From positions 1 through 64,000 of the forward strand of contig NZ_VLIY01000003.1 of NCBI RefSeq assembly GCF_007489285.1: DNA of 64,000 nucleotides, in the 5' to 3' direction. Shown here in pieces: positions 1 through 64,000 of this stretch. The notes under the pieces were generated by a model, which made no database searches, was not told the DNA's origin, and saw nothing but the letters and a program-made list of their open reading frames with translations. Origin of the DNA: Skermania sp. ID1734. GTDB lineage: Bacteria; Actinomycetota; Actinomycetes; Mycobacteriales; Mycobacteriaceae. Within the stretch, counting starts at the first letter, position 1, and each line of letters begins with the position of its first letter. Made by a program: the position numbers and the translations under genes.

Positions 1-248
1 ACCCCACCGAGCGGCTCAACCGAGAGATCCGCCGCCGCACCGACGTCGTGGGCATCTTCCCCAACCGAGATGCCATCGTCCGCCTCATCGGCGCCGTCCT
101 TGCCGAGCAGACCGACGAATGGGCCGAAGGACGCCGATACCTCGGACTCGAAGTCCTGGGCCGCTGCCGACTCACCCTGACCACCGACACCGACACCAGC
201 TCGCAGACGGAGGTGACCACTGATGCACTGATGCAACTACCCGCCTGA
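1..248 (+). CDS. IS256-family transposase, C-terminal end (partial)
   Basis: Only the last ~80 residues lie in the window; the reading frame is open to the left edge, entering as [20 protein letters not shown] and stopping with TGA at 246-248. The segment [18 protein letters not shown], then a charged [12 protein letters not shown], is the characteristic C-terminus of Mueller-type (IS256) DDE transposases. The three catalytic acidic residues lie outside the window, so intactness cannot be judged. The element ends just before the next gene, which it appears to have interrupted at its 5' end. Confidence 0.9.
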
Positions 249-300
249 TCACCAACGAAGGATCACAATTCAGTTACACCACTTCTAGGGGCTTGACCAG
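249..300 (+). mobile_element. Right end of the IS256-family element
   Basis: Non-coding tail after the transposase stop. It ends in gttacaccacttctaggg followed by gcttgacc; read backwards (GGTCAAGCCCC...GTGGTGTAAC) this resembles terminal inverted repeats of actinobacterial IS256 elements. The exact last base is inferred, because the left end and the target duplication are outside the window. The following codons CTT GAC CAG GCA ATG appear to belong to the interrupted gap gene rather than to the element. Confidence 0.6.
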
Positions 301-303
301 GCA

Positions 304-1737
304 ATGATCCCGATAATCGGCAGACTGCACCGCAGCAAGGGAGTGACGATCCTGCTGCACAGCCGGTCCTTGGTGAACAAGTCGGTGATCAGCATCCTGC
401 GCACGCATCGCTTCGCGCGCCAGATCGAGGGCGAGGAACTGTCTGTCACCGACACTTTTCCGTTCTTGACGGCGCTCGCCGATTTGGACCTGGGACCAGC
501 CAAGGTGGACCTCGGCCTGCTGCACCTGGCTTACGAGGCTGATGATCGCGGTCTGTCGATTCCCGAGTTCACCGCCCACGCACTGACCGAGATCACCGGC
601 GAGAACAAAATCGAACCAAAGGGCCCGCGTGACGTGGTTCTGTACGGCTTCGGCCGCATCGGCCGGCTGGTGACGCGGCTGCTAATCGAGAAGGCCGGCT
701 CCGGAAACGGCCTACGGCTACGAGCGGTCGTCGTGCGACGCAGCGGCGAGGGCGACCTGGCCAAGCGGGCGTCGCTGTTGCGCCGAGACTCGGTACACGG
801 TCACTTCGACGGCACCATCCTCGTCGACGAGGCGAACAGCATGATCGTCGCCAACGGTAACGCCATCCGATTCATCTACAGCGACGACCCGACGACCGTC
901 GACTACACCGCCTACGGCATCAACGACGCCATATTGATCGACAACACCGGCAAGTGGCGTGATCGGTCCGGGCTGTCAGCGCACCTTCGGCCGGGCATCG
1001 ACAAGGTTGTCCTCACCGCTCCCGGCAAGGGTGACCTGCCCAACATTGTGCATGGGGTCAACCATCGCAGCATCGACCCGGCCGAGCGGATCCTCTCGTG
1101 TGCGTCGTGTACTACGAATGCAATCGTGCCGCCGCTGAAAGCCATGGACGACGAGTTCGGCATCGTCCGTGGGCATGTCGAGACGGTGCACTCGTTCACC
1201 AACGACCAGAATCTGCTCGACAACTTCCACCGCGCCGACCGGCGCGGTCGATCGGCCCCGTTCAACATGGTCATCACCGAGACCGGCGCGGCGTCTGCGG
1301 TGGCCAAGGCGCTTCCCGAGCTGAAGGCCAAGATCACCGGCAATTCGGTCCGGGTGCCCACCCCAGATGTGTCGATCGCCATTCTGAATCTTCAACTCCG
1401 ACGCGAAGCTACGCGCGAGGAGGTGCTGAACCACTTGCGCTCGGTGTCCCTCGCCGGCCCATTGAGCCGCAACCTCGACTACACCGCCGCGACCGATGCC
1501 GTGTCGAGCGACTTCATCGGGTCCCGGGCGGCCTCGGTCGTCGACGCCAACTCCGCGATCGTCGACGGCGACACGGCGATCCTTTATCTCTGGTACGACA
1601 ACGAGTTTGGCTACTCGTGCCAGGTCGTTCGGACGGTGCAGTTCATTTCGGGAATCGAGTATCCGACCTATCCGAGGGTCGATTCGAGCTCCGATACCTC
1701 GATGCCGGCACCACTGAAGGCGGCCGCGCTGGGCTAA
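304..1737 (+). CDS. gap: Glyceraldehyde-3-phosphate dehydrogenase, GapB-type with N-terminal extension
   Basis: Interconverts glyceraldehyde-3-phosphate and 1,3-bisphosphoglycerate in the cytoplasm. The 477-residue protein carries ~105 residues ahead of the Rossmann fold, as in the ~480-residue GapB of Corynebacterium glutamicum, a form linked there to gluconeogenesis with NADP(H). The nucleotide-binding motif LYGFGRIGRL, the catalytic Cys in CASCTTN and the C-terminal WYDNEFGYSCQVVR are present. ATG at 304 is the first start after an in-frame TAG at 286-288. That stop lies in the IS end, so native N-terminal residues (at least LDQA in frame) have probably been lost and the native promoter displaced. 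Translation would depend on the weak taggggc at ~287. Expression is uncertain although the catalytic domain is intact. Confidence 0.88.
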   Translation: MIPIIGRLHRSKGVTILLHSRSLVNKSVISILRTHRFARQIEGEELSVTDTFPFLTALADLDLGPAKVDLGLLHLAYEADDRGLSIPEFTAHALTEITGENKIEPKGPRDVVLYGFGRIGRLVTRLLIEKAGSGNGLRLRAVVVRRSGEGDLAKRASLLRRDSVHGHFDGTILVDEANSMIVANGNAIRFIYSDDPTTVDYTAYGINDAILIDNTGKWRDRSGLSAHLRPGIDKVVLTAPGKGDLPNIVHGVNHRSIDPAERILSCASCTTNAIVPPLKAMDDEFGIVRGHVETVHSFTNDQNLLDNFHRADRRGRSAPFNMVITETGAASAVAKALPELKAKITGNSVRVPTPDVSIAILNLQLRREATREEVLNHLRSVSLAGPLSRNLDYTAATDAVSSDFIGSRAASVVDANSAIVDGDTAILYLWYDNEFGYSCQVVRTVQFISGIEYPTYPRVDSSSDTSMPAPLKAAALG

Positions 1738-1807
1738 CGCTTCGTACCGAAGCCGACAGCCGCAACCTGACCACCGCCGCAGAGCCCACCGACCACCGCT
1801 CGGTACG

Positions 1808-3298
1808 GTGAGACGAGTGGAATGGTTGACCGCTCCGACATCGAGTTCCCGACTGCGCGACACGCGCGAACGGTTCCGCAAGCATCGACAAAGCCACCTG
1901 GTGCACGCCCGACCGGCGCTGCGCTCGTTGCGTCGGCGGCAGGCTGCAGCATCGACAGACCCGGAACCGCAGCTTCCCGACGACGCCACGGTGAACCTGG
2001 TCCTGGACCTGGCGCTGCGCATCGGCGAAATTCAGATGTACAGCGGCGCCGGCGCGTCCGACGTCACGGCGACGATCCTTGCCGTAACCCGTGCGCTCGG
2101 TCTCACCACCTGCCAGGTCGACGTGATCCTCACCTCGATCACGGTTACCTGTCATCGCGGTTCGATGATGGCGCCGGTGACGACAGTTCGGGTGGTCCGC
2201 TCACGCAGCAATGACTACAGCCGGCTGACCGAAACCGAAAACCTGGTCAACGAGATCGTCTGCGGACGCATCGATGCCAGGGCTGCGCAGGAAGAGGTCC
2301 GTCGGATCTCGCGAGCGCCGCATCCGTACCCGAAGTGGGTGGCCGTCGCCGCGTGGGGTGGGATGGCCGGATTCATCACCGTCATTCTCGGCGGCGGAAT
2401 CGACATCGCACTCTCGGCCGTGGCCATCACCATTGTGGTCGACCGGATGGTCTGGCTGCTGAGCAAAGTCGCACTCCCACAATTCTTTCAGCAGGTCGCG
2501 GGTGGGGCGGTCGCAACCTTTGCGGCAACCGCGATAGCCAGCACCGGCATCATGAGCCGCGCGCAGCCCACCCTGCTCGTCGCCGCGGCGTTGACGGTTC
2601 TGTTGTCCGGGCTGGCGACGGTCTCGGCGGTACAGGACGCCATCACCGGATACAACGTGACCGCTGCGGGTCGGACCATGGAAATCGTCATGATGAGCGT
2701 CGGTCTTATCACCGGCGTGCTGATCGCCCTGAAAATTAGTCTCGCACTGGGATTTCCACGAGCGCCGCTGCCTGAGATAACGGTGACGACGGGGCAGCAA
2801 CTCCCATTGATGATGTTCGGCAGCGTCGGCGCCGCGGGGTGCTTCGCGCTCGCCTCGTATTCGCGAGGACGGGCCGCGGCCGTCGCGGCGATTGCCGGTG
2901 GGCTCGGTGGAACAGTTTATGGCGCACTGGCTCTGACCGAATTGGGCGCGGTCGGGTCGGCCGCGGTGGCCGCGCTCCTCGTCGGTATCGCCGGTGGCCT
3001 GATCTCTCGGCGCCTTCGGATCACTCCACTGGTCACCGCTGTTTCCGGAATCACGCCGATGGTCCCGGGTCTATTGACGTACCGCGGAATGTACGAACTC
3101 GGCGTGGAGCCAGGCGGCAACGCGGCGACGCTGGTCACCGCGGCGGGCATCAGCATCGCCCTCGCGGCGGGTGTCGTGTTGGGTGAGTATTTGGCGCAGC
3201 CGTTCCGCATCGGCCTGCGCGGGTTGGAACGCAAGTTGGCCGGCCCGCGGATGGCGGGGCCGCTGCGCCCGGAACCCGCCACCGAGAACGAAAGCTAG
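1808..3298 (+). CDS. ThrE-family threonine/serine exporter-like membrane protein
   Basis: A 496-residue inner-membrane protein. Residues ~60-170 form the soluble N-terminal ThrE domain (LDLALRIGEIQMYSGAGASD, then VDVILTSITVTCHRG). From ~175 onward there are about ten hydrophobic segments in two blocks, split by TAAGRTMEIVMMSVG, matching the ThrE plus ThrE_2 arrangement. The family exports threonine and serine in Corynebacterium; Rv3737 is the M. tuberculosis relative. The start is GTG at 1808. The first ~55 residues are basic and poorly conserved, so a later start such as the GTG at 1817 is possible. It is transcribed alone and converges on dhaK across a repeat. Confidence 0.85.
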   Translation: MRRVEWLTAPTSSSRLRDTRERFRKHRQSHLVHARPALRSLRRRQAAASTDPEPQLPDDATVNLVLDLALRIGEIQMYSGAGASDVTATILAVTRALGLTTCQVDVILTSITVTCHRGSMMAPVTTVRVVRSRSNDYSRLTETENLVNEIVCGRIDARAAQEEVRRISRAPHPYPKWVAVAAWGGMAGFITVILGGGIDIALSAVAITIVVDRMVWLLSKVALPQFFQQVAGGAVATFAATAIASTGIMSRAQPTLLVAAALTVLLSGLATVSAVQDAITGYNVTAAGRTMEIVMMSVGLITGVLIALKISLALGFPRAPLPEITVTTGQQLPLMMFGSVGAAGCFALASYSRGRAAAVAAIAGGLGGTVYGALALTELGAVGSAAVAALLVGIAGGLISRRLRITPLVTAVSGITPMVPGLLTYRGMYELGVEPGGNAATLVTAAGISIALAAGVVLGEYLAQPFRIGLRGLERKLAGPRMAGPLRPEPATENES

Positions 3299-3306
3299 GT
3301 TGCGCC

Positions 3307-3375
3307 GACTGTCGGTTCTGGCCTTCGTTCCGCTCCTTGCGCGTTCCGCGCTGCGATGCTCGCTCGGCCGTCACC
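3307..3375. repeat. REP-like intergenic repeat, copy A
   Basis: A 69-base segment between the convergent thrE and dihydroxyacetone kinase genes. Its reverse complement is ~90% identical to 63289-63356, with about five substitutions and one indel. The shared core reads gagcatcgcagcgcggaac then gcgc, and contains a small perfect hairpin GCGCG-GAA-CGCGC. In both copies the repeat begins with GGTGACGGCCG, where TGA is the stop codon of the adjacent gene. The position suggests a bidirectional terminator-like or REP-type mobile repeat. Confidence 0.75.
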
Positions 3376-5026
3376 TTTGCGCCGCCGCGGCATAGAACCA
3401 CGCCACCACCAGTGCCCCCGGGTCGATGACGCCGCGGCCGGCTTCGCCGACGTAGCTCGCGCGCCCTTTGTGGGCGACCAACTGGCGCGTCGACTCGGCG
3501 CCAGCCTCGGCCGCGGCAGCCACGTCCGCCAACCCGTCGCCGGCCCGCAACGCTTCGTTCGCGGGATGCAGCGCATCGACAACTGTGTTGTCGCCCACCC
3601 GCGCCCCACCGAGCGCGACGATCTCGGAAAGGGCCTGGCTCGTTCCGGTTGCCAACGCCGTAGCGAAATCCTCCGCTGCGGCAAAGGATTTTGCGAAGGC
3701 ACGAAACATTGTTCCGAACACGGCTCCCGAAGTGCCGCCCGCTCGAACGAAATACGACCGCGACAGTGCGTCGAGCACCTCGTGATCGGGACCGCGCATC
3801 GGCATCGTGAAATGGCTCAGCGCGGCCATCATGTTCGCGCCGAAGTCGCCATCGCCGGCCTGGCGGTCCAGCGCGGCGAGCTCATCGACATTGCCTTGGA
3901 CTCGGGACACGAATGCGCTCAGCCAGCCGCATTCGGTCCCCGAATCGGCGGCGTCATCCGGTGGCGCAAACGACGTGTCGATCAACGCGGCCGGCTCGGC
4001 GCTGGTTAGTCGCGGCCAGGCCGGTGCGTCGGTCGGCGCGTCCCACAGGCGCACCATTTCCGCGTCCGATCGGACGAGCGTGACCGATGCCCCACGCATG
4101 TCCAGCGCGGTCACCATGGTGCCGACCAGCGTGCGCACCACGCGCAGTCCCCGGTTGCGACAACCCGCGAGCACGTTGCCGAACAGGAGGTTGAGCTCCA
4201 GCGAGTGGGTCGCGCCGAGACCGTTGACCACGGCGATCACCTCGTCACCGGGCGTGAGGCCGAGGGAGCCGGTGATGCGCTCGAGGAGGGTCCCGACGAT
4301 CTGGTCAGCGGTGGCGATGGGCAATCGACTGGTCCCGCGTTCGCCGTGAATGCCGATGCCGAGTTCCATCTCGTCGTCGCCGAGGTCGAAGGACGGCACC
4401 GTCGACCCGGGCACGGCGCAGGGCGCCAACGCCACCGACATGCTGCGGGCATTTGCGGCCACCCGGCGGCCCAGCGCGCACACGTCGGCGAGCGATGCGC
4501 CGTCCACAGCCGCTGCACCGCAGATCTTTTCGACGACAATGGTGGCCGCGGTTCCCCGACGACCGGGGGCATCGGAGTCCGATTCTGTGGCCACGTCATC
4601 ATCGACGAGGACAACGTCGGTGTCGATGCCGTCGTCAGCGACGATGCTGCGCGCGATCCGGAAATTCATGACATCGCCGGTGTAGTTCTTGACGATGTGC
4701 AAAACGCCCGCGCCCGCGTCGATGTGCCTGGTCGCGGCGGCGATCTGCAACGCGTTAGGGGAGGTGAAGATCAGGCCGGGACAGGCCGCGTCGAGCATGC
4801 CGGCGCCGATCAGCCCCGCATGCATCGGCTCATGGCCCGACCCGCCACCGGAAACAATCGCCACCTGACCGGCGGTTTTTGGGGTGGCGCGCGCGAGGAA
4901 CCCAGGGTCGCGATGCCAGGTGATCCCCGGATGCGCCGCGACGAATCCGCGCAGGGAATCGGCGAGGAACTCCTCGGCCGCGTTCATGAAGTATGAGTTG
5001 CGCACCGCCCAACCGTAAGCATTCAT
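3371..5026 (-). CDS. Dihydroxyacetone kinase, fused DhaK-DhaL (ATP-dependent)
   Basis: Phosphorylates dihydroxyacetone, feeding glycerol and triose metabolism. Of 551 residues, ~15-335 are DhaK: the GGGSGHEP motif at 60-67 and GIGIHGE with the substrate-linking His227. Residues ~360-551 are DhaL, with [13 protein letters not shown] giving the nucleotide-Mg Asp387, Asp392 and Asp394. The single-chain form implies ATP rather than PTS phosphate, and no DhaM or PTS gene is nearby. The start is uncertain: ATG 5026 leaves only 15 bases to the divergent hydrolase gene, and GTG 5005 or ATG 4987 fit the usual N-terminus (xSYFMNxxEEF) better. None has a good Shine-Dalgarno. Confidence 0.9.
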
Positions 5027-5041
5027 GGCTAGCTTGAGAGG

Positions 5042-5947
5042 ATGTTCGCCGACCTGAGCCGCGCCACCTCCTTCCTGCGCCCGGTCGGTCCACCCGACCG
5101 CACCGCCGGTGCGCCGCCACTGCCACCACCGCGGACGCTCGCACTCGAATCAGGGGAGACGACGGTCCGCTTCGTCCCAGGCAAGGTGCCGGTCCTGCTG
5201 CTGCACGGCTGGGCACTGACTGCCGATGTCAACTTTTGCCACGTCATCAACGAGATCGCCGCTCGGCACGGCGTGCTCGCCGCCGACGTCCGCGGACACG
5301 GGCGTGGAATTGCGTTGCGTAACAAGCGGTTCGCCCTTGCGGACTGCGCCGACGACGCGGCGGCCATCCTGGACAGCCTTGGTATCGATCGGGTCGTCGT
5401 CTGTGGCTATTCGCTCGGTGGGCCCATCGGTCTCGAATTCGCACGGCGATACCCGTCGCGCGTCGCGGGGCTTGTCTTCGAAGCAACGGCGTTGGCGTTC
5501 GACAGCCCAACGGACAAAATCGCGCGGCCCATCTATCGGCTGTTACGACCGCTGGCCAAACGGCACCGCCGAGTCGGACGCACGTTGCCGCTGCGCTACT
5601 TCAACCATGCGCGACGGAAGAATCCGAACACTGCGGCGCTCTGGCCGTGGCTGCGCGGAGAACTGGTGCAATGCGATCCGGTCACCATTCTCGACGTCAT
5701 CCTGGCCGAGTACGACTTCGACTTCCGTCCGCACGTCGAGGAGATCAACTCGATTCCCGCGGCGGTGGTGATCACGGCTCGCGACCGGGCGGTTCCGTCG
5801 CCCGATCAACGCGAACTGGCGACACGACTCAACGCAAAGGCCATCGAAATCGACCGCGACCACGACGTGTTCCTGACCGATCCCGCGGTTTTCCGGGCTG
5901 CCACGCTCACGGCCATTGACCACGTATTGAGCGTGTCGACCCGGTGA
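5042..5947 (+). CDS. Alpha/beta-fold hydrolase
   Basis: A 301-residue serine hydrolase of the alpha/beta superfamily. The oxyanion-hole motif HGWALT is at ~58, the nucleophile elbow GYSLGG at ~123, an acid in ITARDRAVPSPDQ near 245 and the base in RDHDVFL near 277, so the triad looks complete. The substrate cannot be predicted; lipase/esterase or epoxide-hydrolase-like functions are all possible. It is divergent from the dihydroxyacetone kinase gene with starts only ~15 bases apart, so transcripts may be leaderless. A GC-rich hairpin follows the stop. Confidence 0.85.
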   Translation: MFADLSRATSFLRPVGPPDRTAGAPPLPPPRTLALESGETTVRFVPGKVPVLLLHGWALTADVNFCHVINEIAARHGVLAADVRGHGRGIALRNKRFALADCADDAAAILDSLGIDRVVVCGYSLGGPIGLEFARRYPSRVAGLVFEATALAFDSPTDKIARPIYRLLRPLAKRHRRVGRTLPLRYFNHARRKNPNTAALWPWLRGELVQCDPVTILDVILAEYDFDFRPHVEEINSIPAAVVITARDRAVPSPDQRELATRLNAKAIEIDRDHDVFLTDPAVFRAATLTAIDHVLSVSTR

Positions 5948-5954
5948 GTAGGGC

Positions 5955-5988
5955 GACCGGCGCCGCGGTCGGGGGCACGACGCCGGTC
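5955..5988 (+). terminator. Hairpin after the hydrolase gene
   Basis: Arms gaccggcg (5955-5962) and cgccggtc (5981-5988) are perfect inverted repeats around an 18-base loop, starting 8 bases after the stop codon. There is no T-run, as is common for mycobacterial terminators. Confidence 0.4.
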
Positions 5989-6248
5989 TCATATCGGTAT
6001 TCGCCGCGCAACCGCAACCGGATGGGTACGCCAGGCCACGAATTGTCTGTCGCACCCGTCACAGTGCACCTAGCTGTCTCGGCTAGGCACCGGTAACCAG
6101 TCCTGCACAGACGCATTGCCGCCGTGTTGCTCGGGTCACCTACGGGCCGCGGTGTGAGCTGTGGCAACGGTTTTCATGCGGTGCGCACAGAAATGAACAC
6201 CTGGACCCGAGGCCGATCACGGGTAGCCTGGAGAAGATTTGAAAGGCG
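5989..6248. other. Intergenic region before the 155-residue protein gene
   Basis: No gene is supported here. The only structure seen is a perfect 6-bp hairpin, cctagc/gctagg at 6069-6074 and 6082-6087 with a 7-base loop, which could be an operator or an RNA hairpin. The promoter for the downstream gene must lie here, but no convincing -35/-10 pair was identified. Confidence 0.5.
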
Positions 6249-6716
6249 GTGGCGGTGAACGCGCAAGGATCGACGGTTTTCCAAGTCGAGCGCGACGGGC
6301 TGGATTCGGCAGCGTTCCTGGTCGGCGTGCGTCGTGTCGTCGTCGACACGGCGAAGCTCGATTCGATGGTGTCCGCTGCGGTGGTCCGCCACATCGACTA
6401 CCTGCTCTCCGAACAGGGCGTGGGAATCAGCGACCCGCGAGTCGCCGATCGCGCTGAACAGGTGGAGGCCGGTCTGCGCAACGTCTTCGGCGTCGGCCGC
6501 GGCGCGCCGACCCCGAGCACCGCGCAGTTCAAGCAACTCATCGATCAGGCTCGTCCAGGTCCCGCCCCGGCAGCACCGAGCACCCCTGCGCGGCCCGTGC
6601 AAGCAGACCCGCGTGCAATTCGGTCGGTCCCGCCGAATCGGCCGACAGCCGACGAACAACAACCTCCAGCAGACAAGCGCAAGGGTGCTTTCAATCCGCT
6701 GCGCCGGCGTCGCTGA
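6249..6716 (+). CDS. Conserved hypothetical protein, 155 residues
   Basis: Not recognised. Residues ~1-90 look globular and begin with QGSTVFQVERDGLDSAAF, followed by a predicted helix ending in the acidic RVADRAEQVEAGL. Residues ~100-155 are proline/alanine-rich and end in the very basic NPLRRRR. No signal peptide or membrane segment is seen. The start is GTG at 6249 or 6255, preceded by gaaaggcg. It precedes cheB by ~150 bases on the same strand, so a link with the Che-like module is possible but not shown. Confidence 0.6.
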   Translation: MAVNAQGSTVFQVERDGLDSAAFLVGVRRVVVDTAKLDSMVSAAVVRHIDYLLSEQGVGISDPRVADRAEQVEAGLRNVFGVGRGAPTPSTAQFKQLIDQARPGPAPAAPSTPARPVQADPRAIRSVPPNRPTADEQQPPADKRKGAFNPLRRRR

Positions 6717-6810
6717 GTCGCAAATCACCACCGCTCGCACGTTCGAAAAGCCCGATCGAGGGTATCCGCGCGTGCATGCGCACCGGCCGGAACTTCATTG
6801 TTGCTCTGCT

Positions 6811-6835
6811 GTTTATCACCGCGACTAACGAGTAC
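6811..6835 (+). promoter_or_regulatory. Possible SigF-type promoter of the CheB/STAS/CheR operon
   Basis: GTTT (6811-6814), 15 bases, then GAGTAC (6830-6835). This approximates the mycobacterial SigF pattern GTTT-N15-17-GGGTAT with two mismatches in the -10. It lies 33 bases before the cheB start, followed by a strong ggagg-type ribosome site. STAS proteins often belong to general-stress regulons, which makes this plausible, but the match is imperfect. Confidence 0.3.
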
Positions 6836-6867
6836 CGTCGGAGGAGAAGCGGAGGTGACCAGCAACG

Positions 6868-7875
6868 ATGACGCTCGACACTAAGCGCGAAATCGTCGCG
6901 GTCGGAGCCTCGGCGGGGGGCGTTCAGGCGCTGATCTCGATGGCGGGAATGCTGCCGCGCGATTTTCCGGTAGCTGTAGTTGTTGTCCTTCATTTCTCGG
7001 GCGGCGCCAAGAGTGCGTTGGCTGGGATCCTGGATCGCGCCGGTGCCTTGCGCGCGCGTCCCGCCGAGAACGGCGAGCCGATAGAACCGGGCGTCATCTA
7101 CGTTGCTTCAACGGACCGGCATCTGATCATCGATGATCGCACCGCGTACTTGACCGATGGACCGACCGAGAGCGGTCACCGACCGTCGATCAATGCGCTG
7201 TTTCGATCGGTTGCGCTCGACTATGGTCCGGCCGCGATCGGGCTGCTGCTGTCCGGAGTGCTTGACGACGGCGTTGCCGGACTGGCGGCGATTCGGTCGC
7301 AAGGCGGGGTGACCGCAGTGCAGGATCCGGCCGACTGCATTTTTCCGGCGATGCCGACCAACGCGATTCACGCCGGCGTCGTCGATCATGTGATTCCGCT
7401 CCCCGAACTCGGCGCTGCGCTGAGCAAGCTGGCCGCGGAGCAGGTCGGCCAACGCCAAGCTCAGCCCGACGCCAACTTGGAACTGGAGAACAGAATCGCC
7501 CGCGGAGCGAAGTTTGCCGTCGATTTCGATGCCGACAAGGTCGGTCAGCCGGCCGGCTTCAGTTGTCCCGACTGCGGTGGAACATTGATGACGTTGAGCC
7601 GCGGTAGCTTTCGTTGTCGCATCGGGCATGGCTGGACAGCGGAGGCATTGCTGAAAGCACAGGACGTCGAGGTGGAAAGCGCGCTGTGGGTCGCGCTGCG
7701 CAGCCTCGACGAGAAGGCGAAGCTGTCGGAAACGCTGGCCGACCGCGCCGGCGCGGCGGGAGCATTGGGACAGCGGTATGCGGCGTCGGCGAAGGAGGCG
7801 CGTCACGCCGCGCAAGTCCTGCGCGACCACCTCTCGCAAGTGCACGAACGTCCACCCGAAGCGGTGTCTGAATGA
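6868..7875 (+). CDS. CheB-type protein-glutamate methylesterase with C-terminal zinc-ribbon-like region
   Basis: The catalytic CheB domain (residues ~7-190) has Ser15 in GASAGG, His42 in LHFSGG and Asp134 in LSGVLDDG, a complete triad. There is no N-terminal receiver domain. The C-terminal ~110 residues hold CPDCGG plus FRCRIGHGW, a candidate C2CH metal site, followed by a long helical tail. Such stand-alone CheB proteins accompany CheR-PAS proteins in non-motile actinobacteria, where they are not chemotaxis enzymes. Its stop overlaps the next gene's ATG by 4 bases, so the two are co-translated. Confidence 0.85.
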   Translation: MTLDTKREIVAVGASAGGVQALISMAGMLPRDFPVAVVVVLHFSGGAKSALAGILDRAGALRARPAENGEPIEPGVIYVASTDRHLIIDDRTAYLTDGPTESGHRPSINALFRSVALDYGPAAIGLLLSGVLDDGVAGLAAIRSQGGVTAVQDPADCIFPAMPTNAIHAGVVDHVIPLPELGAALSKLAAEQVGQRQAQPDANLELENRIARGAKFAVDFDADKVGQPAGFSCPDCGGTLMTLSRGSFRCRIGHGWTAEALLKAQDVEVESALWVALRSLDEKAKLSETLADRAGAAGALGQRYAASAKEARHAAQVLRDHLSQVHERPPEAVSE

Positions 7876-8624
7876 GCGGTTTAACGCCGAAGTTGCGATT
7901 CTGGCGCGAAGTCGTCGACGAATCGGTCGTGATTGTGCGGCCGGAGGGACGGCTCGATTCGCAAACCTATCTGCAACTGCGCGATTCCCTGTTGAAAGTC
8001 GGTGTCGACCAACCGCGTGCAGTGCTGGTCGAAGCGGATCGGCTCGACGTGCCCACTGGGTCGGCGTGGTCGGTGCTGACCAGCGCCCGCTGGCAGCTCG
8101 CGCAGTGGCCCGGGGTGCCGCTCGTCGTGTTCGCCTATGACACCGGAATCTTGGAAACATTGCAGCGCAATGGAATTTCTCGCTATGTGCCCTGCCGACC
8201 GACACTGACTACCGCGTTGCAGGCAATCGGGGATCCGGAGACGCGGCAGCGCGCCACCATGGCGTTGGAGCCCGTAGCGCAGAGCAGCGCCATTGCGCGA
8301 CGGTTCATGGCGGAGACGCTGACGAATTGGGGAATGACGTCCTACCTCGACATCGCTGCCGTCGTCGGCACGCACCTCGTCGAGGAAACGCTGGCCAAAT
8401 CTCTGGCACCTACGCTGCGGTTAGAGGCTGCGCGAGACCTGCTGTGGATTGCCGTGAGCGATCTGGATCCGACGTTGCCCACGCGGCACGAAACTCCGCA
8501 TGGTACTGATCAGGTCGCCGGCCACGGGCTGTTGGCGGCGCTGTGTCGCGGCTGGGGGGCGAGCCCGAACGCGCTGGGCGGCAAGGTGGTGTGGACGGTG
8601 CTCGGACCGGAAAACCGTCTGTAG
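7872..8624 (+). CDS. STAS-domain protein with C-terminal ATPase-like region
   Basis: A 250-residue protein. Residues ~1-110 look like a STAS (anti-sigma-factor antagonist) fold, ending in LVVFAYDTGILETLQRNGISRYV. Residues ~135-250 resemble an anti-sigma/serine-kinase HATPase_c fold (LRLEAARDLLWIAVSDL, then GGKVVWTVL), but a clean GHGLG-type ATP lid is not obvious. The ATG overlaps cheB (ATGA) and cheR follows 17 bases on. Partner-switching between CheB/CheR methylation input and a sigma factor is a reasonable inference, not shown by sequence. Confidence 0.65.
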   Translation: MSGLTPKLRFWREVVDESVVIVRPEGRLDSQTYLQLRDSLLKVGVDQPRAVLVEADRLDVPTGSAWSVLTSARWQLAQWPGVPLVVFAYDTGILETLQRNGISRYVPCRPTLTTALQAIGDPETRQRATMALEPVAQSSAIARRFMAETLTNWGMTSYLDIAAVVGTHLVEETLAKSLAPTLRLEAARDLLWIAVSDLDPTLPTRHETPHGTDQVAGHGLLAALCRGWGASPNALGGKVVWTVLGPENRL

Positions 8625-8641
8625 CGAGTATCGTCCGGCAT

Positions 8642-10519
8642 GTGACGAAGCAGACCTTCACGCGGCATGAGGAGCCGGAGTACGCCTTCGAGTCCTTGCT
8701 GCGGTTTTTGCGCGACTCACGCGGGTTCGATTTCACCGGCTACAAGCGGACATCGCTGATGCGGCGTGTCCGCCATCGCATGGACCACCTCCGCATCGAG
8801 ACGTTCGCCGAATACCTCGACTTGCTACAAGCCGATTCCGACGAATTTGCGGCGCTGTTCAACACGATCCTCATCAACGTCACCAGCTTCTTTCGCGATC
8901 CCGATGCTTGGGAGGTGATTCGCGACGAGATAATCCCGGCGCTGCTTGCCCAGCGCAGCCCTACCGACCCGATCCGGGTCTGGAGCGCCGGTTGCGCGTC
9001 CGGGCAGGAGGCGTACACGCTGGCGATGTTGTTCGCCGAGGCGATGGGCACCGACGCGTTTCGACAGCGGGTGAAGGTCTATGCCACCGACGTCGATGAG
9101 CATGCGCTCAGCGAGGCGCGGCAGGCCACCTATGACGCGGCTGCGGTCGAATCGGTGCCGGCGGAGTTATTGAGCAAGTACTTCGACGCGCAGGGTGTTC
9201 GGTATGTATTCCGAAAGGATCTGCGCCGAGCGGTGATTTTCGGGCGCAACGACCTCGTCCAGGACGCACCGATCTCCCGGATCGACCTGCTGGTGTGCCG
9301 CAACACGTTGATGTACTTCAACGCTGAAACGCAGAAACGGGTGCTCGGGCGGCTCCATTTTGCGCTCGCGGCGCACGGCGCATTGTTTCTCGGTCACGCG
9401 GAAATGTTGCTGAGCCACAGCCAGCGGTTCACTCCGCTGAACCTGAAGCACCGAATTTTCCGCAAGGCGATGGGGACGCACGCGCCATTGGAACCTGCAG
9501 ATCCGGTGGAGTACCCGGCCGAGCGTTTCGGTGATCTTCCCGGTCTTGACCCCGTGCGCGAACTCGCCTTTCGCGCCAGCCCGGTGCCGCAGATCGTCAT
9601 CACCGGCGATGACACCGTCGCGATGATCAACCAACAGGCGGAGACGCTTTTCGGCCTGTCGCCCCGAGACATCGGCAGATTACTGCGTGACCTCGAGGTG
9701 TCCTACCGGCCCATCGAATTGCGCACATATCTGGAGCAGGCCAAGGTCGAGCGTCGTAATGCGCGCATTCAAGACGTCGAATGGCAGCGCCCCGGTGCGG
9801 AATCGACCTGGCTGGAAATTCACGTCAACCCGCTGGTAGCCGCCGACAATGGCCTGCTCGGCGTCTCGATCGTGTTTTTCGACGTGAGCGCGACGCGGTC
9901 CTTGCTGGACAAGTTGGTGCAAACCAATCGGCAGCTGGAGTCGGCGTACGAGGAATTGCAGTCCACCAATGAGGAGCTCGAAACGACCAACGAGGAACTG
10001 CAATCCACGGTCGAGGAACTCGAAACCACCAACGAGGAGCTGCAGTCGACCAACGAAGAACTCGAGACCATGAACGAGGAGCTGCAGTCGACCAACGATG
10101 AGCTTCAGACGATCAACGACACCCTGCGGGATCGCACGATCGAACTCGACGAGTCCAAGGAGTTCCTCGACTCGGTCGTCAATTCGGTGCGCATGGGATT
10201 GGTCGTCATCGACCGGGAAATGCGGGTCGTCGTGTGGAACCGCGGCTGCGAAGAACTCTGGGGCGTCCGCAGCGACGAGGCCGAGGGGAATTCGTTGAGC
10301 CGGCTGGATATCGGCCTTCCGCTCACCGAGCTTCGCCCAATGCTGGGCAATGCGTTCGTCGACCCGTCCTTCCAGGGCAGCGTGACGCTGTCGGCCATCA
10401 ACCGGCGTGGGCGGCACACCGAAATTCGTGTCCTGTGCACGCCGTTCAAGACAGGGAGCGGGTGGGTGAAAGGCGCACTGCTGCTGATGGAGGCGGGAGG
10501 CACCCCTAGCGGTCAGTGA
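8642..10519 (+). CDS. CheR methyltransferase fused to coiled coil and PAS domains
   Basis: The S-adenosylmethionine-dependent CheR domain spans residues ~15-265: TSFFRDPDAWE, WSAGCASGQEAYTLAM (SAM binding) and DLLVCRNTLMYF are diagnostic. A PAS-like segment (~295-430) follows, then a striking coiled coil built on EELQSTNEELETTN (~437-490), then a second PAS-like domain (~505-620). GTG at 8642 is chosen because the CheR fold begins directly after it; upstream in-frame codons overlap the STAS gene. No methyl-accepting receptor is nearby, so the substrate is unknown. The same CheR-coil-PAS architecture occurs in hybrid CheB/CheR sensor proteins; here CheB is a separate gene. Confidence 0.85.
   Translation: MTKQTFTRHEEPEYAFESLLRFLRDSRGFDFTGYKRTSLMRRVRHRMDHLRIETFAEYLDLLQADSDEFAALFNTILINVTSFFRDPDAWEVIRDEIIPALLAQRSPTDPIRVWSAGCASGQEAYTLAMLFAEAMGTDAFRQRVKVYATDVDEHALSEARQATYDAAAVESVPAELLSKYFDAQGVRYVFRKDLRRAVIFGRNDLVQDAPISRIDLLVCRNTLMYFNAETQKRVLGRLHFALAAHGALFLGHAEMLLSHSQRFTPLNLKHRIFRKAMGTHAPLEPADPVEYPAERFGDLPGLDPVRELAFRASPVPQIVITGDDTVAMINQQAETLFGLSPRDIGRLLRDLEVSYRPIELRTYLEQAKVERRNARIQDVEWQRPGAESTWLEIHVNPLVAADNGLLGVSIVFFDVSATRSLLDKLVQTNRQLESAYEELQSTNEELETTNEELQSTVEELETTNEELQSTNEELETMNEELQSTNDELQTINDTLRDRTIELDESKEFLDSVVNSVRMGLVVIDREMRVVVWNRGCEELWGVRSDEAEGNSLSRLDIGLPLTELRPMLGNAFVDPSFQGSVTLSAINRRGRHTEIRVLCTPFKTGSGWVKGALLLMEAGGTPSGQ
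9950..10111 (+). repeat. Coiled-coil coding repeat inside cheR
   Basis: About eight near-identical 21-base units encode EELQSTN / EELETTN heptads without a break. It is conserved at protein level in CheB/CheR-PAS hybrids, where it acts as a signalling linker; at DNA level the units are similar enough to allow slippage. Confidence 0.8.
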
Positions 10520-10528
10520 GGGCTTTGG

Positions 10529-10885
10529 TCAATCGTGTGAGTGTTGATGGGTTGCCCCAATGGAGTGCAACAGTTGGTGAACTGTGTTGTCGGCGAGTCG
10601 GTATCGAACGATTTTGCCGTCGCGCTGCGCGGCCACCCAGCCTTGATGCCGCAACAGTCGCAAAGCGTGCGACACCGACGACGTCGACATGTGCAGCGCC
10701 GCGGCCAAATCCGTGACACTGATACTCGGCGCGTAGTGCAAGCACAGCAGCAGCCGCAACCGATTGACGTCAGACAGCAACTCGAAGCGGTCCGCCCAGG
10801 CACTGATTCCGGGGATTTCCAAGGCCGCGGCCGCCAGCGCTGAATCGGTCGGGTTCAGCGGTGCGGGCTCCGACGGCGAGGACAT
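10529..10885 (-). CDS. ArsR/SmtB-family regulator, probable Ni/Co sensor
   Basis: A 118-residue winged-helix repressor: RFELLSDVNRLRLLLCLHY, then the recognition helix MSTSSVSHALRLLRHQGWV and wing RDGKIVRYRL. The last helix, DNTVHQLLHSIGATHQHSHD, supplies Asp and several His in the alpha-5 position used by NmtR for Ni(II)/Co(II), pointing to nickel or cobalt sensing. It lies 5 bases downstream of the nickel permease gene, almost certainly in one operon. It converges on cheR with a 9-base gap. An ATG at 10885 gives the expected short N-terminal arm. Confidence 0.85.
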   Translation of the reverse strand: MSSPSEPAPLNPTDSALAAAALEIPGISAWADRFELLSDVNRLRLLLCLHYAPSISVTDLAAALHMSTSSVSHALRLLRHQGWVAAQRDGKIVRYRLADNTVHQLLHSIGATHQHSHD

Positions 10886-10890
10886 AGTGT

Positions 10891-12015
10891 CTATTCTCCG
10901 CCCAGGTCGCTCGCCGTCAGCTCGGCCGACCACCGCCGTTCCACGCCGGCGTACTTCCAGAGCGCGACAGCCACCAGCCAGGTCGTAATGAACAGGCCGA
11001 CGATGATGAATCCCATTGCCGACAGGTCCAGCCCGCCGACGGCGCCCAGTACTCCGTCGGTGATATCGAGCTTGTTGGCGACGATCGAAATGATTTCCTG
11101 AACACCGATCAACAAGGCGACCGCAACGGACAGGCCGGTAATGATCAGGTTGTAGTAAATCTTTCGCACCGGCTGGGCGAAAGCCCATCCATAGGCAAAA
11201 TTCATCAATGATCCGTCGAGTGAATCGAAAAGCGACATTCCCGCGCTGAAAAGAATCGGCAATACCAGAATCGAGTACCACGGCAGGCCGGTCACGGCCG
11301 CACCGCCGGCGATTACCAGCAGGCTCACCTCGGTGACCGTGTCGAAACCCATTCCGAAGAGCAGGCCCACCGGATACATATGCCACGGCTTGGTCACCAT
11401 TGCGACCACCGGACCGAGCAGGCGGTTGAGCGCACCCCGTTCGGAGAGCGCTTGTTCGAGGCGGCTCTCGTCGTATTCGCCCCGGCGCAGAGTGGCGAGC
11501 ACCCGGTAAATGCCGATCAGCGACACCAGGTTCACAACGCCGATGAGGATGAGGAAGCTGCCGGAGACGGTCGTGCCGAACAGGCCGGTCCAGCGCTGCA
11601 GCGCCGAGGAGTTGTCGTCGAGGCTGCGGGCGAGTTGGCGCACCCCTGCGGCCAGCAACGCGACCAACGCGAAGACGATGGTCGAATGGCCAAGAGAGAA
11701 CCAAAATCCTACCGACATAGGCTTTTTGGATTCGGCTACCAATTTGCGGGTGGTGTTGTCGATCGCGGCGATGTGGTCGACGTCGAACGCGTGCCGCATG
11801 CCCAGTGTGTACGCCGTGACACCGAGGCCGACGCCGAAGACGCCGCCCTGAATCGCAAAATTCCCGGGCACCACCAGCATCAGCAACACGATCCAGCCGG
11901 CCAGATGCAGGGCCAGGACCGTCGTTGCCATTCCCGCGAGGCTGCGCCGCTGTGCGCCGTCGAGCCCGTGCCAGGAAACCGCGAGTCTGCGCAGTGTTGT
12001 CATTTGGCTGCTCAC
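10891..12015 (-). CDS. nicT: NiCoT-family nickel/cobalt permease
   Basis: An integral-membrane importer of Ni2+/Co2+ with about eight hydrophobic segments. The family signature RHAFDVDHIAAIDN lies in the second segment, and GFWFSLGHSTIVF, LFGMGFDTVTEV and LPILFSAGMSLFDSLDG are the other conserved blocks. GTG 12015 is preceded by cgggggt; ATG 12003, four codons later, is the alternative. Placed beside a hydrogenase locus, it most likely supplies nickel for the active site. Regulation by the co-transcribed ArsR protein is likely, with a candidate operator at 12070-12083. Confidence 0.88.
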   Translation of the reverse strand: MSSQMTTLRRLAVSWHGLDGAQRRSLAGMATTVLALHLAGWIVLLMLVVPGNFAIQGGVFGVGLGVTAYTLGMRHAFDVDHIAAIDNTTRKLVAESKKPMSVGFWFSLGHSTIVFALVALLAAGVRQLARSLDDNSSALQRWTGLFGTTVSGSFLILIGVVNLVSLIGIYRVLATLRRGEYDESRLEQALSERGALNRLLGPVVAMVTKPWHMYPVGLLFGMGFDTVTEVSLLVIAGGAAVTGLPWYSILVLPILFSAGMSLFDSLDGSLMNFAYGWAFAQPVRKIYYNLIITGLSVAVALLIGVQEIISIVANKLDITDGVLGAVGGLDLSAMGFIIVGLFITTWLVAVALWKYAGVERRWSAELTASDLGGE

Positions 12016-12069
12016 GCTGCAAACCCCCGAGGTTGACGCGTCGGCACGCTGGTAAATCCATCGTACGTC

Positions 12070-12083
12070 TGCACAACTGTTCA
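12070..12083. promoter_or_regulatory. Candidate ArsR-type operator upstream of nicT
   Basis: On the minus strand TGAACA-GT-TGTGCA is an imperfect inverted repeat (one mismatch from TGAACA/TGTTCA) centred ~60 bases upstream of the nicT start. This is the type of 6-2-6 core bound by SmtB/ArsR repressors. Confidence 0.35.
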
Positions 12084-12332
12084 ACTGAAGAAGCATTTTC
12101 TCGCGATAATGAAGCGGACAAATCGGGAGGAAATGTCGTGCTCCGTTCGCATTTCTTACGAATCAGTTTCGCCCTATATCGGGTCGATCATTTCCGTCGT
12201 ATGGTGAGTTTTAGGCCCCGGAGGCCGGGTACTCGCCGTTGCATGCGGCCGAGCTTCGCTCCGGTTATCTGACGGCCATCGCGATCTTCGGTTCGCCCAT
12301 CCTCTGAGGCGTGGTGGGAGGAGGCAACGCCG
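12084..12332. other. Divergent promoter region between nicT and the hydrogenase operon
   Basis: No gene is supported. The left half is less GC-rich (gaagaagcattttctcgcg, gccctatatcggg) and probably holds promoters for both directions. A GC-rich motif ggccccggaggccggg lies near 12214. A strong ribosome site, gggaggagg, sits ~10 bases before the hypC start. No DosR-type box was recognised by eye. Confidence 0.5.
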
Positions 12333-12575
12333 ATGTGCCTGTCCGTTCCGCGGGAGGTTGTGGCCATCGACGCGGATAGACCTGGGCTCGCCCAGGTTTC
12401 GGTCGGCACCCAGCGTCGGTCGGTCAACGTCGGACTCCTCGACGCCGCGCCGAACGTCGGTGACTGGGTGCTCGTACACCTCGGTTTCGCCCTTTCCACG
12501 ATCGATGCCGCCGAAGCGCACTCGCTGTTGGCGACCTTGCACGAGATCGGCCCGCAGGAGGGAGGCCGCCCGTGA
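12333..12575 (+). CDS. HypC/HupF-family hydrogenase maturation chaperone (first copy)
   Basis: An 80-residue protein beginning MCLSVPREV, the HypC signature in which Cys2 carries the Fe(CN)2CO group during transfer from HypD to the large-subunit precursor. GDWVLVHLGFALSTIDAAEA is the conserved second half. A strong gggaggagg ribosome site precedes it. It heads the structural operon, while a second HypC lies in the maturation operon at 22.6-22.9 kb. One copy may be the dedicated large-subunit chaperone (HybG/HupF-like) and the other the HypD partner; this is an inference. Confidence 0.85.
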   Translation: MCLSVPREVVAIDADRPGLAQVSVGTQRRSVNVGLLDAAPNVGDWVLVHLGFALSTIDAAEAHSLLATLHEIGPQEGGRP

Positions 12576-12591
12576 CTGGCGGCGTGGTGCA

Positions 12592-13917
12592 ATGAGCGAA
12601 CCGGCAGGGTTCGCCGGCGCGCAGGACGTAGGGAATGCAGTTCTCTACGAGGGCTACCTGCTCTACCCCTACCGCAAGTCCTCCGGCAAGAACCGTGTCC
12701 GTTGGCAATTCGGCATTCTGGCGCCGCGGGACTGGCTCTCGCCCGAAGCGGCCGCAGACAGTTCGGTATCCGGGTCGGCCGATACCTGGTATCAGCAAAC
12801 CGAGTGTCTGTTCGAGGCGCCTGACGACGCAATCGTCCACGTGCGGGTGCGCTTCTTGCAGGTGCAGCAGCGCCGGGTCGAGGCGGCTGGTACCGACGGC
12901 AGCTTTGCACCCGTCGATGAGATCGACACGGGACAGCAGCGCTACCTGAGCTTCGACGAGGCGGTTCCGCAGCAGTTCGATGTGGTCGCCACGCTGGCGC
13001 AGTTGCGCGCCGGCCCGCACGAGGAAATCCTCACCGCACCGGCGGGCGAAGAGTTCGAGCCGATCGGTGCTGCGGGGCGGATCGTCCGAACGCGACAAAA
13101 GGTTTCGGCCGTCGTGCGGCTGTCGTTGCACCGCGCCGAGGCGCCCTTCCGGTTGCGGTTGCTCCGCGTGGTCATCGAGAACGATTGTGTCGGGATCGAT
13201 CCCGACCTGCCTCGCCAGCGGGCGCTCGCGCGATCGCTGGTCTCGACCCACGCTCTCATCGGCGTGTTAGGCGGGAGGATGCTGTCGTTGCTGGACCCGC
13301 CCGAGTGGGCGGCGTCGGCGGCCAAGGCATGCCGAAACATCCACGCCTTCCCGGTGCTTACCGGTGATCGCGGCCGCGCCGACACGGTGTTGTCCTCGCC
13401 GATCCTGCTGTATGACCATCCCGCCGTGAGCCCGGAAAGTCCCGGCGACCTTTTCGACGCAACCGAGATCGACGAAATTCTTTCCCTGCGCACCCTCACG
13501 CTGACCGACGCCGAGAAGGCCGAGGCACGCGCGACTGATCCCCGGGCTGCCGCCATCATCGACCGCGTCGACGGCATTCCCAGCGCCGTTTTCGAGCGTC
13601 TGCACGGCGCGGTGCGGTCGTTGCAGCGGGTGGACCCGGCCTCGGAAGCGGTTTATGTGAACGGTGTCGCGGTTGCCAAAGGTGCTCGCGTCCAGTTGAA
13701 ACCGCGCACGCACGGGACCGACGTACACGACATTTTCCTGGCCGGCCGCACCGCGACCGTGGCCGAGGTGAAGCTCGACGTCGACGGCACCCGCTTCCTC
13801 GCGGTGACGCTCGATGACGACCCAGGCGCTGACCTGCACGAGTGGTACGGGCGCTTCTACTACTTCACGCCGGAGGAAGTGGTTCCGGTGTCCGCAGGCG
13901 GTGAACCAGAGATCTAA
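12592..13917 (+). CDS. Unknown protein of the hydrogenase operon, 441 residues
   Basis: Not recognised as a characterised family. It is probably soluble: no signal peptide, no membrane segment and no cysteine cluster. The N-terminal part (YEGYLLYPYRKSSGKNRVRW, FGILAPRDW) looks beta-rich; the middle (LPRQRALARSLVSTHALIGV) is followed by LLDPPEWA and EIDEILSLRTLTLTD; the C-terminal ~90 residues have a KLKPRTHGTDVHD-like block, then VAEVKLDVDGTRFLAVTLDD and YYFTPEE. Its place between a HypC gene and hemerythrin-hhySL, 16 and 13 bases away, ties it to the hydrogenase as an assembly or accessory factor. I know of similar unknown proteins in group 1h loci, but no function. Confidence 0.8.
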   Translation: MSEPAGFAGAQDVGNAVLYEGYLLYPYRKSSGKNRVRWQFGILAPRDWLSPEAAADSSVSGSADTWYQQTECLFEAPDDAIVHVRVRFLQVQQRRVEAAGTDGSFAPVDEIDTGQQRYLSFDEAVPQQFDVVATLAQLRAGPHEEILTAPAGEEFEPIGAAGRIVRTRQKVSAVVRLSLHRAEAPFRLRLLRVVIENDCVGIDPDLPRQRALARSLVSTHALIGVLGGRMLSLLDPPEWAASAAKACRNIHAFPVLTGDRGRADTVLSSPILLYDHPAVSPESPGDLFDATEIDEILSLRTLTLTDAEKAEARATDPRAAAIIDRVDGIPSAVFERLHGAVRSLQRVDPASEAVYVNGVAVAKGARVQLKPRTHGTDVHDIFLAGRTATVAEVKLDVDGTRFLAVTLDDDPGADLHEWYGRFYYFTPEEVVPVSAGGEPEI

Positions 13918-13930
13918 CGGGGAGGTCCGG

Positions 13931-14476
13931 ATGGATGCAATCGAATTGTTGCAACACGACCATCGCATGGTCGAGCAACTGTTTGCCGACTATCAGTCGG
14001 CTGCCAGTGACTCTCAGCGCCGGGGCGTCGTCGAAATCATGGTGCGTGAGCTGTCCAAGCACGCGGCGCTGGAAGAACTGATGGTCTATCCGCTGGCCAA
14101 AGACGTACTGCCCGACGGCGAGCAGGCGGTCAACGAGCGCCTCGCCGAGCACATGGACGTCAAGAAGACCCTGGTGGAGTTGGACGGCCTCGAGCCCGGC
14201 GACGAGCGCACCGATCGGCTGATGCGCGAGCTGGAAACCGAGGTGAGCCAACACATTCGCAGTGACGAGGGCAGTCTGCTGCCGAAGTTGAGTGAGGCGC
14301 TGGACCAGTCGGCGCTCGACGAACTGGGACAGGCGCTCGATGACGCCAAGAAGCTGGCACCGACGCGCGCCCACCCCGGCGCGCCGGACGAGCCGCCGAG
14401 TCTTGCCCTCGGCGCGCCGGTGCTCGCGATCTACGACCGGGTGCGCGACCGGATCCAAGGCAGGCCGCGGACATGA
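13931..14476 (+). CDS. Hemerythrin-domain protein
   Basis: A 181-residue protein whose first ~150 residues form a hemerythrin HHE four-helix bundle: LLQHDHRMVEQLF (His9/His11), LSKHAALEELMVYP, AEHMDVKKTL and SQHIRSDEGSLLPKL supply the di-iron ligands. ATG 13931 has a ggggaggt ribosome site and gives a proper N-terminus. Hemerythrin domains bind O2 or sense redox; inside this operon, 31 bases before the hydrogenase small subunit, it may bind or deliver O2 near an O2-exposed enzyme, which is inference. The tail ~150-181 is proline-rich and not conserved. Confidence 0.85.
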   Translation: MDAIELLQHDHRMVEQLFADYQSAASDSQRRGVVEIMVRELSKHAALEELMVYPLAKDVLPDGEQAVNERLAEHMDVKKTLVELDGLEPGDERTDRLMRELETEVSQHIRSDEGSLLPKLSEALDQSALDELGQALDDAKKLAPTRAHPGAPDEPPSLALGAPVLAIYDRVRDRIQGRPRT

Positions 14477-14507
14477 ACGCTCGCAACGCATAGGAAGGAA
14501 AGGCGAG

Positions 14508-15557
14508 ATGACGCATACGCAGCCGCGGCCGCACGGCTTCGACGAGATGAACATTCTCTGGATCTCGGAGGGCATGAGTTGCGACGGGGACACGGTCTCC
14601 ATCACCGCGGCCGGCCAGCCCGCCATCGAGGACGTGGTGACGGGCCTGATACCCGGATTGCCCACCGTGAATCTGTACAACAAGGTGCTCTCGCCGACGC
14701 TCGGCGGGGAGGAGTACCTCAAGCCCTTCCGCGCGGCAGCTCGGGGGGAGCTGAAACCGTTCATTCTGGTGATCGAGGGTTCGATTCCCAACGAGAACAT
14801 TAACGGCGACGGGTACTGGACGTCGTTTGGGAACGACTTGGACACGGGCGAACCGCTCACGCTGAACTGGTGGATCGATCACCTTGCGCCACATGCCTGG
14901 GCGGTCGTCGCGGTGGGAACGTGTGCGACTTACGGCGGCATTCACGCCATGGCCGGTAACCCGACCGGATCGATGGGGCTGGCCGACTACCTCGGCTGGG
15001 ATTACAAGTCCCAAGGGGCGCTGCCGATCGTGAACATCCCTGGGTGCCCGGTGCAGCCGGAGAACTTCATGGAAACGCTGACCTGGGTCCTCTACCACGC
15101 GGCAGGCTCGGCACCGCCACCACCGTTGGACAATCTGCTTCGGCCGCAATGGCTTTTCGGCAAGACCGTGCACGAGGGCTGCGACCGGGCCGGGTATTAC
15201 GAGCAAGGCGACTTCGGCAAGGACTACAACTCGCCGAAGTGCCAGGTGAAGATCGGCTGCTGGGGCCCGGTGGTCAATTGCAATGTGCCGAAGCGCGGCT
15301 GGATGGCCGGTATCGGCGGCTGCCCGAACGTTGGCGGTATCTGCATTGCGTGCACCATGCCGGGCTTCCCCGACAAGTTCATGCCGTTCATGGACATGCC
15401 GCCCGGTGGCAGCCTGTCGTCGATGGTCGTCAAGCCCTACGGCGCGTTCATCCGCCGCATGCGTGGCATTACCAACTACACCGCCAACAAGGAACCGAAG
15501 TGGCGGCACAACGAAGAAGCGCTGACCACCGGTTACAACCCGCGCTGGCGTCCGTAA
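14508..15557 (+). CDS. hhyS: [NiFe]-hydrogenase small subunit, group 1h (actinobacterial, high-affinity)
   Basis: Electron-transfer subunit of 349 residues, predicted to carry three FeS clusters. The proximal-cluster site is SEGMSCDGD: Cys25 then Asp28 where most hydrogenases have CxxC, with Cys139 (GTCATYGG) and Cys180 (PGCPVQ) completing it. Asp ligation is the hallmark of the O2-tolerant actinobacterial hydrogenase described in Ralstonia eutropha. His222, Cys225, Cys245 and Cys251 fit the distal cluster; Cys258, Cys272 and Cys279/282 the medial one. There is no twin-arginine signal, as expected for group 1h. ATG 14508 follows taggaaggaaaggcgag. Confidence 0.93.
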   Translation: MTHTQPRPHGFDEMNILWISEGMSCDGDTVSITAAGQPAIEDVVTGLIPGLPTVNLYNKVLSPTLGGEEYLKPFRAAARGELKPFILVIEGSIPNENINGDGYWTSFGNDLDTGEPLTLNWWIDHLAPHAWAVVAVGTCATYGGIHAMAGNPTGSMGLADYLGWDYKSQGALPIVNIPGCPVQPENFMETLTWVLYHAAGSAPPPPLDNLLRPQWLFGKTVHEGCDRAGYYEQGDFGKDYNSPKCQVKIGCWGPVVNCNVPKRGWMAGIGGCPNVGGICIACTMPGFPDKFMPFMDMPPGGSLSSMVVKPYGAFIRRMRGITNYTANKEPKWRHNEEALTTGYNPRWRP

Positions 15558-15593
15558 CAGCCTGCGCCGCAATACGTTGAGAGAGGAACCGAA

Positions 15594-17390
15594 ATGACGG
15601 CAACGCAGGACGCCGCGACGGGCACCAGCAAAACTCCGCAAATCATGGAGATGTCCTGGGACCCGATCACCCGCATCATCGGCAACCTGGGCATCTACAC
15701 GAAGATCGATTTCGCCAATCAGGTTGTCACCGAATGCCACAGCACATCGTCGCTGTTCCGCGGCTATTCGGTGTTCATGAAGGGCAAGGATCCGCGTGAC
15801 GCCGGATTTATCACCAGCAGGATTTGCGGAATCTGCGGTGACAACCACACGACCTGTTCGGTGTACGCGCAGAACATGGCCTATGGCATCAAGAATCCGG
15901 TGATGGCCGAGTGGATCATCAACTTGGGAGAGGCGGCGGAATATCTGTTCGACCACACCATCTTCCAGGACAACCTGGTCTTCATCGACTTCTGTGAAGC
16001 GATGGTCAAGCAGACCAACCCGAGCGTGCTGGCGCGCGCCGAAAAGACCGAAGCCCCGCACGCCGGGATGCACGGCTTCCGCACCATTGCCGACATCATG
16101 CGGGCGTTCAACCCGTTCGAAGGCCAGATCTACAAGGAGGCGTTGCAGGTCTCGCGCACCACGCGGGAGATGTTCTGTCTCATGGAAGGCCGCCACGTGC
16201 ACCCGTCCACCGTGTATCCGGGTGGGGTGGGCACGATGCCGGAACCGACGTTGTTCACCGACTACCTCAGCCGGCTGATGCGCATCCTCGATTTCGTCAA
16301 GAAGTCGGTGGCGCTGAACGACGACGTTTTCAACTTCTTCTACGAGGCGTTGCCCGGGTATGAAGAGGTGGGTCGCCGGCGTGTGCTGCTGGGCTGTTGG
16401 GGCGCTTTCCAGGATCCCGATGTCGTCGACTACGACTACAAGAACATGACCAAGTGGGGCCGGGCCATGTACGTCACGCCCGGTGTGGTGGTCGACGGAA
16501 AGTTGGTGACGACGGATCTGGTCGACATCAACCTCGGCATCCGAATCCTGTTGGGCAGCAGCTACTACAAGGACTGGGTCAACGAAGAGCCGTTCGTCAC
16601 GCGGGACCCGCTGGGCAACCCCGTGGATCACCGCCATCCGTGGAACCAGACCACACTGCCGGATCCGCAGAAGCGCGACTTCGGTGACAAGTACAGCTGG
16701 GTGATGAGCCCACGCTGGTACGACAAGAATTCCGGTGAGCATTTGGCGCTGGACACCGGCGGAGGCCCGTTTGCGCGCTTCTACTCCACGGCGCTGGCCG
16801 GTTTGGTGGACACGCCGTATGTCAAGTCCACCGGACACAGCGTGCAGATCTTCCTGCCGAAGAGCGCCGAACTGCCCGAGCAGACCGTTGAATGGCATAT
16901 TCCGCAGTGGTCCAATGCCATTGAACGGGACCGGGCCCGGGTCTACTTCGTCGCCTATGCCGCGGCCATGGCGGTGTACTTCCTGGAGCGGGCGATGGAG
17001 CGGATGCGCGCCGGTGACATGAAGGTGTTCCAGGACTTCGACGTTCCCGACGAGGCCATCGGTTGCGGATTCCACGAGGCGGTGCGCGGTGTGCTGTCGC
17101 ACCACCTGGTGATCCAGAAGGGCAAGATAGCCAACTACCACCCGTATCCACCGACGCCATGGAACGGCAGCCCGCGCGACAGCTACGGCACGCCAGGGCC
17201 GTACGAGGATGCCGTGCAGGACATGCCGATCTTCGAAGAGAACGGTCCGGACAACTTCAAGGGCGTCGACATCATGCGTGCGGTGCGCAGTTTCGACCCG
17301 TGCCTGCCCTGCGGTGTGCACATGTACCTGGGGAACGGCAAGACGCTTGAGAAGGTGCACTCGCCGATGTTCGGTGCCGATCATGGCTGA
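15594..17390 (+). CDS. hhyL: [NiFe]-hydrogenase large subunit, group 1h
   Basis: Catalytic subunit (598 residues) oxidising H2 at a NiFe(CN)2CO centre. The L1 motif RICGICGDNHTTC supplies Cys78 and Cys81; the L2 motif FDPCLPCGVH supplies Cys570 and Cys573. The protein continues 22 residues beyond His576, the expected cleavage site for the maturation endopeptidase encoded at 28.9 kb. The length of ~600 residues and the hhyS sequence support group 1h rather than the shorter group 2a (Huc) enzymes. Group 1h enzymes scavenge atmospheric H2 during persistence. The stop overlaps the next start by 8 bases. Confidence 0.94.
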   Translation: MTATQDAATGTSKTPQIMEMSWDPITRIIGNLGIYTKIDFANQVVTECHSTSSLFRGYSVFMKGKDPRDAGFITSRICGICGDNHTTCSVYAQNMAYGIKNPVMAEWIINLGEAAEYLFDHTIFQDNLVFIDFCEAMVKQTNPSVLARAEKTEAPHAGMHGFRTIADIMRAFNPFEGQIYKEALQVSRTTREMFCLMEGRHVHPSTVYPGGVGTMPEPTLFTDYLSRLMRILDFVKKSVALNDDVFNFFYEALPGYEEVGRRRVLLGCWGAFQDPDVVDYDYKNMTKWGRAMYVTPGVVVDGKLVTTDLVDINLGIRILLGSSYYKDWVNEEPFVTRDPLGNPVDHRHPWNQTTLPDPQKRDFGDKYSWVMSPRWYDKNSGEHLALDTGGGPFARFYSTALAGLVDTPYVKSTGHSVQIFLPKSAELPEQTVEWHIPQWSNAIERDRARVYFVAYAAAMAVYFLERAMERMRAGDMKVFQDFDVPDEAIGCGFHEAVRGVLSHHLVIQKGKIANYHPYPPTPWNGSPRDSYGTPGPYEDAVQDMPIFEENGPDNFKGVDIMRAVRSFDPCLPCGVHMYLGNGKTLEKVHSPMFGADHG

Positions 17391-17946
17391 CGAGGGCCCG
17401 CCGCGCCTGCGTGATGCCGCGGTGCGCGAGCGGCTTTCGCAGCTGGACGACATGTTGGCCCAGCTGGAGCAGACACCCGGACCGGCGGGCGAGATCGCGC
17501 TGGAGGCGGTGTCGTCACTGGCGCAGATCTACGGGGAGGCACTCGCACGCGCTGTTGGTTATGCGCTCGAATCGGATTCTGTGCGTGCGGCTTTTGTCGC
17601 CGACGAGCTGTTGGGGCATCTGCTCGCGATGCATGGGATTCATCCCGACCCGGTCGAGCAGCGGGTGTCCCGGGTGGTCGACCAGTTGCGCCCCGTCGTC
17701 GTCAAAGGTGGGGGTGACCTGCAGTTTGTCGGGTTGGAGGCGGGTGTGGCGCGGGTTGCGTTGTCCGCCAAGGGTTGCGGATCCAGCACGGCCGGGGTCG
17801 CCGATGCCGTCCGTGACCGGGTGCTGGCGGTGGCGCCGGAGCTGTCGGGGGTCGAGGTGGTCGCGGCGGCCCGGCATGACGCTACTTTCGTTCCGCTCGA
17901 ATCGTTGCAGGTGCGAACGCATTCGGCCGCGGGGGCGCGGTCGTGA
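17383..17946 (+). CDS. NifU-like protein lacking the second cluster cysteine
   Basis: A 187-residue protein, helical for ~110 residues, then a NifU C-terminal-like fold: LRPVVVKGGGDLQFVGLEAG followed by LSAKGCGSST. Canonical NifU domains carry CxxC here to bind a transient FeS cluster; in this protein only the first Cys remains (C-G-S-S). It may therefore act as a structural or dimeric cluster carrier, or an adaptor rather than a classic scaffold. It overlaps hhyL by 8 bases and the next gene by 4, implying translational coupling. NifU-like genes are regular companions of group 1h hydrogenases. Confidence 0.8.
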   Translation: MADEGPPRLRDAAVRERLSQLDDMLAQLEQTPGPAGEIALEAVSSLAQIYGEALARAVGYALESDSVRAAFVADELLGHLLAMHGIHPDPVEQRVSRVVDQLRPVVVKGGGDLQFVGLEAGVARVALSAKGCGSSTAGVADAVRDRVLAVAPELSGVEVVAAARHDATFVPLESLQVRTHSAAGARS

Positions 17947-18581
17947 ACGCACCCACGAAGGCGGCCGGGGCGGCCCTGCGACGGGCCATCGCCCGGTCGC
18001 CGCGTGTCGAAGGGTCGGCGCTCGAGCGATGTGACCTGTGCGGGGCGGGGTTGATGGCTCGGCACCGACACGTGCTGGACCTGCAGGACAACAGTCTGTT
18101 GTGCGCGTGTCAGGCCTGCTCGCTGCTGTTCAATCGGGAGGCGGCGGGCCGCGGGCACTACCGACTCGTTCCCGAGGGTCGGACCATGCTGCCGCCGCTT
18201 TCACCGAAAGAGCTTGGGGTGCCAGTTGGTTTGGCATTCTTTGTCGTTCAGCCGGATGGATCGGTGGTCGCAAACTATCCGAGTCCGATGGGTGCGACCC
18301 AGTGGGAACTGGACTCTGAAGTGTGGGCGGCGCTGTGCGAGCGGCAACCAGTGTTGGGTGAGCTGGAACCCGGCGTGCAGGCGCTGTTGCTGAACACGGC
18401 GCGGTCGGCCGATGAGGCATGGATCGTGCCCATCGACGATTGCTTCCGACTGGTGGCCGTCATTCGGCAGGAATGGCGTGGCCTGTCGGGTGGGAGTCGG
18501 GTGTGGCCGGCGATCGAGGAGTTCTTCGCCGGTCTGCGAGGCCGCCGCACGTCGCAGAATGGAATTGAGAAAGAGGAGTGA
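17943..18581 (+). CDS. Hydrogenase-associated unknown protein, DUF5947-like
   Basis: A 212-residue cytoplasmic protein. A metal-binding-looking N-terminus has CDLCGA at ~30 and LLCACQACSLLF at ~53, giving two CxxC-type pairs. The remainder has AFFVVQPDGSVVANYPSPMG and a terminal EEFFAGLRGR. From memory this is the family annotated DUF5947, found in group 1h hydrogenase operons; the name should be confirmed by profile search. It could be a rubredoxin- or zinc-ribbon-like electron carrier or assembly factor. It is translationally coupled to the NifU-like gene (4-base overlap). Confidence 0.75.
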   Translation: MNAPTKAAGAALRRAIARSPRVEGSALERCDLCGAGLMARHRHVLDLQDNSLLCACQACSLLFNREAAGRGHYRLVPEGRTMLPPLSPKELGVPVGLAFFVVQPDGSVVANYPSPMGATQWELDSEVWAALCERQPVLGELEPGVQALLLNTARSADEAWIVPIDDCFRLVAVIRQEWRGLSGGSRVWPAIEEFFAGLRGRRTSQNGIEKEE

Positions 18582-18582
18582 G

Positions 18583-18792
18583 ATGGGCGAGATTCGGGTG
18601 GGCAAGCCCCAGGTGAAGGTCGATATTTCGGCGCACACCAAGGGTGTCCGCGAGGGTAACGCGCCGGGATCGTTCAAGAAGCAGATCGGGCACAAGAAGG
18701 ACGGGACGGTCGATGCACGGCGGTCGACCGGCGTGAGCCCGAAGAGGCACGGGCCGATACTGCCGCACATGCCGAATTTGCCACCGGGCTGA
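18583..18792 (+). CDS. Small basic unknown protein, 69 residues
   Basis: Not recognised. It begins MGEIRVGKPQVKVDISAHTK and is rich in Lys, Gly and Pro, with no Cys and no membrane segment; it looks largely unstructured. A gaggagtgag ribosome site precedes the ATG one base after the previous stop. Its position between the DUF5947-like gene and the mini membrane protein suggests a hydrogenase accessory role; no function is known to me. Confidence 0.65.
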   Translation: MGEIRVGKPQVKVDISAHTKGVREGNAPGSFKKQIGHKKDGTVDARRSTGVSPKRHGPILPHMPNLPPG

Positions 18793-18812
18793 TCGATTCG
18801 AGGGAGGGTTCG

Positions 18813-18920
18813 ATGAACAAGCGGAATATTGTTCTGGCCATTCTCGGGCTAGGTTTCCTCGCGCTGATCGGCCGGGAGTATCCGGCGATGGTGCGGTACA
18901 TGAAGATTGAGCGTATGTGA
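18813..18920 (+). CDS. 35-residue single-span membrane protein, DUF6893-like
   Basis: The very short frame reads MNKRNIVLAILGLGFLALIG and then REYPAMVRYMKIERM. It has a basic N-terminus, one membrane helix (~6-20) and a basic C-terminus. An excellent agggaggg ribosome site lies 6 bases before ATG. It matches my recollection of the DUF6893 small proteins placed at the end of actinobacterial hydrogenase operons. A role as a membrane anchor for the otherwise soluble hydrogenase is an attractive but unproven idea. Confidence 0.65.
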   Translation: MNKRNIVLAILGLGFLALIGREYPAMVRYMKIERM

Positions 18921-19040
18921 GGTCGGCGCGATCGACGGTCGCTTGAGCGCCCGCCGCTGTCCGGTGGCCGTCGTGTAGCGGGCGGCGAGTGTGCTGACGG
19001 CCGCCGCCAGATCCGGTGTGCGTTCGGCCTCGGCACGGAA

Positions 19041-19268
19041 GCCGAGGGGAGAGCGACCTGCTCGGCGGGCGTGTCGCTCGGCCCAATTGATACCGATCTC
19101 GTACCGGCCGGTGCTGAAACCGGAGCGCTGGAAAGCGCGGCCGGCATGACCGTGCTCGGGCGGATCGGTCAAGCCAGGGACGTGGCTGACCTCGTAGCCC
19201 TGCTCGGCGGACCGGACAGTGCGTGGGTCACCGGCCGGAATATTCGGGTCGATGGCGGCCTTGCCTGA
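19041..19268 (+). pseudogene. Short-chain dehydrogenase/reductase remnant (C-terminal fragment)
   Basis: In frame, SLGPIDTDL, MTVLGRIGQARDVADLVALL and WVTGRNIRVDGGLA match the last ~65 residues of SDR enzymes (substrate loop and the C-terminal I-V-DGG). The Rossmann glycine motif and the YxxxK active site are missing: sequence upstream to 18921 does not continue the fold in any frame I can follow. It looks like debris from a deletion or insertion in the middle of the hydrogenase locus. 18921-19040 holds nothing else I can support. Confidence 0.65.
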
Positions 19269-19300
19269 CGAGATTCACTGGTCGGTTGTACCTCAGCAAA

Positions 19301-19360
19301 TTCGCGCGCGGCGGCGCGAATTCGCGCGCGGCTGAGCAACTTTGCGCGCGGCGGTGCTGG
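19301..19360. repeat. Three degenerate 20-base tandem units
   Basis: Units start at 19301, 19321 and 19341, each with ttcgcgcgcggc or tttgcgcgcggc. The first two also form an inverted pair (aattcgcgc / gcgcgaatt). It lies directly upstream of the 13E12 gene, between the SDR remnant and the SOS-like box. Confidence 0.6.
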
Positions 19361-19382
19361 TGAGGGGTGAATGTGTCGGTGG

Positions 19383-19398
19383 TCGAAGGTATGTTCGA
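19383..19398. promoter_or_regulatory. LexA (SOS) box of the 13E12 gene
   Basis: TCGAAG-GTAT-GTTCGA differs by one base from the mycobacterial LexA consensus TCGAAC-N4-GTTCGA. It ends 3 bases before the ATG. LexA boxes upstream of 13E12-family genes are established in M. tuberculosis. Confidence 0.7.
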
Positions 19399-19401
19399 TG
19401 C

Positions 19402-20670
19402 ATGGTGATCATCGACCCCGAGCAGCTGCAGCAGTGGATGCTGCTGGCGGTCGATGAGCTGACCGATCAGGATCTGGTGTGCGCGGTGGCTTCGGTGACG
19501 CAGGCGCAGAACGTGTTGGCCGGGGTGCAGGCGCGCCTACTGGCGCGGGTCGAGGCCGCCGAGTTGGCTGCGCAGTTGGGGGCGACGTCGACGGCGGCGT
19601 GGCTGGCCGATTCCGGGCGGGTGGATCCCGCGACCGCGAAACGACAGGTCGCGGTGGCCCGCTCACTGCAGGCGCTGCCGGTCATGGCCGCGGCACTACA
19701 GCGCGGGGAGATTTCCGCGGCGCACGCCGAGGCGATCGTGGCGGCCATCAGCGCCCTGCAACGGGCGTGCCCGGCCGCGGACCTGGCCGCGGCCGAACAA
19801 CAATTGGTCGACATGGCTTTGGCCGGGACTCCGGCGGCGGTGCGCGAAACCGGCCGCGAGCTGGTGTTGAGCCACGCGCCGGAGCAGGAGCCGGTCGCCG
19901 AGGACCCCGAGCTCAACCGCCTCGACTACGGCACCGGCCGTGACGGGCGCGGCAAACTGCGCGCCGACCTGGACAAACTCACCTTCGAAAAACTGCGCTC
20001 GGTCCTCGAACCGCTCGCTGCGCCGCGCCCGGGACCGGACGCCGAACCCGACCCGCGCTCGGCGTCGCAGCGCCGCGCCGACGCCCTCAGCGACCTCTTG
20101 GACGCGCAGTTGAGTGGTCGCGGTGGTGGTGGGGTGGGGCGGGCGCAGGTGACGCTGGTCGCCGAGGCCCACGACCTGGTCGGCAAGGCCACCTTCGTCG
20201 ACGAGGCCGGACGCGTGAAAGACACCCGGTGGCCGTTTCACCTGTCCTGGACCGGGTCGGTGTCACGCCAGGTCGCCCAGATGCTGGCCTGTGACTGCGA
20301 GGTCACCGTGGTCGTGGTCGACGGCAACCGGGTGCCGTTGGATGTCGGGCGCAGCGAACGCCTGGTCACCCCCGCCATCCGCAAAGCGTTGATCGTGCGC
20401 GACGGCGGCTGCGCGGTACCCGGCTGCGGGCGCCCACCGCACTGGACCGACGCCCACCACATCCGACACTGGGCCGAAGGCGGCCCCACAACATTGGACA
20501 ACATGGTGCTCCTCTGCCGAGCACATCACCGCATGATCCACCGCGGCACCTGGCAGGTTTTCCTCGGCGACGACGGCCACCCCTGGTTCCTCCCACCGAA
20601 AACCCTCGACCCCGACCGAAAACCCATCCCGGCTCACAATCGAAGACGAATACCCAGGGAGGCAGCGTGA
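19402..20670 (+). CDS. 13E12-family DUF222 / HNH endonuclease-domain protein
   Basis: A 422-residue protein starting MVIIDPEQLQQWMLLAVDEL. Residues ~5-300 are the helical DUF222 region. The C-terminal HNH domain has CAVPGCGRPPHWTDAHHIRHW and LDNMVLLCRAHHRMIHRG, so the two cysteine pairs and the histidines of a zinc-bound HNH fold are intact. 13E12 genes are multicopy and part of the mycobacterial SOS regulon; the ATG sits just behind a LexA-like box. An earlier in-frame start would place the operator inside the coding region, so ATG 19402 is preferred. It lies 8 bases from the convergent maturation operon and looks like an insertion into the hydrogenase locus. Confidence 0.9.
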   Translation: MVIIDPEQLQQWMLLAVDELTDQDLVCAVASVTQAQNVLAGVQARLLARVEAAELAAQLGATSTAAWLADSGRVDPATAKRQVAVARSLQALPVMAAALQRGEISAAHAEAIVAAISALQRACPAADLAAAEQQLVDMALAGTPAAVRETGRELVLSHAPEQEPVAEDPELNRLDYGTGRDGRGKLRADLDKLTFEKLRSVLEPLAAPRPGPDAEPDPRSASQRRADALSDLLDAQLSGRGGGGVGRAQVTLVAEAHDLVGKATFVDEAGRVKDTRWPFHLSWTGSVSRQVAQMLACDCEVTVVVVDGNRVPLDVGRSERLVTPAIRKALIVRDGGCAVPGCGRPPHWTDAHHIRHWAEGGPTTLDNMVLLCRAHHRMIHRGTWQVFLGDDGHPWFLPPKTLDPDRKPIPAHNRRRIPREAA

Positions 20671-20678
20671 CCGCCCGG

Positions 20679-21422
20679 CTACTGTTCGCGGGCCAAGCGG
20701 CGATTCGTGCGGTCCAGTTGCCAATTCGTCCAGTGCTGCAAGCAGTTCGCCTGTTCTCGAGTCAACCGGTCGCAGATGAAATCCCAATGCACGGCGACAC
20801 GGTCACCGCGACGAAGGTCGGCAACGAATGCCCCTTCGGCGAGACGATAGCGGAGGGGCCGGTCTTCCTCGGCAGCGAGCGCGAGGGTCCCCTCGAACCG
20901 CAGCCTCCGCGAGCGCACAAGCGCGCGTTCATCATTGACGTCGACGACAACACCGTCGGTGATCCGGCAGGAGTCGAGAACCTCGAGCGGCTGTGGCATG
21001 CCGGTCTTCAGCAACCGCGACCAGGGGTAGACGCCGAGCACGTGGAACGCATGCGTGGGCGCCGCCTCATCGAGCAGCGCGGGGGTCAGATGCTTCCAGT
21101 AGTGGCCGGCCTGACTCGCGAAGCGGCCAAGCAAGGCCTCGCCAAAGCGCTGTCGATCGATGCGGTCAGTGAGTTCGCTGCCGGTCCAATACGCGCGTAC
21201 CACGTCTGCGCCGAGTGGGTCGGGCGCATCGGAAAGTTCGGCAATCAGTTGCTGATACGGCCAGGCGCCGGTGAACTTTCGCGCAATGTCGGTCAGGTCC
21301 GCCGAGCGCCTGCCGCAGGCTGTGGCCGCCAACGCGTGGGCCTCGGCCGGACCGCAGTACCCCAGCGCATTCGGTGCATGCACATATTGCGCAAACAGCC
21401 GGTGGCCTGGGCCGAATGCCAT
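20679..21422 (-). CDS. Hydrogenase-associated unknown protein, DUF6390-like
   Basis: A 247-residue, mainly helical soluble protein starting MAFGPGHRLFAQYVHAPNAL, followed by GYCGPAEAHAL. Other conserved-looking blocks are FTGAWPYQQLIAEL, TPTHAFHVLGVYPW and VAVHWDFICDRL. From memory it fits the DUF6390 family, encoded next to hypD in group 1h loci; confirmation by profile search is needed. It is the last gene of the maturation operon, starting immediately at the hypD stop. Function unknown; the single Cys of GYCGP could be a ligand. Confidence 0.75.
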   Translation of the reverse strand: MAFGPGHRLFAQYVHAPNALGYCGPAEAHALAATACGRRSADLTDIARKFTGAWPYQQLIAELSDAPDPLGADVVRAYWTGSELTDRIDRQRFGEALLGRFASQAGHYWKHLTPALLDEAAPTHAFHVLGVYPWSRLLKTGMPQPLEVLDSCRITDGVVVDVNDERALVRSRRLRFEGTLALAAEEDRPLRYRLAEGAFVADLRRGDRVAVHWDFICDRLTREQANCLQHWTNWQLDRTNRRLAREQ

Positions 21423-22565
21423 TCAGCCCACGGTGCTTTCCGTGCGCCGGCCCACAAGGAGGGCGGTCTCACGGTGCAGCCTGCCGAAGTTGTAGTACGC
21501 GGCGCACGCGCCCTCCGGCGAGACCATGCAGGTGCCGATCGGTGTCTCGGGCGTGCACGCGGTCCCGAACACCTTGCATTCCCAAGGCTTGATGACGCCC
21601 TTGAGTACCTCGCCACATTGGCACGCTTTGGGATCGGCGACCCGCACGCCAGGCATCGAAAAGCGTTGTTCGGCATCGAAGTCGGCATAGGCGGCGCTGA
21701 TTTTCAGCGCACTCTGCGAGATGAACCCGAGGCCGCGCCACTCGAAGTGCGGCCGCAATTCGAAGGTCTCTGCCATCAACTTGAGCGCCTGAATATTGCC
21801 CTCGTTGCGTACCACGCGGGTGTACTGGTTCTCCACTTCGCAGCGACCATCACGGATTTGCTGCAGCAACATGTGCACCGAGGCGAGGATATCGAGCGGC
21901 TCGAAACCTGCCACCACCAACGGCTTCCCGTACACCGCCGGGACAAATCGATAGGGCCGTGTACCGACGACTGTCGAAACATGGCCTGGACCAAGAAAAC
22001 CGGACAGTCGCAGGTCGGGGGATTCGAGAATGGCCCGGATCGGCGGAACGATCGTGACGTGGTTGCAGAAAACGGTGAAGTTGCGAACCCCGAGTTGTTT
22101 GGCGCGCACCAATGTCACCGCGGTCGATGGTGCCGTGGTCTCGAACCCGACCGCAAAGAACACCACGTCTTTGTCGGGATTGTCGACGGCGATCTTGAGT
22201 GCGTCGAGAGGGGAGTAAACGAATCGGACATCCGCGCCGCGCGCCTTGGACTCCAACAGGTTTCCGTTGGAGCCGGGGACCCGCATCATGTCGCCGAAGG
22301 TGGTGAAGATGATGCCCGGTCGATCAGCGAGCGACATCGCGTCGTCCACCCGCCCCATCGGAATGACGCACACGGGGCAGCCCGGACCGTGCACGAGTTC
22401 CACATTCGGCGGCAGCAGGTGCTCGATGCCGTGACGGTAGATGGTGTGGGTGTGGCCGCCGCACACCTCCATGAACTTGAACTCGTCGTCACCGGCAAGT
22501 TCGGTGATCGAGCGCACCAACGCCCGAGCAGCCGCTGGGTCGCGGAATTCGTCGACGAACTTCAT
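21423..22565 (-). CDS. hypD: Hydrogenase maturation protein HypD
   Basis: Scaffold on which Fe(CN)2CO is assembled with HypC, carrying a [4Fe-4S] cluster. Its 380 residues contain all family motifs: MEVCGGHTHTIYRHG, HGPGCPVCVIP, GFETTAPSTA, FCNHVTIVPP, and the C-terminal cysteines ACQCGEVLKG, WECKVFGTACTPETPIGTCM. It lies 21 bases downstream of hypC, so HypC and HypD, which form a complex, are made together. Confidence 0.95.
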   Translation of the reverse strand: MKFVDEFRDPAAARALVRSITELAGDDEFKFMEVCGGHTHTIYRHGIEHLLPPNVELVHGPGCPVCVIPMGRVDDAMSLADRPGIIFTTFGDMMRVPGSNGNLLESKARGADVRFVYSPLDALKIAVDNPDKDVVFFAVGFETTAPSTAVTLVRAKQLGVRNFTVFCNHVTIVPPIRAILESPDLRLSGFLGPGHVSTVVGTRPYRFVPAVYGKPLVVAGFEPLDILASVHMLLQQIRDGRCEVENQYTRVVRNEGNIQALKLMAETFELRPHFEWRGLGFISQSALKISAAYADFDAEQRFSMPGVRVADPKACQCGEVLKGVIKPWECKVFGTACTPETPIGTCMVSPEGACAAYYNFGRLHRETALLVGRRTESTVG

Positions 22566-22586
22566 TCTGTCACCCCGTTTTTCGTA

Positions 22587-22859
22587 TCAAGCAATCTGCG
22601 ACGAGTTGAACGCGTCGATTTCGTTTACGTAGTCCGCGCCCATCTTCTGCACCTGATCGAGCGTCAACTGCGCCTCCTTCTCGTCGATCTTCGACATGGC
22701 GAAGCCGACATGGACCAATACCCAATCGCCGGGCCGCAGGCCGTCTTCGGCGAGCAGGCGGACACTGATGATCCGCCGGATTCCGTTGACGTCCACCTTG
22801 GCCAGGTGCTGCTCGGCATCGGTTATCTCTGTCACCTGCCCTGGAATTCCCAAGCACAT
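22587..22859 (-). CDS. hypC: HypC hydrogenase maturation chaperone (second copy)
   Basis: A 90-residue HypC with MCLGIPGQV (essential Cys2) and GDWVLVHVGFAMSKID. The C-terminal helix, with LDQVQKMGADYVNEI, is ~10 residues longer than the copy at 12.3 kb. It lies between hypE and hypD and is the likelier HypD partner. ATG 22859 is confirmed by the signature starting exactly at it and by an aggagaa-like site upstream. Confidence 0.93.
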   Translation of the reverse strand: MCLGIPGQVTEITDAEQHLAKVDVNGIRRIISVRLLAEDGLRPGDWVLVHVGFAMSKIDEKEAQLTLDQVQKMGADYVNEIDAFNSSQIA

Positions 22860-22879
22860 AGCGGTTCTCCTGTGTGTTA

Positions 22880-23965
22880 TCAGCAGATTCGGGGTAGCGG
22901 GTCGCCGACCAGCATGTCGACGATGCGGCTGCCACCGAATGCCGTGCGCAGCGCCACGACGCCGTGCGGTTGTTCCAATACCTCGCCGATCACGGTCGCG
23001 TTTGCGCCGAGCGGGTGCGATCGCAGCGCCCCAACCGCGGCGTCCGCCTCGTCCGGCGCGACGATCGCGATGAACTTGCCTTCGTTCGCGACGTACACCG
23101 GGTCGATGCCGAGCATGTCGCACGCGCCCAGCACCTGCGGCTGGACAGGAAGCCGGTCCTCGTCCAGAACTATTGCGACACCGGCGGTCTGGGCGAGCTC
23201 GTTGCACACGGTCGCGACGCCGCCTCGGGTCGCGTCACGCATCCACCGCGTCGCCGGCGCGGCGGCCAGCAGTGCCTCGACCATGCCGTTGACCGGCGCG
23301 GTGTCCGAGTCGATGTCGGCCTCGAACGCCAGGTCGCCGCGGGCAAGCATCACGGCCATGCCGTGCTCGCCGATGGTCCCCGACACGACCACCCGATCAC
23401 CCGCTCGTACCCGGCTCGGCGATAGTTCGCGACCGGCTGGAATTACCCCGACTCCGGCGGTGCAGATGTACACGCCGTCGGCGGCGCCCTTGCCGACCAC
23501 CTTCGTGTCACCGGTGACGATGTCCACGCCTGCGTTGTGCGCGGATTCGCGCATGTCGGAGACGAGTTCGACCAGCCCGGCGATCTCGAACCCTTCTTCG
23601 ATGACAAACGCCGCGGAGAGCCATTGCGGTCGTGCACCCGACACGGCGAGGTCGTTGACCGTTCCGTGGACGGCAAGATTGCCGATCGAACCGCCCGGAA
23701 AGCGCAGCGGCGAAACGACATACGAGTCGGTGGAAAACGCCACCCTGTCGCCGGACGGCAATGTCAACGCCGCCGCATCACCGAGTTGCTCCAACTCGGG
23801 ATTGCGGAAGGCTTCGAGAAACACCGCGTCGAGCAGCGCCGCCGACGACTTTCCGCCGGCGCCGTGTGCGAGCGTCACCACGGTGTCGCGCAACCGCGGA
23901 CGCCGCTGGCGGAACGCGTCTATGCGCTGTAGGACTCGGTCTTCACGGTCCGTCGGGGTGGTCAT
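22880..23965 (-). CDS. hypE: Hydrogenase maturation protein HypE
   Basis: Dehydrates the carbamoyl group received from HypF to cyanide, using ATP. Conserved features: LAHGAGGKSSAALLD, FSTDSYVVSPLRFPGG, NDLAVSGA, TGDTKVVGKG, ATRGGVATVCNELA, and the terminal PRIC whose last-residue Cys carries the thiocarbamate/thiocyanate. ATG 23965 (MTTPTDRED) gives 361 residues; an upstream in-frame start would lie inside the SIS gene. A 4-base ATGA overlap couples it to the SIS gene. Confidence 0.94.
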   Translation of the reverse strand: MTTPTDREDRVLQRIDAFRQRRPRLRDTVVTLAHGAGGKSSAALLDAVFLEAFRNPELEQLGDAAALTLPSGDRVAFSTDSYVVSPLRFPGGSIGNLAVHGTVNDLAVSGARPQWLSAAFVIEEGFEIAGLVELVSDMRESAHNAGVDIVTGDTKVVGKGAADGVYICTAGVGVIPAGRELSPSRVRAGDRVVVSGTIGEHGMAVMLARGDLAFEADIDSDTAPVNGMVEALLAAAPATRWMRDATRGGVATVCNELAQTAGVAIVLDEDRLPVQPQVLGACDMLGIDPVYVANEGKFIAIVAPDEADAAVGALRSHPLGANATVIGEVLEQPHGVVALRTAFGGSRIVDMLVGDPLPRIC

Positions 23966-24621
23966 GGCCGGCCACCCGCCAACTGGTCCTGCACCACCGA
24001 CCACAGTCGGTATCCCACGAGTGCGTGGCTCTCCTGGATCCGGTGGATGCTTTGCGACCGAATGGTGAAGCAGTAGTCCAAATCGGGCGTGGTGGCCATC
24101 CGACCGCCGTCGTGGCCGGCGAAGCCAATGGTGAGCAGTCCGCGCTTCTTGGCTTCGGCCAGGGCGGTCATGAGGTCGTCGGAGTTACCGGAGGTGGACA
24201 GGGCGATCGCGATGTCGACCGGCTTAGAGTGAGCGATGATCTGCCGGGAGAAGATCAGCTCGAAGCCGACGTCGTTGCCAAGGGCCGTCACGACGGCCTG
24301 GTCAGCCGCGAGCGACCAGGCCGCCACCGGTCGGCCACGCGCCGGGCGGCTGAACAAGGTCGCGAGGGTGGCGGCATCGGTCGAGCTGCCGCCGTTGCCG
24401 AAGGTGTAGAGCCGGCCGCCGCGCTGGAACCGCTCGGCCATCTGCTGCCCGGCGGCCCGGATCTGCTCACCCCATTCCTCCATCGAAACTCGTTGGAGAC
24501 GAGCACTTTCGGTCGCTTTGCCTTGGGCTGAACTGGCCAGGTCGCGCAGCAGCGAGTCGGCGTCGGTTTCCTCGGCGTCGATGAAGGGGTAGAGGAAGTT
24601 GGTGGTTTCGGTGTCGCTCAT
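23962..24621 (-). CDS. SIS-domain protein, GmhA-like
   Basis: A 219-residue sugar-isomerase-fold protein. LYTFGNGGSSTDAATLATLF and IALSTSGNSDDLMTALAEA are the phosphosugar-binding motifs of the SIS superfamily, closest to sedoheptulose-7-phosphate isomerase GmhA. No heptose-pathway gene is near; the gene overlaps hypE and the SIS-HypC gene by 4 bases each. It therefore seems part of hydrogenase maturation, where its ligand is unknown; a nucleotide- or phosphosugar-sensing or a CO-source role would be speculation. Confidence 0.85.
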   Translation of the reverse strand: MSDTETTNFLYPFIDAEETDADSLLRDLASSAQGKATESARLQRVSMEEWGEQIRAAGQQMAERFQRGGRLYTFGNGGSSTDAATLATLFSRPARGRPVAAWSLAADQAVVTALGNDVGFELIFSRQIIAHSKPVDIAIALSTSGNSDDLMTALAEAKKRGLLTIGFAGHDGGRMATTPDLDYCFTIRSQSIHRIQESHALVGYRLWSVVQDQLAGGRP

Positions 24622-25331
24622 TGGACCTCCTCCAGTCGGGTGATGGCGGTGCCGCCGTGCACGAGCAGCAGGTCGTTCACGTCGACGTCGCCGAGAACGG
24701 TGGTGTCGACGAGCTCTTCGCCGGTGTCGGTGCGGACCAAGGCCTGGTTGTCGGTGGGCGGAAGGATCACTTCGGCGAGCCGGCCCTCGTCTCCACAGGT
24801 GATGCAGACGTTGTGGCTGCTGTCGACGGTGAGCAGGCCGGGGTGTTCGAAGCAGACGTGCGTCAGTTCCCAGAGGAGGTGGTACATCAGGACGAAGCGA
24901 CCGGTTGCCGGGATCATCGGGTCGTCGGAGGCCAGCCACAGCGTGTGATCCGCGCTGCCGACGGGTGGGCGGGGACCTGAGCCGATCCAGATCGTCATCG
25001 CACCCCACGCCGGCGCTCGGCGCATCGCGTCGATCACCTGCGGCTGGTCGGCGGACGCCACGGCGATAATCACGTCGCCGGGCCGGGTAGCGACGCGGCA
25101 CTGCGCCACCGGATCGGGCTCGACGAGCGCCACCGACGGTAAGGCGCGCAGGCCCATGATCACCGGGTGGACGAACTCGACCGCCACGTGATGCGCGTGC
25201 GGCTCCCACTGCGGCGAAATCACCCACAAGGTGGCGCCGGCGTTGAACTTTCGGGCCAGCGCGAGGGCAGCGGCGGCGAGGTCGGCGGCAAGGTCGGCAT
25301 CGATGAGCGGAGCGGATATCTGAGCTGTCAT
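24618..25331 (-). CDS. SIS-like / HypC-like fusion protein
   Basis: A 237-residue two-part protein. Residues ~1-160 look like a degenerate SIS domain (ALALARKFNAGATLWVI, RPGDVIIAVASADQPQVIDA, AWGAMTIWIG). Residues ~168-237 read CITCGDEGRLAEVILPP and TTVLGDVDVNDLLLVHGGTA, a HypC/HupF fold without an N-terminal Met-Cys; the internal Cys of CITCGD may replace it. It overlaps hypF and the SIS gene by 4 bases. A third HypC-type module in one locus suggests a specialised cofactor carrier. The SIS assignment is from pattern only and should be tested structurally. Confidence 0.75.
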   Translation of the reverse strand: MTAQISAPLIDADLAADLAAAALALARKFNAGATLWVISPQWEPHAHHVAVEFVHPVIMGLRALPSVALVEPDPVAQCRVATRPGDVIIAVASADQPQVIDAMRRAPAWGAMTIWIGSGPRPPVGSADHTLWLASDDPMIPATGRFVLMYHLLWELTHVCFEHPGLLTVDSSHNVCITCGDEGRLAEVILPPTDNQALVRTDTGEELVDTTVLGDVDVNDLLLVHGGTAITRLEEVQ

Positions 25332-27619
25332 GGTGCTACTCCGATCGAAGGTGTTGCGGCAATCCCGAGGACGGCCTGTCCGAGCGACAGGCCGCCGTCA
25401 TTGGCCGGCACGATCTTGTGGTCGAGTACCTCGAATCCGCGGCGCTCCAGGTCCGTTCGAAGCGCGCGCAGCAGGATGCGGTTCTGGAACACCCCGCCGG
25501 TCAGACCGATAGTGCCGACGCCGGCGCTGTCGGCAAGGGTGGCGGCGAGGTTCGCGGTGGCGGTGGCGAGCGCGTGATGGAAGCCCAGCGCCAGCGCGGC
25601 CGGGTCGGTTCCACCCAGCAGACCGGCGATGATGCCGCGCAGTGCCGGCTCGAAGTCGAGGATGTTGTCGCGCAAGGCCATCGGCACGGCAGCAGCATCG
25701 TCGGCCGACCGGGCGAGTGCTTCGAGTTCGATCGCCGCCTGGGCTTCGTAGCTGACCCGATGCCGGACTCCGAGCAGCGACGACACGCCGTCGAACAGTC
25801 GGCCCATGCTCGTGGTGCGCACGCAGCCAACGCCGGTGCGCAATTGCGAGGCAACGAGGTCCCGCTCGGGGTCGTCGAGTGCTCGGGTGCACGGCAACCC
25901 GTCGATGTCGGTGATGCTTGCCTCGTGCAGCAACGCCAGTGCGACGCGTGCGGGGTTGCGCACGGCCGCCTCGCCACCCGGCAACAGGAAGTCACGCAGG
26001 TGCCCAACCCGCGAGGCCGCAAGAAGATCCGGCCCAACCAGGAGCAGTTCGCCGCCCCACACGGTGCGGTCGCAGCCGTATCCGGTGCCGTCGAACGCGA
26101 CACCCAGGATGCGGGTGCCGACCCGACCATGCTCAGCGAGCAGCGAGGCCACATGGGCGTGGTGGTGCTGCACCGTGCGCATCGGCACGCCGGTCGCGTC
26201 GCTGTAGCGCTGCGCCCACTGCCGCGTGGCGTAACCGGGATGGTCGTCGGCCACGACGAGTTCGGGAGTGACACGGTGCATCGTGGTCAACTGCTCGACC
26301 GACCGTTCGAAGGCGCGCTGGCTCTCCAGCGTGCCCATGTCACCGAGATGAGCCGAGCAGAACGCAAAGTCTTGCCGGGTCAGGCAAAAGGTGTTCTTCA
26401 GTTCGGCGCCCACGGACAACACAACGGGTGCCGGTGAGTCCAGCAGCACCGGCAGCGGCGCAAACCCGCGCGACCGCCGAATCGGCACCTCCCGACCAGC
26501 CGACACCGCGAGCACCGAGTCCTCGCACGGCACCGCGATGTCGCGGTCATGCATGAGGAACACGTCGGCGATGTCGGCCAGCCGCGCCCGGGCGTCGTCG
26601 TTGGTGTAGCAGAGCGGTTCACCGCTGAGGTTGCCCGAGGTCATCACCAACAGGGTCGACGGCGGCTCCAACAGCAGATGGTGCAGCGGCGTGTAGGGCA
26701 GCATCATGCCGAGTTCGTCGATTCCGGGAGCCACCTCGTCGGCTATCGGGCCGCAGCCGTGCTTGCGCAGCAGCACGATCGGGCGCGTGGGCGCCTCGAG
26801 TAGGCGTTGCTCGTCGGCGGACACGGTGCAGCAGCGACGAACCGCCGCAACGTCCGGCGCCATCACGGCAAACGGTTTGGCCGGCCGGTGCTTGCGCTCG
26901 CGAAGTCGGCGCACCGCTGCGGGATTGGTTGCGTCACACGCTAAATGGAACCCGCCGAGCCCCTTCATCGCGACGATGAGTCCCGCCGACAACGCCTCCT
27001 GCGCTGCACTGAGCACGGCGTCGTCACCGTCGACGCGCCCGGCGTCGGTCTCGAGCCAGATCCGCGGGCCGCACTGGTGACAACAGATGGGCTGCGCGTG
27101 GTAGCGGCGGTCGGTGGGACGGCGGTATTCCGCGGCGCAGTCGGCGCACATCGGGAAGGACGCCATGGTGGTGACCGGGCGGTCGTAGGGCAGGTCGGTG
27201 ATGACCGTGAACCGCGGCCCGCAGTTGGTGCAATTGATGAACGGGTGCCGATAGCGGCGATTGCGCGGATCCCGAAGTTCGCGTAGGCAGTCGGCGCAGG
27301 TGGCGATGTCGGGGGACACAAGAGTGCGGCCGCCGGCGGTGTGCCGGCTTTCGACGATCCGGAAGGTGCGGTCGCCCTGCGGCGGCAGGTCATCGACGGC
27401 GACGGCGGAAATCACGGCGAGCGGTGGTGCGCTGGCCGGGAGCCGGCGAACAAAGTTTTCGACGGCGTCGTGGCGACCCTCGACCTCGATGAAGACACTC
27501 GAATCGTCGTTGCCGCAGTAACCGCACAGGTCGAGCTCACCGGCGAGCCGGGCGACGAACGGCCGGAAGCCGACGCCCTGAACGACGCCCCGGACGGTCA
27601 ACCTGCGGCGTGCGCTCAC
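25328..27619 (-). CDS. hypF: Carbamoyltransferase HypF
   Basis: Converts carbamoyl phosphate to the carbamoyl-HypE intermediate. The 763-residue order is classic: acylphosphatase domain (VVQGVGFRPFV at ~13), two zinc fingers (CADCLRE...NCTNCGPRF and MCADCAAEY...CCHQCGPR), YrdC-like domain (IVAMKGLGGFHLACDA), and the Kae1-like carbamoyltransferase domain (HHHAHVASLLAEHG, FDGTGYGCDRTVWGGEL, TGGVFQNR). First gene of the minus-strand maturation operon. Confidence 0.95.
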   Translation of the reverse strand: MSARRRLTVRGVVQGVGFRPFVARLAGELDLCGYCGNDDSSVFIEVEGRHDAVENFVRRLPASAPPLAVISAVAVDDLPPQGDRTFRIVESRHTAGGRTLVSPDIATCADCLRELRDPRNRRYRHPFINCTNCGPRFTVITDLPYDRPVTTMASFPMCADCAAEYRRPTDRRYHAQPICCHQCGPRIWLETDAGRVDGDDAVLSAAQEALSAGLIVAMKGLGGFHLACDATNPAAVRRLRERKHRPAKPFAVMAPDVAAVRRCCTVSADEQRLLEAPTRPIVLLRKHGCGPIADEVAPGIDELGMMLPYTPLHHLLLEPPSTLLVMTSGNLSGEPLCYTNDDARARLADIADVFLMHDRDIAVPCEDSVLAVSAGREVPIRRSRGFAPLPVLLDSPAPVVLSVGAELKNTFCLTRQDFAFCSAHLGDMGTLESQRAFERSVEQLTTMHRVTPELVVADDHPGYATRQWAQRYSDATGVPMRTVQHHHAHVASLLAEHGRVGTRILGVAFDGTGYGCDRTVWGGELLLVGPDLLAASRVGHLRDFLLPGGEAAVRNPARVALALLHEASITDIDGLPCTRALDDPERDLVASQLRTGVGCVRTTSMGRLFDGVSSLLGVRHRVSYEAQAAIELEALARSADDAAAVPMALRDNILDFEPALRGIIAGLLGGTDPAALALGFHHALATATANLAATLADSAGVGTIGLTGGVFQNRILLRALRTDLERRGFEVLDHKIVPANDGGLSLGQAVLGIAATPSIGVAP

Positions 27620-27777
27620 GTGCGCGGCGAATGCGAAATTCCGAAATTCACCCCGACGAACCTCCTCACCAATGTTGGTGTGGCTGCGAATTCGACGTTA
27701 CCCCTTTTTGCTGTACCCCGGAATCGATCAGTCATATCGTGATCGCAAGCGGTATTTCGGGGTAACCGGGAAAAGCG
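27620..27777. promoter_or_regulatory. Divergent hypF / hypA control region with TACCCC-type inverted repeats
   Basis: 158 bases drive both maturation operons. gttacccc (27697-27704) is the exact inverse of ggggtaac (27759-27766), and a further taccccgg lies at ~27714, so three copies of one motif flank a more AT-rich centre (cagtcatatcgtgatcg). This looks like a regulator binding array; the regulator is not identifiable. Confidence 0.45.
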
Positions 27778-28107
27778 ATGCACGAAATGTCGATCACTCA
27801 GAGTGTTGTCGATGCCGTGTGTGAGCACGCGGGCGATCGCACGGTGCACAGCGTCCAAGTGCAGATCGGGGTGCTGTGCGCCGTCGTCCCCGACGCCATG
27901 CAGTTCTGCTTCGAGTTGGCGACCCAGGGCACGGTCATGGAGGGCGCCCGGCTCGATATCGAACAGCCGCCCGGGGCCGCGCATTGCCATGAATGTGGGG
28001 CCGATTTCGAGGTTACCGACTTCATCGTGTTGTGCCGTTGCGGCAGCGCCGACGTGACGGTGATGTCCGGTCGAGAATTGCGGATCATGTCGATGGAAGT
28101 GAGCTGA
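27778..28107 (+). CDS. hypA: Nickel metallochaperone HypA
   Basis: A 109-residue protein that delivers nickel to the large subunit with HypB. The N-terminal MHEMSITQ contains the nickel-binding His2, and the zinc site is CHECG plus LCRCGS. The second pair is C-x-C rather than the usual C-x-x-C. First gene of the plus-strand maturation operon; hypB follows after 2 bases. Confidence 0.93.
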   Translation: MHEMSITQSVVDAVCEHAGDRTVHSVQVQIGVLCAVVPDAMQFCFELATQGTVMEGARLDIEQPPGAAHCHECGADFEVTDFIVLCRCGSADVTVMSGRELRIMSMEVS

Positions 28108-28109
28108 CC

Positions 28110-28871
28110 ATGTGCGCGACCTGCGGATGCGGCGAAGCGGAAACGACCGTAATCACCTTGGGCGACAACGCCGCCCATACGCACGAGCACGGTCATGGCC
28201 ACGGTCACGGCCACACGCACGCACCGGCCACCGAGACCATTTCGCTGGAACAGAAGGTACTGGCCAAAAACGACTTGGCAGCCGCACACAATCGCGGCTG
28301 GCTGGCCGGGCGCGACATCGTCGCGCTCAACATGATGAGTTCGCCGGGCGCCGGCAAAACGACCCTGCTGGAGAAGACGATCACGCAGGTGGAGCGGCCG
28401 GTCGCGGTGATCGAGGGCGACCAGGAGACCACGCTCGACGCCGAACGCATCCGCCAAACCGGCTGCGCGGTGGCGCAGATCAATACCGGCGCCGGCTGCC
28501 ACCTGGACGCGGAAATGGTGCAGCGCGCGCTCAATTCGTTGGATCCGCCACCGCATTCCCTGCTCTTTGTCGAAAATGTCGGAAATTTGGTGTGTCCAGC
28601 GCTCTTCGACCTGGGCGAAGCCGCGAAAGTGGTGGTGGTATCGGTTACCGAGGGAACCGACAAGCCGCTGAAATATCCGCACATGTTTTCCGCAGCAGAC
28701 CTGGTGCTCGTGAACAAAGTGGATTTGCTGCCGTACGTCGAGTTCGACGTCGACACGTGTGAACGCTATGCCCGCTCGATCAATCCGAGACTTGAAATGC
28801 TCACGGTTTCGGCCAAGACCGGCGAAGGCATGTCGAAGTGGTTCGACTGGATCGCCGCCCGCCACTCATGA
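28110..28871 (+). CDS. hypB: Nickel-inserting GTPase HypB
   Basis: A 253-residue SIMIBI GTPase. The N-terminal MCATCGCGE is the high-affinity CxxCGCG nickel site, followed by the His-rich HTHEHGHGHGHGHTH stretch for nickel storage. The GTPase has SSPGAGKTTLLE (P-loop), ENVGNLVCP, and NKVDLLPY. ATG 28110 puts CxxCGCG at the exact N-terminus. The terminal ATGA is shared with the endopeptidase gene. Confidence 0.95.
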   Translation: MCATCGCGEAETTVITLGDNAAHTHEHGHGHGHGHTHAPATETISLEQKVLAKNDLAAAHNRGWLAGRDIVALNMMSSPGAGKTTLLEKTITQVERPVAVIEGDQETTLDAERIRQTGCAVAQINTGAGCHLDAEMVQRALNSLDPPPHSLLFVENVGNLVCPALFDLGEAAKVVVVSVTEGTDKPLKYPHMFSAADLVLVNKVDLLPYVEFDVDTCERYARSINPRLEMLTVSAKTGEGMSKWFDWIAARHS

Positions 28872-29329
28872 AGATTCTGGTCGCCGGGATCGGCAACATC
28901 TTCTTCGGAGACGACGGATTCGGGCCGGAGGTGCTGCGCCGGATGGCGACAGTCCGGCTGCCCGACGGTGTGCGTGCCGTCGACTACGGCATCCGCGGTG
29001 TGCACCTGGCCTACGAGCTGCTCAACGGTTGGGAGACGCTCGTTTTGGTCGACGCCATCCCCAATCGCGGCACTCCCGGCCGGTTGCATGTGTTCGAGGC
29101 GGACACCGCTGGCGCAGGTGCCGGCCAACTCGACGCGCACAGCATGGATCCGGTGGCCGTGCTCGCCGGCGTCACCGCATTGGGTGCCACCCCGCCGCGC
29201 ACAATCGTGGTCGGCTGCGAGGTCGCCGAAACCGCGGACGGCATCGCGCTGAGTCCGCCGGTGTCGGAAGCCGTTGGCCGCGCGGTCGATTCGGTGACGG
29301 AACTGATCCGGACGTTGACCACTGTTTAG
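28868..29329 (+). CDS. Hydrogenase maturation endopeptidase (HyaD/HybD family)
   Basis: A 153-residue nickel-checking protease that removes the C-terminal tail of HhyL once nickel is in place. Conserved features are VAGIGNIFFGDDGFGPEV, LVLVDAI and DAHSMDP (His ligand). The first metal ligand is Asp in GDDGFG where HybD has Glu. ATG 28868 overlaps the hypB stop. It is the only candidate in the window for cleaving HhyL after His576. Confidence 0.9.
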   Translation: MKILVAGIGNIFFGDDGFGPEVLRRMATVRLPDGVRAVDYGIRGVHLAYELLNGWETLVLVDAIPNRGTPGRLHVFEADTAGAGAGQLDAHSMDPVAVLAGVTALGATPPRTIVVGCEVAETADGIALSPPVSEAVGRAVDSVTELIRTLTTV

Positions 29330-29358
29330 CCACACTGCCGCCGGGTACCTCCAGCGAC

Positions 29359-30381
29359 GTGGTGCGAGGCAGGTACCTACTAGTGGTAGCGGCGACCGCG
29401 GTGGCTGCTGGGTGCGCTGCGCCAGGTGAGGTGCTCGAATCGTCGCCTGCGGTGAACATCGAACGGATCGGGGCGCCGCTGCATGCGCCGGTCTGGTCGT
29501 TCTCCGACGCCGCGCTGCTCGGCCTGACCGGCGACAACCGAATCGCGAAGGTCGACGCGAAAGACCATGGCGCTACCACGTTTTCCGCGCCGATGCCGGA
29601 AGTGGGCGAAAACATCGAGATCAGTCCGGTCGACGACACTGTTGCCTTCGTCGCCGAACCAACCCGCGATCGAGTCGCGCTGATCCGCACCACCGACCTC
29701 AGCGCGGCCGGCACCCTCGCGGCCGGTGCGTCGCCGTCCTATCTCGGTCTGGACTCCGGGTTGCGCGTCCTGTTGGCGCTGTCGAAGGACGGCTCCACCG
29801 TGACTCCCGTTGACCTGCACCGTCGCACGACGCTCGCGCCCACCTCGGTGCACGCCGGCGCCGACGCCGAACTCGAGGGCGCGGCTCGCGGCCGGCAGGT
29901 GGAGTTCCACGTCGTCGGGAACAACGGCATCGCGCACTACAAGGGTATGTCCTCGCCGGCAGAAGACACCGGCAACCTTTCCACCGCGGTGGCCGCCATT
30001 GCCGGTGACGGCACGAAGGTCACCCGCGTCTACATCGCCGAAAAAGGCACCAACCGGTTACTCGCGATCGATTCCCGGCCTGGCGGCGACGGATTGACGA
30101 TCGTCGGCTCCGCCGACCTCGGTGGCCAGATCAGAGCGATCGGCACCGACGACACGCGCATCTATGCCGCGACCGACCGGAAAGTGGTGGTGCTCGAAAC
30201 CCGCAGCTTCGAGGGGTACACCGACGGCGCGATCCCCGTCGTCCGCACGTTCGACATAGCGAGCGTGCGACCCTCTGGGGTCACGGCGCCGGTGTCAGGC
30301 ATGACGGTCGGGCCGCACCGGGTGTATCTGACACTGCGGGACGAGCCGTATCTCATCAGCGTCGCGAAGCCACGAGTATGA
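29359..30381 (+). CDS. Predicted lipoprotein with beta-propeller-like repeats
   Basis: About 340 residues. The N-terminus VVRGRYLLVVAATAVAAGC is a signal peptide with lipobox VAAGC, so it should be exported and lipid-anchored. The rest has YncE/YVTN-like blade repeats (WSFSDAALLGLTGDNRIAKV, TDDTRIYAATDRKVVVLETR). GTG at 29359 or 29362 starts it, 29 bases after the endopeptidase stop, with no good ribosome site. It may be co-transcribed with hypAB. The link to hydrogenase is positional only; beta-propeller proteins do occur in group 1h loci. Confidence 0.75.
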   Translation: MVRGRYLLVVAATAVAAGCAAPGEVLESSPAVNIERIGAPLHAPVWSFSDAALLGLTGDNRIAKVDAKDHGATTFSAPMPEVGENIEISPVDDTVAFVAEPTRDRVALIRTTDLSAAGTLAAGASPSYLGLDSGLRVLLALSKDGSTVTPVDLHRRTTLAPTSVHAGADAELEGAARGRQVEFHVVGNNGIAHYKGMSSPAEDTGNLSTAVAAIAGDGTKVTRVYIAEKGTNRLLAIDSRPGGDGLTIVGSADLGGQIRAIGTDDTRIYAATDRKVVVLETRSFEGYTDGAIPVVRTFDIASVRPSGVTAPVSGMTVGPHRVYLTLRDEPYLISVAKPRV

Positions 30382-30710
30382 GCACAGTCATCGGCGCCGA
30401 CACTGATCTCGACATCCTGTTCGAGCAGGTGAAACTGTTGCGCGAGTTGGCCGCGAATCCCGATCTGGCCGCCGACGACGGCAAGGTGTACGACTTCAGC
30501 ATCCGGTGGGGAGCGATGATTTCCGGTCGGCTGCCGCGGCTGGCCTACTATCACGATCGCGGTGTGCTTTCCGAGCACCAACGGGCTCGCTACGGTCAGT
30601 TGTGTTCGGACCTGAACTCATTGGCGTCAGATATGCAGCGACTAAAACTGCCGCGACCAAAAATCATTACAGGTCAAGCAGACTCGTGGGAGGCGCCGCG
30701 CAAGAACTGA
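30378..30710 (+). CDS. Conserved hypothetical protein, 110 residues
   Basis: Not recognised. A helical, soluble protein beginning MSTVIGADTDLDILFEQVKL, with RWGAMISGRLPRLAYYHDRG in the centre and a basic C-terminus. It overlaps the lipoprotein gene by 4 bases (ATGA), so the pair is co-translated. Its 3' end overlaps the convergent gene at 30674-30958 by 37 bases, unusual for two real genes, though both have coherent protein-like composition. Confidence 0.65.
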   Translation: MSTVIGADTDLDILFEQVKLLRELAANPDLAADDGKVYDFSIRWGAMISGRLPRLAYYHDRGVLSEHQRARYGQLCSDLNSLASDMQRLKLPRPKIITGQADSWEAPRKN

Positions 30711-30958
30711 TCGCGGTGCAGATGAACGCCCGTGTGCGGCACCTCGCAGTCTGGGTTTTTGCACGTCAGCGCAACCATGTAGGCGTCTTGATCTTCGCTG
30801 CGGAACAGGAATCCCAGATACAGCGCATCGCCCACGGCGAAGTCGGTGCCGCCGCAACTGTGACACTTTGCGCCGATGTCCTCGACGTGGGCAAGGACCA
30901 AATCCTTTTCCGGGTCGGACAATTCGGTGTTCTCGGGTCGACGCCCGTTGCTGCCCAT
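30674..30958 (-). CDS. Hypothetical zinc-ribbon-like protein, 94 residues
   Basis: Carries KCHSCGGTDFAVGD and LTCKNPDCEVPH, two Cys pairs (CxxC and CxxxxC) consistent with a structural zinc ribbon. No signal peptide. Its ATG overlaps the stop of the molybdopterin-cytochrome b561 gene by one base, so it is the last gene of that operon. Function unknown. Confidence 0.7.
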   Translation of the reverse strand: MGSNGRRPENTELSDPEKDLVLAHVEDIGAKCHSCGGTDFAVGDALYLGFLFRSEDQDAYMVALTCKNPDCEVPHTGVHLHRDQFLRGASHESA

Positions 30959-32448
30959 CAGACCTCCACGTCCTTGTCGTAGAAGACGTTGTCCTCCCGC
31001 CAGCCGCCCATGCCTTTACCGATGGCGGAGTAGTCGTCGATGAACTCCATCCTGTCGATCCACTTGGCCATCTTGAAGCCGACCTGGTTCTCTACCCGCA
31101 GTCGCAGCGGCGCACCGTGTTTGATCGGCAAGGGGTCGCCGTTCATCTCGTAGGCCAGCAGTGTCTGCGGGTCGTCGGCGAGGCTGAGATCCAGCACCTC
31201 GTAGAACTGGCCGACGCCTTCTGCGCTCGGGTCGTCGCGGCCCGTTTCTTGCATGGTGAGAAAGCAGATGTATTTGGCGTCGGGCAGCGGCCGCACCGCG
31301 GCGACGAGGTCGCGCAACGGCAGTCCACTCCACTTGCCGATGCTGGACCAGCCCTGCACACAGTTGTGCAGCACGGTCTGATCCTGCTTTTCCCGCATCC
31401 CGCGCAAGTCGTCGAGGGTGAACTGACGCGGGTTCTCGACAAGTCCGCCGACGTCGAGGCGCCAGTCGGCGAAGTTGTGCACCGCCATGACCTTGTAGGC
31501 GGTGCAGTCGGGAGGTTTGCCGTTGACCCGGTGCTCGCCGGAGATCGTCCGATTGGAGTAGTCCTGCCGCGACGTCATCGGGCGCAGCAGACCGAGCCGG
31601 GCCTGGCGGACAATGGCGCCGAGCACCTTCTGCACCGACCGCGGACTGCGCAGGCTCCACACGGTCGCCGCCACGTGGATCGCCACGATGCCGGCGATGA
31701 TCCCGAACGAACATCCGATGGCCCAGTTGAGGTTGTGGACGTGGCCGAAGATCATCAGCGCGTTGAGCTGGCCCCAACTCCAGAAGAACACCATGAACAA
31801 ATGGACGATGATGAAGACGATGAACGCGAGCAAGCCGAGGAAGTGCAGGCTGCGTGCCGACTGTCGCCCGCCCCACAGTTGGACGTACCAGGGGAACCGC
31901 GCCTCGACCGCGGGGGATTGGGCGGCACCGGTCAAGATCTGGAACGGTGCCAGCAGGAAGATGACACCGGCGTAGGTGAGCTTCTGGATCGCGTCGAGCG
32001 GCTCGCCGGGCAGTAGCGGCGGCAGATTGAAGCTCAGGTAGGTGACGACGTCGGTCCATGCTTCGGGCACTATCGACCACGACATCGGGATGTAGCGGCG
32101 CCACTGACCCGTCGCGAACAGCAACACGTAATAGGCGACGCCCACCAGAATCCAGCCCATCACGCTGACGAAGTGCCAATGTCGGCCCATACCAAGCTTT
32201 TTGTGCCCTGGCAGCGCGATGATCGACGAGTAGCTCTCCTCCTCGTCGAGGGTGTCGTAGAGCTTGTCGGTCGGCATGGTCTTGCGGGTGAACCGGGCCC
32301 ATTCCTCGCCCGGCTTGCTGTCGTCGCGCCAGAACAGCTTCGGGTAGCTGGCCAGGATCTCGATGCCGCTGCGGATGAGCAGCGTGATGAACAGGACGTT
32401 GAGCCAGTGCTCGATGCGCAGCCAGGCGGGAAAGTCGAGTTCAGTCAT
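30958..32448 (-). CDS. Cytochrome b561-type membrane domain fused to sulfite-oxidase-family molybdopterin domain
   Basis: 496 residues. Residues ~1-290 hold several hydrophobic helices with histidines suited to haem b (RIEHWLNVLFI, RHWHFVSVMGW, SLHFLGLLAFIVFIIVHLFM). Residues ~300-496 are a sulfite-oxidase/YedY-like molybdopterin domain (NGKPPDCTAYKV, LDDLRGMREKQDQTVLHNCVQGWSSIGKWSGLPL), the Cys of NCVQGW being the expected molybdenum ligand. The fusion would pass electrons between substrate and the quinone pool. The Mo domain has no signal peptide of its own, so its side of the membrane is unclear. The substrate is unknown. The Moco genes at 35.7-39.7 kb can supply cofactor. Confidence 0.85.
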   Translation of the reverse strand: MTELDFPAWLRIEHWLNVLFITLLIRSGIEILASYPKLFWRDDSKPGEEWARFTRKTMPTDKLYDTLDEEESYSSIIALPGHKKLGMGRHWHFVSVMGWILVGVAYYVLLFATGQWRRYIPMSWSIVPEAWTDVVTYLSFNLPPLLPGEPLDAIQKLTYAGVIFLLAPFQILTGAAQSPAVEARFPWYVQLWGGRQSARSLHFLGLLAFIVFIIVHLFMVFFWSWGQLNALMIFGHVHNLNWAIGCSFGIIAGIVAIHVAATVWSLRSPRSVQKVLGAIVRQARLGLLRPMTSRQDYSNRTISGEHRVNGKPPDCTAYKVMAVHNFADWRLDVGGLVENPRQFTLDDLRGMREKQDQTVLHNCVQGWSSIGKWSGLPLRDLVAAVRPLPDAKYICFLTMQETGRDDPSAEGVGQFYEVLDLSLADDPQTLLAYEMNGDPLPIKHGAPLRLRVENQVGFKMAKWIDRMEFIDDYSAIGKGMGGWREDNVFYDKDVEV

Positions 32449-32926
32449 GCCAGGCTCGTTTCTGGGGGTAGGCGATGACGATGCCGAGCGGGATCGATGC
32501 GGACAGGCCGAGGTACATCAGTGCGCACGCGCCGGCCAGGCTGCCGGGGGAGTAGTCCCACCAGGTCCGCGCTTCGGGCATACCGGGCAGTCCGGCGAGT
32601 CGGCTGACCACGTAGAACACCACGAACGCGATCGAGGCAATCACGCCCAGCGCCCAGCCTGCCCACACCACCGGTCTCAGTGTCAGCATGACCGCGGCCA
32701 CGAAGCAGATGACGATGAACGCCACCGTGGCCGCGAAAGCCCATGTCGGCAGCGCACTTTCGCTGACCAGGATGTAGATGTGCACGCCCGCCAGCCCGAG
32801 TAGCAGCCCGGCGCCGACGAGCGTGATCACTTTGGGCAGGTTCAGCGCCACGTACTGGTAAACCGTGAGCATGCGGTAGAGCCGCGTCTTGCGGAACTGC
32901 TTCAGTAGGAAGCCTTCGAGGTTCAT
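32441..32926 (-). CDS. Small integral membrane protein of the molybdoenzyme operon
   Basis: A 161-residue protein with four hydrophobic segments (VITLVGAGLLLGLAGVHIYI; WAFAATVAFIVICFVAAVML; VVWAGWALGVIASIAFVVFY; GACALMYLGLSASIPLGIVI). ATG 32926 (MNLEGFLLK) is preferred over an upstream in-frame start, since the extra residues are unlike a protein. It overlaps the oxidoreductase gene by 8 bases, so is probably an additional membrane subunit or assembly partner. No family recognised. Confidence 0.75.
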   Translation of the reverse strand: MNLEGFLLKQFRKTRLYRMLTVYQYVALNLPKVITLVGAGLLLGLAGVHIYILVSESALPTWAFAATVAFIVICFVAAVMLTLRPVVWAGWALGVIASIAFVVFYVVSRLAGLPGMPEARTWWDYSPGSLAGACALMYLGLSASIPLGIVIAYPQKRAWHD

Positions 32927-33301
32927 TGCTGAGAAGCTCCTGCGACCGGGGCCGGACGTCCGACGCAGGAAGTACCCGAAACGAGCCGGGCTATGCGCAG
33001 TAAAGAACCCCACACTGCTGCACGGTCGGGGGTCGAGCAGCAGCGCGGGGCTACCTCTATGTATACAGGCAACGGGTTGGTGTTACACGGAGTTTTTCAA
33101 ACTTCAGGACTGTTTTTCCCAGAAATTATCTACCGAGTGTCCCTTGACGGTGTAAAGCGCGCTCGGCGCAACGGTTTCATAACGAGCTCGAGCAAAGAGT
33201 TTGCGTCTGTTGCCTTCTGTTGTCACAGTGAAACATCACTACTTGTGTGATTGATGTGGAAGGAGGCGGCGTGGCATTGCCCTGCCGCGCCGGTCCGAAA
33301 T
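32927..33301. other. Divergent intergenic region, molybdoenzyme operon / amidase
   Basis: 375 bases without a supported gene. It is notably AT-rich between ~33085 and 33250 (gagtttttcaaacttcagg, gaaattatctacc), fitting promoters on both strands. An imperfect stem ctgctgc/gcagcag (33015-33021, 33037-33043) lies near the molybdoenzyme side. gtcacagtgaaacatcac near 33222 loosely resembles MtrA-type direct repeats found before cell-wall hydrolase genes; the match is weak. Confidence 0.45.
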
Positions 33302-34690
33302 ATGAAGCGAACTGTTCTTAAAGCCGGCCTTGCCGCCGCGTTGGCGTCGTCCGTCGCGGTGCCGGCGGTCGCCCACGGTGATCCCGACACGACAACGGCT
33401 AACACCGAATCCACTGCGAGCGCGGGTACGTCCGCCACTGCGACGACCGGTACCGACACCAAGACGGTGCTCGCCGGCAAAACGATCTTCCTCGACCCCG
33501 GTCACCAGGCCAGCGCGACGCCGGAACAGCTGAGCAAGCAGGTGCCCGACGGTCGCGGCGGTCACAAGGACTGCCAGACCACCGGGATGACCACCGTCGA
33601 GGGCGTGCCGGAGCACACCATCGCCTGGAAGGTCGCGCAACTAACCAAGAGTGCGCTGGAGAGCCTCGGCGCGAAGGTGGTGCTCAGCCGGCAGGACGAC
33701 ACCGGCTGGGGTGGCTGCATCGACGAGCGCGCGCAGGCCGCTAACAACTCCGGTGCGCAGGTCGCGGTCAGTATCCATGCCGACGGCACGCCCGCCGATG
33801 TGGCTGGCAAAGACCACGGCTTCCACCTGATCGTGCCCACGCTCCCCATTCCGGACAAGACAGTCAACGACGTGCAGTCGACAAAGGGCCTGCAGTTCAC
33901 CCGCGACATGCGCGATGCATATGTGAAGAACGGATTCACGCCGTCGACCTATGCAGGGGTGGACGGCGTGATGCCGCGCAGCGACATTGCCGGACCAGCG
34001 CTGACCAAGATCCCGCTAGCCTTCATCGAGATGGGTAACGGCGCCAACGCCGACGACGCCAAGGTTCTCGACTCGCAGGACGGTCAACTCAAGAATGCGA
34101 TCGCCATCACCACGGGCGTCGTCACCTACCTGCTCGGGTCGGCCAACTCGCCGAAGGCAGCCCTGACCGCCGCGACGACCAACGCGGCGGCCGCCACGCC
34201 GCTGGATGCCTTGCCGACCGCCGACGCGGTGCCCACCACCGACGTCGCGGTGCCCACCACCGACGCCGCGGTGCCCACAACCAACACCGTGCCCACAACC
34301 AACGCGGCAATTCCGACCACCGACGCCGTGCCGATGACCAACGCAGTGCCGATGACCAACGCAGTGCCGATGACCAACGCAATGCCCATGACCAACGCGG
34401 CAGTACCGACCACGGACGCGGTGCCGCCCGTCGGCGCGGTGACGACCTCTGCGCTGCCGCCGGCCACTGCGCTCGGCACCCAGTCGATCCCGGGTAGCGA
34501 CAGCCTGTCGCAGACGACTACCGCGCCGGCCTACAGCGGCAAGGCGAACGAGCTGCTTTCCACCCTGATCTCGACCCTGCAGCCGCTGCTGCAGGCCGCC
34601 GGTATCGACCTGCACGGGACGAGCCCGGTGTCGCTGCTGTCCGGGCTCGCCGAAGCGCTGGTGGGCGCACTGGGCAAGGGCACCGGGTAG
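33302..34690 (+). CDS. Secreted N-acetylmuramoyl-L-alanine amidase with low-complexity tail
   Basis: Cell-wall hydrolase (462 residues) cleaving the glycan-peptide bond of peptidoglycan. The signal peptide MKRTVLKAGLAAALASSVAV ends AVA-HGDP. The Amidase_3 domain (~58-280) has zinc ligands in FLDPGHQ, PEHTIAWK and VSIHADGT, and the catalytic Glu in AFIEMGN, resembling M. tuberculosis Rv3717 (Ami1). Residues ~290-420 are an unusual Thr/Pro/Asn/Ala repeat region, absent from Rv3717 as I recall it, followed by a short hydrophobic C-terminus. The start is ATG 33302; upstream in-frame codons would spoil the signal peptide. Confidence 0.88.
   Translation: MKRTVLKAGLAAALASSVAVPAVAHGDPDTTTANTESTASAGTSATATTGTDTKTVLAGKTIFLDPGHQASATPEQLSKQVPDGRGGHKDCQTTGMTTVEGVPEHTIAWKVAQLTKSALESLGAKVVLSRQDDTGWGGCIDERAQAANNSGAQVAVSIHADGTPADVAGKDHGFHLIVPTLPIPDKTVNDVQSTKGLQFTRDMRDAYVKNGFTPSTYAGVDGVMPRSDIAGPALTKIPLAFIEMGNGANADDAKVLDSQDGQLKNAIAITTGVVTYLLGSANSPKAALTAATTNAAAATPLDALPTADAVPTTDVAVPTTDAAVPTTNTVPTTNAAIPTTDAVPMTNAVPMTNAVPMTNAMPMTNAAVPTTDAVPPVGAVTTSALPPATALGTQSIPGSDSLSQTTTAPAYSGKANELLSTLISTLQPLLQAAGIDLHGTSPVSLLSGLAEALVGALGKGTG
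34229..34428 (+). repeat. Minisatellite in the amidase gene
   Basis: Units of 15-21 bases encode VPTTDA / VPTTNA / VPMTNA. The 18-mer gtgccgatgaccaacgca occurs three times exactly (34328, 34346, 34364), followed by a near copy at 34382. All units preserve frame, so copy number could vary without inactivating the enzyme. Confidence 0.85.
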
Positions 34691-34710
34691 CAGCGCTACC
34701 CTGGGCTGCG

Positions 34711-35730
34711 ATGGTGGCCCACGTTCCTGTGCTCCTTGTCGCCGGATTTCTCGGCGCGGGCAAAACGACCCTACTCAACCATGTGTTACGGCATCCGTCC
34801 GGCGCGCGAATAGGCGTGGTGGTCAACGACTTCGGCAAAGTCAACATCGACGCGATGCTGGTGGCCGGCCAGGTCGATGCGATGGTGTCACTGGGCAACG
34901 GCTGCGTGTGCTGTGTCGTGGACACCGATGACCTCGACCGGGTACTGCACAGGCTGGCCGCCGTGCGCCCGGCGCTGGACAGCATCGTCATCGAGGCGAG
35001 CGGTCTCGCCGAGCCGCGCGCGCTGATCCGCATGGTGCTCGGCGCCCGCAGCGAGCGAATTCGCTACGGCGGCTTGGTCTATGTGGTCGACGCGGTCGAG
35101 TTCGACGACACCTGTGACACGCATCCGGAGCTTGCACGACACGCACGGCTGGCGGACCTCGTGGTGATCAACAAGGCGGATCGCGTCGGGTCGGACGAAC
35201 TCAGCGACCTCATCGCGCGCGTGCGTGCGCTGGCCGGACCCGTGCCCGTGCTTCCCACCGCGCACGGGCGGGTCGACCCAGCCATGCTGTTCGACGTATC
35301 CGGGAAGCGCACTTCGCAGGCCGGAGCGCAACTCTCACTCGACGAATTGATGCGCGAAACCGGATGCGAGACGCACGAGCACCTGCATGACCGCTACCAG
35401 TCTGTGGAGTTCAGCACCGACGTCCCGCTCGATCCGCGCAAGCTGATGGCTTTCCTGGAGCACCCGCCCGCCGGACTCTTCCGGGCGAAAGGCATCGTCG
35501 GATTCGCCGCCGACATCCATCGCAAACACGTCGTGCACACGGTCGGAAGACATGTCAGCTTCACCGCGACCCGGTGGCGCCGCGGCGAGCAGGCGCGCAC
35601 CCAACTCGTGTTCATCGGCATCGGCCTGGACAGCGCGGACGTACTCGCCCGACTCCGGGCGACAGAGCACGACGAGGATCAGCCGCCCGACCCGCACGCC
35701 ATGCTCCGCGTCGACGCGCTCACCCGGTGA
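34711..35730 (+). CDS. CobW/COG0523-family GTP-binding metallochaperone
   Basis: 339-residue G3E GTPase: Walker A GFLGAGKTTLLNHVL, the metal site GCVCC (Cys-x-Cys-Cys) at ~66-70, SIVIEASGLAEP, and NKADRVG. The CobW_C domain is in the last ~100 residues. COG0523 proteins supply metals (Zn, Co, Ni, Fe) to client enzymes. A short HEHLHDRY segment at ~225 may bind metal. With both a nickel enzyme and molybdenum-cofactor genes nearby, the metal cannot be assigned. Its stop directly abuts the convergent moaE stop. Confidence 0.85.
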   Translation: MVAHVPVLLVAGFLGAGKTTLLNHVLRHPSGARIGVVVNDFGKVNIDAMLVAGQVDAMVSLGNGCVCCVVDTDDLDRVLHRLAAVRPALDSIVIEASGLAEPRALIRMVLGARSERIRYGGLVYVVDAVEFDDTCDTHPELARHARLADLVVINKADRVGSDELSDLIARVRALAGPVPVLPTAHGRVDPAMLFDVSGKRTSQAGAQLSLDELMRETGCETHEHLHDRYQSVEFSTDVPLDPRKLMAFLEHPPAGLFRAKGIVGFAADIHRKHVVHTVGRHVSFTATRWRRGEQARTQLVFIGIGLDSADVLARLRATEHDEDQPPDPHAMLRVDALTR

Positions 35731-36144
35731 TTACAGGCCCACCCATTCGGACACCCCGTCGGCGAAGTGCTGACGCTTCCAGATCGGCACCTCGTGTTTG
35801 ATCCGCTCCACCAGCTCGGCGCAGACCCGGAACGCCTCGCCGCGGTGCGGGGCCGCCACGGCCGCGATGAGCGCCAGGTCACCGACCTTCAGTTCGCCGA
35901 CCCGGTGAATCGCGGCAACGGGAAGGTCGTTGGCGCCCGCGATTTCGGCGCAGATCTGCGACAAGAATCGCTCCGCGTCGGGGTGGCACTGATACTCCAG
36001 CATCGAAACAGCTTGGCCGCCATCGTGATCACGCACTACTCCGGTGAACACGACCACGGCGCCGTGGCGTGGGCCGGCCACCGCTGCGTCCACGACTGCG
36101 GGGTCGAGCGGTTCGGCGGAGATCCGTGCGACCAACTCAGTCAT
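35731..36144 (-). CDS. moaE: Molybdopterin synthase catalytic subunit MoaE
   Basis: 137 residues. VVFTGVVRDHDGG, LEYQCHPDAE, RVGELKVGDLALIAAVAAPH and VPIWKRQHF (active-site Lys) are diagnostic. It makes molybdopterin from precursor Z using sulfur carried by MoaD. ATG 36144 overlaps the preceding moaCB gene by 8 bases. Last gene of the minus-strand Moco operon moeA-moaCB-moaE. Confidence 0.93.
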   Translation of the reverse strand: MTELVARISAEPLDPAVVDAAVAGPRHGAVVVFTGVVRDHDGGQAVSMLEYQCHPDAERFLSQICAEIAGANDLPVAAIHRVGELKVGDLALIAAVAAPHRGEAFRVCAELVERIKHEVPIWKRQHFADGVSEWVGL

Positions 36145-37105
36145 GACGACCACCTCCGGCGACCTGATCCAACAGGTGATCCAGCATCGGTTCCAGCACC
36201 GCCAGTCCATCGCGGACGCCACCCGGTGAGCCGGGCAGGTTGACGACGACAGTGCGACCCACAAGGCCCGCGATGCCGCGACTCAGCGACGCCAGCGGAA
36301 ACGCCGCAGCGCCGCGCTGCCGAATCGCTTCGGCAATCCCGGGCAGTTCCCGGTCGATCACGGCGCGGGTCGCCTCCGGCGTGGCATCGGTCGGCGACGC
36401 GCCGGTGCCGCCGGTAGTCAGTACCAGGGCGGGGGAATCCGAGAGGGCGTCGGCGAGTCCGGCAGCGATGTCGGCGTCGGCGTGCACCAACGGACCGCGG
36501 ACCGCAAAACCGCGCTCGCGCAGCCAGTCTGCGATCTGCGGACCGGTCGTGTCGGTGCGACTGCCCGCGGCCGCGGCCGTCGAGGCCACCAGCACGGTGG
36601 CGGAGCGCTTGGCGGGAGCCGTTGCCGGGACGGCGGTTTCACGCTGCCAGTGGCCGTGCTTACCGCCGTCTTTGGTCAACAACCGCACGTTGGTGAGGGT
36701 GGCCGCCGGGTCGACGGCCTTCACCATGTCATGCAACGTGAGACCGGCCACCGCCACGGCGGTGAGGGCCTCCATCTCGACCCCGGTGGGGCCCTTGGTC
36801 TTTGCCGTCGCCTCGATGGTGATCGCCGTGTCGGTGAAGTCGAAACGCACCGATACCGACGACAACGCCAGTTGGTGACACAGCGGGATCAACTCGGAGG
36901 TCTTCTTGGCCCCTGCGATGCCCGCGATCCGGGCCGTGGCCAGCACGTCCGCCTTGGGCAGACCATCGGCGCGCACGAGCGTCACCACCTCGGGTGTCGT
37001 GACGAACTCGCCCGCCGCGACGGCCGTTCGGCTGCTGTCGATCTTGGCGCTGACATCGACCATCCGTGCCCGGCCTTCGGCATCGAGGTGGGAGAACGTG
37101 CTCAT
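36137..37105 (-). CDS. moaCB: Bifunctional MoaC-MoaB/Mog molybdenum cofactor protein
   Basis: 322 residues. Residues ~1-155 are MoaC (pyranopterin synthesis): HLDAEGRARMVDVSAK, KKTSELIPLCHQLALSSV, TGVEMEALTAVAVAGLT and LLTKDGGKHGHWQRE. Residues ~165-320 are a MoaB/MogA-type molybdopterin adenylyltransferase: LVASTAAAAGSRTDTTG, LVLTTGGTGASPTDATPEAT and VNLPGSPGGVRDGL. The fusion joins an early and a late pathway step in one chain. It overlaps moeA by 4 bases (ATGA) and moaE by 8. Confidence 0.93.
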   Translation of the reverse strand: MSTFSHLDAEGRARMVDVSAKIDSSRTAVAAGEFVTTPEVVTLVRADGLPKADVLATARIAGIAGAKKTSELIPLCHQLALSSVSVRFDFTDTAITIEATAKTKGPTGVEMEALTAVAVAGLTLHDMVKAVDPAATLTNVRLLTKDGGKHGHWQRETAVPATAPAKRSATVLVASTAAAAGSRTDTTGPQIADWLRERGFAVRGPLVHADADIAAGLADALSDSPALVLTTGGTGASPTDATPEATRAVIDRELPGIAEAIRQRGAAAFPLASLSRGIAGLVGRTVVVNLPGSPGGVRDGLAVLEPMLDHLLDQVAGGGRHD

Positions 37106-38286
37106 AACTGCAACACTCGCACACACTCGCCGGCGGGAATCTCGACGGTGTCTTCGCCGATGTCGATGAGCACGTCGGCGGTGACCATGGCCGCCACCAA
37201 ATGCGATCCCGGACCCGAAACCTGCTCGACCCCAAGATCGGTGGTGCGCCCGCGCAGAAACTGGCGACGGCCGGGGATCGAGGTGATCCGGCGCTGGGTA
37301 GGCAGTTCGCACGTTTTGCGCGCAGCCAGGCCCGCGGCGGCGCGCAGGAACGGGCGCAGAAAGATCTCGAACGACACCAGGGTGCTCACCGGATTCCCGG
37401 GAAGGCTCAGCACCGGAACGCCGTCGAAATTCGAAATCCCCTGTGGTCCACCAGGTTGCATCGCCACATGCGCGAAGTCGCCGCCGCGCGGTTGCAAGGT
37501 TTCCTTGACCACTTCGAAATCACCCATCGACACCCCACCCGAGGTGAGCACCAGATCCGCCGCGGCGGCCGCCGCGGTCAAGACAACGAGAAACTCCGCG
37601 GGGTCATCGCTGCTGTGGCCGACCGACACCACCTCGGCGCCGTTGGCGGCGACGCTCGCGGCGAGAGCGAGCCCGTTGGAGTCGTAGATCTGCCCGGGCC
37701 GCAACGGTTCTCCGGCCGGGATCAGCTCGTTTCCGGTGGTGATAACGGCGACGCGGAGACGGCGGCGGACGTCCACGGTCTGGATACCGACGGCTGCCAG
37801 CGCGGCGAGGTGTCGGACCCGCAGCAGTGTGTTCGCGTCGACAAGGTTGGCGCCGGCGGCGACGTCGCTGCCCGGTTCACGCACGAACTCGCCCGCCGTG
37901 CGTCTGCGGTGAATGGTCACCTTTTCGCCGTCGACGGCGGTGTCCTCCACTGGGACGACGCAGTCGGCGCCGTCGGGCAGCGGTGCGCCGGTCATGATCC
38001 GCACCGCGGACCGCGGCGGCAATGGTGTGGCGCCGGTGTCTCCGGCCGCGATGGTCCCCACGATCGGTAACGTCGCCGGAATCGCGCCGAGATCGACCGC
38101 ATGAACCGCGAAACCGTCCATCTGCGAGTTGCGGAACAGTGGCAGATCGATCGGGGCGACAACGTCCGTGGCGAGCAGTCGCCCGAGGGCCTCTCGCAGC
38201 GGTACCCGCTCGGCGGGCTGCGCACCGATCGGCTGCAGGAGCGCCGTGACTTTGCTGATCTGCTCGTCCACGGTCCGCCGCGTCAT
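37102..38286 (-). CDS. moeA: Molybdopterin molybdenumtransferase MoeA
   Basis: 394 residues. Inserts molybdate into adenylylated molybdopterin. Conserved features: PLFRNSQMDGFAVHA, IMTGAPLPDGADCVVPVEDT, PGQIYDSNGLALAA, LTSGGVSMGDFEVVK, and PGNPVSTLVSFEIFLRPFL. First gene of the minus-strand Moco operon; starts 58 bases from divergent moaA, so one control region serves both halves of the pathway. Confidence 0.93.
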   Translation of the reverse strand: MTRRTVDEQISKVTALLQPIGAQPAERVPLREALGRLLATDVVAPIDLPLFRNSQMDGFAVHAVDLGAIPATLPIVGTIAAGDTGATPLPPRSAVRIMTGAPLPDGADCVVPVEDTAVDGEKVTIHRRRTAGEFVREPGSDVAAGANLVDANTLLRVRHLAALAAVGIQTVDVRRRLRVAVITTGNELIPAGEPLRPGQIYDSNGLALAASVAANGAEVVSVGHSSDDPAEFLVVLTAAAAAADLVLTSGGVSMGDFEVVKETLQPRGGDFAHVAMQPGGPQGISNFDGVPVLSLPGNPVSTLVSFEIFLRPFLRAAAGLAARKTCELPTQRRITSIPGRRQFLRGRTTDLGVEQVSGPGSHLVAAMVTADVLIDIGEDTVEIPAGECVRVLQL

Positions 38287-38344
38287 GGGTTCAGGCTAAC
38301 GGCTCCCCGCGCCCGGTCGCCGCTGGCCGCGGCATACTGGACCA

Positions 38345-39403
38345 ATGACGCTGGTTGACGTGGGCATCCCCGCTGTCCGTGGTGCCCGCCCGACGGCGGC
38401 GGGCCGCCCGGAGGTGCCCGAACTCGTCGACCGCTTCGGCAGGGTGGCGCGTGATCTGCGCATCTCCATCACCGAGAAGTGCTCGCTGCGCTGCACCTAT
38501 TGCATGCCGGCCGAAGGGTTGCCGGCTATTCCGGCCGAGGAATTGCTCACCGCGGAGGAAATCGCGCGGGTGGTCGGGATAGCGGTGCATCTACTCGGCA
38601 TCCATGAGGTGCGCTTCACCGGCGGGGAACCGCTACTGCGCCGCGACCTCGAGCAGATCATTTCCGGCTGCCGGGAGAAGGCGCCGGACGTGCCGCTGTC
38701 GATGACCACCAATGCCGTCGGTCTACAGCACCGGGCGCCCGGACTCGCCGAGGCGGGGCTGAGCCGGGTCAATATTTCGCTGGACTCAGTCGACCGCGCG
38801 GAGTTTGCTCAGCTCACCCGGCGTGACCGGCTGCCGTCGGTCCTAGCCGGCATCCGGGCCGCCCACGGCGCCGGGCTCACGCCTGTCAAGATCAACGCGG
38901 TGCTGATGCCGCAGACACTGGCGGGCGCGGCCGATCTGCTCGGCTGGTGCCTCGAGCACGGCCATGAGCTGCGGTTCATCGAGGAAATGCCACTCGACGC
39001 CGACCACGAATGGGCTCGTACCAATATGGTCACCGCTGCGCAGCTGCTCGAGGTGCTGTCTGCACGCTTCACGCTCACCGAGGTCGGCCGGTCGGATCCC
39101 GCGGCCCCGGCGGAGCAGTGGCTGGTCGACGGCGGGCCGCAGCGCGTCGGGATCATCGCCTCGGTCACCCGGTCCTTCTGCGGCGATTGCGACCGGACGA
39201 GGCTCACGGCTGACGGAATGATCCGTTCGTGCTTGTTCAGTGACCGGGAGTTCGACCTGCGTACGCCGATGCGCAACGGCGCCGACGACGCCGAACTCGC
39301 GCAGTTGTGGCGCGCCGCCATGTGGAACAAGTGGGCCGGGCACGGCATCGATGCGGCCGATTTCGCGCCGCCCGAGCGGAGCATGGGAGCTATCGGTGGC
39401 TGA
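38345..39403 (+). CDS. moaA: GTP 3',8-cyclase MoaA (radical SAM)
   Basis: 352 residues. First enzyme of molybdenum-cofactor synthesis. The radical-SAM cluster is [12 protein letters not shown] (CxxxCxxC); the second [4Fe-4S] site is [10 protein letters not shown] plus SCLF (CxxC then Cys). It ends in SMGAIGG, the C-terminal double glycine needed for catalysis in characterised MoaA proteins. The stop overlaps moaD by 8 bases. Confidence 0.95.
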
Positions 39404-39653
39404 TACCCGCACTGTTGAGGTTCGCTATTTCGCCGCCGCCGCCGAGGCGGCCGGACGCGCGAAGGAAGATCTGCACCTGACCGCTGCTGCGACCGTGGCC
39501 GACCTGCATGACGTGCTTGCCGACAAGTACGGCGCAGCCATGACGCGCATCCTCGGGGTCGCCGCGTTCCTGGTCGGCGACGAGCTGACCCGGGACCGCG
39601 GACAGCTGCTCGGCGACCGGGTCGACGTCCTCCCGCCATTCGCAGGCGGCTGA
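39396..39653 (+). CDS. moaD: Molybdopterin synthase sulfur carrier MoaD
   Basis: 85-residue ubiquitin-fold protein ending LPPFAGG; the terminal Gly-Gly is the thiocarboxylate carrier. It starts at GTG 39396 inside the end of moaA. The beta-grasp pattern [13 protein letters not shown] and [13 protein letters not shown] is typical. Works with MoaE at 35.7 kb. Confidence 0.92.
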
Positions 39654-39685
39654 TTTTCGCGGTCGACATTGCAGTGCCGCCAAAG

Positions 39686-39704
39686 TGATGTCATCATGAC
39701 ATCA
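39686..39704. promoter_or_regulatory. 19-bp perfect palindrome at the start of the ribbon-helix-helix gene
   Basis: tgatgtcatcatgacatca is fully palindromic around its central base; its last base is the A of the ATG start codon. It is a strong candidate operator for autoregulation by the encoded ribbon-helix-helix protein, and may overlap the promoter of a near-leaderless transcript. Confidence 0.7.
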
Positions 39705-40180
39705 TGCTTCTCGAACCCTACGTCGAACAGGTACACCGCCAACTCGAGGCGGCCGCCGCGCTCGGTGACGAGCGCACCAAACAGACAGCGGCGGCATTGG
39801 CCGGCGCGGCAGAGTCTGCGGTCCGGCTCGCGATCCTGTCTGCCGTCACCGACGCCGCCCATGAGATGACCGCCGCGCTCATCGACGCCGACGCACACGG
39901 TGCACCGGCCATCTCCACGCAACTCGACGGCGACGAACTGCGCATCCACGTGGCGGCCAGCCCCGCGCCCGAACCGCAATCCGACGACGGCGACGCGAAC
40001 GCCCGAATCTCGTTGCGGCTCTCCGATGCCCTCAAGGCCGAAATCGAGCGCGCCGCCAACCGCGAGTCGGTGTCGGTGAACACCTGGCTCGTGCGCACGG
40101 CCCGCGCCGGATTATCGCTGCGCACAACGTCTTACGGCAAGCAGACCCACGGCCGCGTCACCGGCTGGGTCACCGGATAA
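39704..40180 (+). CDS. Ribbon-helix-helix domain protein (HicB/Arc-like)
   Basis: 158 residues. The N-terminal ~75 residues are helical (LEPYVEQVHRQLEAAAALGD). The C-terminal part ISLRLSDALKAEIERAANRE, then SVSVNTWLVRTARAGL, is a typical MetJ/Arc or HicB-type DNA-binding ribbon-helix-helix. No HicA or other toxin gene is adjacent; the next gene is DUF4097. Autoregulation through the palindrome at the start codon is likely. It is probably a regulator of itself and of the DUF4097 gene 29 bases downstream. Confidence 0.75.
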   Translation: MLLEPYVEQVHRQLEAAAALGDERTKQTAAALAGAAESAVRLAILSAVTDAAHEMTAALIDADAHGAPAISTQLDGDELRIHVAASPAPEPQSDDGDANARISLRLSDALKAEIERAANRESVSVNTWLVRTARAGLSLRTTSYGKQTHGRVTGWVTG

Positions 40181-40209
40181 GCCGACCACGACCATTGGGA
40201 GAGAAAACT

Positions 40210-41031
40210 ATGACCACCTATACGCTTCCCGTCTCTGGCCCCATCAGCCTCGCCTGCCGCCTCGGCTACGGTGCGCTCACCGTGCACGCCCGCGACGACG
40301 TGACCGAAGCCACCGTGACGCTGTCGTCACGCCACCCCGATTCGGCGGCGGAGGCCATGGTCACGGTGGACATGAGGGGCACCACCCTGACCGTCGAGGA
40401 GCAGCAACCGCGGTTCGGGCTTGCCGACATTGCCGCGCTGATCGGCGGGCGCCGCGACGCCCTGGACGTGGAGGTCACCGTTCCCACCGGCACGCCGGTG
40501 CGCATCTCCACTCGCGGGTCGCAGATTACGCTGACCGGCACCGTCGGAACCGCCGACATCGTCACCGGCGCTGCGGATTTGATCTTCGAAACCGTCGACG
40601 GCGACCTGCGTTTCCGTTCCGGCAGCGGCCAGGCGCGGGGCACCGAGGTCACCGGCGATGTCAGCGTCAAGACCGGGTCGGGTCGCGCCCGCATCGATCA
40701 GATTCGTGGCGGCGTCGAAGTGCGTTGCGGGAGCGGCAGCCTCGACATCGGGGTGGCCCGTGGACCGGTCAACATGCGGACCGGGTCGGGCACGGCCAGC
40801 ATCGAGTGCGCGGAGGGCGACATCGATTTCGTGAGTGGCTCCGGCGGAATGAGCATAGGCCTACCGGCCGGTCAAACCGCGCGGCTCGACGTGCTCACCG
40901 GCAACGGCCGGGTGCACAGCGAACTTCCCGTTGAGGACACACCGCCGACCGGCAAGGCGGTCATCGACATCCGCGCCCGCACCGGCAACGGCAACGTGCG
41001 GCTGCACCGCAGCACCCGTCAGCCGGTGTAG
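40210..41031 (+). CDS. DUF4097-family beta-helix protein
   Basis: 273 residues starting MTTYTLPVSGPISLACRLGY after a gggagag site. The body is a repeating beta pattern with TGSGRARI, CGSGSLDI, TGSGTASI and TGNGNVRL turns about every 20 residues, typical of DUF4097 (adhesin-like) beta-helices. No signal peptide or membrane segment, so cytoplasmic despite the adhesin label. Function unknown; pairing with an RHH regulator upstream appears to be a unit. Confidence 0.8.
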   Translation: MTTYTLPVSGPISLACRLGYGALTVHARDDVTEATVTLSSRHPDSAAEAMVTVDMRGTTLTVEEQQPRFGLADIAALIGGRRDALDVEVTVPTGTPVRISTRGSQITLTGTVGTADIVTGAADLIFETVDGDLRFRSGSGQARGTEVTGDVSVKTGSGRARIDQIRGGVEVRCGSGSLDIGVARGPVNMRTGSGTASIECAEGDIDFVSGSGGMSIGLPAGQTARLDVLTGNGRVHSELPVEDTPPTGKAVIDIRARTGNGNVRLHRSTRQPV

Positions 41032-41035
41032 CCGC

Positions 41036-41872
41036 TCAGCTGCGCCACCAGTCATCGAACGGCGCGACCGGGGTGGCGCGCTTGTGCCGGGTGGTGTTGA
41101 AGATCGACTCGATGCGTTCGGCCACCTCCGGGGTGACGTCTTTGCCCTCGAGATAGTCGTCGATCTCCGCATAGCGCAGGCCGAGCGCCTCTTCATCCGG
41201 TAGCGCAGGACGGTCGTCCTCGAGGTCTGCCGTGGGCACTTTGACCCACACGGACTCGGGTGCTCCGAGCTCACGCAGCAGTGCGGCACCCTGACGTTTG
41301 GTCAGTCCGCCCAGTGGGGTGACGTCGACCGCGCCGTCGCCGTACTTGGTGAAGAAGCCGGTGACGGCCTCCGCGGCATGATCGGTCCCGACGACCAGCA
41401 ATCCGAGCTGGCCGGCGATCGCATACTGCAGCACCATGCGCTCGCGGGCCTTGATGTTGCCGCGAACGAAGTCCCGCAGCGACGTCTCGCCGTCGAGCAG
41501 GTCGGCGATCGCGGCTGCGCTCTCGGCCGCCGCGGCGTCGGCGCTCGGCTTGACGTTGACCTCGACCGTCCGGTCGGGCTGGATGAACTTCAGCGCGATC
41601 TGCGCATCCGCCTCATCGGCCTGGGTGCCGTACGGCAACCGCGCCGCCAGGAACGTCGCATCATGCCCCTCGGCACGCAATTCCTCGGCGGCCAACTGGC
41701 ACAGCCGCCCGGCCAGCGTGCTGTCCTGGCCGCCGCTGATGCCCAGGACGAAACCTTTGGCTCCGGAGGTGACCAAGTACTGCTTGAGGAAGTCGGTGCG
41801 CCGGCGGATCTCGGCGGCCGGATCGATCGTTGCGGCGACGCCGAGTTCGGAAATGATCTGTGCTCTGGTCAC
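41036..41872 (-). CDS. nadE: NH3-dependent NAD+ synthetase
   Basis: 278 residues from GTG 41872. Adenylates nicotinate-adenine dinucleotide and amidates it with ammonia to NAD+. The P-loop [48 protein letters not shown] and [21 protein letters not shown] are the E. coli NadE motifs. No glutaminase domain, unlike M. tuberculosis NadE, so this would be an ammonia-only isozyme. GTG 41881 is an alternative start; upstream in-frame sequence is not NadE-like. Confidence 0.92.
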
Positions 41873-42031
41873 CTGCGCCACGATAGCCACGAGAGCAAGG
41901 TCGTGGCTACCTCCACCACAGGCATTTGCGCTGGCGGCAGCCCCTCTCGGTAAACTTTTCGACATGCTCAAGGCCGTGCCAACCCGGCACGTGCGCCAGA
42001 TGCGCTACCCGAGATTGAGAGTCACCCGAAC

Positions 42032-44704
42032 GTGAGTGAACCCGTCGCCCCTTCCGCGCGCCCATGGAACATCCAGCAATGGGGATTGCGCTGGAAAGTG
42101 GTTGCCGTGGTGGCGGTTCCGCTGATTGCTGCCATCGTACTCGGTGCCATGCAGGTGGCGAGTGAAATTCAGCAGGCCACCAAATTGCACGACGCCGCGA
42201 AGTACGCGGACGTCATCTCCACGGTCGCCGAGCTCAATGGCATCACCGGAATCGTCTCCGGCGGCCAGCTGTCCAACACGGTGACCGACGCCGACCTGGC
42301 CGAGTTCGACAAGCAACTGCAAGCCGCCCGCGCCGACCTGAACCGATCGGGGCTGTACCCCGACGCCAAGGGCGCGATCAGCCAGATGATCGACACGGCC
42401 GAGTTGGTCCGGTCCACCGGTAAGCAGCCGGGACGCGGCCTGCCCGAGACTGCGGCCGTCCTGCACCGCCTCGCCGACGAGACTGCCAAGACGATCGACC
42501 TGATCGTCGGGCCCATGTCCGACAGCGCCATCGACAAGGCCGCCAACCGGCTGCTCGAGGTGCAGGGGGCCTACCGGGCGCTGCGCGACGAGACGCTGGC
42601 CGGGGTGCAGATGCTGCTCAACCCCAAGGACCCGGGCACCGACGTGCTCACGCAGGCCGGCGGCGAACTCGCGATGCTCGACAACTTGCGCCGCAGCAAT
42701 CCGGACCTGACCGCCAAGATCGCCGATCTGCAGAAACTCACCAACGACCGGATCACCACCCTGCTCGACGCGCGCGGCCACAACCAGCCGTTGCCGGTGG
42801 ACAAGCTGCGTGCCTCGCTGCTGGCCAGCCAGGCCGCCTACACCGACATGACCCGCCAGGCGGCAGCCGACATCAGTTCGGTGATCGACCAGCGTGTGGC
42901 CGACGCTCGGAACGTCGCTATCCGCGACATCGCCATCGTGCTGGCGGCACTGATCATCGCGACGGTGCTCGCGGTCCTGGTCTCGCGCTCCTTGCTGTCG
43001 CCGCTGCGCCGGCTGCGCGAAAGCGCGCTGCGCGTCTCGCACGCCGAACTGCCCGAAGAGATCGATCGGATCAAGGCCGGCGAGCGGCTCGAGAACATTC
43101 AGGTGTCGCCCGTTCCGGTGCGCACGACCGAAGAGATCGGTCAGGTGGCCCGCGCCGTGGACGACATGCACGGCCAGGCGCTGCGCCTCGCCGGCGAGCA
43201 GGCCCAGCTCCGGTTGCAGGTCAACGACATGTTCGAGACGCTGTCGCGCCGCAACAAGTCGCTGGTGGATCACCAGCTCAACCTCATCGAGTCACTCGAG
43301 CAGGAGGAGAAGGACCCGACTCGGCTCGACAGCCTGTTCCGGCTCGACCACCTTGCCGCCCGGATGCGCCGCAACAACGACAACCTGCTCATCTTGGCGG
43401 GCACCAAGACCCGGCAGCAGCGCAACGCGGCCGTACAGCTCGGTGACGTGGTGCGTGGTGCGATCTCGGAGGTCGAGGAGTACCAGCGGGTGCGCATCGG
43501 GGCTGTTCCCGACGGCCTGATCGCCGGCAGCGCGGTGGCCGACGTTGTGCACATCATCGCCGAACTGCTCGACAACGCCCTGCGCGCGTCGCCGCCGGAC
43601 AGCGAGGTCGGCTTCCACTACGGCCGCGCGATCGACGGCGGCTGGATCATCGAGATCGCCGACACCGGCATCGGCATCCCGCCGGCGCAGCTCGACGCGA
43701 TCAATACGCAACTGCGCGAAGGCTCGACGGTGAGTGCGGAGACTGCGCGCCGCATGGGCCTCTATGTTGTGGGCCAGCTCGCGCACCGCCACGGGATCAG
43801 CGTGCGGCTGCGGCCGACGCTGGAAACCGCGCGCAACGCTGGGATCGTCGCCAGTATTCACCTGCCCCCGCAACTGACGGTTGCCGCGCCGTCGCCCGCA
43901 CCAGCACCGGTGCCGCAGGCGTCGGCCGAGCCGCGCGAGCCAGTCGCTCCAAGGCCGCCGCTGGCCCCGGTCGCCGCTGCCGCGCCGAATGGCGTCGACG
44001 CGGTCCACACCGGCCTACCGCAGCGCCAACCGGGCAGCGCATTGCCGCAGCGCCAACCTGGGCCGGGATTACCCCAGCGCGAACCCGTCAGTCCGCCGCC
44101 GCAGGGCGAACCCAGCCCAGAATTGCCGCAGCGGCAACCGGCCAGCGGATTGCCGCAGCGCCAACCCGGGGCAGGGCTGCCGCAGGGTCAACCAGGGGCA
44201 GGGCTGCCGCAACGCCAGCCGGCCGCGCCGGCCCCGGAACCGACTGCGATACCTGTTGCCGCCACCGCCACCGAGCCCGCGGCACCGACGCGGCACCGCG
44301 GCGACCCCGCGAAAACGGCGTCGTTCTTCACTTCCCGGCTCGAGGAGGCGCCGCAGCCGATCGAGGACACGCCGATCTTCGGCGAAATGGTGTCCGCGTG
44401 GCTCGCCGACTCCGACAAGGTCGACTTCAATGTCGCCGACGTGTGGAACAGCCGTGCCGACGCCGGGTGGACGGCGGCCCGCATGGCCACCGAAGCGACG
44501 GTGCAAGGCCGTACGGCAGCGGGGTTGCCGAAGCGGCAGCCGGGCAGCCGGTTGGTGCCGGGCTCGGTGTCGAGTTCAGCGGCGGGGAGGCAGGGGCGCC
44601 GCGATCCTGATGCGGTCCGGTCCAGCCTGGGCCGCCATCAGCGGGGGGTGCGAACCGGCCGGGCCGACCAGGCGCGGCGGCGGAGTACCGAAGGAGAGCG
44701 ATGA
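42032..44704 (+). CDS. Conservon sensor ATPase/histidine-kinase-like protein (CvnA, Rv3365c-like)
   Basis: 890 residues from GTG. Topology: membrane segment ~23-43, extracytoplasmic helical sensor ~45-300, second segment ~302-322, HAMP ~325-375, then a dimerisation-like helix with [19 protein letters not shown], and a HATPase_c domain ([43 protein letters not shown]). Residues ~610-890 are disordered, with LPQRQPG repeats. Conservon kinases lack a partner receiver and act with roadblock and GTPase partners, all three of which follow here. The roadblock gene overlaps its end by 4 bases. Confidence 0.88.
44014..44223 (+). repeat. LPQRQPG-coding repeat in the conservon sensor
   Basis: About eight imperfect units encoding LPQRQPG-like heptapeptides with 2-3 residue spacers; frequent ccgcagcgccaac blocks. 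A disordered linker likely to vary in length between strains. Confidence 0.7.
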
Positions 44705-45126
44705 ACGACCCGATGAGCGCCAGCGCCGGTGCACCCGGGCGACCACTGGACTGGCTGGTGACCAACTTCACTCGCGAAGTGTCCGGCGTCGCGCATGCGG
44801 CGCTGGTCTCCGCCGACGGATTGCTCATGGCCGCGAGCGAGCATTTGCCCCTGGACCGCGCCGAGCAGTTGTCTGCCGTGACCGCCGGGATGGCCAGCCT
44901 GTCGACCGGCGTCTCGAACCTGTTCGACGGCGGCGGCGTGCTGCAGTCGGTGATCGAGATGCAGCGCGGTTATCTGTTGCTGATGAGTGTGGGCGACGGC
45001 TCGCATCTGGCGGTGCTGACCTCCTCGGAGTGCGATATCGGTCAGGTGGGTTACGAGATGGCGCTGCTCGTCGACCGGGTCGGGGCGGCGGTACAGGCCT
45101 CGCCGCGCTCTTCGACGGCGTACTGA
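44701..45126 (+). CDS. Roadblock/LC7-domain protein (conservon B)
   Basis: 141 residues. [35 protein letters not shown] and [19 protein letters not shown] are hallmarks of the bacterial roadblock proteins that bind Ras-like GTPases. Rv3364c is the M. tuberculosis counterpart. Overlaps the sensor gene (ATGA). Confidence 0.92.
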
Positions 45127-45141
45127 CAGGCGGGCGTCACC

Positions 45142-45510
45142 ATGACTGACCGCTCGCCGGAGCCGCAGGGGCCGAGCCTGGTTCGGCCCTACTCGCTCAC
45201 ATCCGGCCGCACTAAGCCGGCCGTGGAGCTTGCGGTGGAGGCGCTCATCAGGGCGCTTCCCGAGCCGGTGAACAGGCATCGGGAACTCGATGATGTCGAG
45301 GCGGCGATCGTGGCGCTGTGTGCGCAGTCGCCCTCGGTTGCTGAAATCGCGGCGCGGGTCGGGGTGCCCCTGGGCGTCGCCAGGGTGCTGGTCGCGGATC
45401 TGGTTGAGGCCGGATATGTGCAGGTGCTGGCCACCTTGCGCGACGACGCCACCGACGACGAGCGGCGGCAGCTGATCGAAAGGGTGCTGAGTGGGCTTCG
45501 GAGTATCTAA
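45142..45510 (+). CDS. DUF742 protein (conservon C)
   Basis: 122 residues. LVRPYSLTSGRTKP at the N-terminus and a winged-helix-like C-terminal part (PSVAEIAARVGVPLGVARVL) are typical of DUF742, the third member of conservons (Rv3363c-like). Overlaps the GTPase gene by 20 bases, which supports one transcript. Confidence 0.9.
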   Translation: MTDRSPEPQGPSLVRPYSLTSGRTKPAVELAVEALIRALPEPVNRHRELDDVEAAIVALCAQSPSVAEIAARVGVPLGVARVLVADLVEAGYVQVLATLRDDATDDERRQLIERVLSGLRSI

Positions 45511-46072
45511 CCAAGACCGGGCCGCGACGTCGGCGAAAATCGTCATCGCGGGCGGCTTCGGCGTCGGCAAGACCACGCTGGTCGGCGCGGTGTCGGAGAT
45601 CGTGCCGCTGCGCACCGAGGCGATGGTGACGGAAGTCAGTGCCGCCGTGGACAGTTTGGCGGCCACGCCGGACAAGGACACCACGACGGTCGCCATGGAC
45701 TTCGGCCGGCTCACCCTTGCCGACGACCTCGTGCTGTATTTGTTCGGCACCCCCGGGCAATCGCGGTTCTGGTTCATGTGGGACGACCTGATTCGCGGCG
45801 CGATCGGTGCGATCGTGCTGATCGACACCCGCCGACTCGACTCCAGCTTCGCGGCGGTCGACTACTTCGAGGCCAAGAACCTGCCGTTTTTGGTGGCGCT
45901 CAACGTGTTCGATGATGCTCCGCGGTATCCGCTGGAGGAGATCCGGCAGGCGCTGGCCATTCCCGCGGATGTCCCGATGATGGCCATTGATGCGCGCGAG
46001 CGGGATTCGGCAAAGTCGGCATTGATTGCCGTGGCCGAGTACGCATTACAGCGACTGTCGGCACCGGCCTGA
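45491..46072 (+). CDS. Ras-like GTP/ATP-binding protein (conservon D)
   Basis: 193 residues from GTG. GGFGVGKTTLVGAVSEI is the P-loop, LYLFGTPGQSRFWFMWDDL the switch II region (G-x-PGQ), and LNVFDD replaces the usual NKxD guanine motif, as in the conservon subfamily. Rv3362c-like. The stop TGA shares its A with the next ATG (TGATG). Confidence 0.92.
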   Translation: MGFGVSNQDRAATSAKIVIAGGFGVGKTTLVGAVSEIVPLRTEAMVTEVSAAVDSLAATPDKDTTTVAMDFGRLTLADDLVLYLFGTPGQSRFWFMWDDLIRGAIGAIVLIDTRRLDSSFAAVDYFEAKNLPFLVALNVFDDAPRYPLEEIRQALAIPADVPMMAIDARERDSAKSALIAVAEYALQRLSAPA

Positions 46073-46842
46073 TGCAGGAGCGGACCTTCCGCAAACAACG
46101 CGCCGGCGTTCACCCGGACTTCTTTCCCGCGGAGGCCGCGGGTTTACGGTGGCTGGCCGATGCCGGAGCGCCGGTAGTGCGGGTGCTCGAGGTGGACAGC
46201 TCGCACATCGTTTTGGAACGGGTCGACAGCGCTGCACCGCGTGCCGCGGCGGCCCGCGCGCTCGGCGGTGCGCTGGCCCGCATGCACGATGCCGGGGTTG
46301 ATGGTCGCGGCTTCGGTTGTGCCCCGGACGACTTCACCGGCCAGATCTTCATCGGTAAGCGCCCGATGAGCAGTACCGAGCACGCGCGGTGGGGCGAGTT
46401 CTACGTGACCGAGCGGGTGTTGCCTTACCTGCGCATCGCCGTCGACGCCAGCAGCGTGACCGGCGAGCAATTGGGTGATATCGAACGCGCCTGCGATCTC
46501 GTCGCGGCCGGCACGTTCGATGACGGTGAGCCGCCTTCGCGCATTCACGGCGACCTGTGGAACGGCAACGTCATGTGGACGACCAATGGCGCGGTGCTGA
46601 TCGACCCGGCGGCGCACGGCGGTCACCGGGAGACGGATCTGGCCATGCTCGACCTGTTCGGCTGTGCCTATCTCGACGAGATCATCGCGGGCTACACCGA
46701 CCAGCATCGGTTGCGCGACGGCTGGCGAGCGAGAGTGCCGGTGCACCAACTGCATCCGCTGGCCGTGCACGCCGCGGGATACGGCGCCGGCTACGGCCGG
46801 GCGCTGCACGAGGCGGCGGTGCGGACTCGTCGGTTGGCCTAA
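46072..46842 (+). CDS. Fructosamine/ketosamine-3-kinase family protein
   Basis: 256 residues. The phosphotransferase loop SRIHGDLWNGNVMW, the metal DPAAHGGHRETDLAML and DAGAPVVRVLEVDS are those of fructosamine kinases, which phosphorylate glycated amines for repair. It is translationally coupled to the conservon GTPase by TGATG, so expressed with that operon; whether it is functionally part of it is unknown. Its 3' end overlaps the convergent iolG-like gene by 4 bases. Confidence 0.88.
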   Translation: MQERTFRKQRAGVHPDFFPAEAAGLRWLADAGAPVVRVLEVDSSHIVLERVDSAAPRAAAARALGGALARMHDAGVDGRGFGCAPDDFTGQIFIGKRPMSSTEHARWGEFYVTERVLPYLRIAVDASSVTGEQLGDIERACDLVAAGTFDDGEPPSRIHGDLWNGNVMWTTNGAVLIDPAAHGGHRETDLAMLDLFGCAYLDEIIAGYTDQHRLRDGWRARVPVHQLHPLAVHAAGYGAGYGRALHEAAVRTRRLA

Positions 46843-47813
46843 CGGCTCGCCATCTCCACGGTGACGCGTCCGCCGGTGACGAGCGAATGCCGTGCCGCCG
46901 CGCACACCGCGGCCGCGGCGTACCCGTCCCAGGATCCGGCGGCCACGAAACCGGTTGCTACGTCGACCGGCGCGCCGCGCACAGCATCGATCCAGCACTG
47001 CAGTTCCCGGGCATAGGCGTGCGAAAAGCGTTGGCGGAAGTCACCGGTCACGCCGTCGCGTAGGCCGAGCACCGCGCTGCCGTCACTACCGACCACCTCG
47101 GCGCGCACCTCGTATCCGGTCCCCGTGGTGACAAACAGCTCGACGTCGACGAGCACGCCGTCGGTGGTCTCCAGCAGCGCCAGCTGCGGGTCCCGCAGGC
47201 CCTCAGGCGCCTTCGGCGAGGATCGACCGGAAACCATGGTCACCGCGGCGATTTCACTGCCAAGCAGAAACCGGGCGGCGTCGATCTCGTGCACGAGTGA
47301 ATCGTTGACCACCGATGCATTGTCGTAATAGCTTGGCACCGAGGCATTTCGATGGGTGCAATGGATCAGCAGCGGGGTGCCGAGCCTGCCGCTGCCGATT
47401 CGCTCGCGCATCTGCATGTACTCGCTGTCGAACCGGCGCATGAAACCGAGTTGGATCAGTCTGCGACCCGTCGCGGCCTCCGCCTCGACGACCCCCAGCG
47501 CGGTGTGTGCGTCGGTGGTGAGCGGCTTCTCGCACAGCACAGGCTTACCTGCGGCCAGACAGGCCAGCAGCTGCTTTTCGTGCGCATGTGCAGGCGAGGC
47601 GATGAGGACAGCGTCAACGTCGGGATCGGTGATCGCGTCGAAGGGATCGATGACGACCCGCGCCCCAACCGTCGACGCAACCGCACGCGCCCGGTCCTCG
47701 CACACATCGCTGACCACCCGCACCTTGGCTCCCGTTGTGCCGCTGGTGATGCGCAGCGCGTGATCGGTGCCCATGACGCCGGCGCCGATCACGCCGACGC
47801 GCAGGGTGCTCAT
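46839..47813 (-). CDS. iolG: Gfo/Idh/MocA oxidoreductase, inositol 2-dehydrogenase-like
   Basis: 324 residues. VGVIGAGVMGTDHALRI binds NAD(P); CEKPL (EKP motif) and HEIDAARFLLGSEI (the family's HxxD) form the active site. Oxidises myo-inositol to scyllo-inosose at the start of the iol pathway. It overlaps iolE by 4 bases. Broader Gfo/Idh/MocA substrates cannot be excluded; the operon supports inositol. Confidence 0.87.
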   Translation of the reverse strand: MSTLRVGVIGAGVMGTDHALRITSGTTGAKVRVVSDVCEDRARAVASTVGARVVIDPFDAITDPDVDAVLIASPAHAHEKQLLACLAAGKPVLCEKPLTTDAHTALGVVEAEAATGRRLIQLGFMRRFDSEYMQMRERIGSGRLGTPLLIHCTHRNASVPSYYDNASVVNDSLVHEIDAARFLLGSEIAAVTMVSGRSSPKAPEGLRDPQLALLETTDGVLVDVELFVTTGTGYEVRAEVVGSDGSAVLGLRDGVTGDFRQRFSHAYARELQCWIDAVRGAPVDVATGFVAAGSWDGYAAAAVCAAARHSLVTGGRVTVEMASR

Positions 47814-48715
47814 CGGAACCGAACCGCCGGACCGGCGCAGCCGGCGAGGTAGTTGCGGGTGCGCCGGGCGATCGGGGCGGGTGCGTCGGCCGGGCATGGA
47901 AACATGTCTTGCTCCACGATGGCGAAAATGTCTCGGTCCAGGCCGGCGATGGCGTCGAGCAGCGGCGGCCACTCGGGAACGCCGAGCGGTGGCTCGACCA
48001 TCGCGCCCAAAGCCACTGCGGCGCCGAAAGAAAGGTCCTCTGCGCTGACCTTGGCGGCGATTTCCGCATCGACCTGCTTCAGGTGCAGGTAGCCGATGCG
48101 CTCGGGGTGATTGCGGATGAGTGCCGCGTTGTCGCCGCCGCAGTAAGCGATGTGGCCGGTGTCGAGGCACAGGCTCACGTAGTCCGGATCGGTTTCGGCC
48201 AAAAACCTCTCGACCTGCTCGGGGCTGGCGACGTGGCTGTCCGCGTGCGGGTGGTACTGCATCCGGACGCCGTAGTGTTCGTAAAGCTCGCGGCCAAGCC
48301 TGTTGATGCCCTGGATCTTCCGATCCCACGCGGCGCTGTCGAGCATCCGCGGCTCGACCTCGGCGCCGGTGCGGTCGTCGCGCCACAATTGCGGTATCAC
48401 GACGATGTGGCGGCCGCCGACGGCGGCGGTGAGCTCGGCGACCCTACGCGCCCGCTCCCACACCTGCGCCCAGGAGCCTTCGCCGTGCAGTTGCTCGAAA
48501 ACCGTTCCCGCGGCCAGCCGCAACTCGCGCGCGCGGAGTTCGTCGCGCAGCTGTGCGGGATCGGTCGGCAGATAGCCGTAGGGGCCGAGCTCGATCCAGC
48601 CGTATCCGGCGCTGGCGGCCTCGTCGAGGAACCGCCGATACGGTGGTTGGCGCGGGTCGTCGCTGTACCACACACCCCACGAATCGGGTGCTGTGCCAAT
48701 ATGAATCACGCTCAT
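47810..48715 (-). CDS. iolE: Inosose dehydratase-like TIM-barrel protein
   Basis: 301 residues. IGTAPDSWGVWYSDDPRQPP, YGWIELGPYGYLP, YHPHADSHV and LCLDTGHIAYCGGDN place it in the xylose-isomerase-like TIM-barrel fold, with metal-binding residues (Glu, Asp, His) in place. Removes water from scyllo-inosose to give the diketone. ATG 48715 shares one base with the iolD stop; the gene overlaps iolG by 4. Confidence 0.88.
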   Translation of the reverse strand: MSVIHIGTAPDSWGVWYSDDPRQPPYRRFLDEAASAGYGWIELGPYGYLPTDPAQLRDELRARELRLAAGTVFEQLHGEGSWAQVWERARRVAELTAAVGGRHIVVIPQLWRDDRTGAEVEPRMLDSAAWDRKIQGINRLGRELYEHYGVRMQYHPHADSHVASPEQVERFLAETDPDYVSLCLDTGHIAYCGGDNAALIRNHPERIGYLHLKQVDAEIAAKVSAEDLSFGAAVALGAMVEPPLGVPEWPPLLDAIAGLDRDIFAIVEQDMFPCPADAPAPIARRTRNYLAGCAGPAVRFR

Positions 48716-50622
48716 TAGCTGTCCTCCCTCAGCGAGTCGCGAGTCGGCCGCAGGTAGTCTCGTTGCGCGCGTTTGTGCGAGTCGTACTCGGTGCGGGCGC
48801 GGGCGGTGTCTGCGACCCCTGGTACTGCCGAAACCGGTACATCCCACCATGACTCGCTCGCCGGTGCGACGGTGTGCGGGTCGGTGCGCACGTGGATGAC
48901 CGTCGTATGTTCAGATGCCTTCGCCTCCCGGAGCGCATCAGCGAACTCGGCACAGCTTGTCGCGCTGATGGTGTGCGCGCCGAGGCTGGCGGCGTTGGCG
49001 GCGAGGTCGACCGGCAGCGGCGGGCCGTCCAGGCGGCCCGATGGCGAGCGGAATCGGTATGCGGTACCGAACCGTTGGGCGCCTACGGATTCGGATAGTC
49101 CGCCGATCGAGGCAAAGCCGCCGTTGTCGACGAGCACGACTATCAGCTTGACGCCCTCCTGGATGGCAGTGACCAATTCGCTCGACATCATCAGCCACGA
49201 ACCGTCACCGACCAGTACGAACACGTCCCCGCCGGGGCGCGCCAGTCCGACGCCGAGGCCGCCGGCCACCTCGTAGCCCATGCACGAGTAGCCGTACTCC
49301 ACGTGATACGTCCCCGGCTTGGTCACCCGCCAGAGCTTGTGCAGGTCACCGGGCATGGACCCGGCGGCGCACACCACGACGTCGTCTTCCCCGGCGGCCG
49401 CGTTCACCATGCCGATGACCGCGGCCTGGGTTGGCGGCTCGCACCCGTCGACGGCGGTGGCTTCGGCGACGGCGTGGTCCCAGTCCGCCACCCGTTCGGC
49501 GACTGTGCGGTGATACGCGTCCTCTACCCGATAGCCGCCCAGTTCTTTTGTGAGAGCGTCGATTGCGGCACGTGCGTCGGCGACCACGTCGATTCCGCCG
49601 AGCTTGACCGCGTCGAAGCGGGCCACGTTGATATTGACGAAGCGCACCTGCGCACAGCCGAATGCGCTGTGCGATGCGGTGGTGAAATCGGTGTAGCGCG
49701 TGCCGACTCCGATGACCACGTCGGCGTCACGGGCCAGCGCGTTGGCGGCCGCCGTGCCGGTAACGCCGATGGCACCAGCACATTCGGGCTGACGCGAGGG
49801 GATCGCGCTCTTGCCGCTCTGGGTCACGGCGACGGGAATGCCGGTGGCGGCGGCGAACTCGGTGAGCGCGTGCGACGCCTCCGAATACAGCACCCCACCG
49901 CCGGCGACGATGAGCGGACGACGGGCCGCACGGATCGCGGCGGCGGCCTCAGCGATGTCGGCGCCCTCCGGCGCCGACCGCGGCACGCGCCAAACCCGCT
50001 CCGCGAAAAGATCATCCGGCCAATCGAACGCCTCGGCCTGGACGTCCTGCGGCAACGCGATGGTGACGGCACCCGTCTCGACCGGATCGGTGAGCACCCG
50101 CATGGCGGACAGTAGCGCGGCGGGCAATTGGTCCGGACGCCACACTCGATCGAAGTATTTCGACACCGGCCGCAGCGCGTCGTTGACGCTGATATCGCCT
50201 GCGCCAAAGCATTCCAGCTCTTGCAGCACCGGCGGCGCGCTGCGGGTGGCGAAGACGTCACCGGGCAGCAGTAGCACCGGCAGGCGGTTGATGGTCGCGA
50301 GCGCGGCGCCCGTGACCATGTTCGTCGCTCCCGGTCCGATGCTCGACGTCACTGCCCACGTCTGCAGGCGGTTACGGGCACGCGCGTAGGCCGCCGCCGC
50401 ATGCACAAGCGCCTGTTCGTTGCGGCCCAACACATACGGCAGCCGCCGGGGGTCGTCGAGTTCGGACTCGAGCAGCGCCGTTCCGAGGCCGGCCAGATTG
50501 CCGTGCCCGAAGATGCCGAAGCAGCCGACCACGAGGCGCTGGCGCTGGCCGTCGCGCTCGCTGTACTGATTGGCCAGAAAACGAATTGTGGCCTGTGCGA
50601 CCGTAAGTCGAATCGTGCTCAT
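48715..50622 (-). CDS. iolD: Trihydroxycyclohexane-1,2-dione hydrolase IolD
   Basis: 635-residue thiamine-diphosphate enzyme that opens the inositol ring. FGIFGHGNLAGLGTALLE at the N-terminus, SSIGPGATNMVTGAALATIN, QSGKSAIP, and the ThDP/Mg motif GDGSWLMMSSELVTAIQEGVKL...VDNGGF are characteristic. Overlaps iolB by 4 bases. Confidence 0.93.
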   Translation of the reverse strand: MSTIRLTVAQATIRFLANQYSERDGQRQRLVVGCFGIFGHGNLAGLGTALLESELDDPRRLPYVLGRNEQALVHAAAAYARARNRLQTWAVTSSIGPGATNMVTGAALATINRLPVLLLPGDVFATRSAPPVLQELECFGAGDISVNDALRPVSKYFDRVWRPDQLPAALLSAMRVLTDPVETGAVTIALPQDVQAEAFDWPDDLFAERVWRVPRSAPEGADIAEAAAAIRAARRPLIVAGGGVLYSEASHALTEFAAATGIPVAVTQSGKSAIPSRQPECAGAIGVTGTAAANALARDADVVIGVGTRYTDFTTASHSAFGCAQVRFVNINVARFDAVKLGGIDVVADARAAIDALTKELGGYRVEDAYHRTVAERVADWDHAVAEATAVDGCEPPTQAAVIGMVNAAAGEDDVVVCAAGSMPGDLHKLWRVTKPGTYHVEYGYSCMGYEVAGGLGVGLARPGGDVFVLVGDGSWLMMSSELVTAIQEGVKLIVVLVDNGGFASIGGLSESVGAQRFGTAYRFRSPSGRLDGPPLPVDLAANAASLGAHTISATSCAEFADALREAKASEHTTVIHVRTDPHTVAPASESWWDVPVSAVPGVADTARARTEYDSHKRAQRDYLRPTRDSLREDS

Positions 50623-51485
50623 TGCGGCCTACCGATCGGCAGTCGGGCATCCACCGGCTGGCCTGCCCACGTGCCGCGAATCCAGCCATGCGCGGGATCG
50701 TCGGTGATCCGCCAGGCCCGTTCGGGATCGGGGCCGGCCATGACGTTGAGGTAGTACATGTCGTATCCGGGCGTCGCGATAGACGGCCCGTGATAGCCGT
50801 GCGGCACCAGCACCACATCACCGGCGCGCACCTCGGCAAGCACATCGATGGGGCGCTGGCTGGTTCCATATACCCGGTGGTAGCCGAAACCGTTGTCAGA
50901 GTCGGAGAATTCGAAGTAGTAGATCTCCTCGAGCCGCGACTCGTGCTCGGTGTGTTCGTCGTGCTTGTGGCTGGGATACGACGACCAGTTGCCGGCCGGC
51001 GTGATGACTTCGCACGCGATGATCGAGTCCGCGTCGAACGTGTCGGCAGTGGCGAAGTTGTGGACTTGCCGACTGCACTGCCCGGCTCCACGCAACTCGA
51101 CCGCCACGGCCGAGGCCGGAACGTAACGGAACGGCAGTGTCTTTCGGGCCCGCGCCCCGCAGAATGCGAACCGCCCACCAGCCGCCGATGTCACGGTGAA
51201 CGCGCTCTCGCGGCCCACATAGGCGAAGTCGGTGGGGCCGGCAAACACCGAGGGGCGCCCGGACAGCACGGAGCATTCTGCGCCGCAAGATACTTCGGCC
51301 GAACCGCGCAGGGGCAGCACGACGATCTCGTCCTCGGCGCTTTCCAGTGGCACGGCCTCGCCTGGCGCCAGTTCGATGATCCAGAGGCTGGTTTCGCTCC
51401 ATCCGGCGCGCTTTGGCGTCACCACGCAGGAAAAGCGCGGCGTCGCAAGGGAACCCGCGGGCAGGTGGTAGCGGCGATCAGACAT
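50619..51485 (-). CDS. iolB: 5-deoxy-glucuronate isomerase IolB
   Basis: 288-residue bicupin. KHDEHTEHESRLEEIYYFEF is the metal-binding cupin motif (two His, Glu, later His in VPHGYHGPS), RVYGTSQRPID follows. Converts 5-deoxy-glucuronate to 5-dehydro-2-deoxy-gluconate. Overlaps iolC by 8 bases. Confidence 0.93.
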   Translation of the reverse strand: MSDRRYHLPAGSLATPRFSCVVTPKRAGWSETSLWIIELAPGEAVPLESAEDEIVVLPLRGSAEVSCGAECSVLSGRPSVFAGPTDFAYVGRESAFTVTSAAGGRFAFCGARARKTLPFRYVPASAVAVELRGAGQCSRQVHNFATADTFDADSIIACEVITPAGNWSSYPSHKHDEHTEHESRLEEIYYFEFSDSDNGFGYHRVYGTSQRPIDVLAEVRAGDVVLVPHGYHGPSIATPGYDMYYLNVMAGPDPERAWRITDDPAHGWIRGTWAGQPVDARLPIGRPQ

Positions 51486-52434
51486 CGGCACCGCCGGCGA
51501 GCAGATCGGTGACCTCGGTGACTGTCGGCATGGCCGTCGAGCATTCGAGCCGGGACGCGACGATCGCGCCCGCGGCGTTGGCGAACTGCACGGTCTTCTC
51601 CAGCGACCAACCGTGTAGCAGTCCATGGCAGAGCGCGCCGCCGAATCCGTCGCCGGCGCCGAGGCCATTGACCACCGCGACGTCGAGGGCGGGCACCCGG
51701 ACGGTTTCCGTCCTGGTCTTGGCCAGCACGCCGAGCGGGCCCTGCTTGACCACCGCCAACTCGACACCGAGGTCCAGCAGACGCTCGGCCGCGTCGTCCG
51801 GCTGCGCGGTGCCGACCGCCATCTGACACTCGGCGAGGTTGCCCACCGCGACCGTCACCAGGGCCAACGCCTGCCGGACTTGCTCGCGCGCGGACTGCAC
51901 CGACGGCCAGAACATCGGCCGGTAGTCCAAGTCGAGCACGGTGTGGCTGCGGCGACGACGGTGGTCCCAGGCGGCGAAGTGCGCAGAGCGGCTCGGCTGC
52001 GCGCACAAGCCGGTGACCGTCGACCAGAACACCCCCGCGCCGGCCACGGCATCGGCGGGAATGTCGTCGGCGCGCAGCTGCAGATCGGGTGGTGCCGGGC
52101 CGCGATAGAAATAGAGCGGGAAGTAGTCCGGCGGAAAGATCTCGCAGAAAGTGACCGGCGTCGGGTGATGGTCGTCGACCACGACGTACCGGTCGTCCAC
52201 CCCAAGCTCGCGCAGGCTGGTGCGTACGAAGCCGCCGAAAGGATCGGCGCCCACGCCGGAGATTAACGCGCTGCGGCAACCCAGGCGTGCCGCGGCGACG
52301 GCGACATTGGCCGCGCTGCCGCCGAGGAACTTGCCGAAGGTCTGCACCTCATCGAGGCCGACGCCGGTCTGCAGAGGGTAGACATCGACACCGCAGCGCC
52401 CGATGGCCACCACATCGAAGCTGCCGCTCGTCAC
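51478..52434 (-). CDS. iolC: 5-dehydro-2-deoxygluconokinase IolC (PfkB family)
   Basis: 318 residues from GTG. GKFLGGSAANVAVAAARLG and NGLGAGDGFGGALCHGLL (with catalytic Asp) are the PfkB signatures; CGVDVYP near the N-terminus is IolC-like. Phosphorylates 5-dehydro-2-deoxy-gluconate. First iol gene, 22 bases downstream of the TetR gene on the same strand. Confidence 0.92.
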   Translation of the reverse strand: MTSGSFDVVAIGRCGVDVYPLQTGVGLDEVQTFGKFLGGSAANVAVAAARLGCRSALISGVGADPFGGFVRTSLRELGVDDRYVVVDDHHPTPVTFCEIFPPDYFPLYFYRGPAPPDLQLRADDIPADAVAGAGVFWSTVTGLCAQPSRSAHFAAWDHRRRRSHTVLDLDYRPMFWPSVQSAREQVRQALALVTVAVGNLAECQMAVGTAQPDDAAERLLDLGVELAVVKQGPLGVLAKTRTETVRVPALDVAVVNGLGAGDGFGGALCHGLLHGWSLEKTVQFANAAGAIVASRLECSTAMPTVTEVTDLLAGGADV

Positions 52435-52456
52435 CTTCTCACTCCGCGTCGATGGT

Positions 52457-53095
52457 CTAGCTGTCGCACCCGCCCGCCAAAACCCGGCGCGCGATCAGTT
52501 CCCAATTGTCGGCGATCTGCTCGATCGGCATCCCTAAACCGCGGAGTTGGTGCATAACTAGTTCGGCATCCAGCGGCGCGAGCAGTGCATCGGCGAGCAG
52601 ACGCACGTCGCCTGCCACGCCGGCTGAGCGCAGCAGCATCATCACGTGTGACAGCGACAACAAATAGGGCGGCAACTCGTAGCGTTGCCCGCCGGCATCC
52701 TCGGCCGCGATGCGGACCTCGCCCTCTACCTCGGTGCGGGCGAGTCGCGCGCGGCCGAAGGCCACCAGTCGCTCGACGGGTTCGGCGCCCGGGCCCAGCG
52801 GTGGGGGACCGAACATGAAGGCTTGCTGCAACTCGCGCTCGGAGTGGTCGAGCAGGGCGTTCATCAGGCCGGCGCGGCTGCCGAACCGGCGAAAGACGGT
52901 GCCTTTGCCGACGCCGGCCCGGTTGGCCACCGCGTCCATGGTCACCGCGCACACTCCGCGTTCGGCGACCAGTTCGGCCGCGGCCTCCAGCAACAACCGC
53001 CGGTTGCGCGCCGCATCACCGCGCTCGGAGCTCTCCACGGTCAACGCGGGAAAACCGTTGAGGACGGGCAATTCGGGCGAGGACACAGTAGCCAT
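52457..53095 (-). CDS. TetR-family regulator (Rv3055-like)
   Basis: 212 residues. The helix-turn-helix is RRLLLEAAAELVAERGVCAV then TMDAVANRAGVGKGTVFRRF. The ligand domain starts with LLDHSERELQQAFMFGPPPL. It is divergent from the FMN reductase gene, as Rv3055/Rv3054c are, so most likely controls that pair. It is also directly upstream of iolC on the same strand, so it may be the promoter-proximal gene of the iol operon. Palindromes in the 103-base gap are candidate operators. Confidence 0.9.
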   Translation of the reverse strand: MATVSSPELPVLNGFPALTVESSERGDAARNRRLLLEAAAELVAERGVCAVTMDAVANRAGVGKGTVFRRFGSRAGLMNALLDHSERELQQAFMFGPPPLGPGAEPVERLVAFGRARLARTEVEGEVRIAAEDAGGQRYELPPYLLSLSHVMMLLRSAGVAGDVRLLADALLAPLDAELVMHQLRGLGMPIEQIADNWELIARRVLAGGCDS

Positions 53096-53127
53096 CGTAC
53101 GCAGCGGCGACCGACCGGGAATGAACT

Positions 53128-53154
53128 CGGACCGCGGTCCGTTTGTACTGGCAG
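53128..53154. promoter_or_regulatory. Candidate TetR operators
   Basis: cggaccgcggtccg (53128-53141) is a perfect 14-bp palindrome and ACTG-G-CAGT (around 53147-53155) a 9-bp one, between the divergent TetR and FMN reductase genes. ggacaca (53081) and tgtgtcc (53155) form a wider inverted pair. Confidence 0.5.
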
Positions 53155-53198
53155 TGTGTCCGCGTGCTGGCGGAGAGTTTCGAAGCGAGGAGAAGTTC

Positions 53199-53771
53199 AT
53201 GAGTGACAGTCGCATTGTGGTCCTGTACGGCAGTCTTCGTGCGGACGCGATGTCGCGTCGCATCGCCGAGGCGGCAGCGGCGGCGGCGCCGGCCGGCGTG
53301 GACGTCGTTGTGTACGACGGCCTCGGCGAGGTGCCCTTCTACAACGAAGACATCGACGTTGCCGATGGCCTCGACCCCGCCGCAGCTGCGCTGCGCGAGG
53401 CGGTTGCCGCGGCCGATGCGGTGCTGTTGGTCACTCCCGAATACAACGGCACCATCCCGGCGGTGTTGAAGAACGCGATCGACTGGCTGTCGCGGCCTTT
53501 CGGCGCGGGCGCGCTCGCAGGGCGCCACGTTGCGGTCATCAGTGCGTCGCCGAGCCCCAACGGCGCCGCCTGGGCGCAGGCCGACACCGCGAAGGCGGTC
53601 GGCGTCGCGCGCGGCGTAGTGCATGATGATCTTGGCCTGACCGTGGGCAAGACGATCGAGAAGTTCGGTGCCGAGCATCCGCGCGAGCATGCTGAATTCG
53701 CCGACGAGCTGCGTGCGGTCATCAACGGCTTGGTCGCGGCGTCGCGGCGAGAGTTGCTGCCTGTGCGCTGA
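53199..53771 (+). CDS. NADPH-dependent FMN reductase (Rv3054c-like)
   Basis: 190-residue flavodoxin-fold reductase. VLYGSLRADAMSRRIAEA binds the FMN phosphate; TPEYNGTIPAVLKNAIDWLSRP is the family signature. Reduces FMN, quinones or azo substrates with NADPH. It starts at ATG 53199 behind gcgaggagaag. Divergent from its likely repressor, it precedes a strong terminator, so is monocistronic. Confidence 0.92.
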   Translation: MSDSRIVVLYGSLRADAMSRRIAEAAAAAAPAGVDVVVYDGLGEVPFYNEDIDVADGLDPAAAALREAVAAADAVLLVTPEYNGTIPAVLKNAIDWLSRPFGAGALAGRHVAVISASPSPNGAAWAQADTAKAVGVARGVVHDDLGLTVGKTIEKFGAEHPREHAEFADELRAVINGLVAASRRELLPVR

Positions 53772-53795
53772 GCTCTACGCGGCCTCGACACGCCA

Positions 53796-53841
53796 GCCGC
53801 CTCGGTGTGATGTGCGACACGCCGAGGCGGCTTCGTAATTT
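53796..53841 (+). terminator. Intrinsic terminator after the FMN reductase gene
   Basis: gccgcctcgg and ccgaggcggc pair perfectly over 10 bp (further tgt/aca inside the loop), followed by ttcgtaattttt: a textbook rho-independent terminator, 24 bases after the stop. Confidence 0.85.
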
Positions 53842-53917
53842 TTCCCGGCCGAAGTCTTACGACCAGGGAATTTCATGAATGTGAGTCGCAACATCTCGTG
53901 TTTGCTAAATCTGTCGG

Positions 53918-53933
53918 CCACTAGGTGTAGTGT
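53918..53933. promoter_or_regulatory. Candidate NrdR box upstream of nrdHIE
   Basis: ccactaggtgtagtgt contains the perfect inverted repeat CACTA-ggtg-TAGTG and fits the NrdR consensus (acaCwATATwTwGtgt) in both arms. A weaker candidate, aacatctcgtgtt, lies ~30 bases upstream, close to the usual three-turn spacing of paired NrdR boxes. Confidence 0.55.
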
Positions 53934-54142
53934 CTGGGGCACGGAAGAAGCACAACCCATGAAGGACTAATTCAGGGCATCTCGAGCCGCAAAATTTCGC
54001 TCCGATGCCGAAAGCAACCCCGAAGATCCGGCGTGATTCGTGTCACTTCCGCACCGAGCAGCAAACCATTAACGACAACTGTCAGCCAGTTCCGGGAGCG
54101 ATGCAGTAACTACCCCGGGGCCATGGAAAAGGGGAAGTTTCT
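53934..54142 (+). other. Long leader of the nrd operon
   Basis: About 200 bases from the NrdR-like box to nrdH with no supported gene; the only start nearby gives a three-codon frame (atgaaggactaa at ~53958). ccccgggg precedes the nrdH start region at ~54113. No cobalamin riboswitch consensus was recognised. Confidence 0.5.
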
Positions 54143-54376
54143 ATGACCGTCACCGTCTACACCAAGCCGGCTTGCGTTCAGTGCAATGCCACCTACCGCG
54201 CGCTCGACAAGGCCGGTATCGAATACACCGTCGTTGACATCTCTCAGGACCCCGAAGCGCGCGACTACGTGATGGCGCTGGGTTACCTGCAGGCTCCGGT
54301 CGTGGTGGCCGGTGACACGCACTGGTCCGGGTTCCGTCCCGACCGCATCAAGTCGCTGACAGTAGTGGCCGCCTGA
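54143..54376 (+). CDS. nrdH: Glutaredoxin-like NrdH redoxin
   Basis: 77 residues. The redox motif [15 protein letters not shown] (CVQC) and the C-terminal SGFRPDRIK, which marks NrdH, are intact. Reduces class Ib ribonucleotide reductase using thioredoxin reductase. First of nrdH-nrdI-nrdE-nrdF; preceded by aaaagggg. Confidence 0.95.
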
Positions 54377-54842
54377 GGCCGCAGCACGCCGAAATTTCGC
54401 GGAACGGTGTCGACATGGCTGACGGCATGGGATTGGTGGTCTATTTCTCCAGCGTTTCGGAGAACACCCGCCGATTCGTCGACCGGCTCGCACTGCCCGC
54501 CGTGCGTATTCCGTTGCACGACTCCGGCGGCGAGTTCCGGGTAGACGAGCCTTACGTGTTGATCACCCCGACCTATGGCGGGGGAGCGCACATCGTCGGC
54601 CGGGAGCGGGGGCTGGTGCCCAAGCCCGTCGTCCGGTTCCTCAACAATGCGCACAACCGCTCGCTGATACGCGGCGTCATCGCGGCCGGCAACACCAACT
54701 TCGGTGAAACATACTGTGCCGCAGGAGATGTGATTTCTCGAAAGTGTCAGGTGCCGTACCTGTACCGCTTCGAGTTGATGGGAACGGCCGACGACGTTGC
54801 GCGCGTCAGAGAAGGCCTGGGATCGTTCTGGGAAGGAACTCA

Positions 54843-58023
<3,181 letters not shown>

Positions 58024-58039
58024 TCCTCTAACCGGTCGA

Positions 58040-58096
58040 CGAGATGATGGCTAGGGACAGGGCCACTCGAACAACGTCTCCGTAGCCATCATCTCG
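58040..58096. terminator. Bidirectional hairpin between nrdF and the convergent lipoprotein gene
   Basis: cgagatgatggcta (58040-58053) and tagccatcatctcg (58083-58096) are perfect 14-bp inverted repeats with a 29-base loop, and no T-run on either side. Placed between convergent stops, it likely ends both transcripts. Confidence 0.75.
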
Positions 58097-58114
58097 GCAA
58101 AAGAGAGCAGAGCC

Positions 58115-59197
58115 TCAGCCGGTGACGAACCCGTTCAGCGTGGCACGCAGGTCGGCCAGCATGGCGCGAGCGGCGGTGAGCCCGTCGCCGTGCCAAATCG
58201 TGTCATCGACGTTGAACACGCGACGGTCCACCGCGGCGCCGAGTTCGCGCCATGCGTCGCCGTTCATTACCTGCTCGGCGTGCGACTTGCCCGCATCGCC
58301 GTCGAACAGCACATAGATAAGGTCGCCGTCGGCGTTCGAGAGGTCCGACGACGTGATGGGGTAGGACTTGCCGCGCTGATAAGCCGGCCGACGCACGCCC
58401 GCGTCGGACAGAACTTGCCCGGCGAAGCTGTCGGAGCCCTGCACCTGCATCGAATCCCCACCGAAGCGGACCACCGAAGCCTGGGTTTGCGAGGCGTTGA
58501 GGTCGGTCCCGGTCTGGGTGGCGTCGCGGTGGTAGTCCGCCAACGCCTTCTTCGCGGCCTCCGGCCGACCCAGCGCTAGGGCGGCGACTTGAAACTGTCG
58601 CTGCCAGCCGCCGTCCACGCTGTCGAAAACGGTCGGCGCAATCGCCGACAGCTTCGCGGCGACCGCCGCATCGGGAACCGACGTGCCGAGGATCAGGTCC
58701 GGCTTGAGCTGGGCGATGCGGTCCAGATCGGGCGCGGACGGCGATCCGACCGAGGGAATGAGCCCGATCCCGGTGCCGAGATAGCTCGGTTGAGCCGACG
58801 CGCCCGGCGGCAAAGTCGCGCCGACGACGCGCTCCCAGAGGCCGAGTGCGCAGGTCGTGTCGAGCGCCTGAGTGCCGAGCACCACGATGCGCATCGGATC
58901 CCCGGTGACCGTCGTAGCGCCGCCGGCGTGCGCAACGTTTCGGGTCGAAGCGCCGGGGTCCATCGGCGCGGGAGCTGGACAAGCGGTGCGCGTGTCGCGC
59001 TCGAGGCCTACCACACCGGCACCGGCGACCATGGTCGTGGTGCGCACGATGGACGGGTCGGCGTCGGTGAGTCCGGTGCTGCCGCATCCGGCCGCCGCTG
59101 TCAGTGTGACCGCGAGGGCGACCAGGGCGCCCACACGGCGCAGACCAGCGGGGCGACGAGCGGGAAACGGCATGACGGCGAGGTTACTACTAGCCAT
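58115..59197 (-). CDS. fecB2: Iron-siderophore-type substrate-binding lipoprotein (FecB2/Rv3044-like)
   Basis: About 360 residues. LRRVGALVALAVTLTAAAGC is a lipoprotein signal with lipobox TAAAGC. The binding fold follows FecB-type class III proteins (MRIVVLGTQALDTTCALGLW, LKPDLILGTSVPD, DGDLIYVLFDGD). Delivers Fe3+-siderophore or haem to a permease that is not in this window. ATG 59197 has a ggggcc site; ATG 59173 is the alternative, and an earlier frame extension is not protein-like. Divergent from ctaD as in M. tuberculosis. Confidence 0.88.
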   Translation of the reverse strand: MASSNLAVMPFPARRPAGLRRVGALVALAVTLTAAAGCGSTGLTDADPSIVRTTTMVAGAGVVGLERDTRTACPAPAPMDPGASTRNVAHAGGATTVTGDPMRIVVLGTQALDTTCALGLWERVVGATLPPGASAQPSYLGTGIGLIPSVGSPSAPDLDRIAQLKPDLILGTSVPDAAVAAKLSAIAPTVFDSVDGGWQRQFQVAALALGRPEAAKKALADYHRDATQTGTDLNASQTQASVVRFGGDSMQVQGSDSFAGQVLSDAGVRRPAYQRGKSYPITSSDLSNADGDLIYVLFDGDAGKSHAEQVMNGDAWRELGAAVDRRVFNVDDTIWHGDGLTAARAMLADLRATLNGFVTG

Positions 59198-59424
59198 GGT
59201 TGGCCCCGAGGAACGACCTGCGTGCGAGATTTCGACCCGCGCTGTGCGTCGATGATGAGAGTATCTAGCTACCACTGCGACAGGTACTACAGCGGAAATA
59301 CGACACAGGGTAGGACCCGTTCCGCCGGGCACTGCGGCACGGTCTACGATTCCAAGAGCGCTAGGTCCCGTGGCAACAGGAGCGGAGCCTGCGGAGCGAC
59401 CCCACAGGCACAGTAGGAGGATCA

Positions 59425-61179
59425 GTGACTGCCGTAGCGCCCAAGCCAGTCCCTCAGCTAGAGCCGGCGCGGCCCTATCCGCAGCGGGTTGGTCCTAAGG
59501 GTTCATACCTGTACAAGATGATCACGACCACCGACCCCAAGGTGCTCGGCATCATGTACCTGGTCACCTCGGTGTCGTTCTTCTTGATCGGCGGCCTGAT
59601 GGCCCTGCTGATGCGCGCGGAACTGGCCGTGCCGGGCCTGCAGTTCCTGTCGAACGAGCAGTTCAACCAGCTGTTCACCATGCACGGCACGATCATGCTG
59701 CTCTTCTACGCGACGCCGATCGTGTTCGGTTTTGCCAACGTGGTGCTGCCGCTACAGATCGGCGCTCCCGACGTCGCGTTCCCACGGTTGAACGCCTTCA
59801 GCTACTGGCTGTACCTGTTCGGTGCCACCCTGGCCACGGCCGGCTTCATCACGCCGGGCGGTGCGGCTGACTTCGGTTGGACCGCCTACACCCCGCTCAG
59901 TGACGCGGTCCACTCACCGGGCGTGGGCGCGGACCTGTGGATTCTCGGCCTTGCGGTAAGCGGCCTGGGCACGATCCTGGCTGCGGTCAACATGGCCACC
60001 ACCGTGATCGTGCTGCGCTGTCCGGGTATGACGATGTTCCGGATGCCGATCTTCACCTGGAACATCTTCGTCACCAGCCTGCTGGTGCTGCTCGCGTTCC
60101 CGCTGCTGACCGCGGCGCTGATGGGCCTCGCGGTGGACCGCCACCTCGGCGGTCACATCTACGACCCGGCGACCGGCGGAGCGATGCTGTGGCAGCATCT
60201 GTTCTGGTTCTTCGGCCATCCCGAGGTGTACATCGTGGCGTTGCCGTTCTTCGGCGTCGTCACCGAGATCTTCCCGGTGTTCAGCCGTAAGCCGGTCTTC
60301 GGTTACACCACGCTGGTGTACGCGACGCTGGGCATCGCGGCGCTGTCGGTGGCGGTGTGGGCGCACCACATGTATGCAACCGGAGCCGTGCTGCTGCCGT
60401 TCTTCTCGTTCATGACGTTCCTGATCGCGGTTCCGACGGGTGTGAAGTTCTTCAACTGGATCGGCACCATGTGGAAGGGCAAGTTAACTTTCGAGACGCC
60501 GATGTTGTTCTCCGTCGGGTTCATCGTGACCTTCCTGTTCGGTGGTTTGACCGGTGTCCTGCTCGCCAGCCCGCCGCTGGACTTCCACGTCTCGGACTCC
60601 TACTTCGTGGTCGCGCATTTCCACTACGTGCTGTTCGGCACGATCGTGTTCGCCACCTACGCCGGTGTCTACTTCTGGTTCCCGAAGATGACCGGACGCA
60701 TGCTGGACGAACGCCTCGGCAAGTGGCACTTCTGGGCGACGTTCGTCGGCTTCCACACCACGTTCTTGGTGCAGCACTGGCTGGGTAACGAAGGCATGCC
60801 GCGTCGCTACGCGGACTACCTGCCGACCGACGGCTTCACCACCCTGAACTCGGTGTCCACCATCGGCGCCTTCGTGCTCGGCGCTTCGACGCTGCCGTTC
60901 GTGTGGAACGTCTTCAAGAGCTTCCGCTACGGCGAGGTCGTCACGGTGGACGACCCGTGGGGCTACGGCAACTCGCTCGAGTGGGCCACCACCTGCCCGC
61001 CGCCGCGGCACAACTTCTACGAGTTGCCGCGCATCCGGTCGGAGCGCCCGGCGTTCGAGTTGCATTACCCGCACATGGTGGAGCGGATGCGGGCCGAGGC
61101 CCACGTCGGCTGGGGCTCGAGCAACCACGGCACTGAGGTGATCGAGGAGAAGCGGGCCGCGACCACCGCTGGCGGCTAA
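59425..61179 (+). CDS. ctaD: Cytochrome c oxidase (aa3) subunit I
   Basis: 584 residues, twelve membrane helices. [15 protein letters not shown] (haem a ligand), [19 protein letters not shown] (CuB His and cross-linked Tyr), [10 protein letters not shown] (CuB His pair) and [10 protein letters not shown] (haem a/a3 His) are intact. Terminal oxidase of the bc1-aa3 supercomplex. A perfect aggaggatc site precedes GTG 59425; 228 bases to fecB2 contain both promoters (tacgat at ~59344 is a possible -10). Confidence 0.96.
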
Positions 61180-61278
61180 TCAGCCGATCGCGCGGCCATG
61201 TGCCGAAAACTATCCCGATGCGGGCTCGGCCGATAAGGCAGGGCCCGCATCGTGGCGTCCGGGTATGGGCCACAATGA

Positions 61279-63288
<2,010 letters not shown>

Positions 63289-63293
<5 letters not shown>

Positions 63294-63356
63294 CGGCCGC
63301 GTGAGCATCGCAGCGCGGAACGCGCGAGGAGCGGAGCAAGGCCAGAACCGACAGTT
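63289..63356. repeat. REP-like intergenic repeat, copy B
   Basis: Near-identical inverse of 3307-3375. Begins GGTGACGGCCG at the Pth2-like stop codon and ends gacagtt just before the convergent thiolase gene. Contains GCGCG-GAA-CGCGC. Confidence 0.75.
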
Positions 63357-63361
63357 AAGCC

Positions 63362-64000
63362 CTATACCTGCACGATCACCGACGACCCGTGCCCGAACAG
63401 CCCCTGGTTGGCGGTGATCCCGACCCGCGCGCCCTCGACTTGACGTCCGGTGGCCTGCCCACGCAGCTGCCAAGTCAGCTCACAGACCTGGGCTAGTGCC
63501 TGCGCCGGGACCGCTTCACCGAAGCAGGCCAGCCCGCCCGAGGGGTTGACCGGGATACGGCCGCCCACGGAGGTGTCGCCCGCGCGCAGCAAATGCTCGG
63601 CCTCGCCGCGCTTGCACAGCGCGAGATCTTCGATCCAGTCCAGCTCGAGCGCGGTGGACAGGTCATACACCTCGGCGACGTCGACGTCCTCGGGCCCGAT
63701 GCCGGCCTCCTCGTAGGCCGCGTGACCGATCGACTCCTTGAACGTGCGCTCGGGGGCGGGCACGGCCGCGGTCGAGTCGGTGGAGAAGTTCGGCATGTCC
63801 ATGACGGTCTGTGGGAACGTCGGCGTGACAGTCGAAATCGCGCTTATCCGAACCGGATTGGTGAGGCCGCGCCGCCGGGCGAAGTCGAGCGATGTCAGCA
63901 GCACGGCCGCGCCGCCGTCGGAGGTGGCACAGATGTCGAGCAGGTGTAGCGGGTCCGCCACCACGGCCGACTCCAGCACGTCGGCGACGCTGACCTCTTT
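63362..64000 (-). CDS. Thiolase-like lipid-transfer protein / acetyl-CoA acetyltransferase, C-terminal part (partial)
   Basis: At least 212 C-terminal residues; the frame is open through the window edge (KEVSVADVLESAVVADPL). SDGGAAVLLTSLD, DVAEVYDLSTALELDWIEDL, GGRIPVNPSGGLACFGEAVP and ITANQGLFGHGSSVIVQV follow the SCP2-thiolase-like family (Ltp1, FadA-type) of steroid and lipid catabolism. The GH motif (FGHGSS) is present; the N-terminal active-site Cys is outside the window. Confidence 0.88.
   Translation of the reverse strand, partial: KEVSVADVLESAVVADPLHLLDICATSDGGAAVLLTSLDFARRRGLTNPVRISAISTVTPTFPQTVMDMPNFSTDSTAAVPAPERTFKESIGHAAYEEAGIGPEDVDVAEVYDLSTALELDWIEDLALCKRGEAEHLLRAGDTSVGGRIPVNPSGGLACFGEAVPAQALAQVCELTWQLRGQATGRQVEGARVGITANQGLFGHGSSVIVQV

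Follow-up and report, generated by a model that had tools for sequence, protein, structure and literature searches.

A coiled coil with chemoreceptor-like sites as the candidate substrate of CheR in a bacterium without chemoreceptors

Here, we describe a trio of genes in Skermania sp. ID1734 that we judge, with moderate confidence, to encode a self-contained, methylation-tuned sensor, in which CheR would methylate its own coiled coil, CheB would reverse the modification, and the gain of the PAS domains would adapt. From the sequence, the best answer to what CheR modifies appears to be this coil, within the CheR protein itself. Chemotaxis enzymes are likely retained without receptors because CheR's own stalk bears receptor-like sites. 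For CheR and CheB genes in bacteria that lack chemoreceptors, the substrate is not obvious. If the stalk is the substrate, this puzzle would be solved for a large family, and receptor methylation, a standard model of biological adaptation, would extend to non-swimming bacteria.

Results

The window comprises 64,000 nucleotides of the forward strand (positions 1 to 64,000 of contig NZ_VLIY01000003.1, assembly GCF_007489285.1). At 6868-10519 it carries the CheB, STAS-ATPase, and CheR-PAS genes recognized in an earlier note (Table 1). The translational linkage proposed there holds for CheB and STAS, whose open reading frames overlap in a shared ATGA (7872-7875). CheR, judging from its relatives, more likely starts at GTG 8642, which lies 17 nt past the STAS stop and gives no overlap; the alternative start, GTG 8543, would overlap the STAS gene.

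Table 1. Features of the CheB, STAS, and CheR genes, in window coordinates.
Feature	Position	Strand	Basis
CheB methylesterase, receiver-less	6868..7875	+	PF01339 (1.5e-53); alignment to 1chd/1a2o
C2CH zinc-ribbon-like motif, CheB tail	7564..7629	+	CPDC..CRIGH; frequency among CheB rows in text
SpoIIAA-like STAS domain fused to SpoIIAB-like (GHKL) domain	7872..8624	+	PF01740 (6e-5); model; structure matches
Altered ATP N-box	8373..8399	+	Glu at 172, Lys at 176
CheR-PAS-coil-PAS protein	8642..10519	+	Likely start, from relatives; ORF open from 8543
CheR methyltransferase domain	8687..9451	+	PF01739 (2.3e-54); alignments to 5ftw, 5xly, 1af7
PAS 1	9566..9874	+	PF00989 (4.6e-13) at 342-444; strands in model
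Coiled-coil heptads with six EExx[AST][AST] methyl-acceptor-like sites (proposed self-substrate)	9950..10093	+	Pattern count; constraint
PAS 2, approximate limits	10175..10477	+	Second PAS stretch (Pfam); PAS-like strands in model

The Skermania genome (completeness 100) encodes one CheR. Profile searches of the whole genome gave no match to MCP (PF00015) or CheW (PF01584); as controls, each profile found matches in 7 of 14 genomes. The absence of chemoreceptors claimed for the locus is therefore true genome-wide, beyond the window. A non-motile lineage is likewise supported by a whole-genome search for flagellin, the sole motility gene searched, which returned no match. The trio is kept as a unit, in the same order, in 67 of the best 80 named CheR loci; 71 of these loci belong to Mycobacterium or Mycolicibacterium, and the 80 are the best of at least 533 confirmed relatives. 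Because no MCP or CheW was matched and the trio is conserved, neither of the two findings that the earlier note had named as counting against it was encountered.

The CheB protein lacks a receiver, as had been proposed, because PF01339 (residues 10-185) is the sole Pfam family above cut-off. Residues S15, H42, and D134 align with those of solved CheB (1a2o/1chd) that we take to form the catalytic triad. The C-terminal CPDC...CRIGH motif is indeed present (residues 233-254), but we reject it as a special or uncommon addition, since 21 of 32 CheB rows from the fetched loci have it, making it common in this CheB type. CheB contains no methyl-acceptor consensus site.

The second protein has only a weak match to PF01740, barely above cut-off. 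Its model (mean pLDDT 90) has a first half that resembles SpoIIAA/RsfB (8ih8_B; Z 16.5, rmsd 2.5, 117 aligned) and a second half that resembles SpoIIAB/RsbW (1th8_A; Z 14.9, rmsd 3.3, 121 aligned), and the description "STAS-ATPase" is thus correct in fold. The ATPase part is compromised in the window copy, however, which is missing Asn172 and His176 of the ATP N-box; both are present in 70 of 71 named relatives, and the 71st has a gap. Aligned position 63, presumably the phosphorylated serine of SpoIIAA given its fit to the DSSG/DASG pair of chains, is Gly in the window copy; Ser stands there in 6 of the 72 sequences in the alignment. Since the phospho-serine position is unconserved and the ATP-box Asn is lost here, the partner switching attributed to this protein is, in its classic form, doubtful. 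The STAS protein has no methyl-acceptor consensus site. The ATP box is also altered in the STAS protein of two relatives without a CheR match. A search of the genome for SpoIIE phosphatases gave five matches.

On the CheR protein, Pfam places PF01739, PF03705, and PAS families, the last in two stretches. The methyltransferase domain retains the FFR, ATD, and CRN motifs in the alignments to 5ftw, 5xly, and 1af7, and the SAM-site motifs are present. Its GQE sequence carries Gln at a position that is Glu in CheR of Salmonella and Bacillus; GQE is also found in P. aeruginosa CheR1, whose structure is solved. The model of the full protein is modest overall (mean pLDDT 75, pTM 0.35), with low confidence in the linker from the CheR domain to the PAS–coiled-coil–PAS rod. 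Among the Pfam rows shown for the trio, no kinase domain rises above cut-off. A role as a defense system was rejected: PADLOC gave 14 matches for the CheR protein, every one of them weak, of which 13 lie in or near the coil and 1 in the methyltransferase domain.

All six matches of the CheR protein to the pattern [EQ][EQ]xx[AST][AST] fall in the coil, five of them in consecutive heptads and the sixth two heptads further. Applied to E. coli Tar, the same pattern gives four matches, with the 7-residue spacing seen in the window coil; we take these four to be Tar's four major methylation sites. None of 20,000 shuffles reached the site count or the 7-residue spacing, and the same was true when core positions were held fixed. 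In the model, the coil is part of a single 100-residue helix (block pLDDT 82-95). Heptads of the form EExx[ST] also suit a plain coiled coil.

The stalk is under extreme constraint. When the window was compared with 81 sequences from the best 80 named loci, which had been found with CheR peptides rather than with the coil, amino acid differences amounted to 2.8% in the coil, 24% in the CheR domain, and 43% in the fast-evolving PAS 2, with 34% of codons synonymously changed in both the coil and the CheR domain; these pairwise comparisons are not phylogenetically independent. Tandem runs of at least three sites occur in 77 of the 81 CheR sequences, the exceptions being three named CheR proteins with two-site runs and a 59-residue fragment with none. 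Among 28 diverse proteins, picked because they contain the coil, conservation at heptad positions b and c (0.94 and 0.95) is on a par with that at core position d (0.96). At 474-516, the sole replacements seen at position f are Ala and a gap, both of which are compatible with the consensus.

Searched alone against the PDB, the coil matches ordinary coiled coils; no MCP is among the 40 sequence-search matches, which excludes nothing. A coil search of the genome detected no second coil-bearing protein, the only result being a weak match (E 0.5). We also examined five MCPs from relatives, where the longest run is one site in four and two sites in one, and the first sites are spaced by multiples of 7. 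Tandem runs are thus refuted as a mark of every MCP.

We find that the coil is associated with genomes that lack MCPs. Coil-type proteins make up 21 of the 26 CheR matches in MCP-less relatives, and 44 of the 49 non-coil CheR matches are in MCP-bearing genomes (coil: 21 MCP-less, 7 MCP; non-coil: 5 MCP-less, 44 MCP; Fisher P = 1e-8, for counts that are not phylogenetically independent). The tally covers the matches listed, except those weaker than E 1e-18, which are mostly stretches of ~50 residues. One genome (G133) was entered as MCP-bearing on a sole, weak MCP match (5.5e-4); another (G177) was entered from a wrong-strand reading of 451 residues, and its right-strand CheR protein (349 residues) also lacks the coil. 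Five CheR matches in MCP-less genomes have no in-frame coil: the end of a contig truncates one, a second has its coil out of frame, a third lies on a 12-kb contig for which the counterpart in a relative carries an MCP nearby, and two are real exceptions.

Some loci with coil-type CheR lack this STAS neighbor. In one MCP-less relative, CheB, CheR, coil, PAS, and GGDEF-EAL are joined in a single chain. In plasmid-borne proteins of other phyla we found two-site runs only. Pseudomonadota and Bacteroidota have CheB/CheR proteins with related coils.

Discussion

The earlier note left the methylated substrate open, naming the STAS protein or a distant sensor. The STAS protein finds no support, as it has no consensus site, and the evidence favors a third candidate, CheR's own coil. 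We propose that CheR, working in cis or across a dimer, methylates glutamates of the rod's tandem EExx[ST][ST] heptads, just as the CheR of chemotaxis does on methylation helix I of chemoreceptors, and that CheB takes the methyl groups off again. The level of methylation would then set the gain of PAS signaling through the rod, providing adaptation without an MCP. Methylation, its reversal by CheB, dimerization, and output are all steps that we infer. In mycobacteria, output would probably run through the neighboring SpoIIAA-SpoIIAB fusion, which would serve as an anti-sigma factor or antagonist under regulation; the window's STAS protein is a weak candidate for this role because its ATP box is altered. 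In other lineages, output may instead be a chain-fused GGDEF-EAL or a nearby GAF-ANTAR antiterminator.

Alternatively, the coil could be a mere dimerization and signal-transmitting helix between PAS domains, and CheR would then have its target elsewhere, for instance in a response regulator or a sensor kinase. We consider this unlikely, though a serious contender: structure searches with the CheR protein model turned up PAS-helix-PAS sensors, the coil alone resembles ordinary coiled coils, and CheR-type enzymes are able to modify non-MCP proteins, with PhoP in Salmonella and RsbK in B. cereus given as targets in two reports (PMC8546571; PMC4574943). Yet a purely structural helix does not readily account for surface positions that are conserved like the core while synonymous sites vary freely, nor for conserved residues that fit the methyl-acceptor consensus, and the genome search gave no second coil-bearing protein beyond the weak match.

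That CheR and CheB act on the STAS protein, and through it on partner switching, is very improbable. The tight linkage of the genes, the SpoIIAA plus SpoIIAB fold, and the SpoIIE phosphatases that could complete a switch would all suit it, but the protein has no consensus site, its phospho-serine position is Gly, its N-box Asn is lost, and coil-type CheR also occurs in other gene neighborhoods. Less credible still is that the trio is left over from a chemotaxis system that has been lost, and is itself in decay. The altered ATP box, in the window and in the two relatives without a CheR match, could be read as decay; however, the frames are open, the catalytic residues align, and the trio is conserved across several genera, with strong purifying selection on the coil. 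We rejected this reading because of that conservation.

CheR-PAS-coil proteins might constitute a second class of methyl-accepting receptor, in which the enzyme is fused to its own methylation helix, an idea that we regard as likely as not. Such a class would be found in three or more phyla, among them Actinomycetota, Pseudomonadota, and Bacteroidota, and would provide chemoreceptor-style adaptation without chemoreceptors, coupled to interchangeable outputs (anti-sigma factors, antiterminators, c-di-GMP enzymes, and kinases). Among the matches listed in a phrase search of open-access papers, no title or abstract opening described self-methylation of CheR-PAS coils; given the scope of that search, a prior report is possible.

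Comparison with known systems

The trio uses the same enzymes as chemotaxis adaptation (CheR, CheB, and MCP), and its coil has the pattern and 7-residue spacing of Tar methylation helix I. It differs in that no MCP or CheW is matched, CheB is receiver-less, and the site-bearing helix is on CheR. The STAS protein combines both folds of the SpoIIAA/SpoIIAB and RsfB/UsfX anti-sigma pairs, but in one chain, with an unconserved phospho-serine position and, in this copy, an altered ATP box.

CheB/CheR-PAS hybrids of Pseudomonadota and Bacteroidota similarly have, according to their annotated records, CheB adjoining or fused to CheR, followed by an EE-heptad coil. Their runs of consensus sites are shorter, however, their chains are longer, and their neighbors include response regulators and a histidine kinase.

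RsbM is CheR-like, and RsbM/RsbK acts above sigma-B. In B. cereus, RsbM methylates the signaling helix of the sensor RsbK, a non-chemoreceptor, above a SpoIIAA/SpoIIAB-type switch, as reported (PMC4574943). The RsbM-RsbK system (with RsbY, RsbV, RsbW, and sigma-B) thus resembles the trio, where methylation is predicted, in having a CheR-type enzyme without an MCP partner above SpoIIAA/SpoIIAB-type proteins. The RsbM target, however, is a separate histidine kinase, and there is no paired methylesterase. In contrast, the trio has a linked CheB, encodes no kinase, fuses the SpoIIAA and SpoIIAB parts, and carries the writer and its target-like helix in one chain.

Organization and conservation of the CheB-STAS-CheR genes

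Three genes, all on the plus strand, lie where the earlier note had placed a CheB, STAS-ATPase and CheR-PAS module, and that observation is now stronger than first stated. An ATGA overlap joins the CheB and STAS genes, and the likelier CheR start falls 17 nt past the STAS stop. In a Pfam scan of CheB, the methylesterase domain is the sole family above the cut-off, confirming that a receiver is lacking. In an alignment with 1a2o/1chd, CheB residues S15, H42, and D134 fall on the positions of the active site. The C2CH zinc-ribbon-like tail of CheB had been considered an uncommon addition; its motif (CPDC..CRIGH) occurs in 21 of the 32 CheB rows of the fetched loci, and is therefore a marker of this CheB type, not of this genome.

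Besides its methyltransferase domain, the CheR protein has a pair of PAS domains and a long coiled coil (Pfam scan). In a structural model built from 23 sequences, a single unbroken 100-residue helix links the PAS domains (block pLDDT 82-95); overall, the model has a mean pLDDT of 75 and a pTM of 0.35, with low confidence in the linker after CheR and in parts of the CheR domain. Flanking the trio are an upstream 155-aa ORF with no Pfam or NCBIfam match, and a hydrogenase-maturation neighborhood.

Coordinates of the trio and of other features discussed
Feature	Sequence	Position	Strand	Remarks
ORF upstream of CheB	Window	6249-6716		155 aa
CheB	Window	6868-7875	+	Methylesterase domain
STAS-type protein	Window	7872-8624	+	
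N-box of STAS-type protein	Window	8373-8399		
CheR-PAS protein	Window	to 10519	+	ORF open from 8543; likelier start GTG 8642, inferred from relatives
Hydrogenase-maturation neighborhood	Window	10529-12575		HTH regulator, NicO nickel transporter, HypC
Short CheB-like gene and adjoining PAS-ANTAR gene	L071 (contig C53, same genome)	3881-4489 and 5125-5805	- and +	
Fused CheB-CheR chain	L107 (relative G043)	3664-8181	-	1505 residues
Small protein family	L073	6201-6614		
Small protein family	L074	11197-11598		
Small protein family	L075	10828-11214		
Small protein family	L101	10928-11353		
Small protein family	L102	4202-4705		

Co-occurrence of the trio was checked by a CheR alignment scan of named genomes, seeded by two CheR peptides, from which the best 80 of at least 533 confirmed relatives were kept. 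The window's gene order and strand are preserved in 67 of these 80 loci, and six more have all three genes in other arrangements. Two have STAS and CheR only and five CheR alone, some of both on short contigs. Record titles assign 71 of the 80 to Mycobacterium or Mycolicibacterium, and the remaining nine comprise Gordonia, Rhodococcus, Rhodococcoides, Amycolatopsis (two), Prauserella, Saccharothrix, Kibdelosporangium, and a Pseudonocardiales assembly. Outside the 80 loci, further relatives carry a rearranged trio, or a coil-type CheR and CheB without a STAS gene. For 23 of the 80 loci, the surrounding 4 kb include an ANTAR homologue. In five relatives, CheR or the ANTAR gene is accompanied by a member of a small protein family, with no Pfam match in the three members scanned (L073, L074, and L101).

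Absence of chemoreceptors

A single CheR is encoded in the genome, which measures 5.12 Mb and has a tabulated completeness of 100. Methyl-accepting receptors elsewhere in the genome had been named as possible true CheR substrates; whole-genome searches returned no match for MCPsignal or for CheW (each positive in 7 of 14 control genomes), in agreement with a module without chemoreceptors. Flagellin, the only motility gene sought, also had no match (4 of 14 controls positive), which supports a non-motile lineage as far as flagellin is concerned. Elsewhere in the genome, a second, short CheB-like gene adjoins a PAS-ANTAR antiterminator gene, and in some named relatives the region downstream of the trio holds another CheB together with a GAF-ANTAR-like gene.

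Methyl-acceptor-like sites in the CheR coil

In E. coli Tar, the pattern [EQ][EQ]..[AST][AST] has four matches, at 294, 301, 308, and 490; the second residues of these matches (295, 302, 309, and 491) are the major methylation sites. Tsr is described as having four major sites, of which three (297, 304, and 311) are on methylation helix I, and two minor sites in addition (PMC1079850). The window's CheR protein has six such places (470, 477, 484, 491, 498, and 512), every one in the coil. Those from 470 to 498 form five consecutive heptads, and position 505 misses the pattern by one Met. None of 20,000 shuffles matched the coil's site count or spacing, even with core positions fixed. CheB and the STAS protein have no sites, which argues against the STAS protein as the methylated substrate, a possibility raised earlier. 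Beyond the coil itself, a coil search of the genome gave one weak match (E 0.5).

At least three sites at 7-residue spacing occur in 107 of 18,614 open segments (2.0 Mb of DNA), a number enriched by design since this DNA was gathered around CheR and related genes. A CheR domain is present in 106 of them, and the remaining one is a piece of a fused CheB-CheR gene with a broken frame in its assembly; no protein type other than the CheR type had such spacing in this set. Five MCPs of relatives (L066, L067, L068, L069, and L070) served as a control that counts both for and against the coil reading. They have 5 to 7 sites each, with a longest run of one in four and of two in the other, and thus runs of five are not a general MCP feature. 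Each of the five MCPs has its first three or four sites at distances that are multiples of 7 (e.g., 266, 280, 301, and 329); these sites therefore share a heptad register, though not consecutively. Consecutive runs of five are a feature of the CheR coil, which Tar's three comes near, and not of all MCPs.

In a coil serving plain dimerization, one would expect the surface positions to vary. Between the window and 81 CheR sequences from the 80 loci (best 80 of at least 533), 2.8% of coil residues differ with 34% of codons synonymously changed; at the same synonymous level (34%), 24% of CheR-domain residues differ. Residue differences are 19% in PAS 1 and 43% in PAS 2. Runs of at least three sites are present in 77 of the 81 and runs of two in three; the one without is a 59-residue fragment. 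Among 28 diverse proteins selected for having the coil, it is the best-conserved stretch (identity 0.88, versus 0.67 for the CheR domain and about 0.53 for PAS), and conservation at the exposed positions b and c of the heptad equals that at core position d. In one genus of fused proteins, Ser/Thr at position f is replaced by Ala, giving EELQAS and EELQAT, which fit the receptor consensus more closely.

Distribution of the coil

Across 201 genomes, we counted the 77 CheR matches with E below 1e-18 among those listed. Coil-type CheRs (n = 28) fall mostly in genomes without an MCP match (21, versus 7 with one), and non-coil CheRs (n = 49) in genomes with one (44, versus 5 without; Fisher test, P = 1e-8, from counts that ignore relatedness). 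Of those five, one is cut by a contig end, one has the coil in another frame, and a third lies on a 12-kb contig, its counterpart in a relative having an MCP about 4 kb away. The two remaining, without a coil, are a second CheR of genome G028 and one of genome G085.

In G043, an MCP-less relative, CheB, CheR, an EE-heptad coil, three PAS, GGDEF, and EAL occur in one chain, bringing the sites and the output into a single protein with both writer and eraser. The coil is also present in frames of 1514 to 1787 residues in three relatives from the same genus. The EE heptad coil is also found in 7 of 10 plasmid-borne CheR regions (picked from 40 of 647 records), with a run of four in Nonomuraea and runs of two in Caballeronia, Spirosoma, Sphingobium, Sinorhizobium, Rhizobium, and Mesorhizobium; the regions from Deinococcus, Phaeobacter, and Azospirillum lack even a run of two.

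The STAS protein

The description of this protein as a partner-switching-type STAS-ATPase holds for its predicted folds and not for its key residues. Its model (mean pLDDT 90) matches structures of SpoIIAA/RsfB over residues 1-120 and of SpoIIAB/RsbW over 124-247. The reading frame is open, with Glu replacing the N-box Asn and Lys the His four residues on. Of 71 named relatives, 70 retain both this Asn and the His, and the other has a gap; the Asn is also missing in two relatives of one genus with no CheR match. In a profile alignment, the DSSG of SpoIIAA lies opposite residues 62-65, with Gly at the phospho-serine position. The window copy does not seem to be a functional kinase. The genome has five SpoIIE phosphatase matches, and therefore partner switching may occur elsewhere in it.

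Proposed mechanism and known systems

We consider a self-methylating, CheB-reset PAS sensor the most likely mechanism: the CheR-PAS protein would methylate itself, CheB would reset it, and the PAS domains would sense. Gene linkage suggests that the STAS protein might be the output. Among the papers listed by phrase searches of the open-access literature, none concerned self-methylation of CheR-PAS proteins. Salmonella PhoP is described as a non-receptor CheR target, modified chiefly on arginine (PMC8546571). In Bacillus cereus, RsbM methylates the signaling helix of the hybrid kinase RsbK, repressing sigma-B via RsbY, RsbV, and RsbW, and is characterized as an orphan enzyme that has no methylesterase partner of its own (PMC4574943). 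The trio module would follow the same logic as RsbM-RsbK so described, but with helix and enzyme in one chain, a linked CheB, and fused SpoIIAA and SpoIIAB parts.
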